Source: Xylogone sp. PMI_703 | Taxonomy: Eukaryota; Ascomycota; Leotiomycetes | DNA: 64,000 bases | Assembly (NCBI GenBank): GCA_021399445.1 | Contig: JAJTUQ010000002.1 | Location: 4,092,001 to 4,156,000, forward strand | Direction: 5' to 3' | In this document: positions 1 to 64,000 of the stretch, in pieces | Layout: the number at the start of each line of letters is the position of its first letter | How positions within the stretch are numbered: position 1 is the stretch's first letter | Translations under genes and position numbers: made by a program | Notes under the pieces: generated by a model | The model's input: only the letters and a program-made list of their open reading frames with translations | The model's database searches: none | Told to the model about the DNA's origin: nothing

Positions 1-3000
1 GTGCTCGGATATCTGGGCCTGCGCGGCCATGGATCGCACGGCGCACGACGTTTATTCCCTAATCCTCCATCCCCACTCACCACCCACACCTGCTGCCGCC
101 ATGCTGGGAGAGCTGCAATGCAAAGCTGCATCTGCATCTGCATCTCCCGCTAGCTCCTCGCCTCGGTCTGCTTCCCTTTGCTTGCTGGGCTTGCGGGCTT
201 GCTTGCGTTTCCTTTCTTCTGCCTTCTCCTTCTCCGTTCCCTCGCATCTTCTAGGTCTCTCTCCTCTCAGCCTCCTGCCTCTGGATGTTTTAGGCCCTAG
301 ACGGAAGCTCGACGGGGCTCCGCGCTGCTACCAGTACACAAGCACCACCCAGGACCGATGTACACAGTACACAGGATTAGCGTCCCATAGCTACCTTAAT
401 CGTACAGGGCTGCAATGGCCAACGAGCGACTCTTTGTTGGCCATGTGGAAATGGCAGCACCCTCAACGCGCCCGTCAAGCGTGACAGCACTACAGACCAC
501 CCCATAGCACCAGCAGGTTTAGCTGCCATGCTGCATATTCTGCACATTCTGCAGACGGCCTCTCCAGTTCGTACCTGAGAGAAGGACGAGGAGAAGACAA
601 GGAGGACAAGGAGGTCGTCACGGTCTCGATGGTCTGGGCGGTTCTCGAATCGTCGGGTGCGAGCGCACTGCCAGCCAGACCAAGGCACCAACGGCACCCA
701 AACACCAACCAGCTCCCTCAACCAAGTCCCATCCAAGAGCTCTGAGCCGTTGAGATGCATTATCAAATGGCAACCTCGTATCAAAGTTCAACACCGCACA
801 CATCCACGACAATCCTTTCTAGCCAGCTGCCCAGAGAGGTTCAACGAATTTCCTCGAGAGAAATGGGGAGGGGAATTCCGAGCACACCAGATGTCCTATG
901 TCGCCCAACTCCGATTACGGTGGCGGTGAGGACACAACGAGCGAACCGCGGCCAGCCAACCAGCCAGCTCAGAAGAGCAAAAAAGAAAAAGTGGTGTTCC
1001 AGCTCATACAGTAATACTCCGTACTTTCGTCCTGCTCGCTCAGGAAAGGTTTCTACTTTCCCAGTCCGTCTGTCCTGGTCATCCTCTAGACCTAGTCGAG
1101 TAGTGTCTTCCTGCGCCCGTAGGAAAACAACAATGCACTGGACATCCGAGCATCAGAGCGCCTGTGGTCATTTCCTTTTTGCATGCAACACAGCAGTCAT
1201 CTGATGCGATGAACATTTCTCTCCGTTACATGTCCTGGGGGGAGCTATTCCCGTAACTCGACTTACCGCTTCGTGCTCTCGTACTCCCACAGCCCTCTCC
1301 TTCCTTTCGTATGACCGACCCCCTCGATTTACTTTCCTTTTTCCTCCCTTTTCTTGCTGGCTACTAAGGCCGTGGAGTGTCCGCATATTATCTGGTCCAC
1401 GAAGCCAAAACACTAAAGAAAATATTAATTTACTCGGAGTGGTGCCTTCGCAGCTCCTCCCCCACCCCGCAAAAAATCAGCACGGATGCTCACGGTTGTG
1501 TGCGACACGCCGCCATCGTGAGCTCTCTCCACGATGTTCCACAGGGCTGGGTTATCTCTCTGCCTTATCGCCTACTGTACGATGTCTGGCATCCCGGGAT
1601 TTGGCGAGTTGAAGCCACGATGCTTCATCGTGAAAATAAGGTTCCTCAAATTGTCGCCTCCCCAAAGAGTCTAGGTCTACCGCGTGCATATCGTTCTAGA
1701 AGCCTTTTTCGTGTGTGCGTCCGGATTTGCTTACCGTCAGTACCACCAGGCCAGGTGCCCGCAGGAGCTTAGTGGGATGTGAGCCTGCACCGCGGATGCT
1801 GAACCCCATGCAATAAGCAAAAATGATCATCTCGTTCACAACAGCGCCCACTGCCCGCCCACACTGGCGGCGTTTTTTCTTCCTCTCTTAGGTTACTTAG
1901 GTTGGAAAGCTTGCCGATCTGTCTTGATAATAAGTGGGTAGGACAGAAGCGCCGTTGCAGAGAGTGGGAATTCCCATTTCGCGGAACTCAAGGAACTCGA
2001 GGGATCCAGCAGAAAAGAAGGGCTTTCGGTACCCGCCGTACCTTGATAATCTGATGCAAACCCGGAGTGTCGGCAAGATGGGCTCTGCCTGACTACGCGT
2101 GCTGCAGTGCTTGGTGATTCTCGGACATTTCGTCGTTTCTAACCACGTTGACTAGAGTAGTTGCCTAACTAGTAGAGACGAGACAGTAGACTGTCAAGAG
2201 TCGTAGAAATTGTCCCTCGAATCTTCCCCAATAATCGCCGGTGCTTACCTCCGTAAAATTAACCCGCGGAACACGCACGACTGAGCTGTATCAAAGGGAT
2301 CGACAGATGCTTACCCACCATCTTGTCCATCATTTCCAACTACCTCGTCGTGCTCTCGAGATTAGTGTACCCGAGGGCTAGCTGTAAACCAGATCTGTCG
2401 GTTTGATAAGTGAGGGACCTAAAATAGTTCAGGACAGCTGTTGCAAAAGCTGGGTTGACCAGAGTTTCTTCATTCGTCCCTCTGCATCTGTGACTTTTTC
2501 TGCTCTGCTCTCCTTTCTTCTTATCAGCGTCTTCTTCGAAGCAAGTAGCTTGTGCCCGGTGTATGCGTATGTATTGACTATGGCACCAGTCCAATTTTCC
2601 ATTAATAATTCTTTGTTCTCTTCTTTGAAATCGCCACCACCATCCACAGAAGCCTCAACCCTTTTCCGAAGGAGGCTCCCTACCCGGCACAGGTACCGTA
2701 CGGCATGTTCAGAAGACCCGACCCGAGGATACGGGTCGCAAGCCTCACGGAGTAGTAGTAGTAGAGCTCAACAAAACCTAACTGGGCGGAAGCAAATTAA
2801 TTACCTGTCATTTCTGGACGGGATGAGATGGGGCGAGGAAGGAAGGAGGAGGTGGTGTGGTGTGGTTGTGATGTAGAAATGTGAGGGGGTGTGTGCATTC
2901 ACAGAGTCCATCTGCATGATATGATATGCAAGCCTCTTTTGCTCCTTCCCTTGCCTTTGCCGCGCATCGCCCAGCCTAGCTGGGACTTCGTTCACCACCA

Positions 3001-5001
3001 TCAGAAGAAGGGAGAGCTCTTCCAGAGCTTTGGCTTTCTCACCAACGCTTTGGAGGGGAAGATAACTATCTTGTCTCTTTTCTGTCACACGGGACGGTAC
3101 GAGTAAGTGCTCTGGCTGTGGTATTAAACAGCGAGCCGGGCCCAAAGCTAATCTCCACCACAACGAGGTTATACGGGGCATTAAATGGGCTAGAATAGCT
3201 ACTGTGGTACGTAGTGTAAGTCTGTAAGGTGAAGCTTGGATGATAGTCCCTCTCCTATCCGCCACTCTGCTTATCAGAGTGCTGTAGTGCTGTCACAGCT
3301 ACCATAGACCCTTGCATCTTCTATCTGATAAGAGCCTCTCCTCGAGGAGGGGTAAATTCGAGACCAGTCCCTCTCTCCTTAAAAGGCAAAACAAAGAAAG
3401 ATAGTCGTAACAACCGCACATCATAATTAGCATGCTATACCATACCATACCACAGTATCTGCCCATAACGATCCTCGTATTCCCAGCGAAAATACTTCCA
3501 TACTCCTTCACCTGACCCCTCCGCTTTGTCTCACAAAAAAAAAAGCCACAGAAACCACAAAGAGCCTCTTAGCCCCCTCATCGGCTCTCTCCTCTACGCT
3601 CAGACATACAGTAAGAACCCTTACCAACCCCAGATCCAAGCCAAGCCCAGTCCTGAAGACCAAAAATAAGGAGAGAAAAAAAAGAAAGCAAAAATAGACA
3701 CAGGGTCTAGAATCCCCCGCTTCCCGTACATAACTCCATATCCAATCGTGCCATTTCCATTCGAACAGTTGCTGTACTGCACACTCAGTCCAGCACAGTC
3801 ACCTACCTGCCTACCTGCCTTATTCGCGAAGGCAAAGACAAAGGAGAAAGACTCCCAAAGCCTATGCTTTACCAACTACCAAAACGAGAGAAACATCAAG
3901 AATAAAGCCCAGAGATTGAAAGTTACTGTATAGCCAATCATACCGTGTAGCCGCGTAACCCAGTTTCTCCCTTTTTTACATACATACATACCTACCTACA
4001 TACCAGCTCCATCAGCCCACCAAGCCATCTAAGCTAGCTGGTTGGCTGGATATCTCCTCCGGACGGGCCGGGTTCAGCCCCCAGAGCAGCAGCACAACAC
4101 TGCCCAACCCCGGATTCCACTACAGGATAAGTTATTTCCACGGCATCGTGGCTGTGAGTCTTCGGGTTCGGGGGTGCTTTTCTTTGCCTCTGCCTTTCCC
4201 AGGGTCTAGGATCTGCACTGTGGCCGACTGTGGGTTTTGAGCCCAGCCCGCACCCTTCATGCCTCCCCCTTTTTTTTCGGGATTCTGGAGGTGGAGGCGA
4301 AAGCGAGGGAGGGCGGAAGAGCCCACGAGTAGAACCCACTTAGGGCGACAGTACTGTACTTCGAGTGTACTTTAATGTGCAGGGAAAAAAGGGGAGTGGC
4401 GATTGGATGTGAAGCTGGGATGAGTTGCCGTAGGACTCAGATCCCCATTTTCTTGTCATACCCTTAATTGTGATGTACTTGTCTCCACACTTACTGCTCT
4501 ATATATGTGCAAGTTCCTTTTTTAACTCCAAAGTATATTTGAGAAGCTATAATGGTATTTCACAAATCTATACCCAGCTTTGCGTGTTTGACTGACTCAT
4601 AGGTGTTCCCAAATAGGATTGTGAAACCAGTAAGTGTTGAAGTTGATCAACCTCTTAAATACCAAGAAAAAGTGTCAGGGAAATTGACGCGCGGAAACAC
4701 CAAAAGTCAAATGGGAATCATTTCATGAAGTTTCATATCCTATGCTAAGATACCCCAGACTCCTTTAGTCGTTTGCTAGTCTCCTGTAATCGCGCGAAAG
4801 AAAAGGTATAACGAAGATCCTAAATCGCGAGTTCCAGTCTTTCAACGAAAAGAGAAATGGATGGATAAGACAGCCCAACTTTGTTAAGGTCGCCAAAGAA
4901 GGACCTTCCTATCAGCCCGAGAAAATGAAAAGGGAATCAAAAGGGAAATTTATCGCTGAAAATATAACTGAAGGAATTGACATTTCCAAGACAGACACCG
5001 G
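1..5001. other. Gene-free stretch, 5 kb
   Basis: I find no recognisable gene here. Open frames on both strands are short, overlapping and of low-complexity Ser/Pro/Arg composition, and none joins into a known family by plausible splicing. The DNA has pyrimidine-rich tracts, A-runs and short simple repeats such as three copies of CTGCAT near 126-145 and GTA repeats near 2752-2764. That texture is typical of long fungal 5' regulatory or untranslated regions. It could belong to a gene beyond the left edge or hold a non-coding transcript. Confidence 0.6.
3978..4004. repeat. Short CATA/CCTA microsatellite
   Basis: A run of ACATACATACATAC followed by CTACCTACATACC, preceded by a T-run. It is a simple tetranucleotide repeat in the gene-free left flank and carries no evident function. 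Confidence 0.7.
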
Positions 5002-6451
5002 CTAGGTCCTCATCTCCACATAGTTACTGGGGAATATTCCGGTTCTCTCCCCAATTCGTCCCGTCCTGTTCAATATTAGAGAATGCCTAAGTGATATCTC
5101 GTGAGTGATCTAGAACTTACCACCAGTCATTGCTGCTGTCAGTCTTCTTCGTCACCGTGATAATCTCCCCTTTCTTGAAGCCTAGATCACCTGGCTGGTC
5201 TGCTTCGAACGTGAATAGCGCCACGGCCTCGTTCACCTTTAGACTATCTGTCCTACTCCTGTTGAAGACCGGTTTGGGAGCTGATGGTCGTCCAGGCCCA
5301 GGTCCGCCCCTAGGTGAGTCTGGCTCCCGTCTATCAGAATAGACATAATCGTCATCAAAGCCACTACCCGAACGTGAGCGACCACCGCCGCTAAATGAAC
5401 TAACTCGCGACCCTCCCACCGGACGGTCATATATATCGTCTGCCCATGTAGTGGAGCGCTTCGGCCTATCGCTATAGACATAATCCGATGCATTACCCCG
5501 ACGCTCTCCAAAGCCATCATCGAAACTTCCACTTCGTGCTGGCTGGTTCTCGCCAAAACCTGGCCCTCTTCGCCCTTCCCATACTAGATCATCGTGTCGA
5601 TCATCATATACTGGAGTATCGTTGTACATAGAGTTGTTGTATCCACGGTATCCTCCGAATATAGGCGAGTTCAGAATATTCATAAGCGGGTCTGCGGCTC
5701 TAGGAACTTCAACTGCACCTTCTAGTAATTGCTTGGCTGTGTATCGGTGCCTATACAATTTCTCATTTGCATCTCTTCTCTCAATGATGACGGAGCCTTC
5801 CAATGATACACCGGCAAACAGTCCCTTCGTCTTCGAGTAACTAAAGATACCGGAGACGCCTCTTGCACTAGCCGCGCCAGCAGCTTCAGCGTTCCTACCA
5901 ACAGGTCCGGCAGCCAGGGAGACGTTTCCGCCAAGCGTAATTGACCCAGCCGTAGTAAACGTGCGAACAGCGGCATAATCGTTCAGAATAAATACGAAGT
6001 CCGTCAGTTCGAAACCGATTTGTCCACCAAATCCGGCACCACCGGTACCAATTGCTGATGGAGCGCTCCAACCTCCATTAGGGAGACGAGCAACAACAAT
6101 ACCATTGCCATATCTACCAGAACCAATGAATCCAGCTTTAAGAACTGTGAGAATTGCTAGACCCTAGATTTCCAGTCAGCCTTCTACGATCTGTCCTCCA
6201 GATAGCTACCCCGCTATAGCTGGAACTGTCGATCACCCAGATATCTGCCTTACCTTTGCATTTGCAAGTACTGAGTGAGGAATAACTTTGTCAGGCCCAA
6301 AAGCCTGTCTGGGATCAACGAAAGATGAGAGAATCTTCGCACATTTTTCACACTCCGCTGAGTAAGATTAGCAATTGAGCTTCGATAGCTAGGGAGGGGC
6401 AGCTGCCAACGTACACTTCAGCGACGACGGGAGAGGATTGTGAATACCCAT
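5002..6451 (-). CDS. YSC84: SYLF/Ysc84 domain plus SH3 actin-patch protein (LSB3/YSC84 type)
   Basis: This protein binds membranes and actin through its SYLF (Ysc84) domain and proline-rich partners through its SH3 domain, at endocytic actin patches (family knowledge). I read four exons: 6415-6451, 6254-6357, 5121-6163 and 5002-5065, about 415 aa. The start reads MGIHNPLPSSLKSEC, the usual fungal opening of the family. The SYLF domain covers about residues 1-215, including the stretch GFGGQIGFELTDFVFILN. A Gly/Ser/Arg-rich linker with repeated DDYVYSDR-like units follows. The SH3 domain (about 355-415) contains ALFTFEADQPGDLGF and, across the last intron, DWWTGRIGERTGIFPSNYVE. The gene is divergent from the SNARE gene at 7138. 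The domain order and length match the family, so I am confident. Confidence 0.93.
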
Positions 6452-7137
6452 CTGTGCTTCGTATACTATTTGGAATTACACAATAAGCTTCAGACTACTC
6501 GCAGGTTCCGTGGGTGTTATCAGCTGAGGAGCGATGAAGTTGAGGCCAACGCGGCTCTCGGATCTAGGCGGCAACAGTCCAACGAGTATTAAATGACGCA
6601 AAAATGTTACAATGGCGAAATAAAAAGGACGACTGTTCAATTGTAGGAAGTGCGCAGCGAAGAAACTCAAATGTTAGATACAACTGCGGCTAGCAATTAT
6701 CACAGATGTAAGTGAGCGAGTAGAGTTGATTGATGTAGAAACAGTTACTCCGAAGGCGCCTGCTCGATCTTCGACTAGATGACGATGGAGCGCTTAAGCC
6801 ACACGCACCCGAAGAAATCCCGGTGGCTGAGCGCGTCAGATGCTTCCTCATCGACGCCCAAACCCCAACTCCTCTCCATACATCTAGCAACAAGAAGCTG
6901 TTAGACACGTAATTCCTTACATATCACTTGTCTCGGCGACATTATTCACCTATTAGATTCATCAGCCGCTTACTACCTCTCTGCTAGCGCTTCTTGGCCA
7001 ATTACGGACGTAAGGCTTCAGGAATATTCCAAACGTGAAACTACCTCGGCGATAGCGGCTTTCTCTACTCGACTTCCCAGTGATCTCCTTTACGATTCCG
7101 TTATTCCTCTACGAGATTTCAAACACACTGGGCAAAG
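6452..7137. promoter_or_regulatory. Divergent promoter between YSC84 and SFT1
   Basis: 686 bp separate two outward-pointing start codons, so both promoters must lie here. I see no coding potential and no motif I would name. Confidence 0.55.
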
Positions 7138-7502
7138 ATGTCGGACGCTTATGAGCGCGAGCGTCAAAATAATCAGCGCTTGTCAGAACTTTCTGCGAAG
7201 GTCTCGGCCCTGCGTGGCGTAACAGTGGATATATACGACAATGCCCGCGCGCAAGACGTCATTGATGATACTGTAAATATCTCCCTTTCTCATTATGGAG
7301 ATGTCCCTTGTTCCATATGGCCTTACACTAATTGATCAATCAGTCCAACACCTTCTCGGCAATGAGCACCTCCTTAAAGGGGTCGGCGGGTAGATTGACA
7401 CGAATGGCAGCGTCAGGAAATAAAGTTGCGATTTTCAAGCTGGCCGGTATGATTATTGCTGCTGTTTTTGCATTATGGTTTATCTGGGGCTTGTTCGTTT
7501 GA
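7138..7502 (+). CDS. SFT1: Sft1/Bet1-type Qc-SNARE of the Golgi
   Basis: A small tail-anchored SNARE for membrane fusion at the Golgi. It has two exons, 7138-7272 and 7344-7502, giving 97 aa, the length of yeast Sft1. The first exon opens MSDAYERERQNNQRLSELSA and runs into the SNARE heptads (LSAKVSALRGVTVDIYDNA). The second supplies FSAMSTSLKGSAGRLTRMA, the end of the SNARE motif, then a C-terminal membrane anchor (AIFKLAGMIIAAVFALWFIW) with only a few residues after it. The intron is 71 nt with a GTAAAT donor and TCAG acceptor. Bet1 is the near alternative; the length and very short tail favour Sft1. The start is the first ATG with a proper family N-terminus. Confidence 0.85.
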
Positions 7503-7809
7503 TATCCAAAGTCTAAGATCTGCTGGAATTGGTCGGATGTCTTGGAGAGGCGAATGGCGTCAAAGACAGGAGGTTGAAAACTGTACTTCTAGAAGATGAC
7601 TTTGCAGCATTGCATGGCGTTGGTGGAAAAAGGTGTTATTAATAACGGGGCTAATGAACACGACCGGTTACTCCTTGTAAATTTTCGTTTTGAAGCGGTT
7701 AGGCCTTGTATATGGTCAATGAAGTCAAGATTGTATTAAGGTCTACAAAAGAACCATTGTGAAAGTATTATTAGTCAATAATTCATTCTACATTTTGGTT
7801 TTATATTCA
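7503..7809. other. 3' region between convergent genes
   Basis: 307 bp between the stop codons of SFT1 and the ArfGAP gene. It must hold both 3' UTRs and poly(A) sites. I see nothing else in it. Confidence 0.5.
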
Positions 7810-9478
7810 TTATTGCCAAACATTAGAAAACAGATCTTCGCTACCTGCAAATCCCCCACCTGGTTTTGGAGCACCAGCTGGTTTGGCGGGAGGAGCTGTA
7901 TTCCAACCTCCAAAATCTTCATCTGCACTAACTTTTGGAGGAACGCTTGGGTTTGCTGTTGTCGTAAATCCTCCAGCTCCAGGAACAATACTTTGGTTTG
8001 CAAGGGATCCGGAACCCCATCCAAAGCTGTTTGTACTACTTTGCACAGGTTGGCTTGGTATTGAACTAGAGTTGTCAGGCGTGGTCCACGCATTGCTAGA
8101 TCCCCAGGCATCATTATTTCCCCAGCCGCTTGACGCTGTCATAGCTGGTTGGGCTGATGGTTTCGCTTGAGGCGCAGGGTTGGACAGATTAAAGACGGAT
8201 GTAGACTGAGCTGGCGGCGAACTGATGTTCTGTCTCGGTGGTGATTGAGGGGCGGAAGAGAAGTCAAACAGGTCAGCAAGCCCGGTACTTGCACTACTAC
8301 CAGTGCTAAAGGGCTGCGTTGATTGAGTGGGGGGCTTCTGGGGTGCCGGTTTTGCATCAAAGAACCCGCCTCCACTCAGTGGAGGCGAAGATACCTGAGT
8401 AGTTGCTGCTCGTGGACTTGCAAAAGTTCCTAAATTTGAAAAGGCCGATGTTTTATTGGATTGAGTTGTCGCTGGTGGTGAGGTGCTGGAAAAGCTTAAA
8501 CCACTAAATGCATCATCCAACCCTCCTAATGAAGTCTTTTGTGGTTGTTGTGTTGGCGGTGGAGAAGCTGCTTGCATCCCACCAAACGAACCCGAATGAG
8601 AATGAAATGATTGCTGTTGAGGCTGAGGTCGAGGAGCAGATGAGTAGAGAGATAATATAGACTGCTTCAAATCCGGTCGTGATGGGGCGCCGGCAACAGG
8701 AGTCGAGTTTGCTGATCGACTCGGGGCAGGTGCTTCTGTGCCAAAGAAATCCAACCCCAGAAGGGAATCTGCTGGCTTGGTTGATTTTGGAGGAACCGCC
8801 TCCGCTTTCTGTGGAACTCTGGAAGCTGGCGGTGCAGCAGAACTGGATCTCGGTGCGACAGGTGCATCGATATCTCCAAACAGATCCTCTGTCTTGGCTT
8901 GAGGTTTGGGTGCAGGTTGGCTGGATGCTCCTCGCAACGATGGTGCACGCTCGAGGTTCTGCTTCTCCTTTACCAAATTCAACGGTATATCATCGTCTCC
9001 CTCGACATCTAATGTGGCAGGATCGGGAATTGGACCGTCCATTACCCATCTCTTCGACTCATATTTAGTCCTTATAAAGTTTTCGATCTTGGCTTCCGAT
9101 GGTACGTGTCCTGGTGCTAACTTGGCTTCCCAGTACTTGTTCGCCCTCGCATTCCCCCATTTCAAGACACTTGCCAACTGTTCGTCTGTCCATGCGTCAA
9201 GGTCGACCGATTTCACCCTGCTAATGTGCGTGCCCATTCCTCGATGTATGCCGGAACATCTTATACAAATAAAGATGCCTAGATTCCAGCTCGCCCATCT
9301 TGGATCTAGGAGTGCTGCTGTCAGAAAGGATGCATAGGCTAGGGTCCAAAGATGGCTCACGTTTGTTCCGCTTGCAATCGGCGCATACTTTGTTGCATTC
9401 CAGCTTCAATAAGCTTTTGATAGTCTGCGTATTTTGAGCTGCACGTTCTGCAGCAGGATTCGGTGCTCGGCGAGACAT
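7810..9478 (-). CDS. AGE2: ArfGAP zinc-finger protein (AGE2/SMAP type)
   Basis: A GTPase-activating protein for Arf small GTPases, acting in coat-vesicle traffic. Two exons, 9361-9478 and 7810-9314, give about 540 aa; the intron is only 46 nt and ends in CAGCAG. The ArfGAP domain covers about residues 13-130. The zinc-finger cysteines are CADC and CIRC, and the catalytic arginine lies in CSGIHRGMGTHISRVKSVDL. The rest is a long Ser/Pro/Gln-rich disordered tail with DLFG, DLFDF and DLF-type motifs and a final EDLFSNVWQ. These resemble clathrin/adaptor-binding peptides (inference). Naming it AGE2 rests on the N-terminal domain; the tail is much longer than in yeast Age2. It runs divergently from the MsrB gene. 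Confidence 0.88.
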
Positions 9479-9869
9479 AACTGCGTTATCCTATCTCAAT
9501 CCAGATCTCTAGCTAAGCTCAAAGCGTTGCTGTGACGAGACAGGGAAGTTGTGGCGCAGAAGATGTTGATTTAAGATTGTGAGTTCTGATTATCCCTTAA
9601 CAAGGCGTCGTGATTCCACATCACTGTAATCTAAATGTATGACTAAGCTTGATGTCCAATGAAATCACTGTAATTAGCTGAGGTAGTGTAGCGGGTATAT
9701 GCTCGAAATGACGCACTAGATACCGAAATTGTCCCCTTGCGTGTGGTAGTGGGGTGGCTGTACCCCCCGCGAGCCCCGTCAGTATTTGGAATGTGCTTCG
9801 GACTCAGTTAACGGACACTTAAACGCCTTATCTGACTATTGTTTCGCCATTTTCTATATAAATGCGGTT
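9479..9869. promoter_or_regulatory. Divergent promoter between ArfGAP and MsrB
   Basis: 391 bp between two outward-pointing starts. A TATA-like stretch (TTTCTATATAAATG) sits just before the MsrB start. No other motif is claimed. Confidence 0.5.
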
Positions 9870-10518
9870 ATGCGCCTCCCAAGTTTCTCAACCATCGCTC
9901 GAAGATTTAACATAATCACTAATTTCAATAACCCTGCTCGATATAGAGTCAATCCATTAATACGAGGAGCTGTTCTGAGGTCTATGCCAACTATTCCATT
10001 TCTATCGAGTTTCTTCAGTAGTAACAGTCCGTCCAACATGTCATACCCAGTTCAGAAATCCGAAGACGAATGGCGGGCAGTCCTGTCAAAAGGTAAATAT
10101 CTTCGACCGCAGTTACATTTGCAAGTTCTAATGGTGCATTCTAGAACAATTCCGTGTCCTCCGCGAGAAAGGGACCGAACGACCACATACAGGCAAATAT
10201 GACAAGCATATGCCTGAGGAAGGTGTCTATACTTGCGCCGCATGTGATGCTCCTCTCTACAAAGCTAGCCAAAAGTTCAAGTCTGGCTGCGGATGGCCTG
10301 CATATTTCGACAATATCCCGGGTGCGGTAGACCGACACGTCGACAACTCGTTCGGAATGGAGAGAATCGAGATTGTTTGCTCTAATTGTGGAAGCCATCT
10401 GGGACACGTTTTCAAAGGCGAGGGATACCCAACACCTACAGATGAAAGACACTGTGTCAATAGCATTTCTATGAACTTTAGCCCGGAGGATAAAGTTGTT
10501 GATGGGAATAAAGCATAG
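9870..10518 (+). CDS. MXR2: Peptide methionine-R-sulfoxide reductase (MsrB)
   Basis: Reduces methionine-R-sulfoxide in oxidised proteins, using thioredoxin. Two exons, 9870-10092 and 10145-10518, give 198 aa. The SelR domain has both zinc-binding CxxC pairs (CAAC and CSNC), the substrate-site segment SGCGWPAYF, and the catalytic cysteine in RHCVNS. The first 56 residues, from MRLPSFSTIARRF, are rich in Arg, Ser and hydrophobics with no acidic residue, typical of a mitochondrial presequence. A second in-frame ATG at 10038 (MSYPVQKSEDEW) would give a 142-aa cytosolic form, so dual targeting from two starts is likely (inference). An in-frame ATG at 9786 exists but adds an unconvincing stretch. 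Confidence 0.92.
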
Positions 10519-10908
10519 ACGGAAGTCTGTGGTGTGGAATTATATGTAGTTAATATATGGTCAGGTGTTTCGAGAGTTGATATATGGTGTCCGGTGTGTG
10601 CTGGCTGATTTAGCTAGTTTAGACTAAGATTTCACGATAACCAAAAATGATACTAAGCATTTCCTGAATAAAAGTGCATCCTTGTGTAGTATATATCCTA
10701 AATATGATCCTTTCAAGGTGGAACAGGTTGTACTGTTAGCTCTCATGTACAAAAATTGGAGGACTTAAGCACCTCTTTTTGGAGTTATGGGGAAGGCATT
10801 AAACGGGTGTTAGCTGCGGCTAAAAGAGGTTAATAAAGTCAAAACATTATAACAGATCTGCAATTTCCCCACCAAATAGCGAATATTAAAAGAAGCCGAT
10901 ACTATCAG
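10519..10908. other. 3' region between convergent genes
   Basis: 390 bp of A+T-rich DNA between the MsrB stop and the end of the Rec114-like gene. If the Rec114-like gene has one more intron, its true stop lies near 10847 within this stretch. Confidence 0.5.
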
Positions 10909-12859
10909 TTACATACCTAAACCGACTCGTCTCCAAGCATGCTCGATATCTTCACAAAGCTTCTGAAAGTCCTTGTCCTCCAGATTTGCGCATATGAAAT
11001 CATTAAGAATCATTTCTCTCACCTCATCATCGCCGTCCGTATACCTAGGTATTTCCCATATCTCCTTTGGGGACAAGGTAGTGTCTTGTTTATTAACGAT
11101 TGTAAACAAGCGTTGTAGATAGCCTGCAAATACAGGACTAACCCCTAAATGATTGGCATCGCCATTCTCAGTCATCTCATTGCTACATGCGTGCCCTAGG
11201 CCTGCTGCATGGCTATGGCCAGAAATTGCCTGCGTCTGCGTACTTTGGCTTATCATCTTTGGGCGTTTAGAGGCGGGTTGGCGCCCGTTAGCCGGTGTGC
11301 TATTCCGTTTCCTAGTGGTCGTCTCTTTTGATTTAAGCCCTGACAATGCTGAATTCGGGACAGATGTTAGGGCCTTAGCAGCTAGCGGGGAATTTTCTTC
11401 TTGAACGGTCAGATTAGTTCGTGCATGTGGAGGCGGGGCTGTATTTTGATGAGATTCAGAAGTCATTTTAGGTGCTGCAGTGTGTGGCCTAGCAAACGGT
11501 AGTGTTCGTCTTGGCGGTACAGCGAGGCTAGTATTATCAGTGCTATACACTGGTGTAGAAGTTGGCCGGTTGGACTCGTGCGGTATAGACGAAGAAGGGT
11601 GATACAATGAATTGACACAATTTTTGTTTGACACCGAGGTGAACTTTGAACGCACAAAGTCACCAGGAGCTGCCAAAACGGAAGCCCCAGCTGAGGCATG
11701 AGGGAGGTCAGATAGCTGAGTTGGCATCTGCGGAGGTAGAGACTGCGATTGGAAGTTGATACCTGAATCTAGGGTATGTGAAGTGCCTGTGATATTACTG
11801 TTCAAAAACTGTTGGTCTCCTCTCAGTCTCTCGCGGAACTATAGAAGGAATTAAACATGAAAAATATTCATTGCAAAGCCCAGAAATGAAACATACGAGC
11901 TGATCACGTCCATCAATGCTGGATTGCTCAGTAAAATCACTGAAAGGCGGTTTCGATTGGTTTAACGGGGATAATGAATGATTGTGGGAGATACTATGAG
12001 AATCAACGGTATTGGGGCGAATTATATGCTCACTTGATCGGTGTGTGCTCATAAGTGGTACACTACTCCGTCCCGGTACGGAGGAATCAAGGCTATATGG
12101 TCGGTCAGTGATGGCCAACTGAGAGGACGAGGAGTTTAGTGAAATAACATCACTCGGATGAATTAGCCGGTCGACTTTGCCCGTATTCAAATATGAAGCC
12201 GGTTGCTGGACGGCTATGGGAAGGTTTGCCGGTAGGTTAACTGCATTTGCTCTATTCAATTGAATGGTAGACTTAACAGGAGGGCTTTGAGTGACATGAA
12301 GGCCAACAGAAGTTAGGCAGTCCAAAGCAACCGTGAAATCAGCATCGCTACGAAACTTCAACTGGATTCGGCGTACCTAATTAATAAGGTATTAGATACT
12401 TTACCATAATCCTAAAGGAATGGCCTCTCTTATAATATTAACATACTGTATGAGTATCTTTAGGATATCGCATCGCCATAAATGGGCTCTTGACTACTAG
12501 TTGCACTGGACACTCTGAAACTTTCGATGCATTGTACCCCTGTAGGCAATGTACTAAAGAGTCTAGGTTCTGTTCTTCCTAGAGTAGAACTATGAGTAAA
12601 TAACGCCAAGTGAAGCTTATGCATCAGCACATACTAATATGTCGGCTCCTGCTGTGACTTTCATGATCGTTTGGCTCCCATGACTTCCGTCACCCAGTGC
12701 AATTCTGGACTTATGCACGACAAAATCCAAGTCACTTCGACCAATATGATTCCAAGTAAACTTAACAGCTTCTAATGAATTTGTAGTATGAGAAAACTTT
12801 GTGAAAGGAATTGAAGCCAAGATAGAACCCTGAGATGAGATTCCTTGAGAAGAAAACAT
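10909..12859 (-). CDS. REC114: Rec114-like meiotic recombination protein
   Basis: Probable partner of Mei4 in starting meiotic DNA double-strand breaks. Four exons (12635-12859, 12447-12578, 11897-12376, 10909-11838) give about 588 aa. The N-terminal 160 residues, split over three exons, look like the Rec114 PH-like domain. Strands such as FTKFSHTTNSLEAVKFTWNH and LDFVVHKSRIALGD are followed by RRIQLKFRSDADFTVALDCL, which parallels the mammalian REC114 segment with RVQFS and CCGCVQ. The middle is Ser/Thr/Asn-rich and disordered. A C-terminal helical block (DDEVREMILNDFICANLEDK) fits the conserved Rec114 C-terminal motif. The reading frame stops at 10909, but a perfect GTATGT donor overlaps the last codons, so a short extra exon is possible. 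The assignment is from pattern, not alignment. Confidence 0.68.
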
Positions 12860-13265
12860 TGTAATTTAGGAATGAAATGGAAAGAGAAAGAGAGTATGGA
12901 ACTTATTGAATAATTGTAGCCTATTTCATAGTGATATTAATGTCCTTTGGATAATTACTGGACCCTCCAAGTAGGAGTTCTCTTCATTTTGTGTATCGGA
13001 CTGATTTCTCGCGAATAATGAAGAATGGTTAACTTCGGCGTACCTGGATACGAAAAGCGAGCTACCCTGTGGGATGATGGACCGTGCGTATATACGCTTA
13101 TCCGTAACCAGTTAGAAATAATGCTAGGGAAGGCGCATTCAACTTTATCACGGTTACGATCGCGTCTCTCTAAGATCCAAAATCGCGATTTGCGCAAGCA
13201 AGGTTGGGCTAAGCAAGTCCATTGAATCATCAGCGCATGGCCATCCAGGGAAAAGAATAGCGACA
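12860..13265. promoter_or_regulatory. Divergent promoter between REC114-like gene and RSC9
   Basis: 406 bp between outward-pointing starts of a meiotic and a chromatin gene. The small open frames here (13025-13225 plus, 12955-13278 minus) overlap on opposite strands and look like chance. Confidence 0.5.
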
Positions 13266-16120
13266 ATGGTTCCTCCAACTAGGACTCGTGAACCTTCTAT
13301 TTCCTATACTGACGAATATAAAGAATTTATCGCAAAACTGACGGCGTATCATGAAAAGAGAGGCACTCACTTCGACCCTGAACCTAGAGTTGGTAATAAG
13401 CACGTCGACCTTTTGCACCTTTATAACGTGGTTAATGAGCGCGGGGGTTATGACAAAGTCAGTGATGAGAAGTTAGCCTGGAGAAAGCTTGGACAGGACT
13501 TCAATTTGGGATCGTCTAATCTACCTGCAATTGCGTTTAGTCTGAAATCTACGTATTATAGATATCTTGCTGCATACGAAATCTCGACTCGCTGGGGAAA
13601 GGAACCACCACCGAAGGAGATTCTAGAGGAGACCACAGCCAAAGGTGGTGGTCTACTTACCCGAACCCTTGAAAATTATCGGCCTTCCTCGCGCCGAGAG
13701 ACTGGAACAATGGCGAATGATAACTCTGAAGCATCTGGCGATGATGGCACGCCTGTGAAGGAAAGGCAAGGTAGCGAAGAAGCACCTGGTTCTGGCAGTA
13801 GGGCAACTCGTGGATTACGACAAGCGCCACCGCAGCGAATACTATTCCAGCCAGATACACTTCCTTCAAGGCAAACACGACAAGCTTCTTCAGCTTCGCA
13901 CTCTCAGTCGTCCAATCAACATCAACAGCAGCCCCGGGGTGCCTCAACTTATCACAATCCCTCCTCGAATATAGACAGTCATTCAGCTGCCGTTGCTAGC
14001 TATGAACCTCGACCGCAGATGCCTCTCACAATGCAACGAATATTCACCCCTGGAAATCACCCTGAGGCATTTCGCGGGAGAACTCCTAATGCAGCCCCGT
14101 CAAGCAATCGTCCGGCACAAGCAAATAAAGTAATGCTTCCTGGAAGTGAGTGAACCTGCTAATCCCCATTTGTTCTCTGCTAAAACCAGTCTAGCTGGAT
14201 TTGACGGACCTAATATTTATGTTCGATGTTTGTGTGCTCTCAAATCGGGTACGCCTGCAGAACAGGACTATGCACTTCATCATCTAGTCAAAATCTCTAT
14301 GGAGCGAGGCGATAAATATCGCTTTGAATCCTTTCCTGGCCTTGCAGAAGCTCTAATTGAAAAAGTACTGGAAGTGGGCACACTTTTTTATGAGGTAAAA
14401 TGGGAGGTATCATACGTAGAAGATGATTCATCTGACATATCCATTCTCGACGGTTTAAATGGGACACCAGATATTCTGCAGAGAATCACAAAACTGAACC
14501 GTTTAGATGTTGATGACAACATACAAAGCGAGTCATTCAGTGATGCACTTTTGCAGATTAATGAGGCAGCATTGACTCTACGAAATATGGTTATGTTGGA
14601 GGAAAACGCAGAATATGTTTCTGAGCTCTATCCGTTGCGGGATCTTTTGAGTATCGTTCTCAATCTGCCGAAACTGGATAGTCTTGTTGAACTGAAACAT
14701 TACGCGCTCGATATTGCCGAGCAGCTCACTAAATATATTTACTTTGAGGCAGATGATCCTCTCTACCAGTCACTTCTTGCCCAGCTACAGTCTCAAGACC
14801 GCGGAGCTATCTTGACGTCTCTTCGTGCCATCAGCAGGATTTCGATGAATCTTGAGGAAAGTAATCGTCTAAGCGGAATATCAAAAGAAGCTCTACAGAA
14901 TATTATGGATTGGACGATGTTGAACGATGATGATCTTGTTCATGCATGTCTCGACTTTCTATATCAGTATACTGCAGTGGTTGATAATGTGGACTTTTTG
15001 ATCAGTTCACTACAAGTTGAGCCTCTGGTTACTCAATTAACTCGTCTTTTGGGTTATGGAGGACGGATTACTGAGAAGGAGTTTGCCTACGGACGGGAAT
15101 ATAAACTTCCTCCTCCTTCTGAAATCGCGCCAGTGCCACAGGATCTTCTCACCGAGCTTCTGAAGCTTGATGAGCCGGAAAGAAGTTCCCAGTGGCTTCG
15201 GTGTTTATTTGAGGAGGATCGAGATGAGTCCATCACCCAAATCGCACTTTGGCAAGCCTATCAATCGCGCTTTGCAGACCACGTCAACGAAACCGGTAAA
15301 CCTCTGCTCGCTGCCGCCGAATTCATCAAGAATGTCAGTACAACTTTTGCTGACCGAGCTGCTGCGCAAGTTCAGACTGGTCCTGTTCAAAAGTTTATTA
15401 TCAAAGGCATTCGAATGCGCAGCGTTCCGGTAGACTTTAAAGGAGAGGAATTTAGCAAATGTTTATGGAGAACTCACAGCCATGGCAGTGGTCTATGCCA
15501 GCAGTATTTCATGGCTCCTGAGAAGATGTACCAGCATATCCTTACGGCCCATCTTGGTGCAACTATTCGCCCGGATGGTTCGTTTGATAACAGCCAAGTT
15601 GGTCAGTACGTGTGCCAATGGCATAAATGCCACAGATTCAAAGAATCCCCTGTTACAAAGCTGTCGCAGATTGCCGGCCATATCAAGATTCATCTACCTC
15701 CTCCACCATCTTCTCTGCAAGAGACGTCTGAAAGTAATGGTATGCCTCAAACGAAGAAGCAGAAGCCATCATACCTTATAACTCCTCGCAAGCAGTCATT
15801 CACATACCAAGTTACGGCTACCGATGAGAGAGGCGATGCAGCTGGTATTCCTCTCAGTGCTGTTTTAGTTCTCCGGAATCTTGCCCGAAACTTGTCCAAG
15901 ACTGAGGCCGAAGAGAATGCAATGAAAGGATCTGATGGTGTTTCGTGGGTTGATAGATTGTTCAAACCAATCGAGCCTAGGCTATTTGAAGTCTTTGCAC
16001 ACAATAAAAGTTTGGTAAGTTGCAGTGGACTTCCTTTTCGCATATTTTTACCAAAGCTAATTGCATCTGTAATAGGCCACATACATGAGCGACTTATTAA
16101 ATGCTCTCAAGGATTCATAG
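13266..16120 (+). CDS. RSC9: RSC chromatin-remodelling complex subunit Rsc9 (ARID protein)
   Basis: DNA-binding subunit of the RSC nucleosome-remodelling complex. Three exons, 13266-14145, 14195-16014 and 16076-16120, give 914 aa. An ARID domain sits at about residues 15-120: YKEFIAKLTAYHEKRGTHFD, then VDLLHLYNVVNERGGYDKVS and LPAIAFSLKSTYYRYLAAYE. A low-complexity Arg/Gln/Ser linker follows, then a long helical armadillo-like region. A C-terminal zinc-finger/RFX-like segment shows CLWRTHSHGSGLCQQYF, HILTAHLG and CQWHKCHRF. The first intron must use the second AG (TCTAG at 14190-14194); the first AG would bring a stop into frame. The last intron is 61 nt. Domain order and size match fungal Rsc9. 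Confidence 0.9.
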
Positions 16121-16596
16121 AAACTATGTAATACTTTTGGGACGAGATCTAAGCAGGGATTGCAGGGATTGGCGTGAAAAGGACCTATACGGAGTTTTAC
16201 GGTTTTCCAATTGTGTGCTATAGATACCATGACTACACAGATCAGGGTAGCAAACCATTTGTTTTTATTCTCGTTGACTTAGAATCAAGGCTCGCGGCTG
16301 GTCTGGTCCAGGATTGTTAATGCCAGCTTTAAGTCCTCGCGAGCTCCTAGATCGATTGGGAAATTAATAAAATCATTTAATAGCATCGATAATGTCTCGC
16401 CGATTAATTGATTAAACATGGCTGCCTTGATAATTACTCGGAAATCTCACTTATTTAATGTAGGTACGGAACAAGTTTGAAAGCCATAAAGTCGTATATT
16501 TCGCTACCGGTTTCGTAAAGAACGTCTAGAAGCAATATCTACCCTATAATCAAGGACCCCAACACCAAATATGCCTGTCGAATCATATGACCAGAT
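16121..16596. other. 3' region between convergent genes
   Basis: 476 bp between RSC9 and the convergent membrane-protein gene, A+T-rich around 16360-16450. Nothing recognisable beyond expected 3' UTRs. Confidence 0.5.
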
Positions 16597-17395
16597 TCAA
16601 ACCAACTTTTCTTGCTCCGAATGCATATCATCTACCTCTGGATACTTAGCCCAGAACCTGCCTGCGCCAAAAACAAAATCACCACCTTGTGCTGACAAAT
16701 CTCTCTTTCGTTTTGCATTCGCGATGGCCAGTCCAACCTCTAGCAAAGCAATAAAAGCATAAAGACCGGCCATAATAGCCACGTCAATAACCTGGTCGCT
16801 GACAGGATATTTGCTCTCCTTCCGACCATGGATTCCCTCCCGCACTAGCCCGACGGCTTTCACAACATTGACGGCCATACCGCCGAATAACACGACAAAA
16901 TTAACTTTGACCCACCCCTTGATACGCCCGAAAAGTCCATTGCTCCAGTGGAGCAATATCACTAGTATCAAGCCAGCGTACGCAAAAGGCAGAAGAGTAA
17001 TTCCGATATGGATCACGGATAACCGGATGACTTCCAGCGTTATCATAAGAGCATTGCTGGTTATCAGAATGTAATAGGTGGTGGTGGCGCCGGCTATGAA
17101 ATATGACCCTTGGCAGAGGTGGCTAGTTGTAATGCCTGCGGTAGAGGTGCCATGTTTTCGCAAACGGAGGAAGGTTGCAATGAGAAGGTAGAGAGCGAAC
17201 ACGAGTGAAAGCCATGTTGGAAGAGGGATAAGTATGGTGTCAACAAAACAGGAGGTTGGTAGTGGATGTGAAAGCTTCGATGAGGGGCCCTGTTTGGGGA
17301 AGCTTTGGTTAGTCCGAATTTCACAGTCTAGAGCCCAGACGGGAGAAGAATAATAGGTTACATACAAAACCTTCAGGTCGATTTGAGCAAAGCAT
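16597..17395 (-). CDS. Stand-alone membrane protein resembling the TMD0 of ABCC transporters
   Basis: Two exons, 17366-17395 and 16597-17289, encode 240 aa. The first exon codes only MLCSNRPEGF, spliced into GPSSKLSHPLPTSCFVDTIL. That opening copies the start of fungal MRP/ABCC transporters, which have CSNxEGWGP followed by CF-D in the N-terminal five-helix TMD0. About six hydrophobic segments follow (LSLVFALYLLIATF, ILITSNALMITLEVI, IGITLLPFAYAGLILVILL, VNFVVLFGGMAVNVV, VAIMAGLYAFIALLEVGLAI). The protein then ends with a short polar tail; no ATPase domain or further helices follow before the stop, and the next gene downstream is RSC9. It is either a true TMD0-only protein or a distinct membrane family with a similar opening. 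Function unknown. Confidence 0.7.
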
Positions 17396-18917
17396 TTTTC
17401 AAGTTAATTTGTTTGACTTGTCTTTGTGTCCCTGTGCCTTTGTGGCGATGAAAGAGAGGCTGTCTTTTTATACAATGCCTCCTCAGCCCTTTCGTATTCC
17501 CATCCCGTGGCTTGCTGTTGAACCAGAAATTGAAAGGGAAGAGACTCCAAAAAACTTGTAAACAACATATTGAAAACTAGTTATTTGCGTGATCTTGCAG
17601 AGGTAGAAGCAGAAGCGGATGCAATCGACTGCTGGAGAAGCAGGTACCGGTATTGAAACCAGGCGGGGATGTGTCTGAGCGTCATGTCTTGCAGAGCAGA
17701 ATACGAACAAAGACCAACAACAACGAAAACAAAACAAAGAAACAGGAACTCCAAGCAAGTAAAGCTTGAAGTCTTTATGTCTGTTCTTTGACAACTGTAG
17801 AGACTTTACGTGAAAATGAAAGCAAGGAGATAGATGTGGTTGTGGGCTTCTTCAAGAGAAAACGCTAGAAGCGACCTACTGTTCTCCTACGTAACCATAT
17901 AGTCTTCACCTCTAGTAGCCCATCGGCTACTCCGCTTCGTACCGAGAGCAGGCAGTGATGGAGGGGCGAGGGGCACTGCTAAGGAAGGCACTGGCAAGGC
18001 TCAGGTATGGGGATTGTTGCTGTGTTTACAGCTGCGGTGAAGGGGCGCAAGAGGGAAGTGGAGGATGCAGCAGCATGGCTGTGGCGCTCCACAAGGCTGC
18101 TTGCGTATGCGATCAACGCAGGGGTGGCTGGGGCCGGGTTGGGTTCCCTGATTGGCCTGCATCGGATAAAAGTGATGCCGAGGATGAGGCTGAGGGGTAG
18201 CAGTTGTCGGACCTGGATGAATGGCTGGGGATGGGGCTGCCCCGCTCCTTATCAAGAAACTGTCCCTCACAACGTCAGATACTCACATGCTAAGTTCCAT
18301 ATGTCAGCTTCCTATCGACGTCAAATACCGTCAAAGCTAATTTGTTGTTATTGTTGTTGTTGATACCAGCAATATGCCCGATCGTGGGGTGACAGTGTTC
18401 GCAATCGCCGCGCGTTAAATCTGATCTAAGACGGGGCTAAGTTTGGGGACAGCCCCAGGCTGAAAAGACTGAAGGTTGTGGGAAAAAAACCCCACAGCAA
18501 CAATACTGTAGCTTTAGAAAGTATGTCCGCAACCGGCTGTCTAAGTGGCATTGTGGGGGAATATGAGCTCACGCCAACTAGCGGTAGTGTACGGAGTAAA
18601 CAGAACACGGCCATACTATTGATGGGGTATCATCTTGTACATAATAACGACACAAGATAGCCTAATAAACCAGAAATACCCAGGCAGCAGCGAGCTGAGC
18701 ATCACATGGGCGGAACGCAAAACAGATCATTATATACATAGAATAATGCACGCTCGTAACTCATGGACTCGTACACTTCAAGATAATCCTCTCAGTTGAC
18801 GCTTGAAACGCCGACAATGAAGACTTTTGGTATTCCAAAATACCTCCACTATGTATTCATACGTCCGTATCGTCCAAGGAACGGACCATAATTGTCATGT
18901 GGAGCTGATCATCTTGT
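17396..18917. other. Intergenic region upstream of the TMD0-like gene
   Basis: 1.5 kb between the TMD0-like gene start and the DOA4 stop, both on the minus strand. The part near 17396 should be the promoter of the TMD0-like gene. Small open frames at 17955-18363 overlap on both strands and have no family signature. The 9-mer TACGGAGTA occurs at 18590-18598. Confidence 0.5.
18341..18363. repeat. Short TTG microsatellite
   Basis: TTGTTG repeats with one TTA interruption in intergenic DNA. No function is suggested. Confidence 0.7.
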
Positions 18918-21900
18918 TCACGGCTCCTGGCGTTTGTAAAACAACACTGACGCCTCTTTCGTTTGTGTGTCCTGCCACTGGGCTTTCGATACCATCCGAT
19001 CATTATATCTCCACCAGTCCGGACTTGGTCTCCCCTTTCGGAAATGATTGATGGTTGTAATATAATGTCCACTACCAATTCCTTGTCCAATATGCTGGAT
19101 TACCCCATAACAGTCATATTTAAAGGAAGGAATATCTAGTCGCCGCAGGCCCTCTTCGTCGTGGGGGACAAACATTGGCTCCATGTCTAGATTCTGTGCA
19201 GGGAATGTGATAAGGGTGGCGATTTTGCGCGCTGGATCATGAAAGCGCATCAACTGCAGTATCAAATAGTTCGGAAGTCGGGAGAATAATCGATACTGAA
19301 TTGCAGGCGTATCTCTACCGCAGCGGTCACACCTGTACTCTGAAATCTCCTCCGGCTTGGCATATTGGTCCTGAATTGCTTCGATGATTGTCTGACGTCG
19401 ACCGTCATATATTGGCACCTGCAGGGTAGTGAATGGTTGCCAGTATCGGGAGTCCCTTTGACAGACAGTGCATTTAGTAATTACCACATACTCACCCATG
19501 ATCTGTCGAGAGATGAGGGAGTCATCAGAACGTAAAAAAGTCTCCCACTCTATTACAGCAGCATCCATAATGGGCTGCAGATCTCGATATTCCTTTTCCT
19601 TTGGAGTTTTATTGTACGGCGCAACGTTACGATTCATATTGAGTTCGTCATGGAGTATCTCAAGCAGAAATTCGAGAAACTCGGCAGAGTCATGCTGCCT
19701 TTTGTTTCCGCCAAAGGCCTCAGTTCGATCATCTTTTCTAGTTGATCGTTGTCCGTCAATTAGGTATACATAATTCTGCTCTGTCAGTGTGAATTTGGAA
19801 GACATGAGGTATGACCATCACTTACTGCAAAGGTTTTGGGGGTTACGTAATTATAGTGACCACTCCATAGGTGCCGTAAGAGATTTCCCAGATTTCGAAT
19901 CATCAGCTGCGGTGGCTCAGTTGTCTCCGTAGATTTCCTTGGGATCCTCACAGGAGGTGGATAATGGAACCGCGTGAGAAATGTTGCGATGTCCGGGGTG
20001 GCACTTAAACACTGAACAGCAACATTCATATAACAAGTAGTGCCTTCATTGGAAAGCCCAGTTCGGCCTGGAATGACTGCAGTTGTGGAGATGGTCTCAA
20101 TTTGAGGTTGTGTTGGTCTGGACGAGGTGGCAGTAGGTACAGAATGTAACCCAGTGTCATTTCTTTCCGAAATACCGGTAAAACTCTGTCGAGGAACAGC
20201 AGGTGCCGGTCGAGTAGGTACTTTAGGAATTGGATCAGGTACAGGAATGACAGCAAGGGGCGTTGGAGACGTCATAGATTCTTTGATCGCAGACGGCTCG
20301 GGAAATCGTCTAAAGAAATCTTCAGTAGTTCTTATATACTGAGCATCGCTTTCGGCTTCAAGAGCTGCAGCAGCTTGTGCGGAACTATCCTCGCTCAGAG
20401 CTGCATCCCATTTGCTCTCCTCCTCTCTAGACAGCACTCTTGACTCATATTTCATCTTATAACCGTATGTAGGTCGCCGGGGTTGTCTAGACAGAGTCGG
20501 TTTTGGTTGGGATTTGACAGGTTTGGATGTAATTCCACTAGTATGAGACGTCTGAAGGGATCCCGATCCTAATAGGGCTTCCCATGCGTCTAACCCCCCC
20601 TGTAATAGAACTGGACGCCGTTTCGTCTGTTTGTCATATCCATAATCATAGATCGCTTTACTGAAAATATAAAGAGGAGACGCGCCGTCATAATATGCAC
20701 TGGACTCAACAGAGTTCGACGACTGATCATAGTAGACTACAAGATGGAACTCATGCCTTTGTTCAAATAGCTTTTGCTCGGAGTCAGGTGATAAGATTAT
20801 ACTCTCTCCAAGCTCCTCGGCCGATATATTCGGCCTGAGAGATATTGGTTCGATACATATAATAGACTGCGACAGTATGTGACCGTTGTCAAATTGTTCA
20901 CGCGGCCGCACATCCACAAGTAATATTCTTACCACTTGAGATCCTTTGTTCAGATATCCCATTAGCTCTTCCGCAGTGATAACATCTGTGTTAGGCAGAT
21001 CAACTACTTCGGCTGGCTTCACGGCTTTGCTCTGAATAGAATCTCTCCTTGAGTGTCCCGTGGATGGCGAGGTGAAGTAGTCATCCTCGACACTTATAGA
21101 AGACCGTCTGTCATTGGAGAATGAAGACACAGAGTTGTGTCTTTCCATAACTACATGGGTAGACCCACGGGGAGTACTAGATAAGAGATTTAAGGTGGCT
21201 GCGGTATCAGAACTTCGAGCAGGGCTGTATATAGCGTCAGGAGGTCGCGGCATTGGAGGTATTTCTGTGCGGAGAGAACGAAGTGGTCCTGACTGCGCTG
21301 AGGGCATCTCTCGCGGACCTGCTGGTTTCGATCTCACAGGCGAGGAAGTAGTCGTCGTAGATACGGGTTTTGTTGCGTAATTACTTATAGGATCATTCAA
21401 TTTTGAAGCAATATCCGATCCTGGAGGCACAGTAATTGGCCTAGTCTTAATTCGAGGATCTTGTACCGGTGGCGTAGCTGGAGCAGGTGTACGAAGTCGT
21501 GCCAGTCTTGCTGCCAGCTCGTCTTGAACTCCCATAGTCTGACCTGGTGCGCGAATGACATTCCCATGAAGAGCGTCTGGCTTTGGATGTACAGGGGGCT
21601 TATTGCGTGTAGGTAGATCATTTGATCGTCGAAAAGGAGTTTCTCCAGCCAAAGTACCATTTGTCCCTTCTTTTGCCCGATCAGGCTCGATGCTGGACAC
21701 GCCGTTAAGACCCGGCTCCTGTACCGACTTGCTTCGCATGTGTCCATTTGCCATGAGTCCAGACACTGTTTTATTCAGGTTTTCAGCAACTGCCGTTTCC
21801 CGGCTCTTTGGCATGACCCCATTTCTCAGATTGTTTTCCTTGATGATTTCTTTTACTGCTTCAAACTTGTCATACTGCGTTTTTATCTTCCTCACTAGTC

Positions 21901-22249
21901 CCAGGTATTGCTGATGCAACTCCCCCCGATCAGCGCGTAGTGTAGGAAAATCCCTGTGACGTGGTATCATATCCGTTGTGACAATATGCGCTTTGAAGAA
22001 TTCAGCAAGTGCGAGATCTGGTCGCCGGAAATCCAGATGTGTGTCTGCTTGTTTTGCACATGTTTCGCCATACTGAAGGATTCTTCGAAGATTTGCGTTG
22101 ATATCAATATCAGGTTTTGCGGCAGTAATATCATCAAGATGAGGAAATACGCGCTCTGGGCCTTTCCTATCCGGCACACTGATAGGGCCCCCTCTATTCG
22201 GAAGAGTAGGTTGAGAGTGAGGGGGCCCGGCGACGGCTGAAGGACTCAT
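18918..22249 (-). CDS. DOA4: Doa4/Ubp4-type ubiquitin carboxyl-terminal hydrolase
   Basis: Thiol deubiquitinase that recovers ubiquitin from cargo at late endosomes, working with ESCRT-III. Two exons, 19826-22249 and 18918-19778, give 1094 aa; the intron is 47 nt. The N-terminal helical region (about 40-145) resembles the USP8/MIT-type domain. A rhodanese-like domain lies at about 440-590 (ITAEELMGYLN, LLVDVRPREQFDNGHI) and lacks the rhodanese active cysteine, as in Doa4. The peptidase domain has the Cys box GLSNEGTTCYMN (Cys about 739), zinc-finger pairs CTVC and CDRC, and the His box GSGHYIT (His about 1046) followed by WWRYNDR. I start at the first ATG, 22247-22249 (MSPSAVAGPP). The frame stays open upstream to a possible acceptor near 22394, so an upstream exon cannot be excluded. 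Confidence 0.88.
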
Positions 22250-22789
22250 ACCAAACAATTCATCCCCTAAATCATCTCGAAGAATTTCTGTGCGACGCAG
22301 TGATGCAATCAATACACCACAGCTTTCCCGGCATATGAAATTGTGATATGTTTCGAACCTCAACTGTTGCCACCACAGGCTCTGGAACGTCTGTTGAGCA
22401 GAATAACTTCAGATTAGCTGTTAGCCTCTTTCTTTAATACAGAAGAACAGGTGGGGATGAACTCTCTGTACCTTGTTTGCGTGTGTGTTATATGAAAGAC
22501 AAAGACAAAGACATAGACTCTCTTTGGCACTACATGAAGTTCATGTAAGCCGCATGCGGTATCAGTTAAAGCGAGAGCCTGAAGCACGTCGTCATCGCTA
22601 GCCGCAAGCGCACCGGTATGCAGTAGGCCCTGTCCGGAGCTTGTCACCTCGAGCTTCCACTCTTCCACCTCTTCCACATGCTGCATTCTTCACGCCTAGG
22701 TTCTTTTATCTGCTATCTACGATCGCTCATACAATAGCAGGTGGTGAGCGCCGACTATATTCATACAGCGCCTGTAGCAATCCATCAAG
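22250..22789. promoter_or_regulatory. Divergent DOA4-VPS27 promoter region
   Basis: 540 bp separate the two start codons. On the DOA4 side an ATG-started 90-codon frame (22414-22686, minus, MQHVEEVEEWKLEV...) lies in the leader. It could be an upstream ORF or part of an unrecognised first exon. The VPS27 side has no coding sequence. Confidence 0.5.
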
Positions 22790-25077
22790 ATGATGAGCGG
22801 TTGGTTCGCATCGAACTCCGCTCTGGATGAGCAGATTGAACGCGCAACATCTTCGAGCTTGTGAGTAACGATAACCACCGCAGATTAAAGATCTATGCTA
22901 ATAGCAGATAGAGAAGATATTGCTCTTAATCTAGAGATATCCGACGTAATACGCTCCAAGACAGTTCGTGCAAATGAGGCTATGCGCTCCCTCAAAAAGC
23001 GAATAGGCAACAAGAACCCGAATACACAACTAAGTGCGCTCAACGTGAGTTTATTAGACTGCATGACACTAATATATGCTAATTGCTGTATGCCAGCTTA
23101 CAGATACGTGTGTTAAAAATGGCGGCCAGCACTTCCTGGTGGAAATCGCTTCCCGCGAGTTCATGGACAACCTTGTGTCTCTCTTGAAGGCTTATGGCGG
23201 GGCTGCGGTGAATGAGGAAGTTAAAGCCAAAATACTAGAGCTCATTCAATCATGGGCAACGGCTACGGAGGGCCGTAGTGCACTATCATACATTGGAGAA
23301 ACATATAAAAGCTTACAGAGGGAGGGCTTCAGTTTTCCTCCAAAAGTTCAGGTGGCAAGCAGCATGGTTGACAGTAGCGCAGTATGTACAAACCCAACCT
23401 CTCTAATACGCTTGCTGATAACCTTGATAGCCTCCGGAATGGACAGATTCTGATGTGTGCATGCGATGTCGTACTGCTTTCTCATTTACCAATAGGAAGC
23501 ACCATTGCAGGAACTGCGGAAATGTGTTCGATCAGCAATGTTCTAGCAAGACATTGCCACTCCCTCATCTTGGCATCTTAACCCCGGTTCGGGTTGATGA
23601 TGGGTGTTACATCAAATTAACTGACAAGTCGTCTAAGGGAGGCTCCTTCACGAATAACCGTTTGTCAGTTGCGCCTAAGGTGCAATCTACTATGCAGCCT
23701 CGAGATGCAAGAGTGGATGATGGATTCGACGAAGACCTCAAGCGCGCATTGGCTATGAGTCTAGAGGAGGCTAATGGTAACTCTGGTTCTGGCTACGTGC
23801 CGCAGTCAAAAGTCCAGTCATCTTCTAAGACTCAAACGAAACCAGGGGAAGATGAGGATGAAGATTTGAAGGCTGCTATTGCAGCCTCTCTCGCAGATAT
23901 GGAAGAGGAAAAGAAGAAACATGCTGCGACAATAAGAGAACAATCTGATGGGAAAACAGCTTCTGGAACATTTATGCCCCCCAAAAATGATTATGAATTA
24001 ACTCCGGTCGAAGCCGAAAACATAAATCTCTTCTCTACGCTTGTGGACCGATTACAGACCCAACCACCAGGAACAATATTGCGAGAGCCACAAATTCAGG
24101 AGCTATATGCCAGTATTGGTCAACTACGCCCAAAGCTCGCGAGAAGCTATGGTGAAACGATGAGCAAGCATGGCAAGTTACCCTCCCTAGGATGCTGAGA
24201 AATATTTAGCTTACATTTCATAGATGCACTTCTAGACCTTCATGCCAAACTGTCAACTGTTGTGCGCTATTACGATCGTATGCTTGAAGAACGTTTATCC
24301 AAGACTTATAATCAACATACGATAGGTGGATATAATTTGCCTCCCAATGGTGCGGCGAATTTGTATCCCTCAATACCAGCTGGAATGCCAAATGGATCTG
24401 GAAATGCTGAGAATTTTTATACCGGTGGTACGGCGCAAGAGTCATATGGCGGGCCACAGTCTACATACTCCTACCCTCCGCAACCACAATATTCGACATA
24501 CGACAAGAGGAGTTCCGTCGTAGGCCCTGCGGGTCCAGCCCCTGAGGGCCGAAATGACAATTACAATCAATATCAAGGGCAACCAAGGCCAGTTCAACCG
24601 CAGAGGTCTGATAGCTGGCAACAGGGCGATACAAACATTAATCCTTATCCTCAACAGCAAGGAGCGCCACCGGTGACCCAGCCGCAACCACCTATTAACT
24701 ATGCACCTTCCGAACCAGCTGTAACTCCGTCGGCTGATCCAAATGCCAGCTTCTATTATAATAATCAAGTTCCAAACCAGAATCCATCTGCACCAGCACC
24801 GCCACAATTATCAGAACAAACCAAGCCGCAATTTCCTCCGACTCAGTCACCGCAGTTATATCATACACATGTTCATCAGAACCCCCCTCCCCAGCAGTTC
24901 ACAGGCCAAACAGTCAATAACCAACCGCCTTACTGGCAACCACAGCAACCAAATGGCCCCCCTCAACAAGCATGGCAACAAGCAGCAAGTTCTAGATATA
25001 CCCAGGAGTCGTTTCCATCTGCACCTGTTCATACCCCACAACCACCACCAGTTGAGGAGAGCTTAATTGAGCTCTGA
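22790..25077 (+). CDS. VPS27: ESCRT-0 subunit Vps27 (VHS, FYVE, UIM)
   Basis: Recruits ubiquitinated cargo to endosomes and starts the ESCRT cascade. Five exons, 22790-22860, 22912-23044, 23097-23381, 23431-24172 and 24224-25077, give 694 aa. The VHS domain fills residues 1-150 ([40 protein letters not shown]). The FYVE finger (about 165-230) has [20 protein letters not shown], the RKHHCRNCG basic motif and paired cysteines. Two ubiquitin-interacting motifs follow at about 258 ([14 protein letters not shown]) and 305 ([14 protein letters not shown]). A helical GAT-like part comes next, then a Pro/Gln/Asn-rich tail ending in EESLIEL, a clathrin-box-like sequence. The fourth intron has a GC-AG boundary (CATG|GCAAGT). 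Intron 1 must use the later AG (GATAG) to avoid a stop. Confidence 0.94.
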
Positions 25078-25695
25078 TTTTAATGGCAAGAAATCCATGA
25101 TGGCGTTTGGGAGGATATTTGAAATTGTCAAAGGGTTATCTTCAATGGATTAGATCTTAATAGGAAAACTTTGAATCTCAGATATGTTTGTGGGGCTGCA
25201 CACTCTCGTACTTGATGATACTCGGAGTTGAAGTGAAAGCCACTACTGTACGGAGTATCAAGTTTATATACCCTACTTCCTACCTGCTAACAAGTAATAT
25301 AATAAATCAAGTTTCTTGACTACTACTAGCCGTCAAGAGAGACCTACTCATGGGCGGTTTTACTTCCTTATCAGTTAGTTCATAAACATATAACGGGGTC
25401 GCTTGAATACATTGATACAAGTGCCATTTCGATTCTGATAGTGACAGTTCTTACCGCCTCCACAAGATCTGGCAGGGCTTAGCTCTGCCTGCAACCTCTA
25501 TGACCTCATTGGCGGACAGTGCTGCCCACCTAACCCCACCACGAGATGTACGACACTCGAGTATTGACGTTCAATCTTCATCTTAAAAGCTGAATAAGAC
25601 CTTACGTTGATGGGAACCACTGTCGCTCGACTCATTACAACATTACAATCCGGGTTACCAACTGATGTTATTATAAAATATCAATTTTCAGGGTC
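25078..25695. other. Intergenic region between VPS27 and HBS1
   Basis: 618 bp between tandem plus-strand genes, holding the VPS27 3' end and the HBS1 promoter. The 9-mer TACGGAGTA occurs at 25249-25257. No gene is seen. Confidence 0.5.
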
Positions 25696-28435
25696 ATGTC
25701 ACGTCATAAGCTCGTAAAGAATCTCGACCTCGATGGTGAGCTAGATGATTACGATGGAGGAGATGACTATGATTACGATTATGATGAAGATAATAATGGA
25801 GGCAGTGAAGGTACTTCAAATTACTAGCTTCAGCACTTTCTTCCAGACTAACAGTTGTTGTCTTCCAGAATTGAGCGAAGAGGACCAAGGTTGAAGAGGA
25901 AGCCGCCAAGCTCTGAAAGTAGACTGACAGGCTTAAACAGAACAAATGAGACTAGGAACAGTGAAAGTCCGTGCAGCTCTACCTCCGGGCTCTGGGATTA
26001 TTACGGACAAGCAGATCCAAGAAGCTCTGTGGCACTATTACTATGACGTTGGAAAGTCTGTGACATATTTGGTGAATACATACCTCCCGAAGGCACAGAA
26101 AAGCGCAACAAAACCTCCGGCAAGAAAAGCTCAAGGTAAGCGACAAATTTTTTTCAATAGAAATAAGCTTCATAATAAGAGGAAGGGCTACATGGCCTTA
26201 TCAAAGCCTTGGCTGCCTACGGAGAGGTGGGTGTACTCTTGATTTCGAACATTTCGACCTCATCTATTCGAAGGCTAGCTTACACGCCTACTAGTGTTTG
26301 AGATACAGACTACGCAGTCAACTGTGTGCAGAAGGCCATTCTCATGTGCCGAATTTTTCAAGGACATGCCCTGGCTTAATGTCCCAAAGGAACGGCAAGC
26401 TATTTTTATCGAACCTCTATATCCACGAGGAGGCCTGCTGGGTGGTTCGCCCGATGCAGCTCCAAAAATGTCAAAACTACAGGCGTTAGCAGCTGCTCGC
26501 AAGAAGAAAGCTCAAGAGAAAAACACAAATTCAAATCCAAGTGCAGAGGAGTCTATAGCTAGTAATGCTCGGGATAGTGGGAGTGAGAGAGAGACAGAGA
26601 CATTCCCACCGGCACTTTCGCAAAAGCCAGCACTACGAACATTTCCTATCAGAAGGCCTCACAGTGAAACACTTCCGCTCAACAAACAGCCCCAATTGGA
26701 ATCAGCTCGTGGAGCTGAGGAAGATACCCAAACAGGGGAGACAATACCAATAGAGTCTGAAGTAATTCTGGAAACGAAGCCATCCGCTTTTGCGAGCATA
26801 ATTTTAGGCAATGAAGAAAAGGCTTTTCGACGCTTTCGATCAGAACATCTTTCTCTTCTGCCGTTTGCTGTTAGTACGGAGACTTCAATAACTGATGCTT
26901 TTACAGGGCCTAGTCCAGACGATATCGTCATTGCAGCTCAGTCGAAAGGTTCGACGCATTCTGCGAGACCAAAGTAGTTATACTAATTATCAGGTAGCTA
27001 GTGGAAAGGGTGGTAAAGGGCCCCCAAAGATAAAGGGAGAAAAGTCCGATCAAATTACCAATGGAATTGAAACAATGAAGATCGAAGCTACGCCAAGGGT
27101 CACAAGCAAGAATTTAGATGTCCTGGCGGAGTATAAGAAGACTCACTCAAAGAATACCGCTAACTTTGTCGTTATTGGTAGGTTGGTCTTATATACTTTC
27201 TTCGAATGTTCTTACTCACATACGCAGGGCATGTGGATGCTGGTAAAAGCACCCTGATGGGTCGGCTTTTATATGATTTAGGTATTGTTGACCAGAGGAC
27301 AATTGACAAATACCGAAAGGATGCCGAAAAGATGGGAAAGTCTTCTTTTGCCCTTGCATGGGTTCTTGATCAAGGAACCGAAGAGAGAAGTCGGGGAGTG
27401 ACTATAGATATTGCAACCAACAAGTTCGAAACTTCGAAAACGGCTTTTACAATACTTGATGCTCCAGGTCATCGAGATTTCATCCCTAATATGATTGCCG
27501 GTACAAGCCAGGCAGATTTTGCGGTGTTAGTAATTGACGCGAGTACTGGGTCGTTTGAGTCTGGTTTACGAGGGCAAACAAAAGAGCATGCGTTCTTAGC
27601 TAGGAGTTTAGGCATACAACGCATCATTGTAGCAGTGAACAAGCTCGATATGGTAGACTGGTCAAAGGACCGCTTCGAAGAGATTTCTCAGCAAATATCG
27701 GCGTTTCTCACTACAGCCGGATTCCAATCTAAGAATATAAGCTTCATACCTTGTTCCGGCCTGCATGGTGACAATATCATCAAGAGGTCCAATGAGAAGG
27801 CAGCATCTTGGTATTCTGGCCCTACTTTGGTCGAAGAGCTGGACAAATCGGAGCCGATTGTTAGAGCCCTTGACAAACCACTTCGACTTACTATCGGAGA
27901 CATATTCCGTGGCGGAGTTCAAAATCCTCTCAGTATATCAGGACGTGTTGAAGCTGGATCTCTGCAAACGGGAGATGCATTACTAGTACAACCAAGCAGC
28001 CAGAAATGTTTTGTGAAATCACTCGAGGTGGACAATGTTACGGTAGAATGGGCTGTTGCAGGGCAGAACGTTACCCTTCATCTTACTGATATTGATCCGA
28101 TGCACCTGAAAGTTGGAGATGTTATATGCTCACCAACAGATCCGATAAAGTCTATTAAGGAATTTTCCGTTAAGGTGCTTGCATTTGAGTTCCTCACTCC
28201 CATGCAAGTGGATGTGCACCGGGGACGGCTTCATACAGCAGGGAAAATAAGGGAGATCATTGCATTGCTTGATAAGGGCAATGGCCAGGTTACCAAGAAA
28301 AGACCGAAGATTGTGAAGCCCGGCAATGTTGCTAGAGTGGTTGTGGAATTGGATATTTCTGTTCCCCTGGAAGCACCTGCAAGAATTGTACTTAGAAGCA
28401 ACGGGGAGACTGTTGCTGCAGGATTGTTAGAATAG
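25696..28435 (+). CDS. HBS1: Hbs1-like translational GTPase (ribosome rescue)
   Basis: Partner of Dom34/Pelota in rescuing stalled ribosomes. The start MSRHKLVKNLDLD opens an acidic N-terminus with a DDYDYDYDED run. The Hbs1 N-terminal domain follows (SGIITDKQIQEALWHYYYDV, VTYLVNTYLPKAQ), then AEFFKDMPWLNVP and EPLYPRGGLLGGSPDAAPK. The GTPase has G1 GHVDAGKST, switch region GVTIDIA, G3 DAPGH and G4 NKLD, then the two beta-barrel domains to GETVAAGLLE. Exons: 25696-25810, a 21-nt exon at 25869-25889, 25941-26135, a fourth starting near 26296 and ending at 26948, 26998-27177, and 27228-28435. The splice between 26135 and about 26296 is uncertain: several acceptors fit, and TACTAG|TGTTTG keeps the frame. 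Confidence 0.92.
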
Positions 28436-29280
28436 ATTTGGGGTAAAGTACATTAAATAATACTTCTACTTCGCTAAATAAGCCGTTCCCTTCGGGTTAA
28501 CTTTTCAGCAGCCTCGTAGCACCTTCGAGCTACAGTTGCCACATGATGACTACACACATACTAAAGTACAAGTATAACAGCAATAGCAACACGAACACAT
28601 AATTGTGTATCCATCAGATATTGTACTGTCTGGTACGCGTGTAAGATAAGTCCAATTAGACAATAATAAGATTTTCGGACAGCATCTGTTCTCAAACCTA
28701 ACTGAATTGAGCCTTTCACTCCATAAAACTGGAGCCCCAAGATCACGTGGCTGAGGAGTGGCCTAAAAGCGCCGCCGAAACTGGTCGATTATTCCGTCTT
28801 TTCCATGGGATTCTACAGAAAATAGCCTCTGTACCAGGCGCAAATAATCAAAATTTGGTGAGAATATAGTACTACATGCTCCACATAGACATATAAGCAA
28901 CGCTACGATATATGAATAGTAATTGTTGTTGCCAAAGTGTCCTTTCTATTAGATTCGATGTGAACTGAGTCCGTCCGAATACTTATTACGGGGCAAAAAT
29001 GTATGGCCGAGGGCAATGTAACGGGCCCCTCAGTGACGATGCAGGTCGATTTTAGGTTGAGGCGTTAAAGGACACATTGACGGTACCTCTCCGTTTAGCG
29101 AGCCAATAGCGCCCCACCCTCGATTTGAACAGATTACAGTTCACTGGGGAGCTTCAGATAATAAAGTCCCGAGCCTTCTTCCTCAGTATTTCTTTTCTTC
29201 CCCATTCTCTTCTCCTTCTCTTCCTCTTGTTGTGATATAACTCCAACTTGAAGCAAGACTCGTAGAGCAGAGCTCCAACC
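28436..29280. promoter_or_regulatory. BiP promoter region
   Basis: 845 bp upstream of the BiP start. A pyrimidine-rich tract (about 29185-29230) lies close to the start, as is common in strongly expressed fungal genes. A CCAAT followed nine bases later by CCCTC (29101-29120) only loosely resembles the mammalian ER stress element. I see no perfect unfolded-protein response element. Confidence 0.5.
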
Positions 29281-31461
29281 ATGGCGCGAGGGAATCAATC
29301 TCCCTTCTATCTGGGCTTATCAGCTCTTTTCTATCTCGTTCTTTTATTTTCGCCCCTCGCCTTTCTCCAGACAGCATCAGCACAAAGTGATCAGGACCCA
29401 ATACAAGAAAACTATGGCACTGGTATGTCCCTCTAGCTTATCCCATTATATGAAAGATTTTCTAACTCCATTGGAAAAAGTCGTCGGTATTGATCTTGGA
29501 ACCACATATTCCTGCGTCGGTGTGATGCAGAAGGGAAAAGTTGAAATCTTAGTTAATGACCAAGGACACCGAATTACTCCATCATACGTGGCTTTCACCG
29601 ATGAGGAGCGTTTAGTAGGAGACGCAGCTAAGAACCAAGCTGCAGCAAACCCCAAGAGAACTATCTTCGATGTCAAGTCAGTAACCCCACCTTCCAGACT
29701 TAGTCAAGTTGCTAACGATAGTCTCATAGGCGATTAATTGGTCGCAAGTTTGACGATAAGGATGTCCAAGCTGATATCAAGCACTTCCCCTTCGACGTTG
29801 TCAAGAAGGATGGCAAACCAGCCGTCAAGGTCGAGGTTTCTGGATCCCCCAAGACTTTCACTCCTGAGGAGGTCTCCGCCATGATCCTTGGCAAGATGAA
29901 GGAGGTTGCAGAGTCTTACTTGGGCAAGAAGGTCACTCACGCAGTGGTCACTGTCCCAGCTTACTTCAACGACAACCAGAGACAGGCCACCAAGGATGCT
30001 GGTACCATTGCCGGCTTGAATGTTCTCCGTATCGTCAATGAGCCTACGGCCGCCGCTATTGCGTATGGTCTAGACAAGACTGAGGGTGAACGCCAGATCA
30101 TTGTCTACGATCTCGGTGGAGGAACTTTCGATGTCTCTCTTCTATCTATCGACCGTGGTGTCTTTGAGGTTCTTTCTACCGCTGGTGACACTCACTTGGG
30201 TGGTGAGGATTTCGACCAGAGAATCATCAACTACTTCGCCAAGAAATATAACAAGGAGAATAATGTTGATATCACTACCGACCTTAAGACTATGGGCAAG
30301 CTTAAGCGTGAGGCTGAGAAGGCCAAGCGAACTCTGTCTTCCCAAAAGACTACTCGTATTGAGATCGAAGCCTTCCACGATGGTAACGATTTCTCTGAGA
30401 CTCTTACTCGGGCTAAGTTCGAAGAATTGAACATGGACCTTTTCAAGAAGACTCTCAAGCCAGTTGAGCAGGTTCTCAAGGATGCCAAGGTCAAGAAGAA
30501 TGAGGTTGATGATATCGTCTTGGTTGGTGGTTCTACTCGTATTCCAAAGGTCCAAGAACTCATCGAGGAGTACTTCGGTGGCAAGAAGGCTAGCAAGGGT
30601 ATCAACCCCGATGAGGCTGTCGCTTTTGGTGCCGCTGTTCAAGGTGGTGTTTTGTCTGGCGAGGAAGGTACTGAGGAAATCGTTCTCATGGATGTCAACC
30701 CACTTACCCTCGGTATTGAGACCACTGGTGGTGTCATGACCAAGCTTATCCCAAGAAACACTGTCATTCCTACACGCAAGTCTCAAATCTTTTCGACTGC
30801 GGCGGACAACCAACCAGTTGTCTTGATACAGGTCTACGAGGGAGAGCGTGCTATGACCAAGGATAACAACCAACTTGGAAAGTTCGAGCTTACTGGCATC
30901 CCTCCTGCCCCCCGTGGTGTTCCTCAAATCGAAGTCTCTTTCGAACTTGATGCAAACGGAATCCTGAAGGTTACCGCTGGCGACAAGGGAACTGGAAAGT
31001 CTGAGTCCATCACCATCACCAATGATAAGGGACGTTTGACTCAGGAAGAAATTGATCGTATGGTTGCAGAGGCCGAGAAGTACGCCGATGAGGACAAGGC
31101 CACCAAGGAACGCATTGAGGCACGAAACAGTCTCGAGAACTATGCGTTTAGCCTAAAGAACCAGGTTAACGATGAGGAAGGTCTTGGTGGCAAGATTGAT
31201 GAGGATGACAAGGAGACTGTAAGTTTCCTTTTTTTATCTTACGCTGTTGCAAGTATACCAGATGCTAATTTGACCCAGATCCTCGACGCCGTCAAGGAGG
31301 CCACCGAGTGGCTTGAGGAGAACGCAGCCACTGCCAACGCAGAAGATTTCGAAGAGCAACGAGAGAAGCTCTCGAACGTCGCCTACCCCATCACCAGCAA
31401 GTTATACGGCGGCGCATCGGGCGGCGATGATGATGAGCCAAGTGGACATGATGAATTGTAG
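29281..31461 (+). CDS. KAR2: ER-lumen Hsp70 chaperone BiP/Kar2
   Basis: The ATP-driven Hsp70 of the ER lumen: translocation, folding and the unfolded-protein response. Four exons, 29281-29422, 29481-29676, 29730-31218 and 31279-31461, give 669 aa. A hydrophobic signal peptide ([17 protein letters not shown]) precedes the ATPase domain. Hsp70 signatures are intact: [26 protein letters not shown] and [15 protein letters not shown]. The substrate domain has [20 protein letters not shown], and the C-terminus ends HDEL, the ER retrieval signal. The last intron is exactly 60 nt with no in-frame stop, so unspliced RNA would add 20 residues in the lid domain. Codon use is strongly biased to C-ending codons, as in highly expressed fungal genes. 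Confidence 0.98.
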
Positions 31462-32100
31462 ACAAAGTTTTGCTTTTAAAAATTCGTATAAAGATAGTAT
31501 AATATCAGCACAGAGTTGATCATCAAAAATGGCGAACGGAAAGAGGGTGGGATTATCATGAAATACCAAATGGTGATTTGGCGTGTGACTTGACTCGGGG
31601 TGTGTAAGATCACCAGCTGCATAGTTTTATTTGCTGTGTAAAATACAAAAGATGAGCAAGAACTATAGCTATGCGTCTGCAATACCTATTCGCTTTTATC
31701 AGTGACGTGTATGACCCAGAAAATCATTTCATCTTATGATTAGTACCATTGTATCATCGGAGAGCCTATGGTTATGAATATCCAAATCATACTTAACTGA
31801 ATAAAGCATAGTTCAGTGTTGATTTTCAATCCGATCACCGCATGTCCAAGGCGGTTCGCAGCGTAGAAACGAGGCAGGAGGTATTTCCTCGTTGCAGAAT
31901 TGTACTACGGTTCAAGTGGTGGATCAAATCACATACCACAAACCCATATCACAGCAGAAACAATGTAGGGTATTCCAGATAAGTCCAATACCAATAAATG
32001 TAGATATCTGTTTTTAACACTGAAAGAGCACGTGAAATGCCGAAACGCCTACCAGACTACCTTTTTTCCGTGCAAAATATTAACCCCAGCGACAAGAGAA
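31462..32100. other. 3' region between convergent genes
   Basis: 639 bp between the stops of BiP and the following minus-strand gene. A+T-rich, with no recognisable feature. Confidence 0.5.
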
Positions 32101-34011
32101 TTATTCAATGCTCATCTTCATCAGGCTATCGTTAGTATCCACCATACCTTGAAACCCTACTCTTTTAGTTGACCCTCCATTTCCACCTATCTTAGTAGGA
32201 CCGTCGCCATTATTTGATGACCTACTTCCCCAAGGCTGAACATCTCTTTGCATAGGACTCTGCATGACAGGACTATTATGAACACTCATTCCGGGGCTGA
32301 CTGCTCGTCGTTTGAAGCTTGTAGGGTCAAGATCATCATCTCTACGACGTTTATTATTGACTTTACGAGTAAGTTCGGCAGCTGTTGGAAGCGCTGGTGG
32401 TTGAGGTGTAGAATTACGAGACGGCGTGGAAGGTAGCGCGTCTGACGAGTTTGCTGTGTTGGAAAGGGGTATGACAAGCGATGACGGCGGTGTATTGTAC
32501 GAGTCTAATGACATATCCTCACTTATTCCAGATGAAGAGCCTCGAGGTAAAAATGAGGGTGGTGGAGGAGTTTTCTTTTGGTCATCGGAGAACTGATACC
32601 AGAATAATTTGCCTTTTGAATGCATCATGGCCTGCTGCTTAAAACTGTTTGAGAGTCCTAGACTGGCACCATCATCCATTATATCACCTTCAGGAATGCC
32701 TTCAAGTAAATCTTGGGTAGTTGCACTCATCATTGGCGACGAGTGTGTGGTGGTTGTAGCGGAGGTTGGAATGGCAGGTGGGTGCCTTGGTTCAAGATCC
32801 GTATCACTCTCACGGGTAAGGCGCACTACTTCTGCTTCACGGCGAGCCTCTGTTTCAATTGGTGCACTTTCTTCGGCCAGAGCTGCTCGGATTCGAGCAA
32901 ATCCCTTGGTTTTTGGCTGTATGCATCAAGTTATTAAATGTCTTATCTTTTCCATGTAATTATAACATACCAACATATTACCCCTTCTCGTAACGGGCCG
33001 ACGGATAACGCCTCGCTGTCCATCACGACCGGGTGTTATCGGCATCCCGTCAATATTTTCCAGAGTAGACTTTAACATGCCATCGTCGCTCTCATTCCCA
33101 GATATATGTAGTTGATTGGCGGCCCAGCTAATGCTCTCTCTTCTTGAATGTGCTGGCGGAGATCTTGAGGCCGGACTAACCATAGATTTCCCACTTCCAC
33201 TGCTCGAACTAGTTCGGGTTTTTCCCCGTCGCATCCTCGCTCGTTGGAAGTTCATCAAGCTGCTCACTGCGGGTGACGGCCCCAACCATTGATTCCCAGG
33301 GCTTGCTTGGGCTATAGATCCAAATACACTGGAGGACTTGACCTGTGGTGTTGTGAGGATGGAATCGTCAATATCGTCTGCATCCATCAAATCTTCATCG
33401 TCCGAACTGGTTGTTGATGAATCAGATCCTAGCATATTCACACTCCCTAGTGAACTCGACATCGGCATCCTCTCTGCGATAGACATTGTAGACCATAGTG
33501 AAGTAGAATCCACACCGGGGAAGTGTAATCCATTTTTTCTGTTTGGAATATTCATCGCGCGTCCAGTTATAGTAGGCGAGGCGTCGGGTGATGATTGCTC
33601 TGCAAGTGTCGAATGATGTAGGTTAGTTGCAGCCCTTGAGAAATCTAGACCACGCGATCTTCTAGGAAGGACGCTGGAAGGAGATCCATAAGATTGTGAC
33701 TGATCGAGCTTCGGTGAAAGGGGAGCACGGTTGATGAACATGGACGAGGTCGGCGACATCAGATCGCGAGGCGGCATTTGCAGCGAAAGACCTCGCAACT
33801 GGAATGGCACTTTACTCGGAGTGATAGGATCAATGTCGATTGAGCTATCATCTTTCGATTTTCGTTTCTCCGGTTCCTTGAATTTTGGGGATGGTGATAA
33901 AGCTGGCGGTCCACCATCTGACAACGAGCGTGGCTTTGATGGAGATTTTGTTGTTGCTGGTTCCTCCGTCTTCAAATTTCCTTCCTCCGAGTCTGGGTGT
34001 ATATTCTCCAT
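32101..34011 (-). CDS. Ser/Pro-rich disordered protein, function unknown
   Basis: Two exons, 32971-34011 and 32101-32916, joined by a 54-nt intron, give 618 aa. I do not recognise the family. The protein is almost wholly low-complexity, with many SP/TP sites (DPITPSKV, LSPSPK, PLSPK, VSPAS), as in targets of proline-directed kinases. There is an acidic patch (SSDDEDLMDADDIDD) and basic clusters RARMRRGKTR and NKRRRDDDLDPTSFKRR; the latter looks like a bipartite nuclear signal. The best-ordered segment is KTKGFARIRAALAEES and the following helix, just after the splice. A nuclear, phosphorylated regulator is a reasonable guess, no more. The frame stays open some 60 nt upstream of the chosen ATG, so an extra 5' exon is possible. 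Confidence 0.72.
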
Positions 34012-37000
34012 TATTGAAAGTGCCTCTTGCTCAATTGTCTCAACGAACGATATAATGTGAGGAACTATGCTCGTGCCAAAGACGAGGCTGTGTCAATCCT
34101 TTACCTATTCATGGTCGCGTCAGGAGTAAGTATTGATGCGAGATTGCTCTCGCGAAGAGAATATATCTATGAGATATATGTGGTAACCAGGATAAGTCGC
34201 TTTATAGCTACTGGGATGCGTTATAACCCTAATATGAATGGGGAACTTAATCTCGATCCTCTCGTGTCAGCACAAAAGCAATGAGGCTAAGGCATTAGCT
34301 TAGCGCGCGGTTCACGTGGACAGGGGTCGGAGAAAAAGAAGCCGGATGAAGCTCTCTTCGGCTAGATATGCACCTTTCCACTATCCTACAACTGGTTTTT
34401 CACCAATGTTAACCCATCTAATACGCTTAATGATCGATCGATATTAATGCTAAATTATATATAATCGTTAGCTGCCCGATTTTGGGATTATCTGTATGCT
34501 ACTGAGTATGGTCTTTTTCTGGTCGCACAATATGTTCTCCTACTGCTCCTTGTAGAAGCGGCTTTTTTGTAGGTTCCAATAGTTCTCATAGCTCTCTATT
34601 TGGCCTGATTAATTTAGTGTGGTATACATCAAGCTGTGGTTTCCTTTCTGTTGTTGCATACTAGACTTATCCTTTAGCCTCCACCGCTGAGCTGAAGACA
34701 CGCTACTTTGCTACTCACACTTCTGTCCTCAAGAAGATACTGTTCAGGATCAGCCCAATGCTAACACTGTATCTCAAAGAGTGCACTTACCGACTCGATC
34801 ATTAGATCGAGCAGTTGTCACACACCGACAGCGCGAAAATGAACATTACCATCCCTCATGGAATACTAAAAATAAACACACCAAATCAAATGTACCAATT
34901 AGTCCTAGCCAGTATATTGCTAATTACTATCCAACAAGGTATCAAGCGTGCATGGGCACGAACCCCCTCTGAGTGTCATTCGGGAGATTTTCGGATATGT
35001 CGGGACGGGACGGGCCGTCAGTGACAAGGGTTGGGTAGCTGCATGCACTTCCCCCTTTTCTGATATGTAGAACTCTAGTCTCCGCATGATTATTGCCGAT
35101 GCATTGTTTATATGCGACTAACCTACTCATACGGTATCTGAGTATTTATTTAAGCCCGGAAACCGGCGTATAAACCCCTAGGAACTCTCATATGGCATCT
35201 TGACTGTGACGTTGAACGCGAAAGACCTCACATTATCAACCTCCCATATTTATAAGTGTTATATAAAGCATCAGTCAATGTGAGAATCATATATTTATTA
35301 TCATATTTGATACTACCCCCAGTGGGTATTGCTTAAGAAATGGGATAGTTGAGAACGTTAGCTTGCTGAATTCCTGTGAATACGTAGGAAGAGAGCTTTG
35401 TGTAGTGAAGTTAGGACCAAGGAAAGAAAATTACAGAGTAGATTGACAGCTTCTGGAGTAGACCCACCAATGGAAAAGCTAATATTTCCTTGTGAGTAAC
35501 TTATCTTGTCGTAATTTGGGATAGTCTAATGAGTTGTATTGTCTCCGTCAGCGCCGAAGATATCTGCGGTAGTATGCCCGGTAGTAGTGAAGCTCTAACG
35601 ACGTATAACGCCTCTCTCCTTCAACACACTGCCCGTTGAGACATAAATCGATGGTAGGGCCTTGTCTGGAATCCTGGATAGGTGGTATTGAACCAAACTC
35701 GGCGTCGCACTCATCAAACGTGAACCCTCTGTTAAGAACACCAAGGATATTATCCTATGGTCCAGATGAAATAAATTGAAGACGATCGTTGAAAGGACTA
35801 AAAACAAAGAGAGAAGATAAGATTCAATACTTATGGTATTCGCAATGGTGTATTGCGGAATGTCGGCCCTCGCCTCGTTCACCATTTCACTAAAGGCAGC
35901 ACAAATGAGCTAAAGATCACCCCCAACCGGTTCAATGGCGCACAAAATGTGCACCATGAGGGAGAAGGCGCAACCACACGGATTTGCAAGGCTTGGGCCC
36001 GTTCTAGTATCCATGATATGTCAATGGCCCAAAGATCGTTATGATAATCAATCTTACTGACTTGAGAGTGACCGCGGGATACTATAGAAATACAAGACCA
36101 TAACTATTACTAATGGATAATAAGTCGTAGTTCCTGTTGTTAAAGATGGTATAGGACTGTATTCTATTGGACCCAGTAACATCACCGAGATCATTACCAT
36201 AATAAAGGTCACCTACATGTCCCTGGATATAACTCAATGTAACATCTACTAGTCAAGAAGCTCTCTTATTTATTTTCCGCATGTCATGGGTTGTCCTAAG
36301 ATAATGAGTACCCGAGAATCTTGCCGTCTTCCGCTATGGGTTGACTAAGCAAAAAGAGGAGGCAATAACCCATCCGTAGTATACTCGGTACAAGACCTTC
36401 AACCACCTCGCTATCCAAGGTTCAAATATCAAGGAATACTTCCTGAGAGAAAGGACAAGAGCAAAAAATGTCTGGATACTTTCTTGAAGAAGACAGAATC
36501 AATATGGAAATTGCATAGCGGAAAGGTTCATTTCCTGGCCTTATGTAACATATATTTGCCAATGGAACAAAAATAGCACCAGTCAGCACCATATTTGCTT
36601 CCTTCAGACGACCTTTACGGCAGCCGTGTGTATCTGTCTATAGTATTCGTCAGCGTTCTTACGTATTATCATAGCGTCAACAGTGTACTTACAGTGTGCA
36701 GAAAGCTCATTTGACTCCATTATAAGGGCGAAGTTGGTCCAACAGCAGCGTTAGCACTCCGGGCTGTATCTAGCGGCGTTCGTGGACATTGTAAAGGATA
36801 ATCCATAGCAAGTACCACATACAGTTGCAATGTGACAAGCTGCAAACCCGGATATTGCTGCAGACGGCATGGAACAATTTGTTAATCATGCACTTTAATC
36901 AATTGGTATCAGCAGGCTTAGACCTGATTGAAGATCTCAGCTTCTATCACTGCCCCAGATGCTTTTAGCATATATCCTTTCAGCCAAGCAACCCAGACTA

Positions 37001-37940
37001 TCCAACGTAATAATGAACCTAACGTATACCTTGGGAATGGGTTCAATGCCCAGTTAGCACTCGAGTATCGGACTGGTATGTCATTTTATTCTACCGTAAC
37101 CGTATGTATTGTGTATATAATAACAGATCAGACTGGAAATGATGCATCTTGATCTTTGAGGGATTTTGAAAGAAGCTAGCGAGGAATTTTAGGGGTTGAG
37201 CGGAAAGTGATTAATTAGATGCAGAACTCCCCTGCCCCCTTCGCTTTCACGTGGTCGCTCCGACACTTAAGTTTTGTAGAAATGCAGAATTGTTTCGAAC
37301 TACCTATATTTGAGTTAGTAAGTCGATTAAGACATCGGTAGGCGATAGAATTAGCTCATTGAAACATGGCCATCTCGCATTATCACACTCATATTGGTCA
37401 GTGCGACTTTGACTTTTGAGATATATAAATATTCATATACCCCAAATCTACTCTGCAATCAAGTTCTTACCATTGTTATGATGCAACTATCATCCGAGGT
37501 AGCGAGATTTAAATTGGTTCAAGAGAAGCTTGGTCCAGGTTTGCAGAGACAAAACAGACAATAGATTAAAGAGAGAGTATTTCCATGCTTTGACGGTCGT
37601 ATTTTGCCAAGGGTTTGACTCAAGTGATATTCATTTAGACAAAAGAAAGAGCACCTATTGGCTCTAGGTACTTAGGTACTTCCCTAGTAAGCACACGAAA
37701 GTGGGTTACTGAACTTACGTACGTAAGTTCCTCCACCTTCCTATAATGAATAGTCACTCTTATCAATACCGTACACATATACATACAAGACTTCGGGCCG
37801 AGTTTGTATGTCAATTGTATAACTGCTAATAACATAACTGGTCGTAACAAGCTTTCCACACTGACTCTACATTGAGTTGCACCTCAACTTTTTAGCGCAG
37901 CTTCTCTTCTGTTAAAATCCAAGGAATTTTGTCAGTAATA
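34012..37940. other. A+T-rich gene-poor stretch
   Basis: 3.9 kb without a gene I can support. Base composition is visibly richer in A+T than the neighbouring genes. Open frames are short and broken on all strands. Short stretches (36900-37080 plus; 35850-36020 and 36700-36900 minus) read like decayed coding sequence, but I cannot assign a family. The end nearest 37940 must contain the promoter of the aldo-keto reductase. Confidence 0.5.
37711..37730. repeat. Perfect 20-bp palindrome
   Basis: GAACTTACGTACGTAAGTTC equals its own reverse complement across all 20 bases. It sits about 210 bp upstream of the aldo-keto reductase start, so it could bind a dimeric regulator of that gene (inference). 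Just upstream is the direct repeat TAGGTACT TAGGTACT (about 37665-37680). Confidence 0.75.
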
Positions 37941-39092
37941 ATGTCCGACGAGATTCGGTTGGTTTTCGGAGCAGGTGGTATTGGCAAAGGTAAAATATCG
38001 CATACATGGACAACACTAGAGGAAGTGAACGAACTACTATCTAGTCTCTCTGATATTGGACTCAATCAACTTGACTCCGCGGCGTCGTACCCTCCTGGAG
38101 CCAAGTGGGTGACAGAGACACTGCTTGGTCAGAGTAAAGCTTCAGAAAAGGGGTTTACTATCGATACGAAGATTCTCGTGACGGGCGGGAATGGCGCGGG
38201 TCATCTGAGTGAGAAGAATATTGATGCTAGCGTTGAGAAGAGCCTGGAGTTGCTTGGTACGAATCAGGTATGCCTAGGGACAGTACCTAGTTAGCAGGGC
38301 CGAATCATTAAACAATCTCGTGGTTCAGGTTAATATCCTCTACTCACATGGGCCGGATCCTACAACGCCGCCCGAGGAGACAGCACGTGCTTATGACAAG
38401 CATTACCATGCTGGAAGATGCAAAGCAGTAAGTTATACCGAGTATTTTGAGTACGGTTAGCTAAGAGTGATAGATTGGACTTTGCAATCATAGCTTGGCA
38501 CAACTGGAAGAGTTCATCAATGTGTGCGAGGAGAAGGGATACACGAAGCCGACTGTGTATCAGGGCGAGTATCATGTTCTGAACAGACAGATAGAAAAAT
38601 TAATGCCTTTAATAAGAAAGGATAGCATGAAAGTTTATGCTTTCGGGTTTGTCTCCCCGTTATATCTTAATTTATTTGTGTGCATAAAGCTGATCAATTC
38701 GCTCCAATAGGCCTCTAGCTGGCGGTTTCCTGACAGGCAAAGTCTCCATTCCGGATCCCAAGACTGACCTGTCAAAAGGCCGCTGGGGCGAAGGAAATTT
38801 CCCTGCATATCCTAAGACTTATGACAAACCTGCGATTCATTCCGCTTTTAGAACATTTTATGAAGTCTGCCAAAATCACGGCATAACATCAACGGAGGCG
38901 TCACTGAGATGGTTAATCCATCATTCTGCACTGAAAGAAGGAGATGCACTCATACTTGGTGCAACAAGAGTAGACCAGCTAAAGAAGAATGTTGAAGTAT
39001 GTCAGAATGGACCGTTGCCAGAGGCAGTTCTAGACGCTGCCGAAAAGATGTGGCAGGATGCTCAAGGAGCGTTTGATGAGGGTCTGTTTTAA
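37941..39092 (+). CDS. Aldo-keto reductase (aflatoxin-aldehyde reductase-like, AKR7 type)
   Basis: NADPH-dependent reductase of aldehydes or ketones; the substrate cannot be read from the sequence. Four exons, 37941-38267, 38329-38427, 38474-38646 and 38711-39092, give 326 aa. The fold signatures are present: LVFGAGGIG at the start, LDSAASY carrying catalytic Asp and Tyr, the Lys in IDTKIL, the His in ILYSHGPDP, and the C-terminal cofactor region LILGATRVDQLKKN. The third exon must begin at 38474 to include IGLCNHSLAQLEEF, the family's GLSN motif with Cys for Ser. It lies alone at the edge of a gene-poor stretch, with no clustered partners. Confidence 0.9.
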
Positions 39093-39588
39093 TGCTTGAT
39101 GTGGATATATTATGTTACTTAATCACAAGAATTTTATCTATGTTCTGCTGCTTTCTTATTTCATCAAGTGTCTTGAGTGTATTGTACTAATACGATATTG
39201 TAAAGCAATAAGAAAATGGGGGGCGAAGAAGAAGAATGCAGGGTAGTATTGATTAATATCTCAATTCTAGTACTAGTTTCGAAAGACAACATACAGGAGT
39301 ATCTGTCACAAAGTATCTGTTTTATGATAATTATGCTAGTTGTGATGCACTTGCACGCTTGTTCATACAGACAATGTTAATATCTTATACACAGCCAAAA
39401 TGACAGCGTCTTCCGCTAATCTCAACTACGAGGAAACAAGCAGGAAAAAAAAGACATAAGCTCTTGGGTGACGATTACTTATGGATTATATTCTTGGGAC
39501 ATCTCAATGGACAGTCTCTTATTCAACATCTACAAAAAGAAACGAAGCAGGTAATAGAGAGAAAAAAGCCAAAAAAATTTGGAGATAG
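39093..39588. other. 3' region between reductase and tRNA
   Basis: About 500 bp between the reductase stop and the 3' end of the minus-strand tRNA. It includes the tRNA terminator and otherwise nothing recognisable. Confidence 0.5.
39571..39577 (-). terminator. RNA polymerase III terminator of tRNA-Leu
   Basis: Seven consecutive T on the minus strand begin 12 nt after the tRNA discriminator base. A second T-run follows shortly after. This is the expected polymerase III stop signal. Confidence 0.85.
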
Positions 39589-39615
39589 TGAACAGAGTGG
39601 GACTCGAACCCACGC

Positions 39616-39664
39616 CTAGGGAAATTAGTAATTGATTTCTTTTAAGAATGTGTAGGCTTCTCAC
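39616..39664 (-). other. 49-nt GT-AG insert in the tRNA variable arm
   Basis: It begins GTGAGA, has TACTAAT at 39624-39630 and ends CCTAG. Removal joins TCACGAAAGTG to GCGTGGG and gives a leucine-type variable arm leading straight into the T-stem. Donor, branch-like element and spacing match mRNA introns elsewhere in this window. Confidence 0.75.
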
Positions 39665-39681
39665 CACTTTCGTGACCAGGA

Positions 39682-39699
39682 AACATGTTGTTAAGATAA
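39682..39699 (-). other. 18-nt canonical tRNA intron
   Basis: Inserted after nucleotide 37, one base 3' of the anticodon, the standard eukaryotic nuclear position. It contains CTTAA, which pairs with TTAAG of the anticodon loop, as expected of a pre-tRNA substrate for the splicing endonuclease. Confidence 0.85.
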
Positions 39700-39719
39700 C
39701 CTTAACCTGGCGCCATAAC

Positions 39720-39774
39720 CTGATTCATTGGTTAGTATGCAATTCAGTGAGCCATGTTTCTGTGGGAAACTAAC
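39720..39774 (-). other. 55-nt GT-AG insert in the tRNA D-loop
   Basis: It begins GTTAGT, contains GCATACTAACC with the TACTAAC at 39731-39737, and ends TCAG. Removing it rebuilds a normal D-loop, AGTTGGTTA. GGTTA is repeated at both edges, so the exact boundary can slide by a few bases; the GT-AG register is the one that fits a spliceosomal intron. The 5' edge TTGGTTAGT is also the complement of the internal ACTAACCAA, so a stem recognised by the tRNA endonuclease is an alternative. Confidence 0.75.
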
Positions 39775-39792
39775 CAACTCGGCCATCTGTCC

Positions 39793-40958
39793 TTTTGTCA
39801 ATGAGCTGCTTAAACCAGCTAGTGAAACTTTTTGAAGATTTCGCACACAAATCGCGCATAGAATCAGCCCCTCTCTGGCCCCACTTCAATTTACATAGTG
39901 CATACGTCAACGCTGTGGCATGGTGAAATGATCGTGACCATACAGGTATTCTTATGATTATGGTTCCATTTGAGCTTATTTTATACTTTGACTGGAGATT
40001 AATAGGACCACTGACTTTCGATTGTATTTGACGTACGGTGAGCCCAGAAGATGAAATTTTTCTGAAATAGTTGACTGTCATACCTCGCGAGCCTCGGTAA
40101 GTTGCCAGCCTGAATTGCAAATAATACTGCTCTTTGGCTTCATAGTTCCAGATAAGATTATACCACTGCTGCATAGAGATGAGATTATAAGTTCGCATTG
40201 TACAGTTAAAATGATCAAATAAGAGGCAATTAGTTCAAATATTCGATTTCTAAGCAAGCAGTAATATTTACTTCTATATTCCAACAAGAGGAGACTTATC
40301 ATCCAACTCTGGGAAGATGTCATAATTCTCAGCAGCTTGGGACATGCTCCATAAATCGAGCAACTTTCGACCTCACATTGAAGAGAAAGGAATATCAGTT
40401 TAATCGACCAATGGAATTTTCCTGTTCCACCACGTGTGGCCTAACTGCATACAAGAGTACGGGCGCGGTTACTTGCCTAGGCACTTGGCAAGACACAGGC
40501 TCGAGAGTAGTTAAGGTAGCACGGCAACCACCAACCTTCCTAGCGAGCACGCGAGCATATCAAACCCATCCAGAAACATCTCCCAAGAATACTGAGAGTC
40601 TTGGATTACCAGACCGAGATATACCTAGGTAGAGTATCTTTCTCATAGCCAATAAGTCCACCTTTCTAGTTTCTTGTCTGCCCACGCGGCCCGTAGTTTT
40701 CGTTATTTCCCCTCGTGCACGATGTTTCCTTAGGATACCTTATTGGTAAATGAACCCCTAGTGGAAGACATGTGCAAAACTCAAAAGCTTGAGTTCTTGA
40801 CTGAATAAATCCTGGGGGGCGAAGTTTTGATGGGATAAATACTGCTGGGAGTACCTCGTTTCTCCCTGTGTCTATATCTCTCGTAACAGGATAACCGATC
40901 GTTTTGGCATCTTGATTCTTAGTTGATTTAATGCTGTTATTACCTATCAATCATCATC
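39793..40958. promoter_or_regulatory. Upstream region of the phosphate permease gene
   Basis: 1.17 kb between the tRNA 5' end and the PHO-4 start. It contains CACGTG at 40431-40436, about 520 bp before the start. That is the core site of the Pho4/NUC-1 phosphate-starvation regulator, which controls this permease family in Neurospora and yeast. The hexamer also occurs elsewhere in the window by chance, so the link is suggestive only. No gene is seen. Confidence 0.5.
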
Positions 40959-42975
40959 ATGGCCCGTCTTTCTGAATATGATTATATATTCGCCTTTGGG
41001 CTGATATTTGCCTTTCTTGATGCTTGGAATATTGGTGCCAACGATGTCGCCAATTCGTTTGCAACGTCTGTTTCTTCAAGGTCTCTTACTATGAAGCAAG
41101 CCATGATACTAGCTTCAATCTGTGAATTTGCTGGTGCAGTTGGCGTAGGGTGAGTGGAAACCTATTTCCATTAATCGCCACTCACTTTATGTATGCATTG
41201 TGATTCATATTGACAGCTAAACAACTGTAGTGCTCGTGTTGCGGATACCATTCGTAGCAAGATTATCAGTCCTCAGCTTTTTGCGGAAGATCCGGCTGTG
41301 CTTATGTTGGGCATGACGACTGCTTTGGTAGCATCTTCCCTTTACTTGACATTTGCAACAAAGCTTGGGATGCCCGTATCTACTACGTGAGTCCTTGTTG
41401 TTAGAGCTCGTGTATCAATGTTGACATGGCAATTCAGTCACAGTATTACCGGTGGCGTGCTTGGAATGGCCATTGCTGCAGTTGGAAGCAATGGTGTGAA
41501 CTGGGGCTGGACTGGCGTATCTCAAGTTTTTGCGGCTTGGGCTATAGCTCCCGGCTTGGCTGGATGTTTTGGTGCTATCATATTTCTTGTCACAAAATAT
41601 GCTGTCATGAGGAGAAAGAACCCAGTCCGTGCAGCTTTCATCATGGTTCCAATTTACATTGCTATCACAACTGGCATTTTGACTAGTATGTCTTTCTGCC
41701 TTCAGGATGATTATCTTAATGAAGGGTGTTTTAGTTATTTATACTGACGGTGTATCCTAGTGCTTATCGTCTGGAAAGGTGCAGCTTCTGCATCATCAAC
41801 TGTTGCGAAATGGGGTGCAGGAGAGTACGTTGGTGTCATTCTCGGAACAGCATTTGGCTGTGCTCTCGTTGCTATTATCTTCCTTCTTCCATATCTCTAT
41901 CGTAAGTTGATCCTTGATGACTGGCAAATCAGATGGTGGCATATCCCACTGGGACCTCTCGTCCTTAGACGTGGAGAGGTGCCACCTAATGAGGAAGGAA
42001 GGGTAGTTGTACGAAACTATTACCATGGCCACAAGACAAGAGAAGAGCTTGAGGCTGAAGGCCATGATGATATACGTGTGCCAGCCGACGTTGAGACTCA
42101 GATGCAAGATGACAAAGAAGGTACTGCAGCTAAGACTTCTGAGACCAACTCATCGGGGGAGGCACCTACTTCTCCTCTACAAACGACATCTAAATATAGC
42201 GCATCAAACCTCTTTTATATCTCCAAGAGAGCTTTCTTCCATGGAGTGGATGTAGATGTGGTTGCAGAACAAAAGAAGAAATCTATCCTTACTGGCAACC
42301 TGGAAGAGATGCATGCCCGAGCTACTCACTACGACAACAAGGCTGAACACATGTATTCTTTTCTTCAAGTACTTACTGCTTGCACATCCTCCTTTGTCCA
42401 CGGTGCCAATGATATTGCAAAGTGAGTGGTATCCTCTCCGTTTTTTGTTCACAGTGCAAAATTTGCTAATTGATTTAATCCCAGTGCATGTGGACCTTTG
42501 GCTTCTATCTACCTTATTTGGTCTACTGCAGAATTGTCGACAAAATCTCCTGTACCGATCTGGGTTCTGTATGTATATCATCACAAAGTATTGGGTGCAT
42601 TTACTAACATATTCTAGTTGCTACTGCGCCGCCTCGCTCTGTATTGGACTATGGACGTACGGCTACAACATCATGCGGAACTTGGGTAACCGTCTGACGC
42701 TACACTCCCCATCTCGAGGTTTCTCCATGGAACTTGGCTCTGCAATCACTGTTACCATGGCCACTCGCCTGGCCCTCCCCGTTTCAACTACTCAGTGCAT
42801 CACTGGTGCCACGGTTGGAGTTGGCCTTACTACAGGTGACTGGAGGGCTATTAATTGGCGCATGGTAGCCTGGATTTACGGCGGTTGGATTATCACTCTC
42901 CCTGTTACCGGCCTCATATCTGGTTGCTTGATGGGTATCATCATCAATGCTCCTAGGTTTGGTTTGGTAGAGTAA
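40959..42975 (+). CDS. PHO89: Phosphate-repressible phosphate permease (PHO-4/PHO89 family)
   Basis: High-affinity, probably sodium-coupled phosphate importer of the plasma membrane. Six exons, 40959-41149, 41231-41386, 41438-41685, 41761-42421, 42485-42568 and 42618-42975, give 565 aa. Both inverted halves of the PiT fold carry their signature: [20 protein letters not shown] near residue 25 and VHGANDIAN in the second half. Each half also has PVSTT ([34 protein letters not shown]). Two multi-helix halves flank a long hydrophilic loop (about 265-400) rich in acidic and Ser/Thr residues. The C-terminus is [13 protein letters not shown]. Intron 5 ends TTTACTAACATATTCTAG, a clear branch site and acceptor. 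Phosphate-starvation control is expected from the family. Confidence 0.95.
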
Positions 42976-43090
42976 GATATGGATGATGAGGGGATTAAAT
43001 GGAGAGAGGGCAAGGTAACATAATTGTATGACTGTCATTCGTTATCATAGTACCAATTTGTAATAGCGAGGCACAACTCAATAATCAATC

Positions 43091-44890
43091 TCAAAGTCTA
43101 ATAACACTAACATCCAAAATCCCCTTCGCATCTCTCAACTCCGCCTCAATCTGACCCGTAATATCACCATCAACACCCAAGATCATCAACGCTTCATTAT
43201 CCCCTTTATCCCCGTTAACCGAATATCTACCCCCATCTCCATCCCCATACCCATTTCTCCCCTTTTCCAAAGCCGCAACCGTCATGAACTTGATATTAAC
43301 CCCATGCACCCCAAGAATACTCCCCACGCTTCCAATCTTTCCCGGCTCATCATAGTTCCGCAGCGCAAGCAGCGTCCCCTCCGGCACGAAACTAGTCGTG
43401 AACCGATCAAGACGACTGATATACACGGCCTTACCACTCACATAGCCGCTGATAATTTGCTCATCATCACCACCACTATGGCCATGCTCACTCTGTCCAG
43501 AACCCTCCGTGGTGGTAACGGGAGAAGCTTTCAACGACACCTGGTTCGCATACATCCTGTCATTAGACTCTCTATTATGCGTCTCATTCACCACAATGCC
43601 TTTTTCCTTTGCAATAAGCTCCGCGTTGACAATGTTCACATCTCGTCCTCTCCTCTCGCTAATCGCACCCGTCAACCCCTTAATCAGCGCAGCGAATAGG
43701 GGTCGGGTATTGGAAATAGACGCCAATTCTCCCTCATACACTAGATTGAATCTCCGGCCTCCAATCGTGCCACCGCGGGCACCTGTCCTGCTACCATAAT
43801 GCTGTGTGAAGATACTCCCCATCTTCTCGATAAGCAAGACAAAGGGCTGGAGTTTCTTATATTCTTCGGGGAGAATAAGGGGTGCGTTGACGGCTGAGGT
43901 GGGGAGGCCGCCGGTTAGGACGGAGAGGACTTGTGCACATACGTCCTTAGAGACATTTTCTTGGGCTTCGACTGTTGAGGCGCCGAGATGAGGTGTTACT
44001 ACGACCTTGGGGTGCCGGGTTAGTGCCTCAGCTGTTGAGCCTGGGGTTGGTGGTTCTTGTGTGAAGACGTCTAGGCCTGCACCTGCAATGGTGCCGGCAT
44101 CAAGAGCGGCCAGGAGAGCTGATTCATTGATCACGCCTCCCCGGGCAACGTTTAGGATCTTAGCCGTGGGTTTCATCTGAGTGAGTTCTTTTTTGCTGAT
44201 CAAATCCATTGTGCTGGCAATAAGTGGCGTATGAATCGTCAGGAAATCGGATACCTTGAGCAAAGATGGGAGGTCTGCTACTAAGTTGACTGAGTTCGTT
44301 CTTGCAATCTCTGGAGATGCATATGGATCAAGTGCAAGGACTTTCATGCCTAGTCCAATTGCCATTCTGGCAACTTTCAACCCAACCTTTCCCAGTCCTA
44401 CGACCCCGAGAGTCTTTCCTCCAACTTCCGTTCCAACTAGTTTGGATCTCTCCCATCCTCCCGCCCGTAGCGATCTGTCACCCGCAGGGACATTTCTTGC
44501 TACGGACATAAGTAAGGCAATGGTATGCTCTGCAGCAGCAGCAATGTTCCCACTGGGAGAATTTACCACAATGATTCCGTGATTGGTAGCAGCATCTACG
44601 TCAATATTGTCTACTCCTACGCCAGCTCTGGCAACAACCTTCAGGTTTCTGGCTGCTGCGAGGATCCCAGCCGTAACTTTGGTCTCGGAACGGATGATGA
44701 GAGCATGATACTGAGGGATTGTCTCTTGTAACTGTTCTGCTGATATGTTCTTGGGTTGATGAATCTCAAACTTGTCACTTAGGAGAGCTAATCCATCAGG
44801 AGAGACTTTCTCGGGAATGAGAATTTTATAGAGATTGGCTTGAATACTCGCAGAATTGCCTAATACTTGGGGTTCTGCTGATGGTGCCAT
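43091..44890 (-). CDS. SER33: D-3-phosphoglycerate dehydrogenase
   Basis: Oxidises 3-phosphoglycerate to 3-phosphohydroxypyruvate with NAD, the first step of serine synthesis. A single uninterrupted exon gives 599 aa. The NAD-binding loop is VVGLGKVGLKVAR. Catalytic residues are the Arg in NVARGGVINE, the Glu in FTQEPP and the His in TPHLGAST. The C-terminal part has the regulatory domains of long-form enzymes, ending with an ACT-like domain (GTLLALRNYDEPGKIGSVGS to ALMILGVDGDI). A low-complexity, Gly/His-rich insert (SGQSEHGHSGGDDEQ) lies before it, and a second Gly/Asp-rich stretch (GYGDGDGGRYSVNGDKGDN) lies inside it. The stop is about 115 bp from the convergent permease stop. Confidence 0.95.
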   Translation of the reverse strand: MAPSAEPQVLGNSASIQANLYKILIPEKVSPDGLALLSDKFEIHQPKNISAEQLQETIPQYHALIIRSETKVTAGILAAARNLKVVARAGVGVDNIDVDAATNHGIIVVNSPSGNIAAAAEHTIALLMSVARNVPAGDRSLRAGGWERSKLVGTEVGGKTLGVVGLGKVGLKVARMAIGLGMKVLALDPYASPEIARTNSVNLVADLPSLLKVSDFLTIHTPLIASTMDLISKKELTQMKPTAKILNVARGGVINESALLAALDAGTIAGAGLDVFTQEPPTPGSTAEALTRHPKVVVTPHLGASTVEAQENVSKDVCAQVLSVLTGGLPTSAVNAPLILPEEYKKLQPFVLLIEKMGSIFTQHYGSRTGARGGTIGGRRFNLVYEGELASISNTRPLFAALIKGLTGAISERRGRDVNIVNAELIAKEKGIVVNETHNRESNDRMYANQVSLKASPVTTTEGSGQSEHGHSGGDDEQIISGYVSGKAVYISRLDRFTTSFVPEGTLLALRNYDEPGKIGSVGSILGVHGVNIKFMTVAALEKGRNGYGDGDGGRYSVNGDKGDNEALMILGVDGDITGQIEAELRDAKGILDVSVIRL

Positions 44891-45440
44891 GAGTCAATCC
44901 AAGTTGATAGTGGTAGAAATATCCAAGTCTTATTATTAGGGCTGAGGCTGCCGTATAGTGACGATTCTTTCGAGTAATGGTCATTCAATAGCAGTATGAG
45001 TGTATAGTTCTACTCTGAGAAAGAAAGAAGAGGTGAAGGCTTCCAGGGGGATCTTGTATAAATGAAAGGCATACTCATATGTCGTCTTATGCGGTCACGT
45101 TCTCACCCATTGAATTTGCCTAGAATAATGTAGCAGGGGCGGGGGGTGGATTGGCTGGGACTGAACCACCCCGCAATGCCCACACGGCGGGCCGCATGCA
45201 CTAATGCATCGCCGCTGCACCCCAATTTGTCCACCCAAATCAACCCAGAGACGCTACAATCCATCAGTAAAGCAATCCTGTAATGAAAAAGATTGCGTTG
45301 TGCAACACTACATAAGACGTGGGAGCAGCAATATATTGGCGGATGGAAACCAATGCTTGCTTTTTCTCATTTCGTTAACGCTACAACTCTCCGCAACAAA
45401 TCCAATATAGTATCGTGTTAGACAAGCAGATTGATCTTTT
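44891..45440. promoter_or_regulatory. Promoter region of the phosphoglycerate dehydrogenase gene
   Basis: 550 bp between the PGDH start and the glyoxalase stop, both on the minus strand. TGACTCA, the Gcn4/CPC1 core site, directly abuts and overlaps the PGDH start codon (44890-44896). That is an odd place for a promoter element. No gene is seen. Confidence 0.5.
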
Positions 45441-46778
45441 TTACCAGTTCGCCCTTTCCTTCAGCTTCTCATTCTGGATGACTTCTACCCAGTAGTTGTC
45501 GGGGTCAAGAATAAATGCGACATTCTTCATCCGGCCATCTGTGAGCCTCTTCTTCCACTTGACGCCCAGGTCTTCAAATCTCTTACACGCACTATCTAGG
45601 TCATCGACAGATACACCTAAATTCTGAGGTTGGTACTAGTCAAGTGGTTGTACGGATGTCAACTTACAAATGTGACCGAAGCCCTGTGGCTGATCGTTGC
45701 CATTGTGGTATTGGAAGTTCTCGTCCTTCTCCGTTCCGTAGTTCCAGGTGAGTTCGAGGAGGCCCTCACGATCGGCAGTAGACCCTTCCTGAGGAAGACC
45801 TTGCTTGCCTGGATATCCAAGGAAGTAAAGATTAAAGTTATTTGCTGCATTTTCACTCGTGCGCATTAATGTCATTCCTAGTACCTCCTGGTAGAATTTC
45901 AAAGACTTCTCGGCATCCTTGACTCGGATCATGGTGTGATTCTGAATCGTGCTTAGTTAGCAATCAAGCATACTGCCATTCATGCGAGTAGTGAGACTGA
46001 TCAGGTGAGCTTTACCATTCTATAGGTTTGCACGTCAGTAGTTGTGATACCCTCAGTCTTCTCAAGCGGGTTTAACCCAATGACTTCAACCCAATATCCA
46101 TCTGGGTCCAAGACGAAAGCAATGTGTCTCATTCGGCCATCAGTAAGCTTCTTCTGGAACTTGTACCCAGCGTCCTCGAGTCTCTGGCAGGCGGCTTGGA
46201 GATTGTCGACACTGATGCAGGTATGGCCAAAACCTCTTGGTTCGCTGTTACCAGTGTGAACTTTGTACTCCGGGTCATTTTCCGTGCCGTAATTATGAGT
46301 AAGTTCAATAAGTCCCTCGCGGTCACTAAAGTGGTTGCCGTGCGATAGAGCCTGAGGTGAATCATAACCCAAAAAATAGAGATCAAACTTGGCTTCAGGT
46401 TGCTCAATCTTTCGTATCATCTTCATACCCAAGAATTCATAGAATTGGACTGAACATGAATTGTTAGCAAGCTATCTCACTGAGCTAGAACATCATCAGT
46501 TCCCCGTACCTGAGACTTTTGGGTCTTTCACTCGAATCCTACTCCAGTTAGCAGATCTGCAACTTTTAATAGAGCCATTATCATACATACATCGAGTGAT
46601 TGAACTTGTAGGACTTAGTATCTGTTGCCATTGTTGCGTATGCTCTACTTCCTGTAGGCACCCCACTTTTAGCGTATGATTTCTTTAGATGAAGCAATTC
46701 AGATATACCTGCTACAAAAATTCGGTTTCGAATGAAATTTGAATTGTATGTCCTCTGTACACCGCGGAGGAAAAGCAT
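45441..46778 (-). CDS. GLO1: Glyoxalase I (lactoylglutathione lyase), two-domain form
   Basis: Converts the methylglyoxal-glutathione hemithioacetal to S-lactoylglutathione. Five exons, 46591-46778, a 29-nt exon at 46511-46539, 46016-46449, 45668-45941 and 45441-45616, give 366 aa. Two tandem VOC domains are evident. Each has HSM or HTMIRVKD, then FYLFLG-like and DLYFLGYDS / NLYFLGYPG, an ELTHNYGTE / ELTWNYGTE motif with the metal-ligand Glu, GFGH(T/I)C(I/V)SVD, and DPDGYWVEVIG / DPDNYWVEVI. The first ATG gives a 49-residue Arg/Ser-rich leader (MLFLRGVQRTYNSNFIRNRI) like a mitochondrial presequence. An in-frame ATG at 46629-46631 (MATDTKSYKFNHSM) gives a 317-aa cytosolic form of the usual length. 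Confidence 0.94.
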
Positions 46779-47846
46779 ATGCTTTCAGCGATCGCAGGAG
46801 GAAATTACAGGATATTGGAAGAGACAGGGAGGGGGAAAGAGATTTTGTAGGAGCGCAGGAGGGGAAGCATCAACAAACTGCCCCTCCTGGAACGGAGCTA
46901 TGGCAATATGACGTGGGTGATTTCGGCATAGCGCTGTTGTCCAAAGCGGGAATGTCCCCAGGATTGAGACGAACGATAAGCCTTAAAGCCGGTCGTGCTA
47001 TGGCTCATCTTGCATACAGAGTATACAGATCACGGGATAGGAGTAGAGGAAATATAGTAGAAAGGAGCAAAAACCATCGATGCTCTAAACTCAGGGCAGA
47101 TAGAACAGCTGCACAATGCTATGAGCCCCTATAGATGACCAATGCAGCTTGCCTATTCCTAAAGAGCCATCCGCGTGAGATGGGAAATTCAAATGAAGGC
47201 CCGTAAAGATTGTACTTGACTACGAGAGCGCGCATATTGCTTAGTGAGAATTCGATAGTAAAAACTTGACCTGTCTTTTTATCCATGACTCAAATGCATA
47301 ATATTCTCACCATGCTCGAGCGCGTTGAAAGAAAAAGAAAGCAACGAGCGAATCGGGAGCTTACACCACTGCAATCAACAGGCTTACGGTGGTACAGCAG
47401 CGTTGCGGTGACGGGGTAGCGACGGCTGGTGGTTCTACCTGCCCCCAACTCATTCAAGCTCTGCAAACACCGTATTTTCCAACTCTCACCCAGACAAGAA
47501 GTTTATTTGATCCAGCTACAAGAATTGTAAAGAGCCTTTCTTTATCGTTCAGCTCGAAATAGCACATCTCGCATCCTTAGCTACGAGAAACGGAAATTCC
47601 CGATTCGGTCACCTTCCTGATCTGACCTCAAGCTTCCCCGCTATCTCCACCGCATGTAGAATGACGACCTCGCTCTCTGCTTCTTGAACGACAGGAACAC
47701 GACCAATTGAGACATCCTAGCAAATATAGATGTCGGGAAGTCCTAGATACTCTGCGTGATCTTCATTAGTCCGACCACCTCCCTTCTAGGAGCTTGACCA
47801 GTGAAACTTAACACGCTCCGCCGACCTTCAACAACCCCGCGATACG
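46779..47846. other. Divergent intergenic region
   Basis: 1.07 kb between outward-pointing starts of GLO1 and the Roadblock-like gene. An open frame continuing at 46739-47134 (plus) has Arg-rich composition and no family signature. I treat it as chance. Confidence 0.5.
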
Positions 47847-48584
47847 ATGTCTCAAACAATGCTCTTGACGAAGAGGTTATCCACCTTCCTCAACAACAAT
47901 ACAACTCCCCAAATCCACACTCTCCTGCTCATCACACCCGTCGGAAAACTCTTATCAAGTGCCTCTCCCTCGCCCACCTCGATCCTCCGTACGCAGTCCA
48001 CACTAGCATGTTCGTTATGGAACCTCTACAATCCATACGTCCCCAACACCGCAAATCTCGTCTCGGCCGCCTTACCACAAGATTCAGACCCGAACACAAG
48101 CAGCGACGCTAGGATAAGAAATGGAGCAGCTGCAGGGAAGGACGTTAATTGCATAGTGATACAGCTCGAGCATGGTATCATGGTTATCCGCGCTCTAAAA
48201 TGCGGCTTGCTCTTCGTTGCAATCGGCCATTCCTCCTCGTCTGCTCAAATGCAGCCGCCGCACAGTCCCCAATCACACTATCAGCAATCCTTTGTGGCCT
48301 CTCATAGTCCACCCCCTTCGTCGCCCGATCCACAAGCCGAGAGCCATCACGATGCTCACGAGAACCCAATACTGCTGCAGTTACCGATACAGACATCTAG
48401 TGGGCCGGGTGCTGGAGGTGGTAGTGGGAGCGCTGCGCCCTCGGAAGCGGGGAGCACGATTACGAATGCCAGTATTGGGAGCCCAGCTACGATATTCGGG
48501 ATGAAGAGACAGACAGAAGAGTTAGCGAAGTGGTTGGACGGGAAGCTAGAAGGGTTTAAACTCAGTCCTCCCGAAGGACGATGA
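47847..48584 (+). CDS. Roadblock/LAMTOR2-like small protein
   Basis: A single exon of 245 codons. The N-terminal 130 residues resemble the Roadblock/LC7 fold: an initial helix MLLTKRLSTFLNNN, then IHTLLLITPVGKLLSSASPS, a helix around LACSLWNLYNPYVP, and beta strands DVNCIVIQLEHGIMVIRALK and LLFVAIGH. This is the pattern of LAMTOR2/Ego3-type scaffold subunits that anchor Rag GTPases and TORC1 to the vacuole. That link is an inference from fold pattern. The second half is Pro/Ser/His/Gly-rich and disordered, and the C-terminus is a helix (KRQTEELAKWLDGKLEGFKL). It might instead be another Roadblock-family scaffold. Confidence 0.68.
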   Translation: MSQTMLLTKRLSTFLNNNTTPQIHTLLLITPVGKLLSSASPSPTSILRTQSTLACSLWNLYNPYVPNTANLVSAALPQDSDPNTSSDARIRNGAAAGKDVNCIVIQLEHGIMVIRALKCGLLFVAIGHSSSSAQMQPPHSPQSHYQQSFVASHSPPPSSPDPQAESHHDAHENPILLQLPIQTSSGPGAGGGSGSAAPSEAGSTITNASIGSPATIFGMKRQTEELAKWLDGKLEGFKLSPPEGR

Positions 48585-49215
48585 GACTTGTCATGCACGT
48601 TTTCGAGGCTCGTTGCCTGGTTTTTCGACACGAACGCTATGAAATTGATTCCGTGGGTTACTGCACCAGCATTATCATCGCATATACGCATATTTTGGCC
48701 TTTTCCTATGTTTTTTCCTTTGGACAATATCGGTGTCTAGGAGTGGAAGGGAGTAAATCTGTTATAACAATGGAATGTTATGTTTTAGGACTTTTACCTG
48801 ATATATTATGAAGCATTTGTTCTGATGATCGAAGGAAATGAAATTTTTAGTTGCGGGGATCTTATTATTCGGAGTAGATTATCCTAATAACAGGTATGGC
48901 GCTTACCACGTCTTTTCCTGGGAAGATTATGTATAATCACCTGTTTGTCATATTATAGCGGGAGTCTAGAAAATAAGCAAATTAAGAATCTATAAACGTT
49001 TACCGGTAGGCGTTCTTGTCACTCCTGGATGGTGATTCTCTTAAAGAGGCTTAAAAATGGGACGGAAGACAGCTCTCGTATGACTGCTTTGAATCAATGG
49101 AATAGGAAATTCGTCGACATTTCTAATAGCTCAGTTATGCTGGTTTTATTCCTGAAGAAACCTCCACTGAACGTAGCAATCCCAATAAATGCTTCTACTT
49201 TAAATTAATGATATA
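48585..49215. other. 3' region between convergent genes
   Basis: 631 bp between the Roadblock-like and DUF3500 stops. A+T-rich; nothing recognisable. Confidence 0.5.
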
Positions 49216-50713
49216 TTATGCTTCAAACCCCGCTTGCTTCAACATAGCCTTGCCATAATCCCCCCTATTCGGCAAGCGGTTTACAGTGTGAATATGGCAT
49301 CGGGCGGGAGATGTATTCGTCAAGAAGACTATCAGATAAGTCAGACCAAGAACTCATTCATTCCAATAGCAGTAAGAAAAAGGAGGATATTTTTTAACAC
49401 TTACTGCCACAATGAAAGTCCAACTCCATGAAGGCCACGGGGCTATGGATCCTATAATAGTACGGATCCTCGTCTCCGAATTCGCCAATCCATGCAAAAT
49501 AAGTCTCATTCAAATGTTTCTTGAAATTCTGGAGCCGGTGTTGAAGAACCCTCTCAGGGTAATACTCGTTGAAGGCAAGGAAGAGATTAATGACTGCTTG
49601 TTGCTTCTCTGGTGGGAATTCCGAAACCGGGCAACCCTCTAACACATCGAGTCAGCCAAGGCAAAGGAATTCGCCGTATTATCAATGAGACACACCGTAT
49701 GGAAGAACCCTATTGTCCTGTCTAGCTCCACCGAGATGCCTCTCGTCAAAGGGATTCCACCGATCAGGTGAAAGGCTCTGGCCGTCCATCCCTTTATTCA
49801 GGGTAGCTTTATCCTGCAGCTCCTTGGGCAAGCTCTGCATTAATTTGAGACTCTCTAATTCCTCGGCCTGAAATAGCCGTAATCCCGCATGTGGACCCTC
49901 ATCGATCTGATCTGGTTCTGCACCCATAAATGTAGGGCCGATAGTCATCCTCTTACCTAGGAATACAATAGCTAGACATAAGTGGTGGCCGAAGAAGGTG
50001 TAACCCCATGGCGATGTCATAGATGGTGTGCCAAAGAGACGGAAGTTGTACGAGTGTTCGTTGAGGACCTTCCTCCCATTCACAAGCTGACCGAGAAAAC
50101 CATTGGTGAGACAGCAACCAAGGATCTTGTCATAGCCTTGCTTTGAGGTTGAGGCTTTTATGATATTATGGATCGCATCCTGGATTCCTGGAGAGACCTC
50201 ATCGAGACGCAGTCCACCTAGAAAGCTCCAAAGTTAGCTACCCAAATACAATTGTGCGGCTTCTGGCGGCACAGGGACCGTACCAGGGTTCATGTAGAGC
50301 TCCGGATTTGACCATAATCTGAACTCATCATCCGTCACAGACGCAAACGACACAGCCTTCTTCTGTTCAGAACTCAGCAGCTTCAGGAAAGATTCCGTCG
50401 CAGCAATTGCTTCTTCCGTTGGCGCGCCCTCATCCTCTGCATATTCATACACTCCCTCTTTGACGTTGCCATCCGTGGTAAACCCCTTGTACGGTCTCTC
50501 GAGATTCTTGGCCTCCAATCGATTGATCAGCCAGGCTGGAGCTTCAATCTGGCGGCGCGAGTCGCACCAGCTGAGTGCCGTGTGATCCGCAATGCCCGCA
50601 ATGCGAGGATGGTCTGGAGCAGGAATGATGTCGCGGAATGGTACCGCAGCGTCGGAGCGGGGTTTTGTTGGATCTGTGGTACGGAGGTACCCAGAGTTTA
50701 CGGGAGTGGCCAT
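49216..50713 (-). CDS. DUF3500 family protein
   Basis: A member of the widespread but uncharacterised DUF3500 family (recognised by motif order, not by search). Four exons, 50284-50713, 49696-50217, 49405-49638 and 49216-49328, give 432 aa. Family-like landmarks are ATESFLKLLSSEQKKAVSFA and DDEFRLWSNPELYMNPGGLR, then SYNFRLFGTPSMTSPWGYTF, GHHLCLAIVFLGKRMTIGPT, TFMGAEP and DRWNPFDERHLGGARQDNRV. The end is TYFAWIGEFGDEDPYYYRIH, FMELDFHCG and HIHTVNRLPNRGDYGK. I use the donor at 50283 (CCTG|GTACGG), giving a 66-nt intron and NPGGLRLDE. A later donor would leave an implausible 24-nt intron. There is no signal peptide. Conserved His and Asp suggest an enzyme, but the reaction is unknown. Confidence 0.85.
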
Positions 50714-51723
50714 TTTCGCGAGAGAGTGATGGATGAAGCAGGAAGTACAATCATAAGCGCATTGAAAGAGAGACTATGAGAAAAGAAATTTTAATATATG
50801 AGAAAGATGAATTGAGAGATACTTTACCTATGGCATGGCCATGACACGTTGGAAGTTGTGGGGAGAAGCTGAGCTGGGAAGACTCCAAGTAGCTTTGGAG
50901 GGGTAATTACTGCTGAGCAGGCGTGAGATAGCTTCGGAACAGTGAGGGGAGAGCTTCGGAATCGCTGGGCTTTGAGGGGTTTAGTGTGTGGGGATCACGC
51001 ACGTGATTGGGTCCCACATTGGCAGGATGAGATGTTAGAGATAAATAGTATTCGGATTGAGAAAGTTGTGATGGCTTTCCTGTCTCTGCAGTAGAAATAA
51101 GTTGTTGCTATTGAGAGCCTAAAACAATCAGTGTAAAATAATCAAGGGCAGCTAGTGTATCTCTACCTCAAGATGCACCGTTATCTGTGTGCTGTTTTTG
51201 GAAGCAAGCCGAGCCTGCCCCTTTCTCGATTGAAGTCTGAAAAGAGGTATACCATAGTAATAAAGAGAACTACATAAAAGAAATGTCCTTATTTACCAGA
51301 ATGTAATAAGCCCCTAGTTTTCTAGACAAGTTGTACTAGAAAATGCATAGTTATGAATCCCGTCCTGTTCGGTGTACCCAATTCGCAAAGGAGCCTTTGC
51401 ACTAGTCTACGAGAAACACTTAACATATATCCTGTATCCAATACAGCACAACTCAATTACTCTTAACATCACAAACCATGAGCATTTAGACAAATCTGTA
51501 TTGAACAGCTCAGCCCAGCCTCGTCAACTACCCCTCTCAGCCTTGCACTAGCCTAAGCGAATTGAGGGTCCTGAATGGACGCGTGTGAACCTGATTGCCT
51601 GCGAGAGAAGTGCTCTATAAAAGTTGAGCTTCCACTCGATCTTCTAGGAATCCAAGCTCGTCGTCCTGAAATATTTCCTCTCAGTAACACAAGAGAGAAA
51701 CTCATCTAAAAACACATCTCAAG
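50714..51723. promoter_or_regulatory. Divergent intergenic region
   Basis: 1.0 kb between outward-pointing starts of the DUF3500 and RING genes. No coding signal is seen. It must include both promoters. Confidence 0.5.
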
Positions 51724-52469
51724 ATGTCCAATCCCTACGAAAGTAAGCAAACTTGCCCCTCCATCCACCATTCTCAAATACAAAAGAAAAAGACCACGAA
51801 GAATATGAGAGATCGAGAAAGAAAGACAAAAGCTAACATATACCCACCCAAGTCGAACATAACATAAAACCCCCCGCCTCCACGACCCGTCCCTCCCGCC
51901 GCCCAGACATGACCTCCTTCGTCTCGGCCCTCTCCGAAATAACCACGACCTCAACCCCCTCCCACCCACACAACAACCCTCACGCAGTGCCCACACCCGC
52001 AGACATGTCGACCCTCGCACACCTCCTCCAAGACCAATTCACCGTCCTCCTACAAAACTCCTCCACCTCCCAATCCTCCCAAGATCCATCTCAATCTCCA
52101 CCACCCAACGCCGCCCTCCTCGAGACCCTCATAACCGCCATCCAATCGACAATCGACTCCCCCCCCGACGAACTCAAGGGCGTCCCGCAGTCGTTTCTAG
52201 ACAGTCTGGATCGCGTGCCGAAGAAGGATTTGAAGAAGGAGGACACGTGCCCGATCTGTGCGGAGCGGTTCCTGGACGATGAGTTCCCGCTCGTGGTGGT
52301 GCTGCCGTGCCATGAGCGCCATTGGTTCGATCTCGAGTGCGTGGGGCCGTGGTTGCTTGTGCAGGGGACTTGTCCTTTGGATCGGAAGGAGGTGGGGAAG
52401 CGGAGGGAGGTTGTTGCGGAGAAGAAGGATGATGATGGGGAGGAGGAGTATGATGAGATGTTTGCTTGA
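51724..52469 (+). CDS. RING-finger protein, probable E3 ubiquitin ligase
   Basis: Two exons, a 19-nt first exon 51724-51742 coding MSNPYE and the main exon 51853-52469, give 211 aa after a 110-nt intron. The RING finger lies at about residues 138-180: CPICAERF, then LPCHERHWFDLECVGPWLL and CPLDRKEV, a C3H2C3-type pattern with paired cysteines and two histidines. The rest is Ser/Thr/Pro-rich, with a helical segment NAALLETLITAIQSTIDSPP before the finger, and the protein ends in an acidic tail (DDDGEEEYDEMFA). It likely acts as an E3 ligase; substrates cannot be inferred. Joining the two exons uses AAG as acceptor. An alternative is a start at the internal ATG 51909, which loses nothing of the RING. 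Confidence 0.85.
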
Positions 52470-53085
52470 GACTTTATTCAATGTGTTTGCTTGAGTATTG
52501 AAGTACTTGATTGGCTGGGAAGTGGGTTAGCATTGCTTTTTTCATGTGTTTGGAGGATTTTTTGGGCTTGCATGGGTGGATGGAGTATAGCATGGAGTAT
52601 AGGTGTTGGGAGTTTTCTCGTAGAGTTAGTAATCACCACGACGATGACGAGGCAATGATGATGAGGATAGCGGGTTATCTTATTCTTCAAGCATTCATCA
52701 TTATCCATTTGTGCATCTCAGATTAAGATAATCTTCTTTTCCAAAGCTCAATTTTATATTGAACCTAGAAAAACACATACACAGACAGAGAGAGACCCAA
52801 GGTATGAAAAGAAGCTCGTCTATGCGATGATGTAGGAAAAAAGATCTGCCGTAAATAATAAACAGACCCCAAAAGATGGGGGGGGAATATTTCTCGTCTT
52901 TTCCTTGTTCTAATCATCTAATACACATCCCAGAATCTCTTTAAATTCCTCGATTATATAGAATTCCACGTGGATGCCCACACGAGAAGGTTGAATTCGT
53001 GTTTCTCATTAACGATGCCTCTTTGTTCTTATCCGCCTGTCTTTCCCCAAAAAAAAGCTTCCCCACCGCAACCACGAGTGTCAAG
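52470..53085. other. 3' region between convergent genes
   Basis: 616 bp between the RING and cytochrome b5 stops. Contains short G-, A- and GATGA-rich runs; nothing recognisable. Confidence 0.5.
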
Positions 53086-54004
53086 CTAGGCTTGTTGCTG
53101 CTGGCTTTGCAAATACTGGTACGCACCATAAGCAAGGGCACCGCCAAGAAGTAGAACAACGTAGAGACCAATTCCACCACCCGTTGATTGCCCAGACGCA
53201 CCTGTGGTGGCTTTACCGCTGGCAATGGACTTGGGTACTGGGTCTCCTTCCTGTAGAGGTATTAGTCGTGGTGGACTTTGTGATGGGACAAGGAGGAGAG
53301 AATGGGGCAAAATATCGAGATATAGTAGGATGAACGCACCACTCGCTTCAAGGTTCCGTAAAGTAGACCCTCGAGAATTTCTCGGGCCTCGTCACTGTGT
53401 CCTACATCCTCAAAGGCCTCTGTGCCGTCCTGACCACCGACGTCGAGTAAGACCTCTTCTCCACCTCTGTAGAAGTTATTTGTTAGTTGTAGATCTGTGT
53501 CTATGTCTGTGTCTGTCTGGGTGCAGTAGAGGAAACAGCAAAAGAAGAGCAGAGGAGAAAAGAAACAAAGATGAGAGTGGCTGCTATCGAATATTACACA
53601 AGGAGGGGTATCGATTCGATAGCCGCGGGACGAAGCAGCCGCCCGCAATCGATAGATAGCCTGTGGATATAGAATAACAGCCTTGTTGGAGAGAAAGATT
53701 GAAGAATGTAGATAATCCTCTTGTAGATCTCCTCCCAAATAAGGCAAAGACGCAAATTTGATCCGAGGCAGATAGAGTTGGGTGTGAACAGAGAGAAAGT
53801 TGTGCGGGTGGTGGCAGACGGTGTGCGCATGTGCAAAAAGCGAGCAAAGGCCCGCAGCGCCGGGAGAGGGATGGAGACTCGAACTTACGGGTGCTCATCG
53901 ACGAAGCTGGTGCAATTGTAGACCTTGTCGTGGATGACAATGTACAGGTCCTTCTTGGTGGAGTGGGGAGCGATCTCAGCGAAAGTCAACTCCTTGGTGG
54001 CCAT
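53086..54004 (-). CDS. CYB5: Cytochrome b5, tail-anchored
   Basis: ER-membrane haem protein passing electrons to sterol and fatty-acid desaturases and P450s. Three exons, 53889-54004, 53340-53466 and 53086-53250, give 135 aa. The haem-binding core is intact: [20 protein letters not shown] then [20 protein letters not shown] and GHSDEA, supplying the two axial histidines (in HPGG and GHS). A Gly/Ser linker leads to a hydrophobic tail anchor ([20 protein letters not shown]) and a polar QSQQQQA end. The first intron is 422 nt, several times longer than most here, and splits the HPGG haem motif. The second is 89 nt. Confidence 0.95.
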
Positions 54005-55546
54005 GGCTGTGGTGGTGGTGAAGGATTGTGAGAGGTTTTGTTGGAGGGAGTTAGGAGGTGTAGAGGTGTAGGTGGAGGATTAAGATTCTTGTGCGATTAG
54101 AGTTTCGGAGCGCAGAGACTCGAGAGGACCCTGTTGCTGGCGGGCGCTGGGCGGGCCCCTTCGGTTTATATCCACGTGTAAATGTCGGGGCGGCGGCTAC
54201 TGTATTACTTGTGTCCTTTTTATGCTTTTTATGCCCGTGACTTGTGCTTTAGGTGCCTTTTGGTGCCCTGTGCTGTGGTTTTTAGGTGGTTCGGTGGTTT
54301 CTCAACAAAAAATTGTTAATAGCTGTCCTTTCTGGGGGTTCGTTCCGCTAAGTACCACGGAACAAAGCAGAGGTGTCAGCTTAGCAAGAGAGACGAGAAA
54401 GACTGGGCAATTGGGCAGTGTTGAAGGGCGAAGCGAAGAGAGAAGAATAAGAAAAAAGAGGAGAAGAGAGAAAAAAAAGGAGGAAAGTCCACTGAAATGG
54501 GATTTGTGGTACGATAATCCCAACTGCTTACTGACACTCTGTTCTAGCAGTGATTCCTGTATTATTTCCTGGGGTTTGATTCTCACTCCTCTCTAAAGCC
54601 CGAATTCGAATCGGAAGCTCTCGGCTACCTGGTCAGCACCACTGATTCCTCCGCTGATTGGCTGCTGCCCGAGATGTCTGCACTAGACCCGAAGAGGAGA
54701 AAATAAGATGGAGATGGCAGATGCAGATGCGATAAGAAGGGGGGAACCATGGGGAAAGACCGGATTCGAGGGCAAGTTACGGTAGCTGGGTCGGTAGAGG
54801 GGATGGAATGCTCTAGAAGCCAGTTTGCTGGATTGCATTGTACTGTACTGATCAGTAGTGTGCTGTATTGTATTGTAACTCGGTGAGAGCTCCTCGCGAG
54901 TTATGTCCGCAATCACCTGCCGAGATGCCAATCCGTACAGCACAGTCAAATTCCCTAGCAAAGAACAACACAGTGCTATTCCGCATTTACTTACTGCTCT
55001 ACTCTCCTGTACTGCACTGTACTTGCTATTACATCCTTCACAGCTTGATTCAGAAATCACTCCGCGGCTCAATTCCCTCCTCCACCACAATCCATTCCGA
55101 TTCTGCATCCCTCTGGCATCTGGCACTTCAATCCACGGCACTCGCCCAGCCAATCCCATCCTCGATAATCGCACCCACCGCACTGCTGCAATGCCCCGCG
55201 GCCTCGGCTGGCTCGACTGCTCGGCATCTCTCCATCTCTGCGGGACCACACTTCGGCATTCCGCTGGGCACCACATGCGGGGGGACTCTGACCACAGGGG
55301 CTCTTTTGAGTCCTTGGTCATGTCTTGGTCTCACTCGCACGCAATATACCGTCCGAGATCTAGTACTCTGCTATTCTTTTGTTTTAGGTGCTCGAGATAC
55401 TTATTATCTTGCTCTTCTCCCAGCTGCAGCATGCGTATCTCTCTCTAGTGCTCCCAGCGGTTCTCCACCCAATCATGGCAACCCTACCCAAGCACAGTAC
55501 AATTGCACTCTACAAACTCGCTACCTAACCTTCCACATCTATACAC
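54005..55546. other. Intergenic region with overlapping long open frames
   Basis: 1.54 kb between the cytochrome b5 start and the capping-protein stop, both on the minus strand. It carries the CYB5 promoter. Long open frames overlap on both strands (54683-55321 minus; 54868-55656 and 54903-55448 plus) and run partly into the capping-protein coding region. None has a family signature, and compositions differ little. Repeated TGTACTG/CAGTAC words are frequent near 54835-55030. I annotate no gene. Confidence 0.5.
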
Positions 55547-57043
55547 TCATCTCCTCGAGCTCCCTCCTCCAATGTCCTGCCCTAACCTGTACCCTGCAAT
55601 TCGATCCCACTCAATCTTCTGTCGTGTCACAGGCAGTTGTCGCCGCAGGCCCTTAAATGCTCCCTCGCTGAGATTCGTGAATCCCTTGTTGACCTCCTCC
55701 TGGTACTTCTTCTCCGCCACCGTAATCTCCCGTACAATGGCGCTCGCTGAGGCCGATGACACGGAGGCTGATACCGGCTTGTCAGTCTGCAGACGGACGT
55801 TGCCGTCTTCGTAGTAGTGCACGTCAATTTTCAGGTTGCCCGTCAACTGTGAAGTTGAAGGGTCAAAGATGTAGAGCGAGCGCCAGCGTCCGTTCCTAGT
55901 TTCGAGTAAGAAACAGCCCGTATTATGAGGAGAAATTAAACGAAAAATAACGAGAGTAATAAATCATACCAGAAGTTGTTTGGACTATACTTGTTTGCAA
56001 CCACCAGGATGGCAATCTTCGAATCATTCTCAAATGGATACACTCCGTACGATGCACTTGGATAGTGCTCCTTGACGTGTGAAGATAGGTTTTTCAGTAT
56101 CGATGTCCTGTATCACCACCGACGTCAGATTCGTAGTCACTCATAACCGCTAGAGACGACCAAACATACACAAGATCGGAATGACCGCTCTCAAGGACAT
56201 AACTCTGCGCCGCACTCGCTTTCTACAAGAGAACCCGTGATGATTAGTTATTTCTGCAACTCTACTCATGCAACAGGACCCTACCTGCGTAGCATGATCA
56301 AACTCGAAGCTAGACGAGCTCTCGACATCGTAGTATCTTCCATCTCCGAGGGAGTTGTACGAGCTGACTATAACCTGCGTACCATATATCAGTCCAAGAG
56401 CTCAACGTCATACTCGATCCATCCCCATTCTATTCAGCCCAAGGAAAATAAAACCACAAATAAAAAGAGTGCAAGGAGAACCAACATATTGACTCCCACC
56501 CGGAAGCTTAACTGTAGCAAACTGCTCCTCATTATACTTCTCAAACGCCGGTCCCAGTTGCGAAACAATCTCGGGCGTCTCGATCGTCAAAGCCTTGATA
56601 TCTATTCGAACATCATCAGCAAACAGATCGTCCCACATCCAAACACACCCCCAGCAGCCCAAGTAAAAATCCACCACCAGATCCCTCAAGACCAAGTTCA
56701 CCCATATGTACCATATCTCCAGCCCCCATCCAATCCACAAATTTTCAAAACCAAAAGAGTACAAGGTCCTAAGAGGGGTAAGATTTACCAGCAATAACAT
56801 CCGCAAGCTATACAAAACTCCACGTCAGCAAAATAAAATCAAGTCCTCTTCAACACCATAATCAATGCATCCATCAATGCATCTATTAAGCTCTCCTCTC
56901 TTCCTTCCTCCCCAGCAACCAGACCAAACCAAAAACCATATACACCTTCCTAAGCAAACAAGCAAACAAAATAAAACACAACTCACCTCCCCAGGCGGCG
57001 CACCCTCCACGAACGCAGAAACGGTTTCAAGCTGCGTAGCCAT
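55547..57043 (-). CDS. CAP1: F-actin capping protein alpha subunit
   Basis: With the beta subunit it caps barbed ends of actin filaments at cortical patches. I read seven exons: 56987-57043, a 19-nt exon at 56789-56807, 56486-56601, about 56287-56374, then three more down to 55547, about 275 aa, the usual length. Key matches are MATQLETVSAFVEGAPPGE, the spliced LADVIAGDIKAL, KLPGGSQYVIVSSYNSLGDG, RYYDVESSSSFEFDH, NGRWRSLYIFDPSTSQLTGN, LKIDVHYYEDGNVRLQTDKP and GFTNLSEGAFKGLRRQLPVT, the C-terminal actin-binding part. The donor of intron 3 (GTTGGT) is atypical but gives the correct protein. Individual exon edges may be off by a few bases. Confidence 0.94.
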
Positions 57044-57765
57044 GTCACAATCACGGAAATTGGTAGGAAAAGAAAAAAAGGACAAAGGGAGAGGAGGAGA
57101 TTGAGGTTTTGGGTTGATTTGGTTTGAGAGGTCAACGGTGACGATGTGGAGAATGGTGTATGGACGGATGGCTTGAAGCGAAGCACGCGAAGCTACGGGG
57201 CGGCTCTGGTTTGGCGGTGCGGGAACCCCTCGAAATGTGGCTTGGTGATTGAGGGGTGGAGTGGGAAGAGGGGTTGAACTGGGTGTGGCGCAGGCGTAGT
57301 AGGGTTTTGGTGTGGCGCGTTGATGCTGAGCTACGATACTGAAGGAGAGTTTGTGGAATGGACAGAATGGGTTGAGATGTAGTTATGAAATGGTCTTATG
57401 AAATGGGTTTATTCTATTCTTGGACGTAATCGATCCGTATATTCGCAGGTATACTATATCCTGCTCTAATCATGCTTCAGTAACGGAAGAGAAACTGCTT
57501 TAATCTCCTTCAAGAACTCCTAAGCTATGCCTATATCTCCATTATTGATCCCATTCCTCATTATATCCAACCATATATGCCCCCACAAATGCTGATATCA
57601 TAACCTAACAATTACCCAGATGCTAACTTAATTCCCACCCATCACATCACAAATCGCGCATAGTTTCGCTTTAAGCAGGATGGATCTGAACTAGCCTTGC
57701 TCCATAGCTGCTACCCCTTAGGAAGCAGGAGCTTTATTATCCTTCCCAGTCACCCCCGTTCCAAT
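57044..57765. other. Promoter of CAP1 and 3' end of CTR86-like gene
   Basis: 722 bp between tandem minus-strand genes. No coding sequence is seen. The part near 57044 is presumably the CAP1 promoter. Confidence 0.5.
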
Positions 57766-60700
57766 TCATGAAACTTCCTTGTTTTTGTTGTCGGATTTTG
57801 TCGTCTCTTGTTTCTGCAGCTTATCCGCTACACTTGCTCCCATTTCTTGCTTGAGTTTATCAAAATACTCCTTGGCTTTGAGTGAAGTCTTCAAGGCATC
57901 GACCTGGTTCTTGATGCTTCCAAGTTCTTGTTGGATGGCCCTAGCCGTCGTAGGAGACGAGATAGCTATCTGCTCCATCTCTTTCTGCAGATGTTCGAGC
58001 TTCAGAAGGCTATGTGACTGATCAGGCAAATTGGAGGAAGCCGTGGAGGCTGTGGTGTCCTTCTTTCCACCTGAAGCGCTTTGCTTTCCAGATTGCTCAG
58101 GTGGTACTACCGCACCAACCTCGAAGTCTACCTTGTCATTTCCCGTCTTTTGTTGCTGCGACGCTATAACATCTCGAACAGCATTCTTCACTTGCTGCTT
58201 AGAACTCTTTGGCTTAGCAAACATGGTAATCAGTTCCCCATTGATCTCCATGATCTTGTCTCCATTCTCCAGAGTCTGAACTGACGTCGCAACTGATTCC
58301 AACTCCTTGATATAATCTTCTCTCGATTGACCAGGAGCGGGATCCGGGACTTTGGAACCAGAACTTTCGCCATTTTTCAATTGTTCAGAAGCAGAGGCCG
58401 CATTTGCTGCTCTAGCGGCTTGGCCTGCCTGTCGATTAGGATGTTTACTCAAATGCTCCGGTGGCACAAGGTCCTTAATAAAGTTCTGGGCTTCCTCACA
58501 TCCTTCCATAATATATTTCATGGCAAGCGTGACACGTTCCTTCAAATACTCGTGATGGCCATCATAGATACAACAGTTCAACAATGGCATCATCCCTCCT
58601 CTTTCCAATATTTGCTTCTGGACAACCGGATTCCCAGGTCCTTGGCGACGCGGGTTGGAGGGAGCAACAAGAGATGTCAGCACGATCAAAATTTGGACCT
58701 TAATCCCTGCCCAAGGGAATTTATGTGGGGTGTCATGTAATGGTGGAAGATTGGGTGCCGCACCATCATGTAAGTGCCCATCACCCGGCTGGGAAGTATC
58801 ATAAGGACGTTCAACCACTGGAGTGGAGGTTCCAGATCCTACATTGGCTGCAGCACGAGCTGGTGCAGCTGGCGGAGGGTCAACAAGTGGTTTCCTAGGT
58901 ACACCAGCTTCAAGAGCCTTAAGCAGTGTGACTAGTTCATAAACTGCCTCCCACTCAATTAAGAGAGGGCGCATTTCATCAATCTCGGCAACAACAGAGA
59001 TGAAATCCAGATACTGGGAAAGGCCATCTTTGGCCCGTTCCATATCCCACAGATCAACTGGGAAATCGTTTGGGTGAAGTTTTCCAGTACGAATTAGAGC
59101 CTGAACATAGAGAAGAGCCACACAATCGGGAACTACCCGACAGCGGAAATATTTGTATAGGAAATGGACAAGTCTATGATCGCGGTTGAAGTCTCTCTGA
59201 TCCTCATATATAGGGGTATCTTTCCGTGCTCTGAACATGTAATTGATCAGCCGAAGTAAGACTGTCTGAGCAGGAGATACGATATCTTTCATTATTCGTA
59301 GAGAATTCCACGCATAGGGTAAAAGTGCATTATGGTGGAAGGATTCAATGATCTGTGCTGTAATCTGGAAGATGAACTGCTGTTCACTTTGTTCCCAGAC
59401 GGCAATGAAGACGAGTAATTCGCGTAAAAGGTTCTTTCCACAGTCTAGCGCAAGGAACATCTTGCACCGGGTCTTTTGAAGATTCTCCCCCGCAGGTGTG
59501 AGTCCTGATCCCATGGAATCGACAATGCAAGCTTTGACAGTCATATGCAATGCTTCAATCTGTTTGGTATCAAGGATATTCGGAATTTCGGTGAGAAGAC
59601 CCCTAAGTGGACCCTCAACATACGAGTCGTCGTCATCTTCCTCGTCTTCCTCATCCTCTTCTTCGTCCTCTTCTTCCTCATCTTCACCTGTTTCACCGAT
59701 TGATCGAGTATCAATAGTATCCTCTCCATGGATGTGATCTTCGTGTGGGTCGCCCATACCATCAGGTCCGTACTCATCCAAATCATGACTGCGAGGAACA
59801 TAACGATGTATGGCATTGTCTTTAGACGCCTGCGTACGAGATATAGCTCCCTCAACTGTTTCCATTGGCGAAACCCATTTCTCATAATTGGCATCTCGAC
59901 AACGTCTCCACCACGTATCTATCTCGTGAGATACCCTCCCATAAAGCCGGTCTTGCTCATACTTGTCGGTAATATCTTCCTTCCATACGGGATTTTTAAC
60001 TTCCTCTTGCTCCGGGCGTGGTTCCGGCTTCTCTTCACCTGTCTCGGCGTCTATGAAATCATCGTCAAGGGGAAGCGGACCTGGAGTATACCCAAGAGGC
60101 ACATCCTTTGCATACTGATCTAATATTTGCTGAGCCTTTGGATCTCTTTTGTTATGCCTTCTCAGCCAATTTCTGACTTCCTCATATGCAATATGATCGC
60201 GGAAGCCATCAGGCGGCTCATAATTCATGTCCAGATTGAGCTCATTATCGAAAAACATATGGAACCAGAATGACATTTTGAACCTATCATTCCCCATCGT
60301 CCAGTTGTGCGTATGTTGCAGACAAGTAACCAATAATCTTTTGTCTAAGAAATGTTAGCAAAAGAAGCAATTGCATGAATAACTGCGCCGTCTTGCTGAC
60401 TTACACATCTCTGTGACTTCATTCAATCTGATCCTGCTCTTCTCATCCACGTTCTCCCCATCATAACCCTTGCTCGTAACATTGACACACAACAATATCA
60501 GTCTATTAACCACCTTATTGAACTGAACGGCTGCGCAAAGCTCTTGCGCCACTTCTTTAATAGCCAGCATGTTCCGCGAGATCACCATTAAGTGATTCAA
60601 CAACGTCAGATCCTGTATCAAATCCATATAATTCTTGAGAATCAACATTGTGCTCTCTGGATCATTTGAAGGTATCGCATTCGCACAGGACGGGGGCAGA

Positions 60701-61168
60701 GACCGATTGGCAAGTGTAGGCATAGCTAGGTTGAAGATGATTTGTAAGCGCATCCAGATATCGACGTTTTTTGCAAGGCATTCTCTGTAGAATACAATTA
60801 GTCCGAATAAATCTTCTTCAATAGCAGGAGTTCTGCCGTAATGATCAAGAACCATACCTAACTGCTGGCTTGCTCAAGCTCATATCCATTGTATTAGTAA
60901 CAATTTTCTTAGCTTGAATCATTGCGAGCGGTCCAAAACCAGGCAATTTCTCAAAATAGCCCTGCAGAGATATCAAAGCCGTCTGGAATGCGCGCTCCTC
61001 CACCGTCTGCGTATTCTTTCGGCGTTCTACACTCGGGTCGAATAACCTTGGATATCTTCTTATCTTCTTGGTCGCCTCATCGTACCAGTAGTTGATTTTC
61101 ATGAAGCATTTGGGACATTCCTTCGGGAAGTTCCCGTGTAGCAAACTGCCGCACTCTGAGCAGTACAT
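57766..61168 (-). CDS. CTR86: CTR86/ataxin-10 domain protein
   Basis: Large helical-repeat protein with the ataxin-10 C-terminal domain. Yeast Ctr86 is the named relative; its biochemical role is unclear. The main exon (to about 60347) encodes LLVTCLQHTHNWTMGNDRFK, an acidic tract (GEDEEEEDEEEDEEDEEDDD, about 59630-59690), IESFHHNALLPYAWNSLRIM and the ataxin-10 block GIKVQILIVLTSLVAPS, ERGGMMPLLNCCIYDGHHEY and LKERVTLAMKYIMEG. A coiled-coil tail follows. An upstream exon (to 60855) carries LNHLMVISRNMLAIKEVAQE. The N-terminus is uncertain. A frame beginning at 61168 opens with a zinc-ribbon-like MYCSECGSLLHGNFPKECPK, but joining it needs either a 25-nt intron or acceptor CAGCAG at about 60866 with an unplaced donor. 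Otherwise the protein starts at 60855 (MVLDHYGRTP). Confidence 0.8.
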
Positions 61169-61595
61169 GGCGTCGTTAAGACTCTTGCTGGCGCGGAGTT
61201 GGGAAGAGGGGTAAATTTCTGCGGGAGGGAGAAGGGCCAGCGAAAGTTGAGGTTGAGGTGGGACAAAATATGACCGTTTTCCGAGCGAGCCTTATCACCC
61301 CGCACACGATTTGTTATCACAGCCTTGCTCCGTGCCTTAGCGTGGGTACTTGAAAGATTCAAGCAATCTCGTTATAGGAAGACAATTTTATTTATCTCAC
61401 TCCTAGAAATTATACCTCTGTTTTTATTTCTGTCTTCTTGAATACATTTTCTCAGCAAAAACCAAGGCTCATTCATACATCTGAGCAAACAACCAAAGTC
61501 CTCAGCACACATATTTGTACATCCATAACTCCAGTAGCTAGAATGACCCCAGTAAATTAACCAGGCGTCGTCAAGTTCCCTTTCATGCTCTCAGC
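61169..61595. other. Intergenic region between CTR86-like gene and MAM3
   Basis: 427 bp between the 5' end of the CTR86-like gene and the MAM3 stop, same strand. Promoter of the former and 3' UTR of the latter; nothing else is seen. Confidence 0.5.
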
Positions 61596-63932
61596 TTATT
61601 GCCCGTCCGCATGATCGCCATCCTCACTTGCTTTTGATCCCTTCTTCTTGTTCTTCTTCTTCTTCTTTTTGTTCTTTTTCTGAACTTCTTCTCCAATCGG
61701 CTGACTACTGGTCGGCGTATTCTGAGCCTCGTCACTTTCTTCAGCTTTGCCAACGGAAGGTTGAGAAGCACTCTTCGACTGCGTGCCAGATTGGTCTGCC
61801 GATACGTCATCTTTTGAGTTGGTCTCTAAGACCATTTTTCTAAAGCCCCCCGTCTCGACTAAGTTTTCTGTGATACTGCCACTTCTTGCCTGTCGTTTTC
61901 GACTGATTGGACTACTATTAGCCGATCCTAATGTATCGCTACTATGATCGCTATGACTTGTATTAAGGCTTCTCAATTGAGTTTGGATTTCGGGAGACCC
62001 ATCACGCTTTGTAACATTTGGCCCATCCGGGTTATGTGAGCCTAATGTTCCATATCCTTGCTGAACCGCCTGAACACCGTCTTTTGCGTCTCGACCTCCG
62101 GATCGAAGTAGACCCTCGCCTTCACCCCCTTCAGGGGCTGGAAGATATTCTGGTTCTTCATGATTAGCACCTTGGGAGTGGGCGTCATCTATGGTTGAGT
62201 GTCTACGACTATCCGGCGCCAGTTTAATTTTGACATTACTGTACCTAGTTGTTTTAGGACGACTGGCGAGGTTCGACGGCCCAAGATGTTTGAGGTGTTC
62301 TCGAATATCATTGACATTCGCTCGAACTGCAACAGTTCCACCGTCAGCACCGTTGGATGTTCTTCGCAGAAAAGTAGCTTTAGGACTTGTACTGTATGTG
62401 GAGGAGTTCTTCACTCTATCTCCAGGAGTATTCTTTCTTCCTAGAGGAGCCCCAAGTTGCTCTTGCCCGTCTAAGTCAATGAGATCAGTTTCCTTCTGGC
62501 TTGGGGGTACTTCCGTGATCACGCCTTTCTGGACACGAGCTTTTGGTGCGGGTGCCATACGTCGGATAGCCTTATGAACATCGATATACACATCAGACTC
62601 ATCAATAATCTCCCTAGCTCGTTGTTAGTTATATAATAAAAAGACTCCTTATCATCACTTACTCTCCGATAAGCTCTTCAATGACATCTTCAAGGGTCAC
62701 AACACCAAGAGCCCCGTAGTTTTCTCCTGGATAATCCGATACCAATACCATATGAGATTTGCCCTCCTGGAAAAAGTTTACAATATCAAGGCAGCTGGTC
62801 TCGGGTCGGGTTTCAGGCAGAGTAGCCAGGGCGAAATCGCCAACACGTTTGCAGTCCTCTGGGTCATAGGTGATCAGAATCTTAACCAAGAGCATTCCAA
62901 TGAAGTTGGTGTCATTTCCGGGCTCGTGGATCGGGATACGTGAGTAACCTGCCGAAAGAATGGTATCCATGGTCTCTTCATCTAGAATAGTGTCCGCAGA
63001 CATTGTGAAAACATCTTCCATAGGAGTCATGATATCCCCAACGGGTTTTTCCTTTAAGTCGAGTACTGCACTAATAATCGTGACTTCGTCCTGATTAAGC
63101 CTGTCATTAGGGCTCGTTCCCAATGTCTTGTGTAGCGTGACCAATGTCTTAAGTCCAGACTTCTTGTATACCGTACCATGATCTTCTCCCAATAACTTAT
63201 CAAGAAGCTTCGCTGTAGGCCAGGCAACAGGAGCAAGCACCCACATCAGGCCCAGGACAAATGGTGCACAAAATGCCCCAATAGAGAGTCCATACCTCAC
63301 ACAGATAGATTGCGGAATGACTTCTCCAAAGATGACTGGATGACATTAGCAAGGCTAGATCGATTTTCCATAAAGATTACTTACCAATCAGCACGGTACT
63401 GCCCAGCACAGCAGGCCATCCGCCTCCAAGAGAGCGATCCAAGACAATGGGTAGAGTTTCGTTGACAATAACATTACTCAGTAGCAGGGTTACGAGAACC
63501 CAGTGCTTGCCCTTTTGCAGGAGATCGAACACCTTCTTCGCGTGCTTCTGTTCCTTGCCTTCGCCAGATGTAGCAATGACCTGCAAATAAACGCCATCTT
63601 GTCCCATCAGACTGTGCAAAGAAAAAGTCTTTCAGTATCATTCCCAAGCCAGTGTTAAAAACAGGAAATACTCACGCAATAGTCAATCCGGCAAACGCTC
63701 CTCCTAATAATACCAGCACACTCGCAACCAGTAGGTAGATCCATAAGCTCGGATCATCGGGGTCTTTTGGTAGCTCTTCTTCAAGAATACCTAACCATGT
63801 TTTGAGCGGCGCAGCGGTCACCGATGATAGCTGCGCGAGCCCTACGAGGAGGATCTTTGCAAGTCCAAGATTTCGAGGCTGAACCGGACGGTACCCATTA
63901 TGATGTCGAGCAACCCCTGGGTGCGACCTCAT
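61596..63932 (-). CDS. MAM3: MAM3/CNNM family membrane protein (DUF21 plus CBS pair)
   Basis: Vacuolar or plasma-membrane protein of the CNNM/CorC family, implicated in divalent metal homeostasis. Four exons, 63676-63932, 63385-63611, 62663-63335 and 61596-62613, give 724 aa from the first ATG. The DUF21 domain begins [20 protein letters not shown] and continues with [33 protein letters not shown] and [17 protein letters not shown]. The CBS pair follows: [40 protein letters not shown], then [11 protein letters not shown] and [20 protein letters not shown]. The long C-terminal tail is disordered and ends in a lysine block ([16 protein letters not shown]). The frame remains open from the ATG to the window edge, so the true start could lie beyond 64000. 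Confidence 0.92.
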
Positions 63933-64000
63933 TCCTGCGTGATTTTGAGTTCGACCGAAAGTGGCGGCGGCAATGCGCGATTGGATTGAAGGCGGGTTTT

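Follow-up and report, generated by a model that had tools for sequence, protein, structure and literature searches.

As of 2017, among small structured RNAs, frequent interruption by introns was known for U3 and U6 only, according to the part of the source available to us (PMC5832005). The fungal U6 snRNA and U3 snoRNA introns described in that part have GT-AG ends and a branch site, and intron-bearing and intron-less paralogues occur together; the inserts reported here are alike in these respects, and differ in being hosted by tRNA genes, a single one of which can contain as many as two of them in addition to the canonical intron. Ectopic tRNA introns at sites other than 37/38, in the D-arm, anticodon arm, variable arm and elsewhere and with several per gene, are known from archaea, Cyanidioschyzon merolae and the Guillardia theta nucleomorph, and the available portions of the sources attribute them to bulge-helix-bulge motifs and the tRNA endonuclease (PMC3978253, PMC9602550), many of the Guillardia introns being without a defined motif in the portion concerned (PMC3978253). 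The inserts described below resemble them in position and number per gene, but bear spliceosomal signals. Finally, compared with canonical nuclear introns at 37/38, the 18-nt intron of our gene belongs to this class, whereas its two other inserts differ in position, length, GT/AG ends and branch site. Among the titles and abstract openings in the part of the literature covered, no report of spliceosomal introns in nuclear tRNA genes was found. We know of no earlier case of spliceosomal introns interrupting nuclear tRNA genes, and the present one, if true, would be the first known to us, and genome-wide.

The window, i.e., the whole 64,000-nt stretch of fungal DNA analysed, lies on contig C12 and carries on its minus strand (39792-39589) a tRNA-Leu(AAG) gene of 204 nt, made of exons of 18, 20, 17 and 27 nt separated by inserts of 55, 18 and 49 nt. 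A search of the fungus's own genome with this gene located four tRNA-Leu(AAG) genes, namely that of the window, L010 (contig C22), and L011 and L012 (both on C1). The anatomy and junctions, read directly from the DNA, are as follows.

39775..39792, minus strand: exon 1 (GGACAGATGGCCGAGTTG), acceptor 5' strand, D-stem 5' strand and start of the D-loop; identical in all four copies
39774..39785, minus strand: box A (TGGCCGAGTTGG), seen in the sequence; its final base is base 1 of the D-loop intron
39720..39774, minus strand: D-loop intron of spliceosomal type, 55 nt, GTTAGT...TACTAAC...CAG; same site in L010, exact junction without insert in L011 and L012
39700..39719, minus strand: exon 2, remaining D-arm, anticodon stem 5' strand, anticodon AAG and base 37; from the sequence and the joined tRNA call
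39682..39699, minus strand: canonical tRNA intron, 18 nt, after base 37, with a 6-nt complement of the anticodon region inside
39665..39681, minus strand: exon 3, anticodon stem 3' strand and most of the variable arm; from the sequence and the joined tRNA call
39616..39664, minus strand: variable-arm intron of spliceosomal type, 49 nt, GTGAGA...TACTAAT...TAG; present at this site in each of the four tRNA-Leu(AAG) copies located
39589..39615, minus strand: exon 4, T-arm, acceptor 3' strand and discriminator A; from the sequence and the joined tRNA call
39600..39610, minus strand: box B (GGTTCGAGTCC), uninterrupted, seen in the sequence
39571..39577, minus strand: T7 run downstream, separated from the gene by an 11-nt spacer; likely pol III terminator

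Once joined, the exons give 82 nt that ARAGORN calls as a complete tRNA-Leu(AAG), and the gene has the features of a functional one: full cloverleaf, Leu variable arm, box A (recognised by its well-known consensus), box B and T-run. The first-pass annotation had proposed just this composition of 82 nt plus three inserts, with an 18-nt insert at the normal site and complementary to the anticodon, GT...AG ends and a TACTAAC or TACTAAT 9-12 nt before the end of the two others, and intact box A, box B, stems and T7 terminator; the lengths agree to the base, and sequence and joined tRNA call bear out the rest. Both ectopic inserts have GT and AG ends and a G at +5; 11 nt follow TACTAAC in the 55-nt insert and 8 nt follow TACTAAT in the 49-nt insert, placing the branch A at 12 and 9 nt from the end, respectively. 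Only the 18-nt insert sits after base 37, where canonical introns do. The opening GTTA of the D-loop intron duplicates the exon sequence just past that intron. Because the junctions can slide without changing the product (six equivalent placements for the D-loop insert, three for the variable-arm insert), GT-AG ends in one copy alone would be only moderately improbable; three more copies and 22 inserts outside the Leu(AAG) family with the same signals (20/22 ending in AG) raise them well above chance. We consider it highly probable that this is a nuclear tRNA-Leu(AAG) gene transcribed by pol III, in which the 55- and 49-nt inserts are ordinary spliceosomal introns of the U2 type, and that its product matures by the pathway proposed below.

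Standard scans overlook such a gene. ARAGORN calls no tRNA in the unspliced window, and Rfam gives nothing there at gathering thresholds; a cmscan of the gene region with E up to 10 returned seven matches, each under its gathering score. Allowed long introns on the Leu(AAG) loci, ARAGORN gave wrong anticodons or no call, because it permits an intron in the anticodon loop only. At the level of the whole genome, the Rfam search, among the 63 of 1824 candidates scored, picked up only two of the 24 interrupted genes described below, both tRNA-Arg(UCU).

Spliceosomal-type introns occur throughout the genome, the window gene being one of at least 24 tRNA genes, besides two U6 genes, that have them. 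An incomplete survey located at least 101 tRNA genes, 53 from the Rfam search just mentioned and 48 more from sequence patterns and the Leu(AAG) search; 77 are free of ectopic inserts, and the remaining 24 contain one or two each. The total of 28 such inserts is spread over 15 sites, located in the D-arm, in the variable arm, in the anticodon stem and loop, and between the D-arm and the anticodon arm. The interrupted genes are Leu(AAG) (4), Leu(CAA) (3), Leu(UAA) (1), Pro(AGG) (3), Pro(UGG) (1), Arg(UCU) (2) and Arg(ACG) (3), together with Ile(AAU) (2) and one each of Phe, Thr(AGU), Thr(CGU), Thr(UGU) and elongator Met; when the exons are joined in silico, each of the 24 receives a tRNA call, always with the anticodon expected. 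The pattern finder relied on box B, T-stem, acceptor pairing and a loose box A, splice signals not being among its criteria; the pattern rows inspected were those tRNA-like by eye or already in an earlier list, Leu(CAA)-3 was spotted by eye, and all insert borders were placed by hand. Introns in the T-arm would escape this survey, because it required box B to be uninterrupted and, in most cases, a T-run close by. A box-A type pattern gave 54 rows, 16 of which were known tRNAs; the 21 inspected among the other 38 comprised five tRNA-Gly(GCC), one tRNA-Pro(CGG) and, for the rest, chance matches. An exact T-arm pattern and an anticodon-arm pattern run over the genome yielded no more Leu(AAG) genes; three other matches to the Leu anticodon-arm pattern were not tRNAs on reading. 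tRNA-Val(AAC), Ser(GCU), Arg(CCU), Gly(UCC) and Ile(UAU) are absent from the at least 101 genes, as labelled by ARAGORN and by our own reading.

The ectopic inserts of tRNA genes, 49-76 nt long, carry a consistent set of splice signals: 28/28 begin with GT and have a G at +5, 26/28 end in AG, 23/28 have a T at +6, and 12/28 open with GTAAGT. A branch site matching CTAAC in at least four of five bases is present in 27 of the 28, exactly so in 14, against a mean of 10.0 and a maximum of 19 in 500 shuffles, and the best branch A lies 9-18 nt before the end; insert borders can slide by 0 to 5 places, product unchanged. The one insert with just a 3/5 branch-site match at the usual distance belongs to tRNA-Arg(UCU)-1. 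Both exceptions to AG, ArgACG-2 and ArgACG-3, two of the three tRNA-Arg(ACG) genes, are in L067 (C1:6080984-6083561), where the GT inserts have a TATTAAC branch site and end in CTG and CCG; one has intact exons, the other lacks a D-loop base, and both have a compensated anticodon-stem pair. These two copies are taken as possibly decayed or poorly spliced, or else as having a 3' splice site of another, unexplained kind. By comparison, GT..AG ends occur in none of the 14 canonical introns of interrupted genes, nor in any of the 29 placed by ARAGORN in loci L015-L063.

Eight mRNA introns of the window offer a local standard for these signals; the following four are given with their basis.

29423..29480, plus strand: BiP/HSP70 intron 1, GTATGT...CTAAC...AAG; annotated protein P0122
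29677..29729, plus strand: BiP/HSP70 intron 2, GTCAGT...CTAAC...TAG; annotated protein P0122
31219..31278, plus strand: BiP/HSP70 intron 3, 60 nt, GTAAGT...CTAAT...CAG; not in protein P0122
42569..42617, plus strand: last intron of a PHO-4-like transporter, GTATGT...ACTAACATATTCTAG; own exon prediction

With 5' splice sites GTATGT, GTGAGT, GTCAGT and GTAAGT and lengths of 49-81 nt, a range that includes all ectopic tRNA inserts, the mRNA introns of this fungus are like the inserts in 5' splice site, branch site, 3' AG and length, which upholds the likeness first drawn with local mRNA introns such as that of the PHO-4 gene; they differ in host transcript and in having more runs of T4 or longer. 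BiP intron 3 is open in a long ORF, without a stop, and its retention would add 20 amino acids that are missing from P0122.

These signals bear on the alternative that the inserts are ectopic tRNA introns cut by the tRNA endonuclease at bulge-helix-bulge motifs, the GT-AG ends being incidental. Such introns do exist in archaea and algae, as far as the available portions of the sources go (PMC3978253, PMC9602550), the fungus is rich in canonical tRNA introns, and the ectopic inserts score slightly over shuffled ones in a crude motif count whose positive control failed (4.57 vs 3.97 of 10). Yet the endonuclease requires none of the GT, +5 G, AG or branch-site signals, the insert lengths fall within those of local mRNA introns, and introns of the same kind are found in U6 of the same genome; a complete central helix was counted in just 1/28 ectopic inserts, but the count is not valid as a test, since the canonical introns serving as positive control gave 0/14. 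We hold cleavage by the endonuclease to be very unlikely for the ectopic inserts and retain their reading as spliceosomal introns.

The U6 genes extend this reading to another class of pol III genes. Two intact U6 genes with GT-AG introns were located, their exons identical over the 102 bases compared:

L122:1459-1613, contig C20: U6 with one intron
L123:1405-1663, contig C21: U6 with three introns

In the C21 gene, the second intron splits the ACAGAGA-type catalytic region (ATACAG/AGAAGA). A third copy, L124 (C12 near 1734791-1734884), is degenerate and intron-less; it may have arisen from spliced RNA as a retrocopy, or be an old copy that lacks the intron. Among the 28 5S rRNA matches listed (47 candidates scored), no introns were seen, 120/120 positions being contiguous in all.

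Runs of four or more Ts tend to end pol III transcription. They are found in only 2 of the 32 inserts (28 in tRNA, 4 in U6 genes), against 8.6 expected from letter shuffles or 7.9 from dinucleotide shuffles, and only 1 in 500 shuffles of each type is as low; runs of T5 or longer are absent from all 32, where 2.6 or 2.2 are expected, a difference that is not significant (29 and 48 of 500). By comparison, four of the eight mRNA introns of the window, a small sample, have runs of T4 or longer, up to T7. The scarcity of T4 runs, directly observed in the DNA, is as expected if pol III reads through the inserts. Box B is intact in 24/24 interrupted tRNA genes, as the pattern searches demanded, and T-runs, partly a search requirement as well, start 2-17 nt past all 26 genes (24 tRNA, 2 U6); the T4 scarcity is free of such search bias.

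Spliceosomal splicing is normally coupled to pol II, and together with the resemblance of the inserts to mRNA introns this general knowledge speaks for a second alternative, in which the loci are transcribed by pol II, or both ways, and the tRNA is freed from a spliced pol II transcript. Box B, the downstream T-runs and the T4 scarcity point instead to pol III, and U6, a pol III gene by general knowledge, bears the same introns, so that we find a pol II origin most improbable and favour transcription of these genes by pol III.

Comparison among copies then addresses whether the window gene and the others might be dead tRNA copies with random insertions. Across the four Leu(AAG) copies, 82/82 exon bases are identical, while flanks and inserts have diverged: all four have the variable-arm insert at one and the same site, its pairwise identities being 59-70%, and the D-loop insert is present in two (the window gene and L010), 67% alike. 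Unrelated inserts compared all against all show a mean identity of 55% and a maximum of 68%, and no recent mobile intron family is apparent from this comparison. Exons fixed while inserts diverge, an observation on the DNA itself, are read as a mark of purifying selection on the mature tRNA, because gene conversion would homogenise the inserts too. L011 and L012 (C1:7943880-7944991) lie about 0.8 kb from each other in inverted orientation; their canonical introns are identical, their variable-arm introns 66% alike.

Uninterrupted copies provide independent junctions. L011 and L012 read through the D-loop site as GAGTTGGTTATGG, exactly the junction that the first-pass annotation had predicted. 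Overall, an uninterrupted copy is known for 10 of the 15 ectopic sites. The three Pro(AGG) genes have an identical 72 nt; copies 1 and 2 share one intron site and copy 3 has two others, each of the three sites being reciprocally uninterrupted in other copies. In Thr(AGU), the joined sequence equals an intron-less gene letter for letter; the Pro(UGG) junction agrees with its uninterrupted copy at 20/20 bases, and those of Phe, Met and Ile at 19/20 each, the single Met mismatch being in L027 directly after the junction, where L051 carries the predicted base. For Arg(UCU), the decayed intron-less copies L178 and L179 keep the junction as CAGCGC/GCAAGA or CAGCGC/ACAAGA. These two (C21 near 5038108 and C12 near 89379, respectively) both have a G run after the anticodon arm, and may derive from spliced RNA. 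The five sites with no uninterrupted copy are the Leu(AAG) variable arm, Leu(CAA), both Leu(UAA) sites and Arg(ACG); their junctions were set by the cloverleaf, plus agreement between copies where several exist.

That the interrupted genes are dead seems hardly credible in the light of these comparisons. Some signs of damage do occur: two Arg(ACG) genes lack the terminal AG, one of them also a D-loop base, Leu(CAA)-3 lacks one base in the D-stem region, and clearly decayed tRNA-Arg(UCU) and U6 copies are found. The truly decayed Arg(UCU) copies differ, however, having damaged stems and no intron, whereas exons are 100% identical and inserts diverged in the four Leu(AAG), three Pro(AGG), two Arg(UCU) and two U6 genes. 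The window gene and its three copies show no lost stems, no lost conserved bases and no uniform divergence, in keeping with the earlier view that decay is unlikely. Uninterrupted Leu(AAG) copies had been named beforehand as an observation that would tell against a functional gene; none was located, and the variable-arm insert is present in 4/4 of the copies found, which is a lower bound. Functional genes remain the preferred reading. As for further alternatives, assembly error is rejected by the agreement of four loci on three contigs, an organellar tRNA by box A and B, the T-run and the canonical introns, and chance by the recurrence of the same signals in further copies and other tRNA families.

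Transcription, spliceosomal removal, the order of steps and the cell's dependence on them are all inferred from the DNA, and the pathway would run as follows. First, TFIIIC and pol III would use box A, which is retained, together with the unbroken box B, and transcription would continue as far as the T7 run; GTTA, at the start of the D-loop intron, completes the box A region as the exon would. Second, the spliceosome would take both GT-AG introns out of the pre-tRNA in the nucleus. Finally, tRNA endonuclease and ligase would remove the 18-nt anticodon-loop intron from the finished cloverleaf; since the tRNA endonuclease measures from the folded tRNA body, the canonical intron should be the last to leave.

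For Leu(AAG), Leu(CAA), Leu(UAA), Pro(AGG), Arg(UCU) and Arg(ACG), no genes other than interrupted ones or decayed copies were located, and the cell would therefore depend on this pathway, insofar as the survey is complete; querying the genome with six joined tRNA sequences, itself a lower bound as it missed two known Leu(AAG) genes, returned two decayed Arg(UCU) copies and no new intact one. It is likely that tRNA production in this lineage, and hence the decoding of the Leu, Pro and Arg codons of these six anticodons, is spliceosome-dependent, the U6 genes being themselves interrupted; that one and the same pre-tRNA is processed by two unrelated splicing machines, one after the other; and that pol III-transcribed tRNA and U6 genes, though not the 5S genes listed, are open to repeated gain and loss of spliceosomal introns. 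If true, the spliceosome would routinely handle pol III transcripts of about 120-240 nt, and an exon stretch of no more than 12 nt separating two spliceosomal introns, as in Leu(UAA), would suffice. Decoding would depend on splicing through an ordered, two-machine maturation path, and the fungus would offer a test system for the colonisation of structured RNA by spliceosomal introns.

A last observation concerns L106/L107 (C12:4218540-4220080), where three near-identical tRNA-Thr genes with anticodons AGU, CGU and UGU share the same D-loop intron site, which suggests that anticodon shifts may have followed duplication in this cluster.
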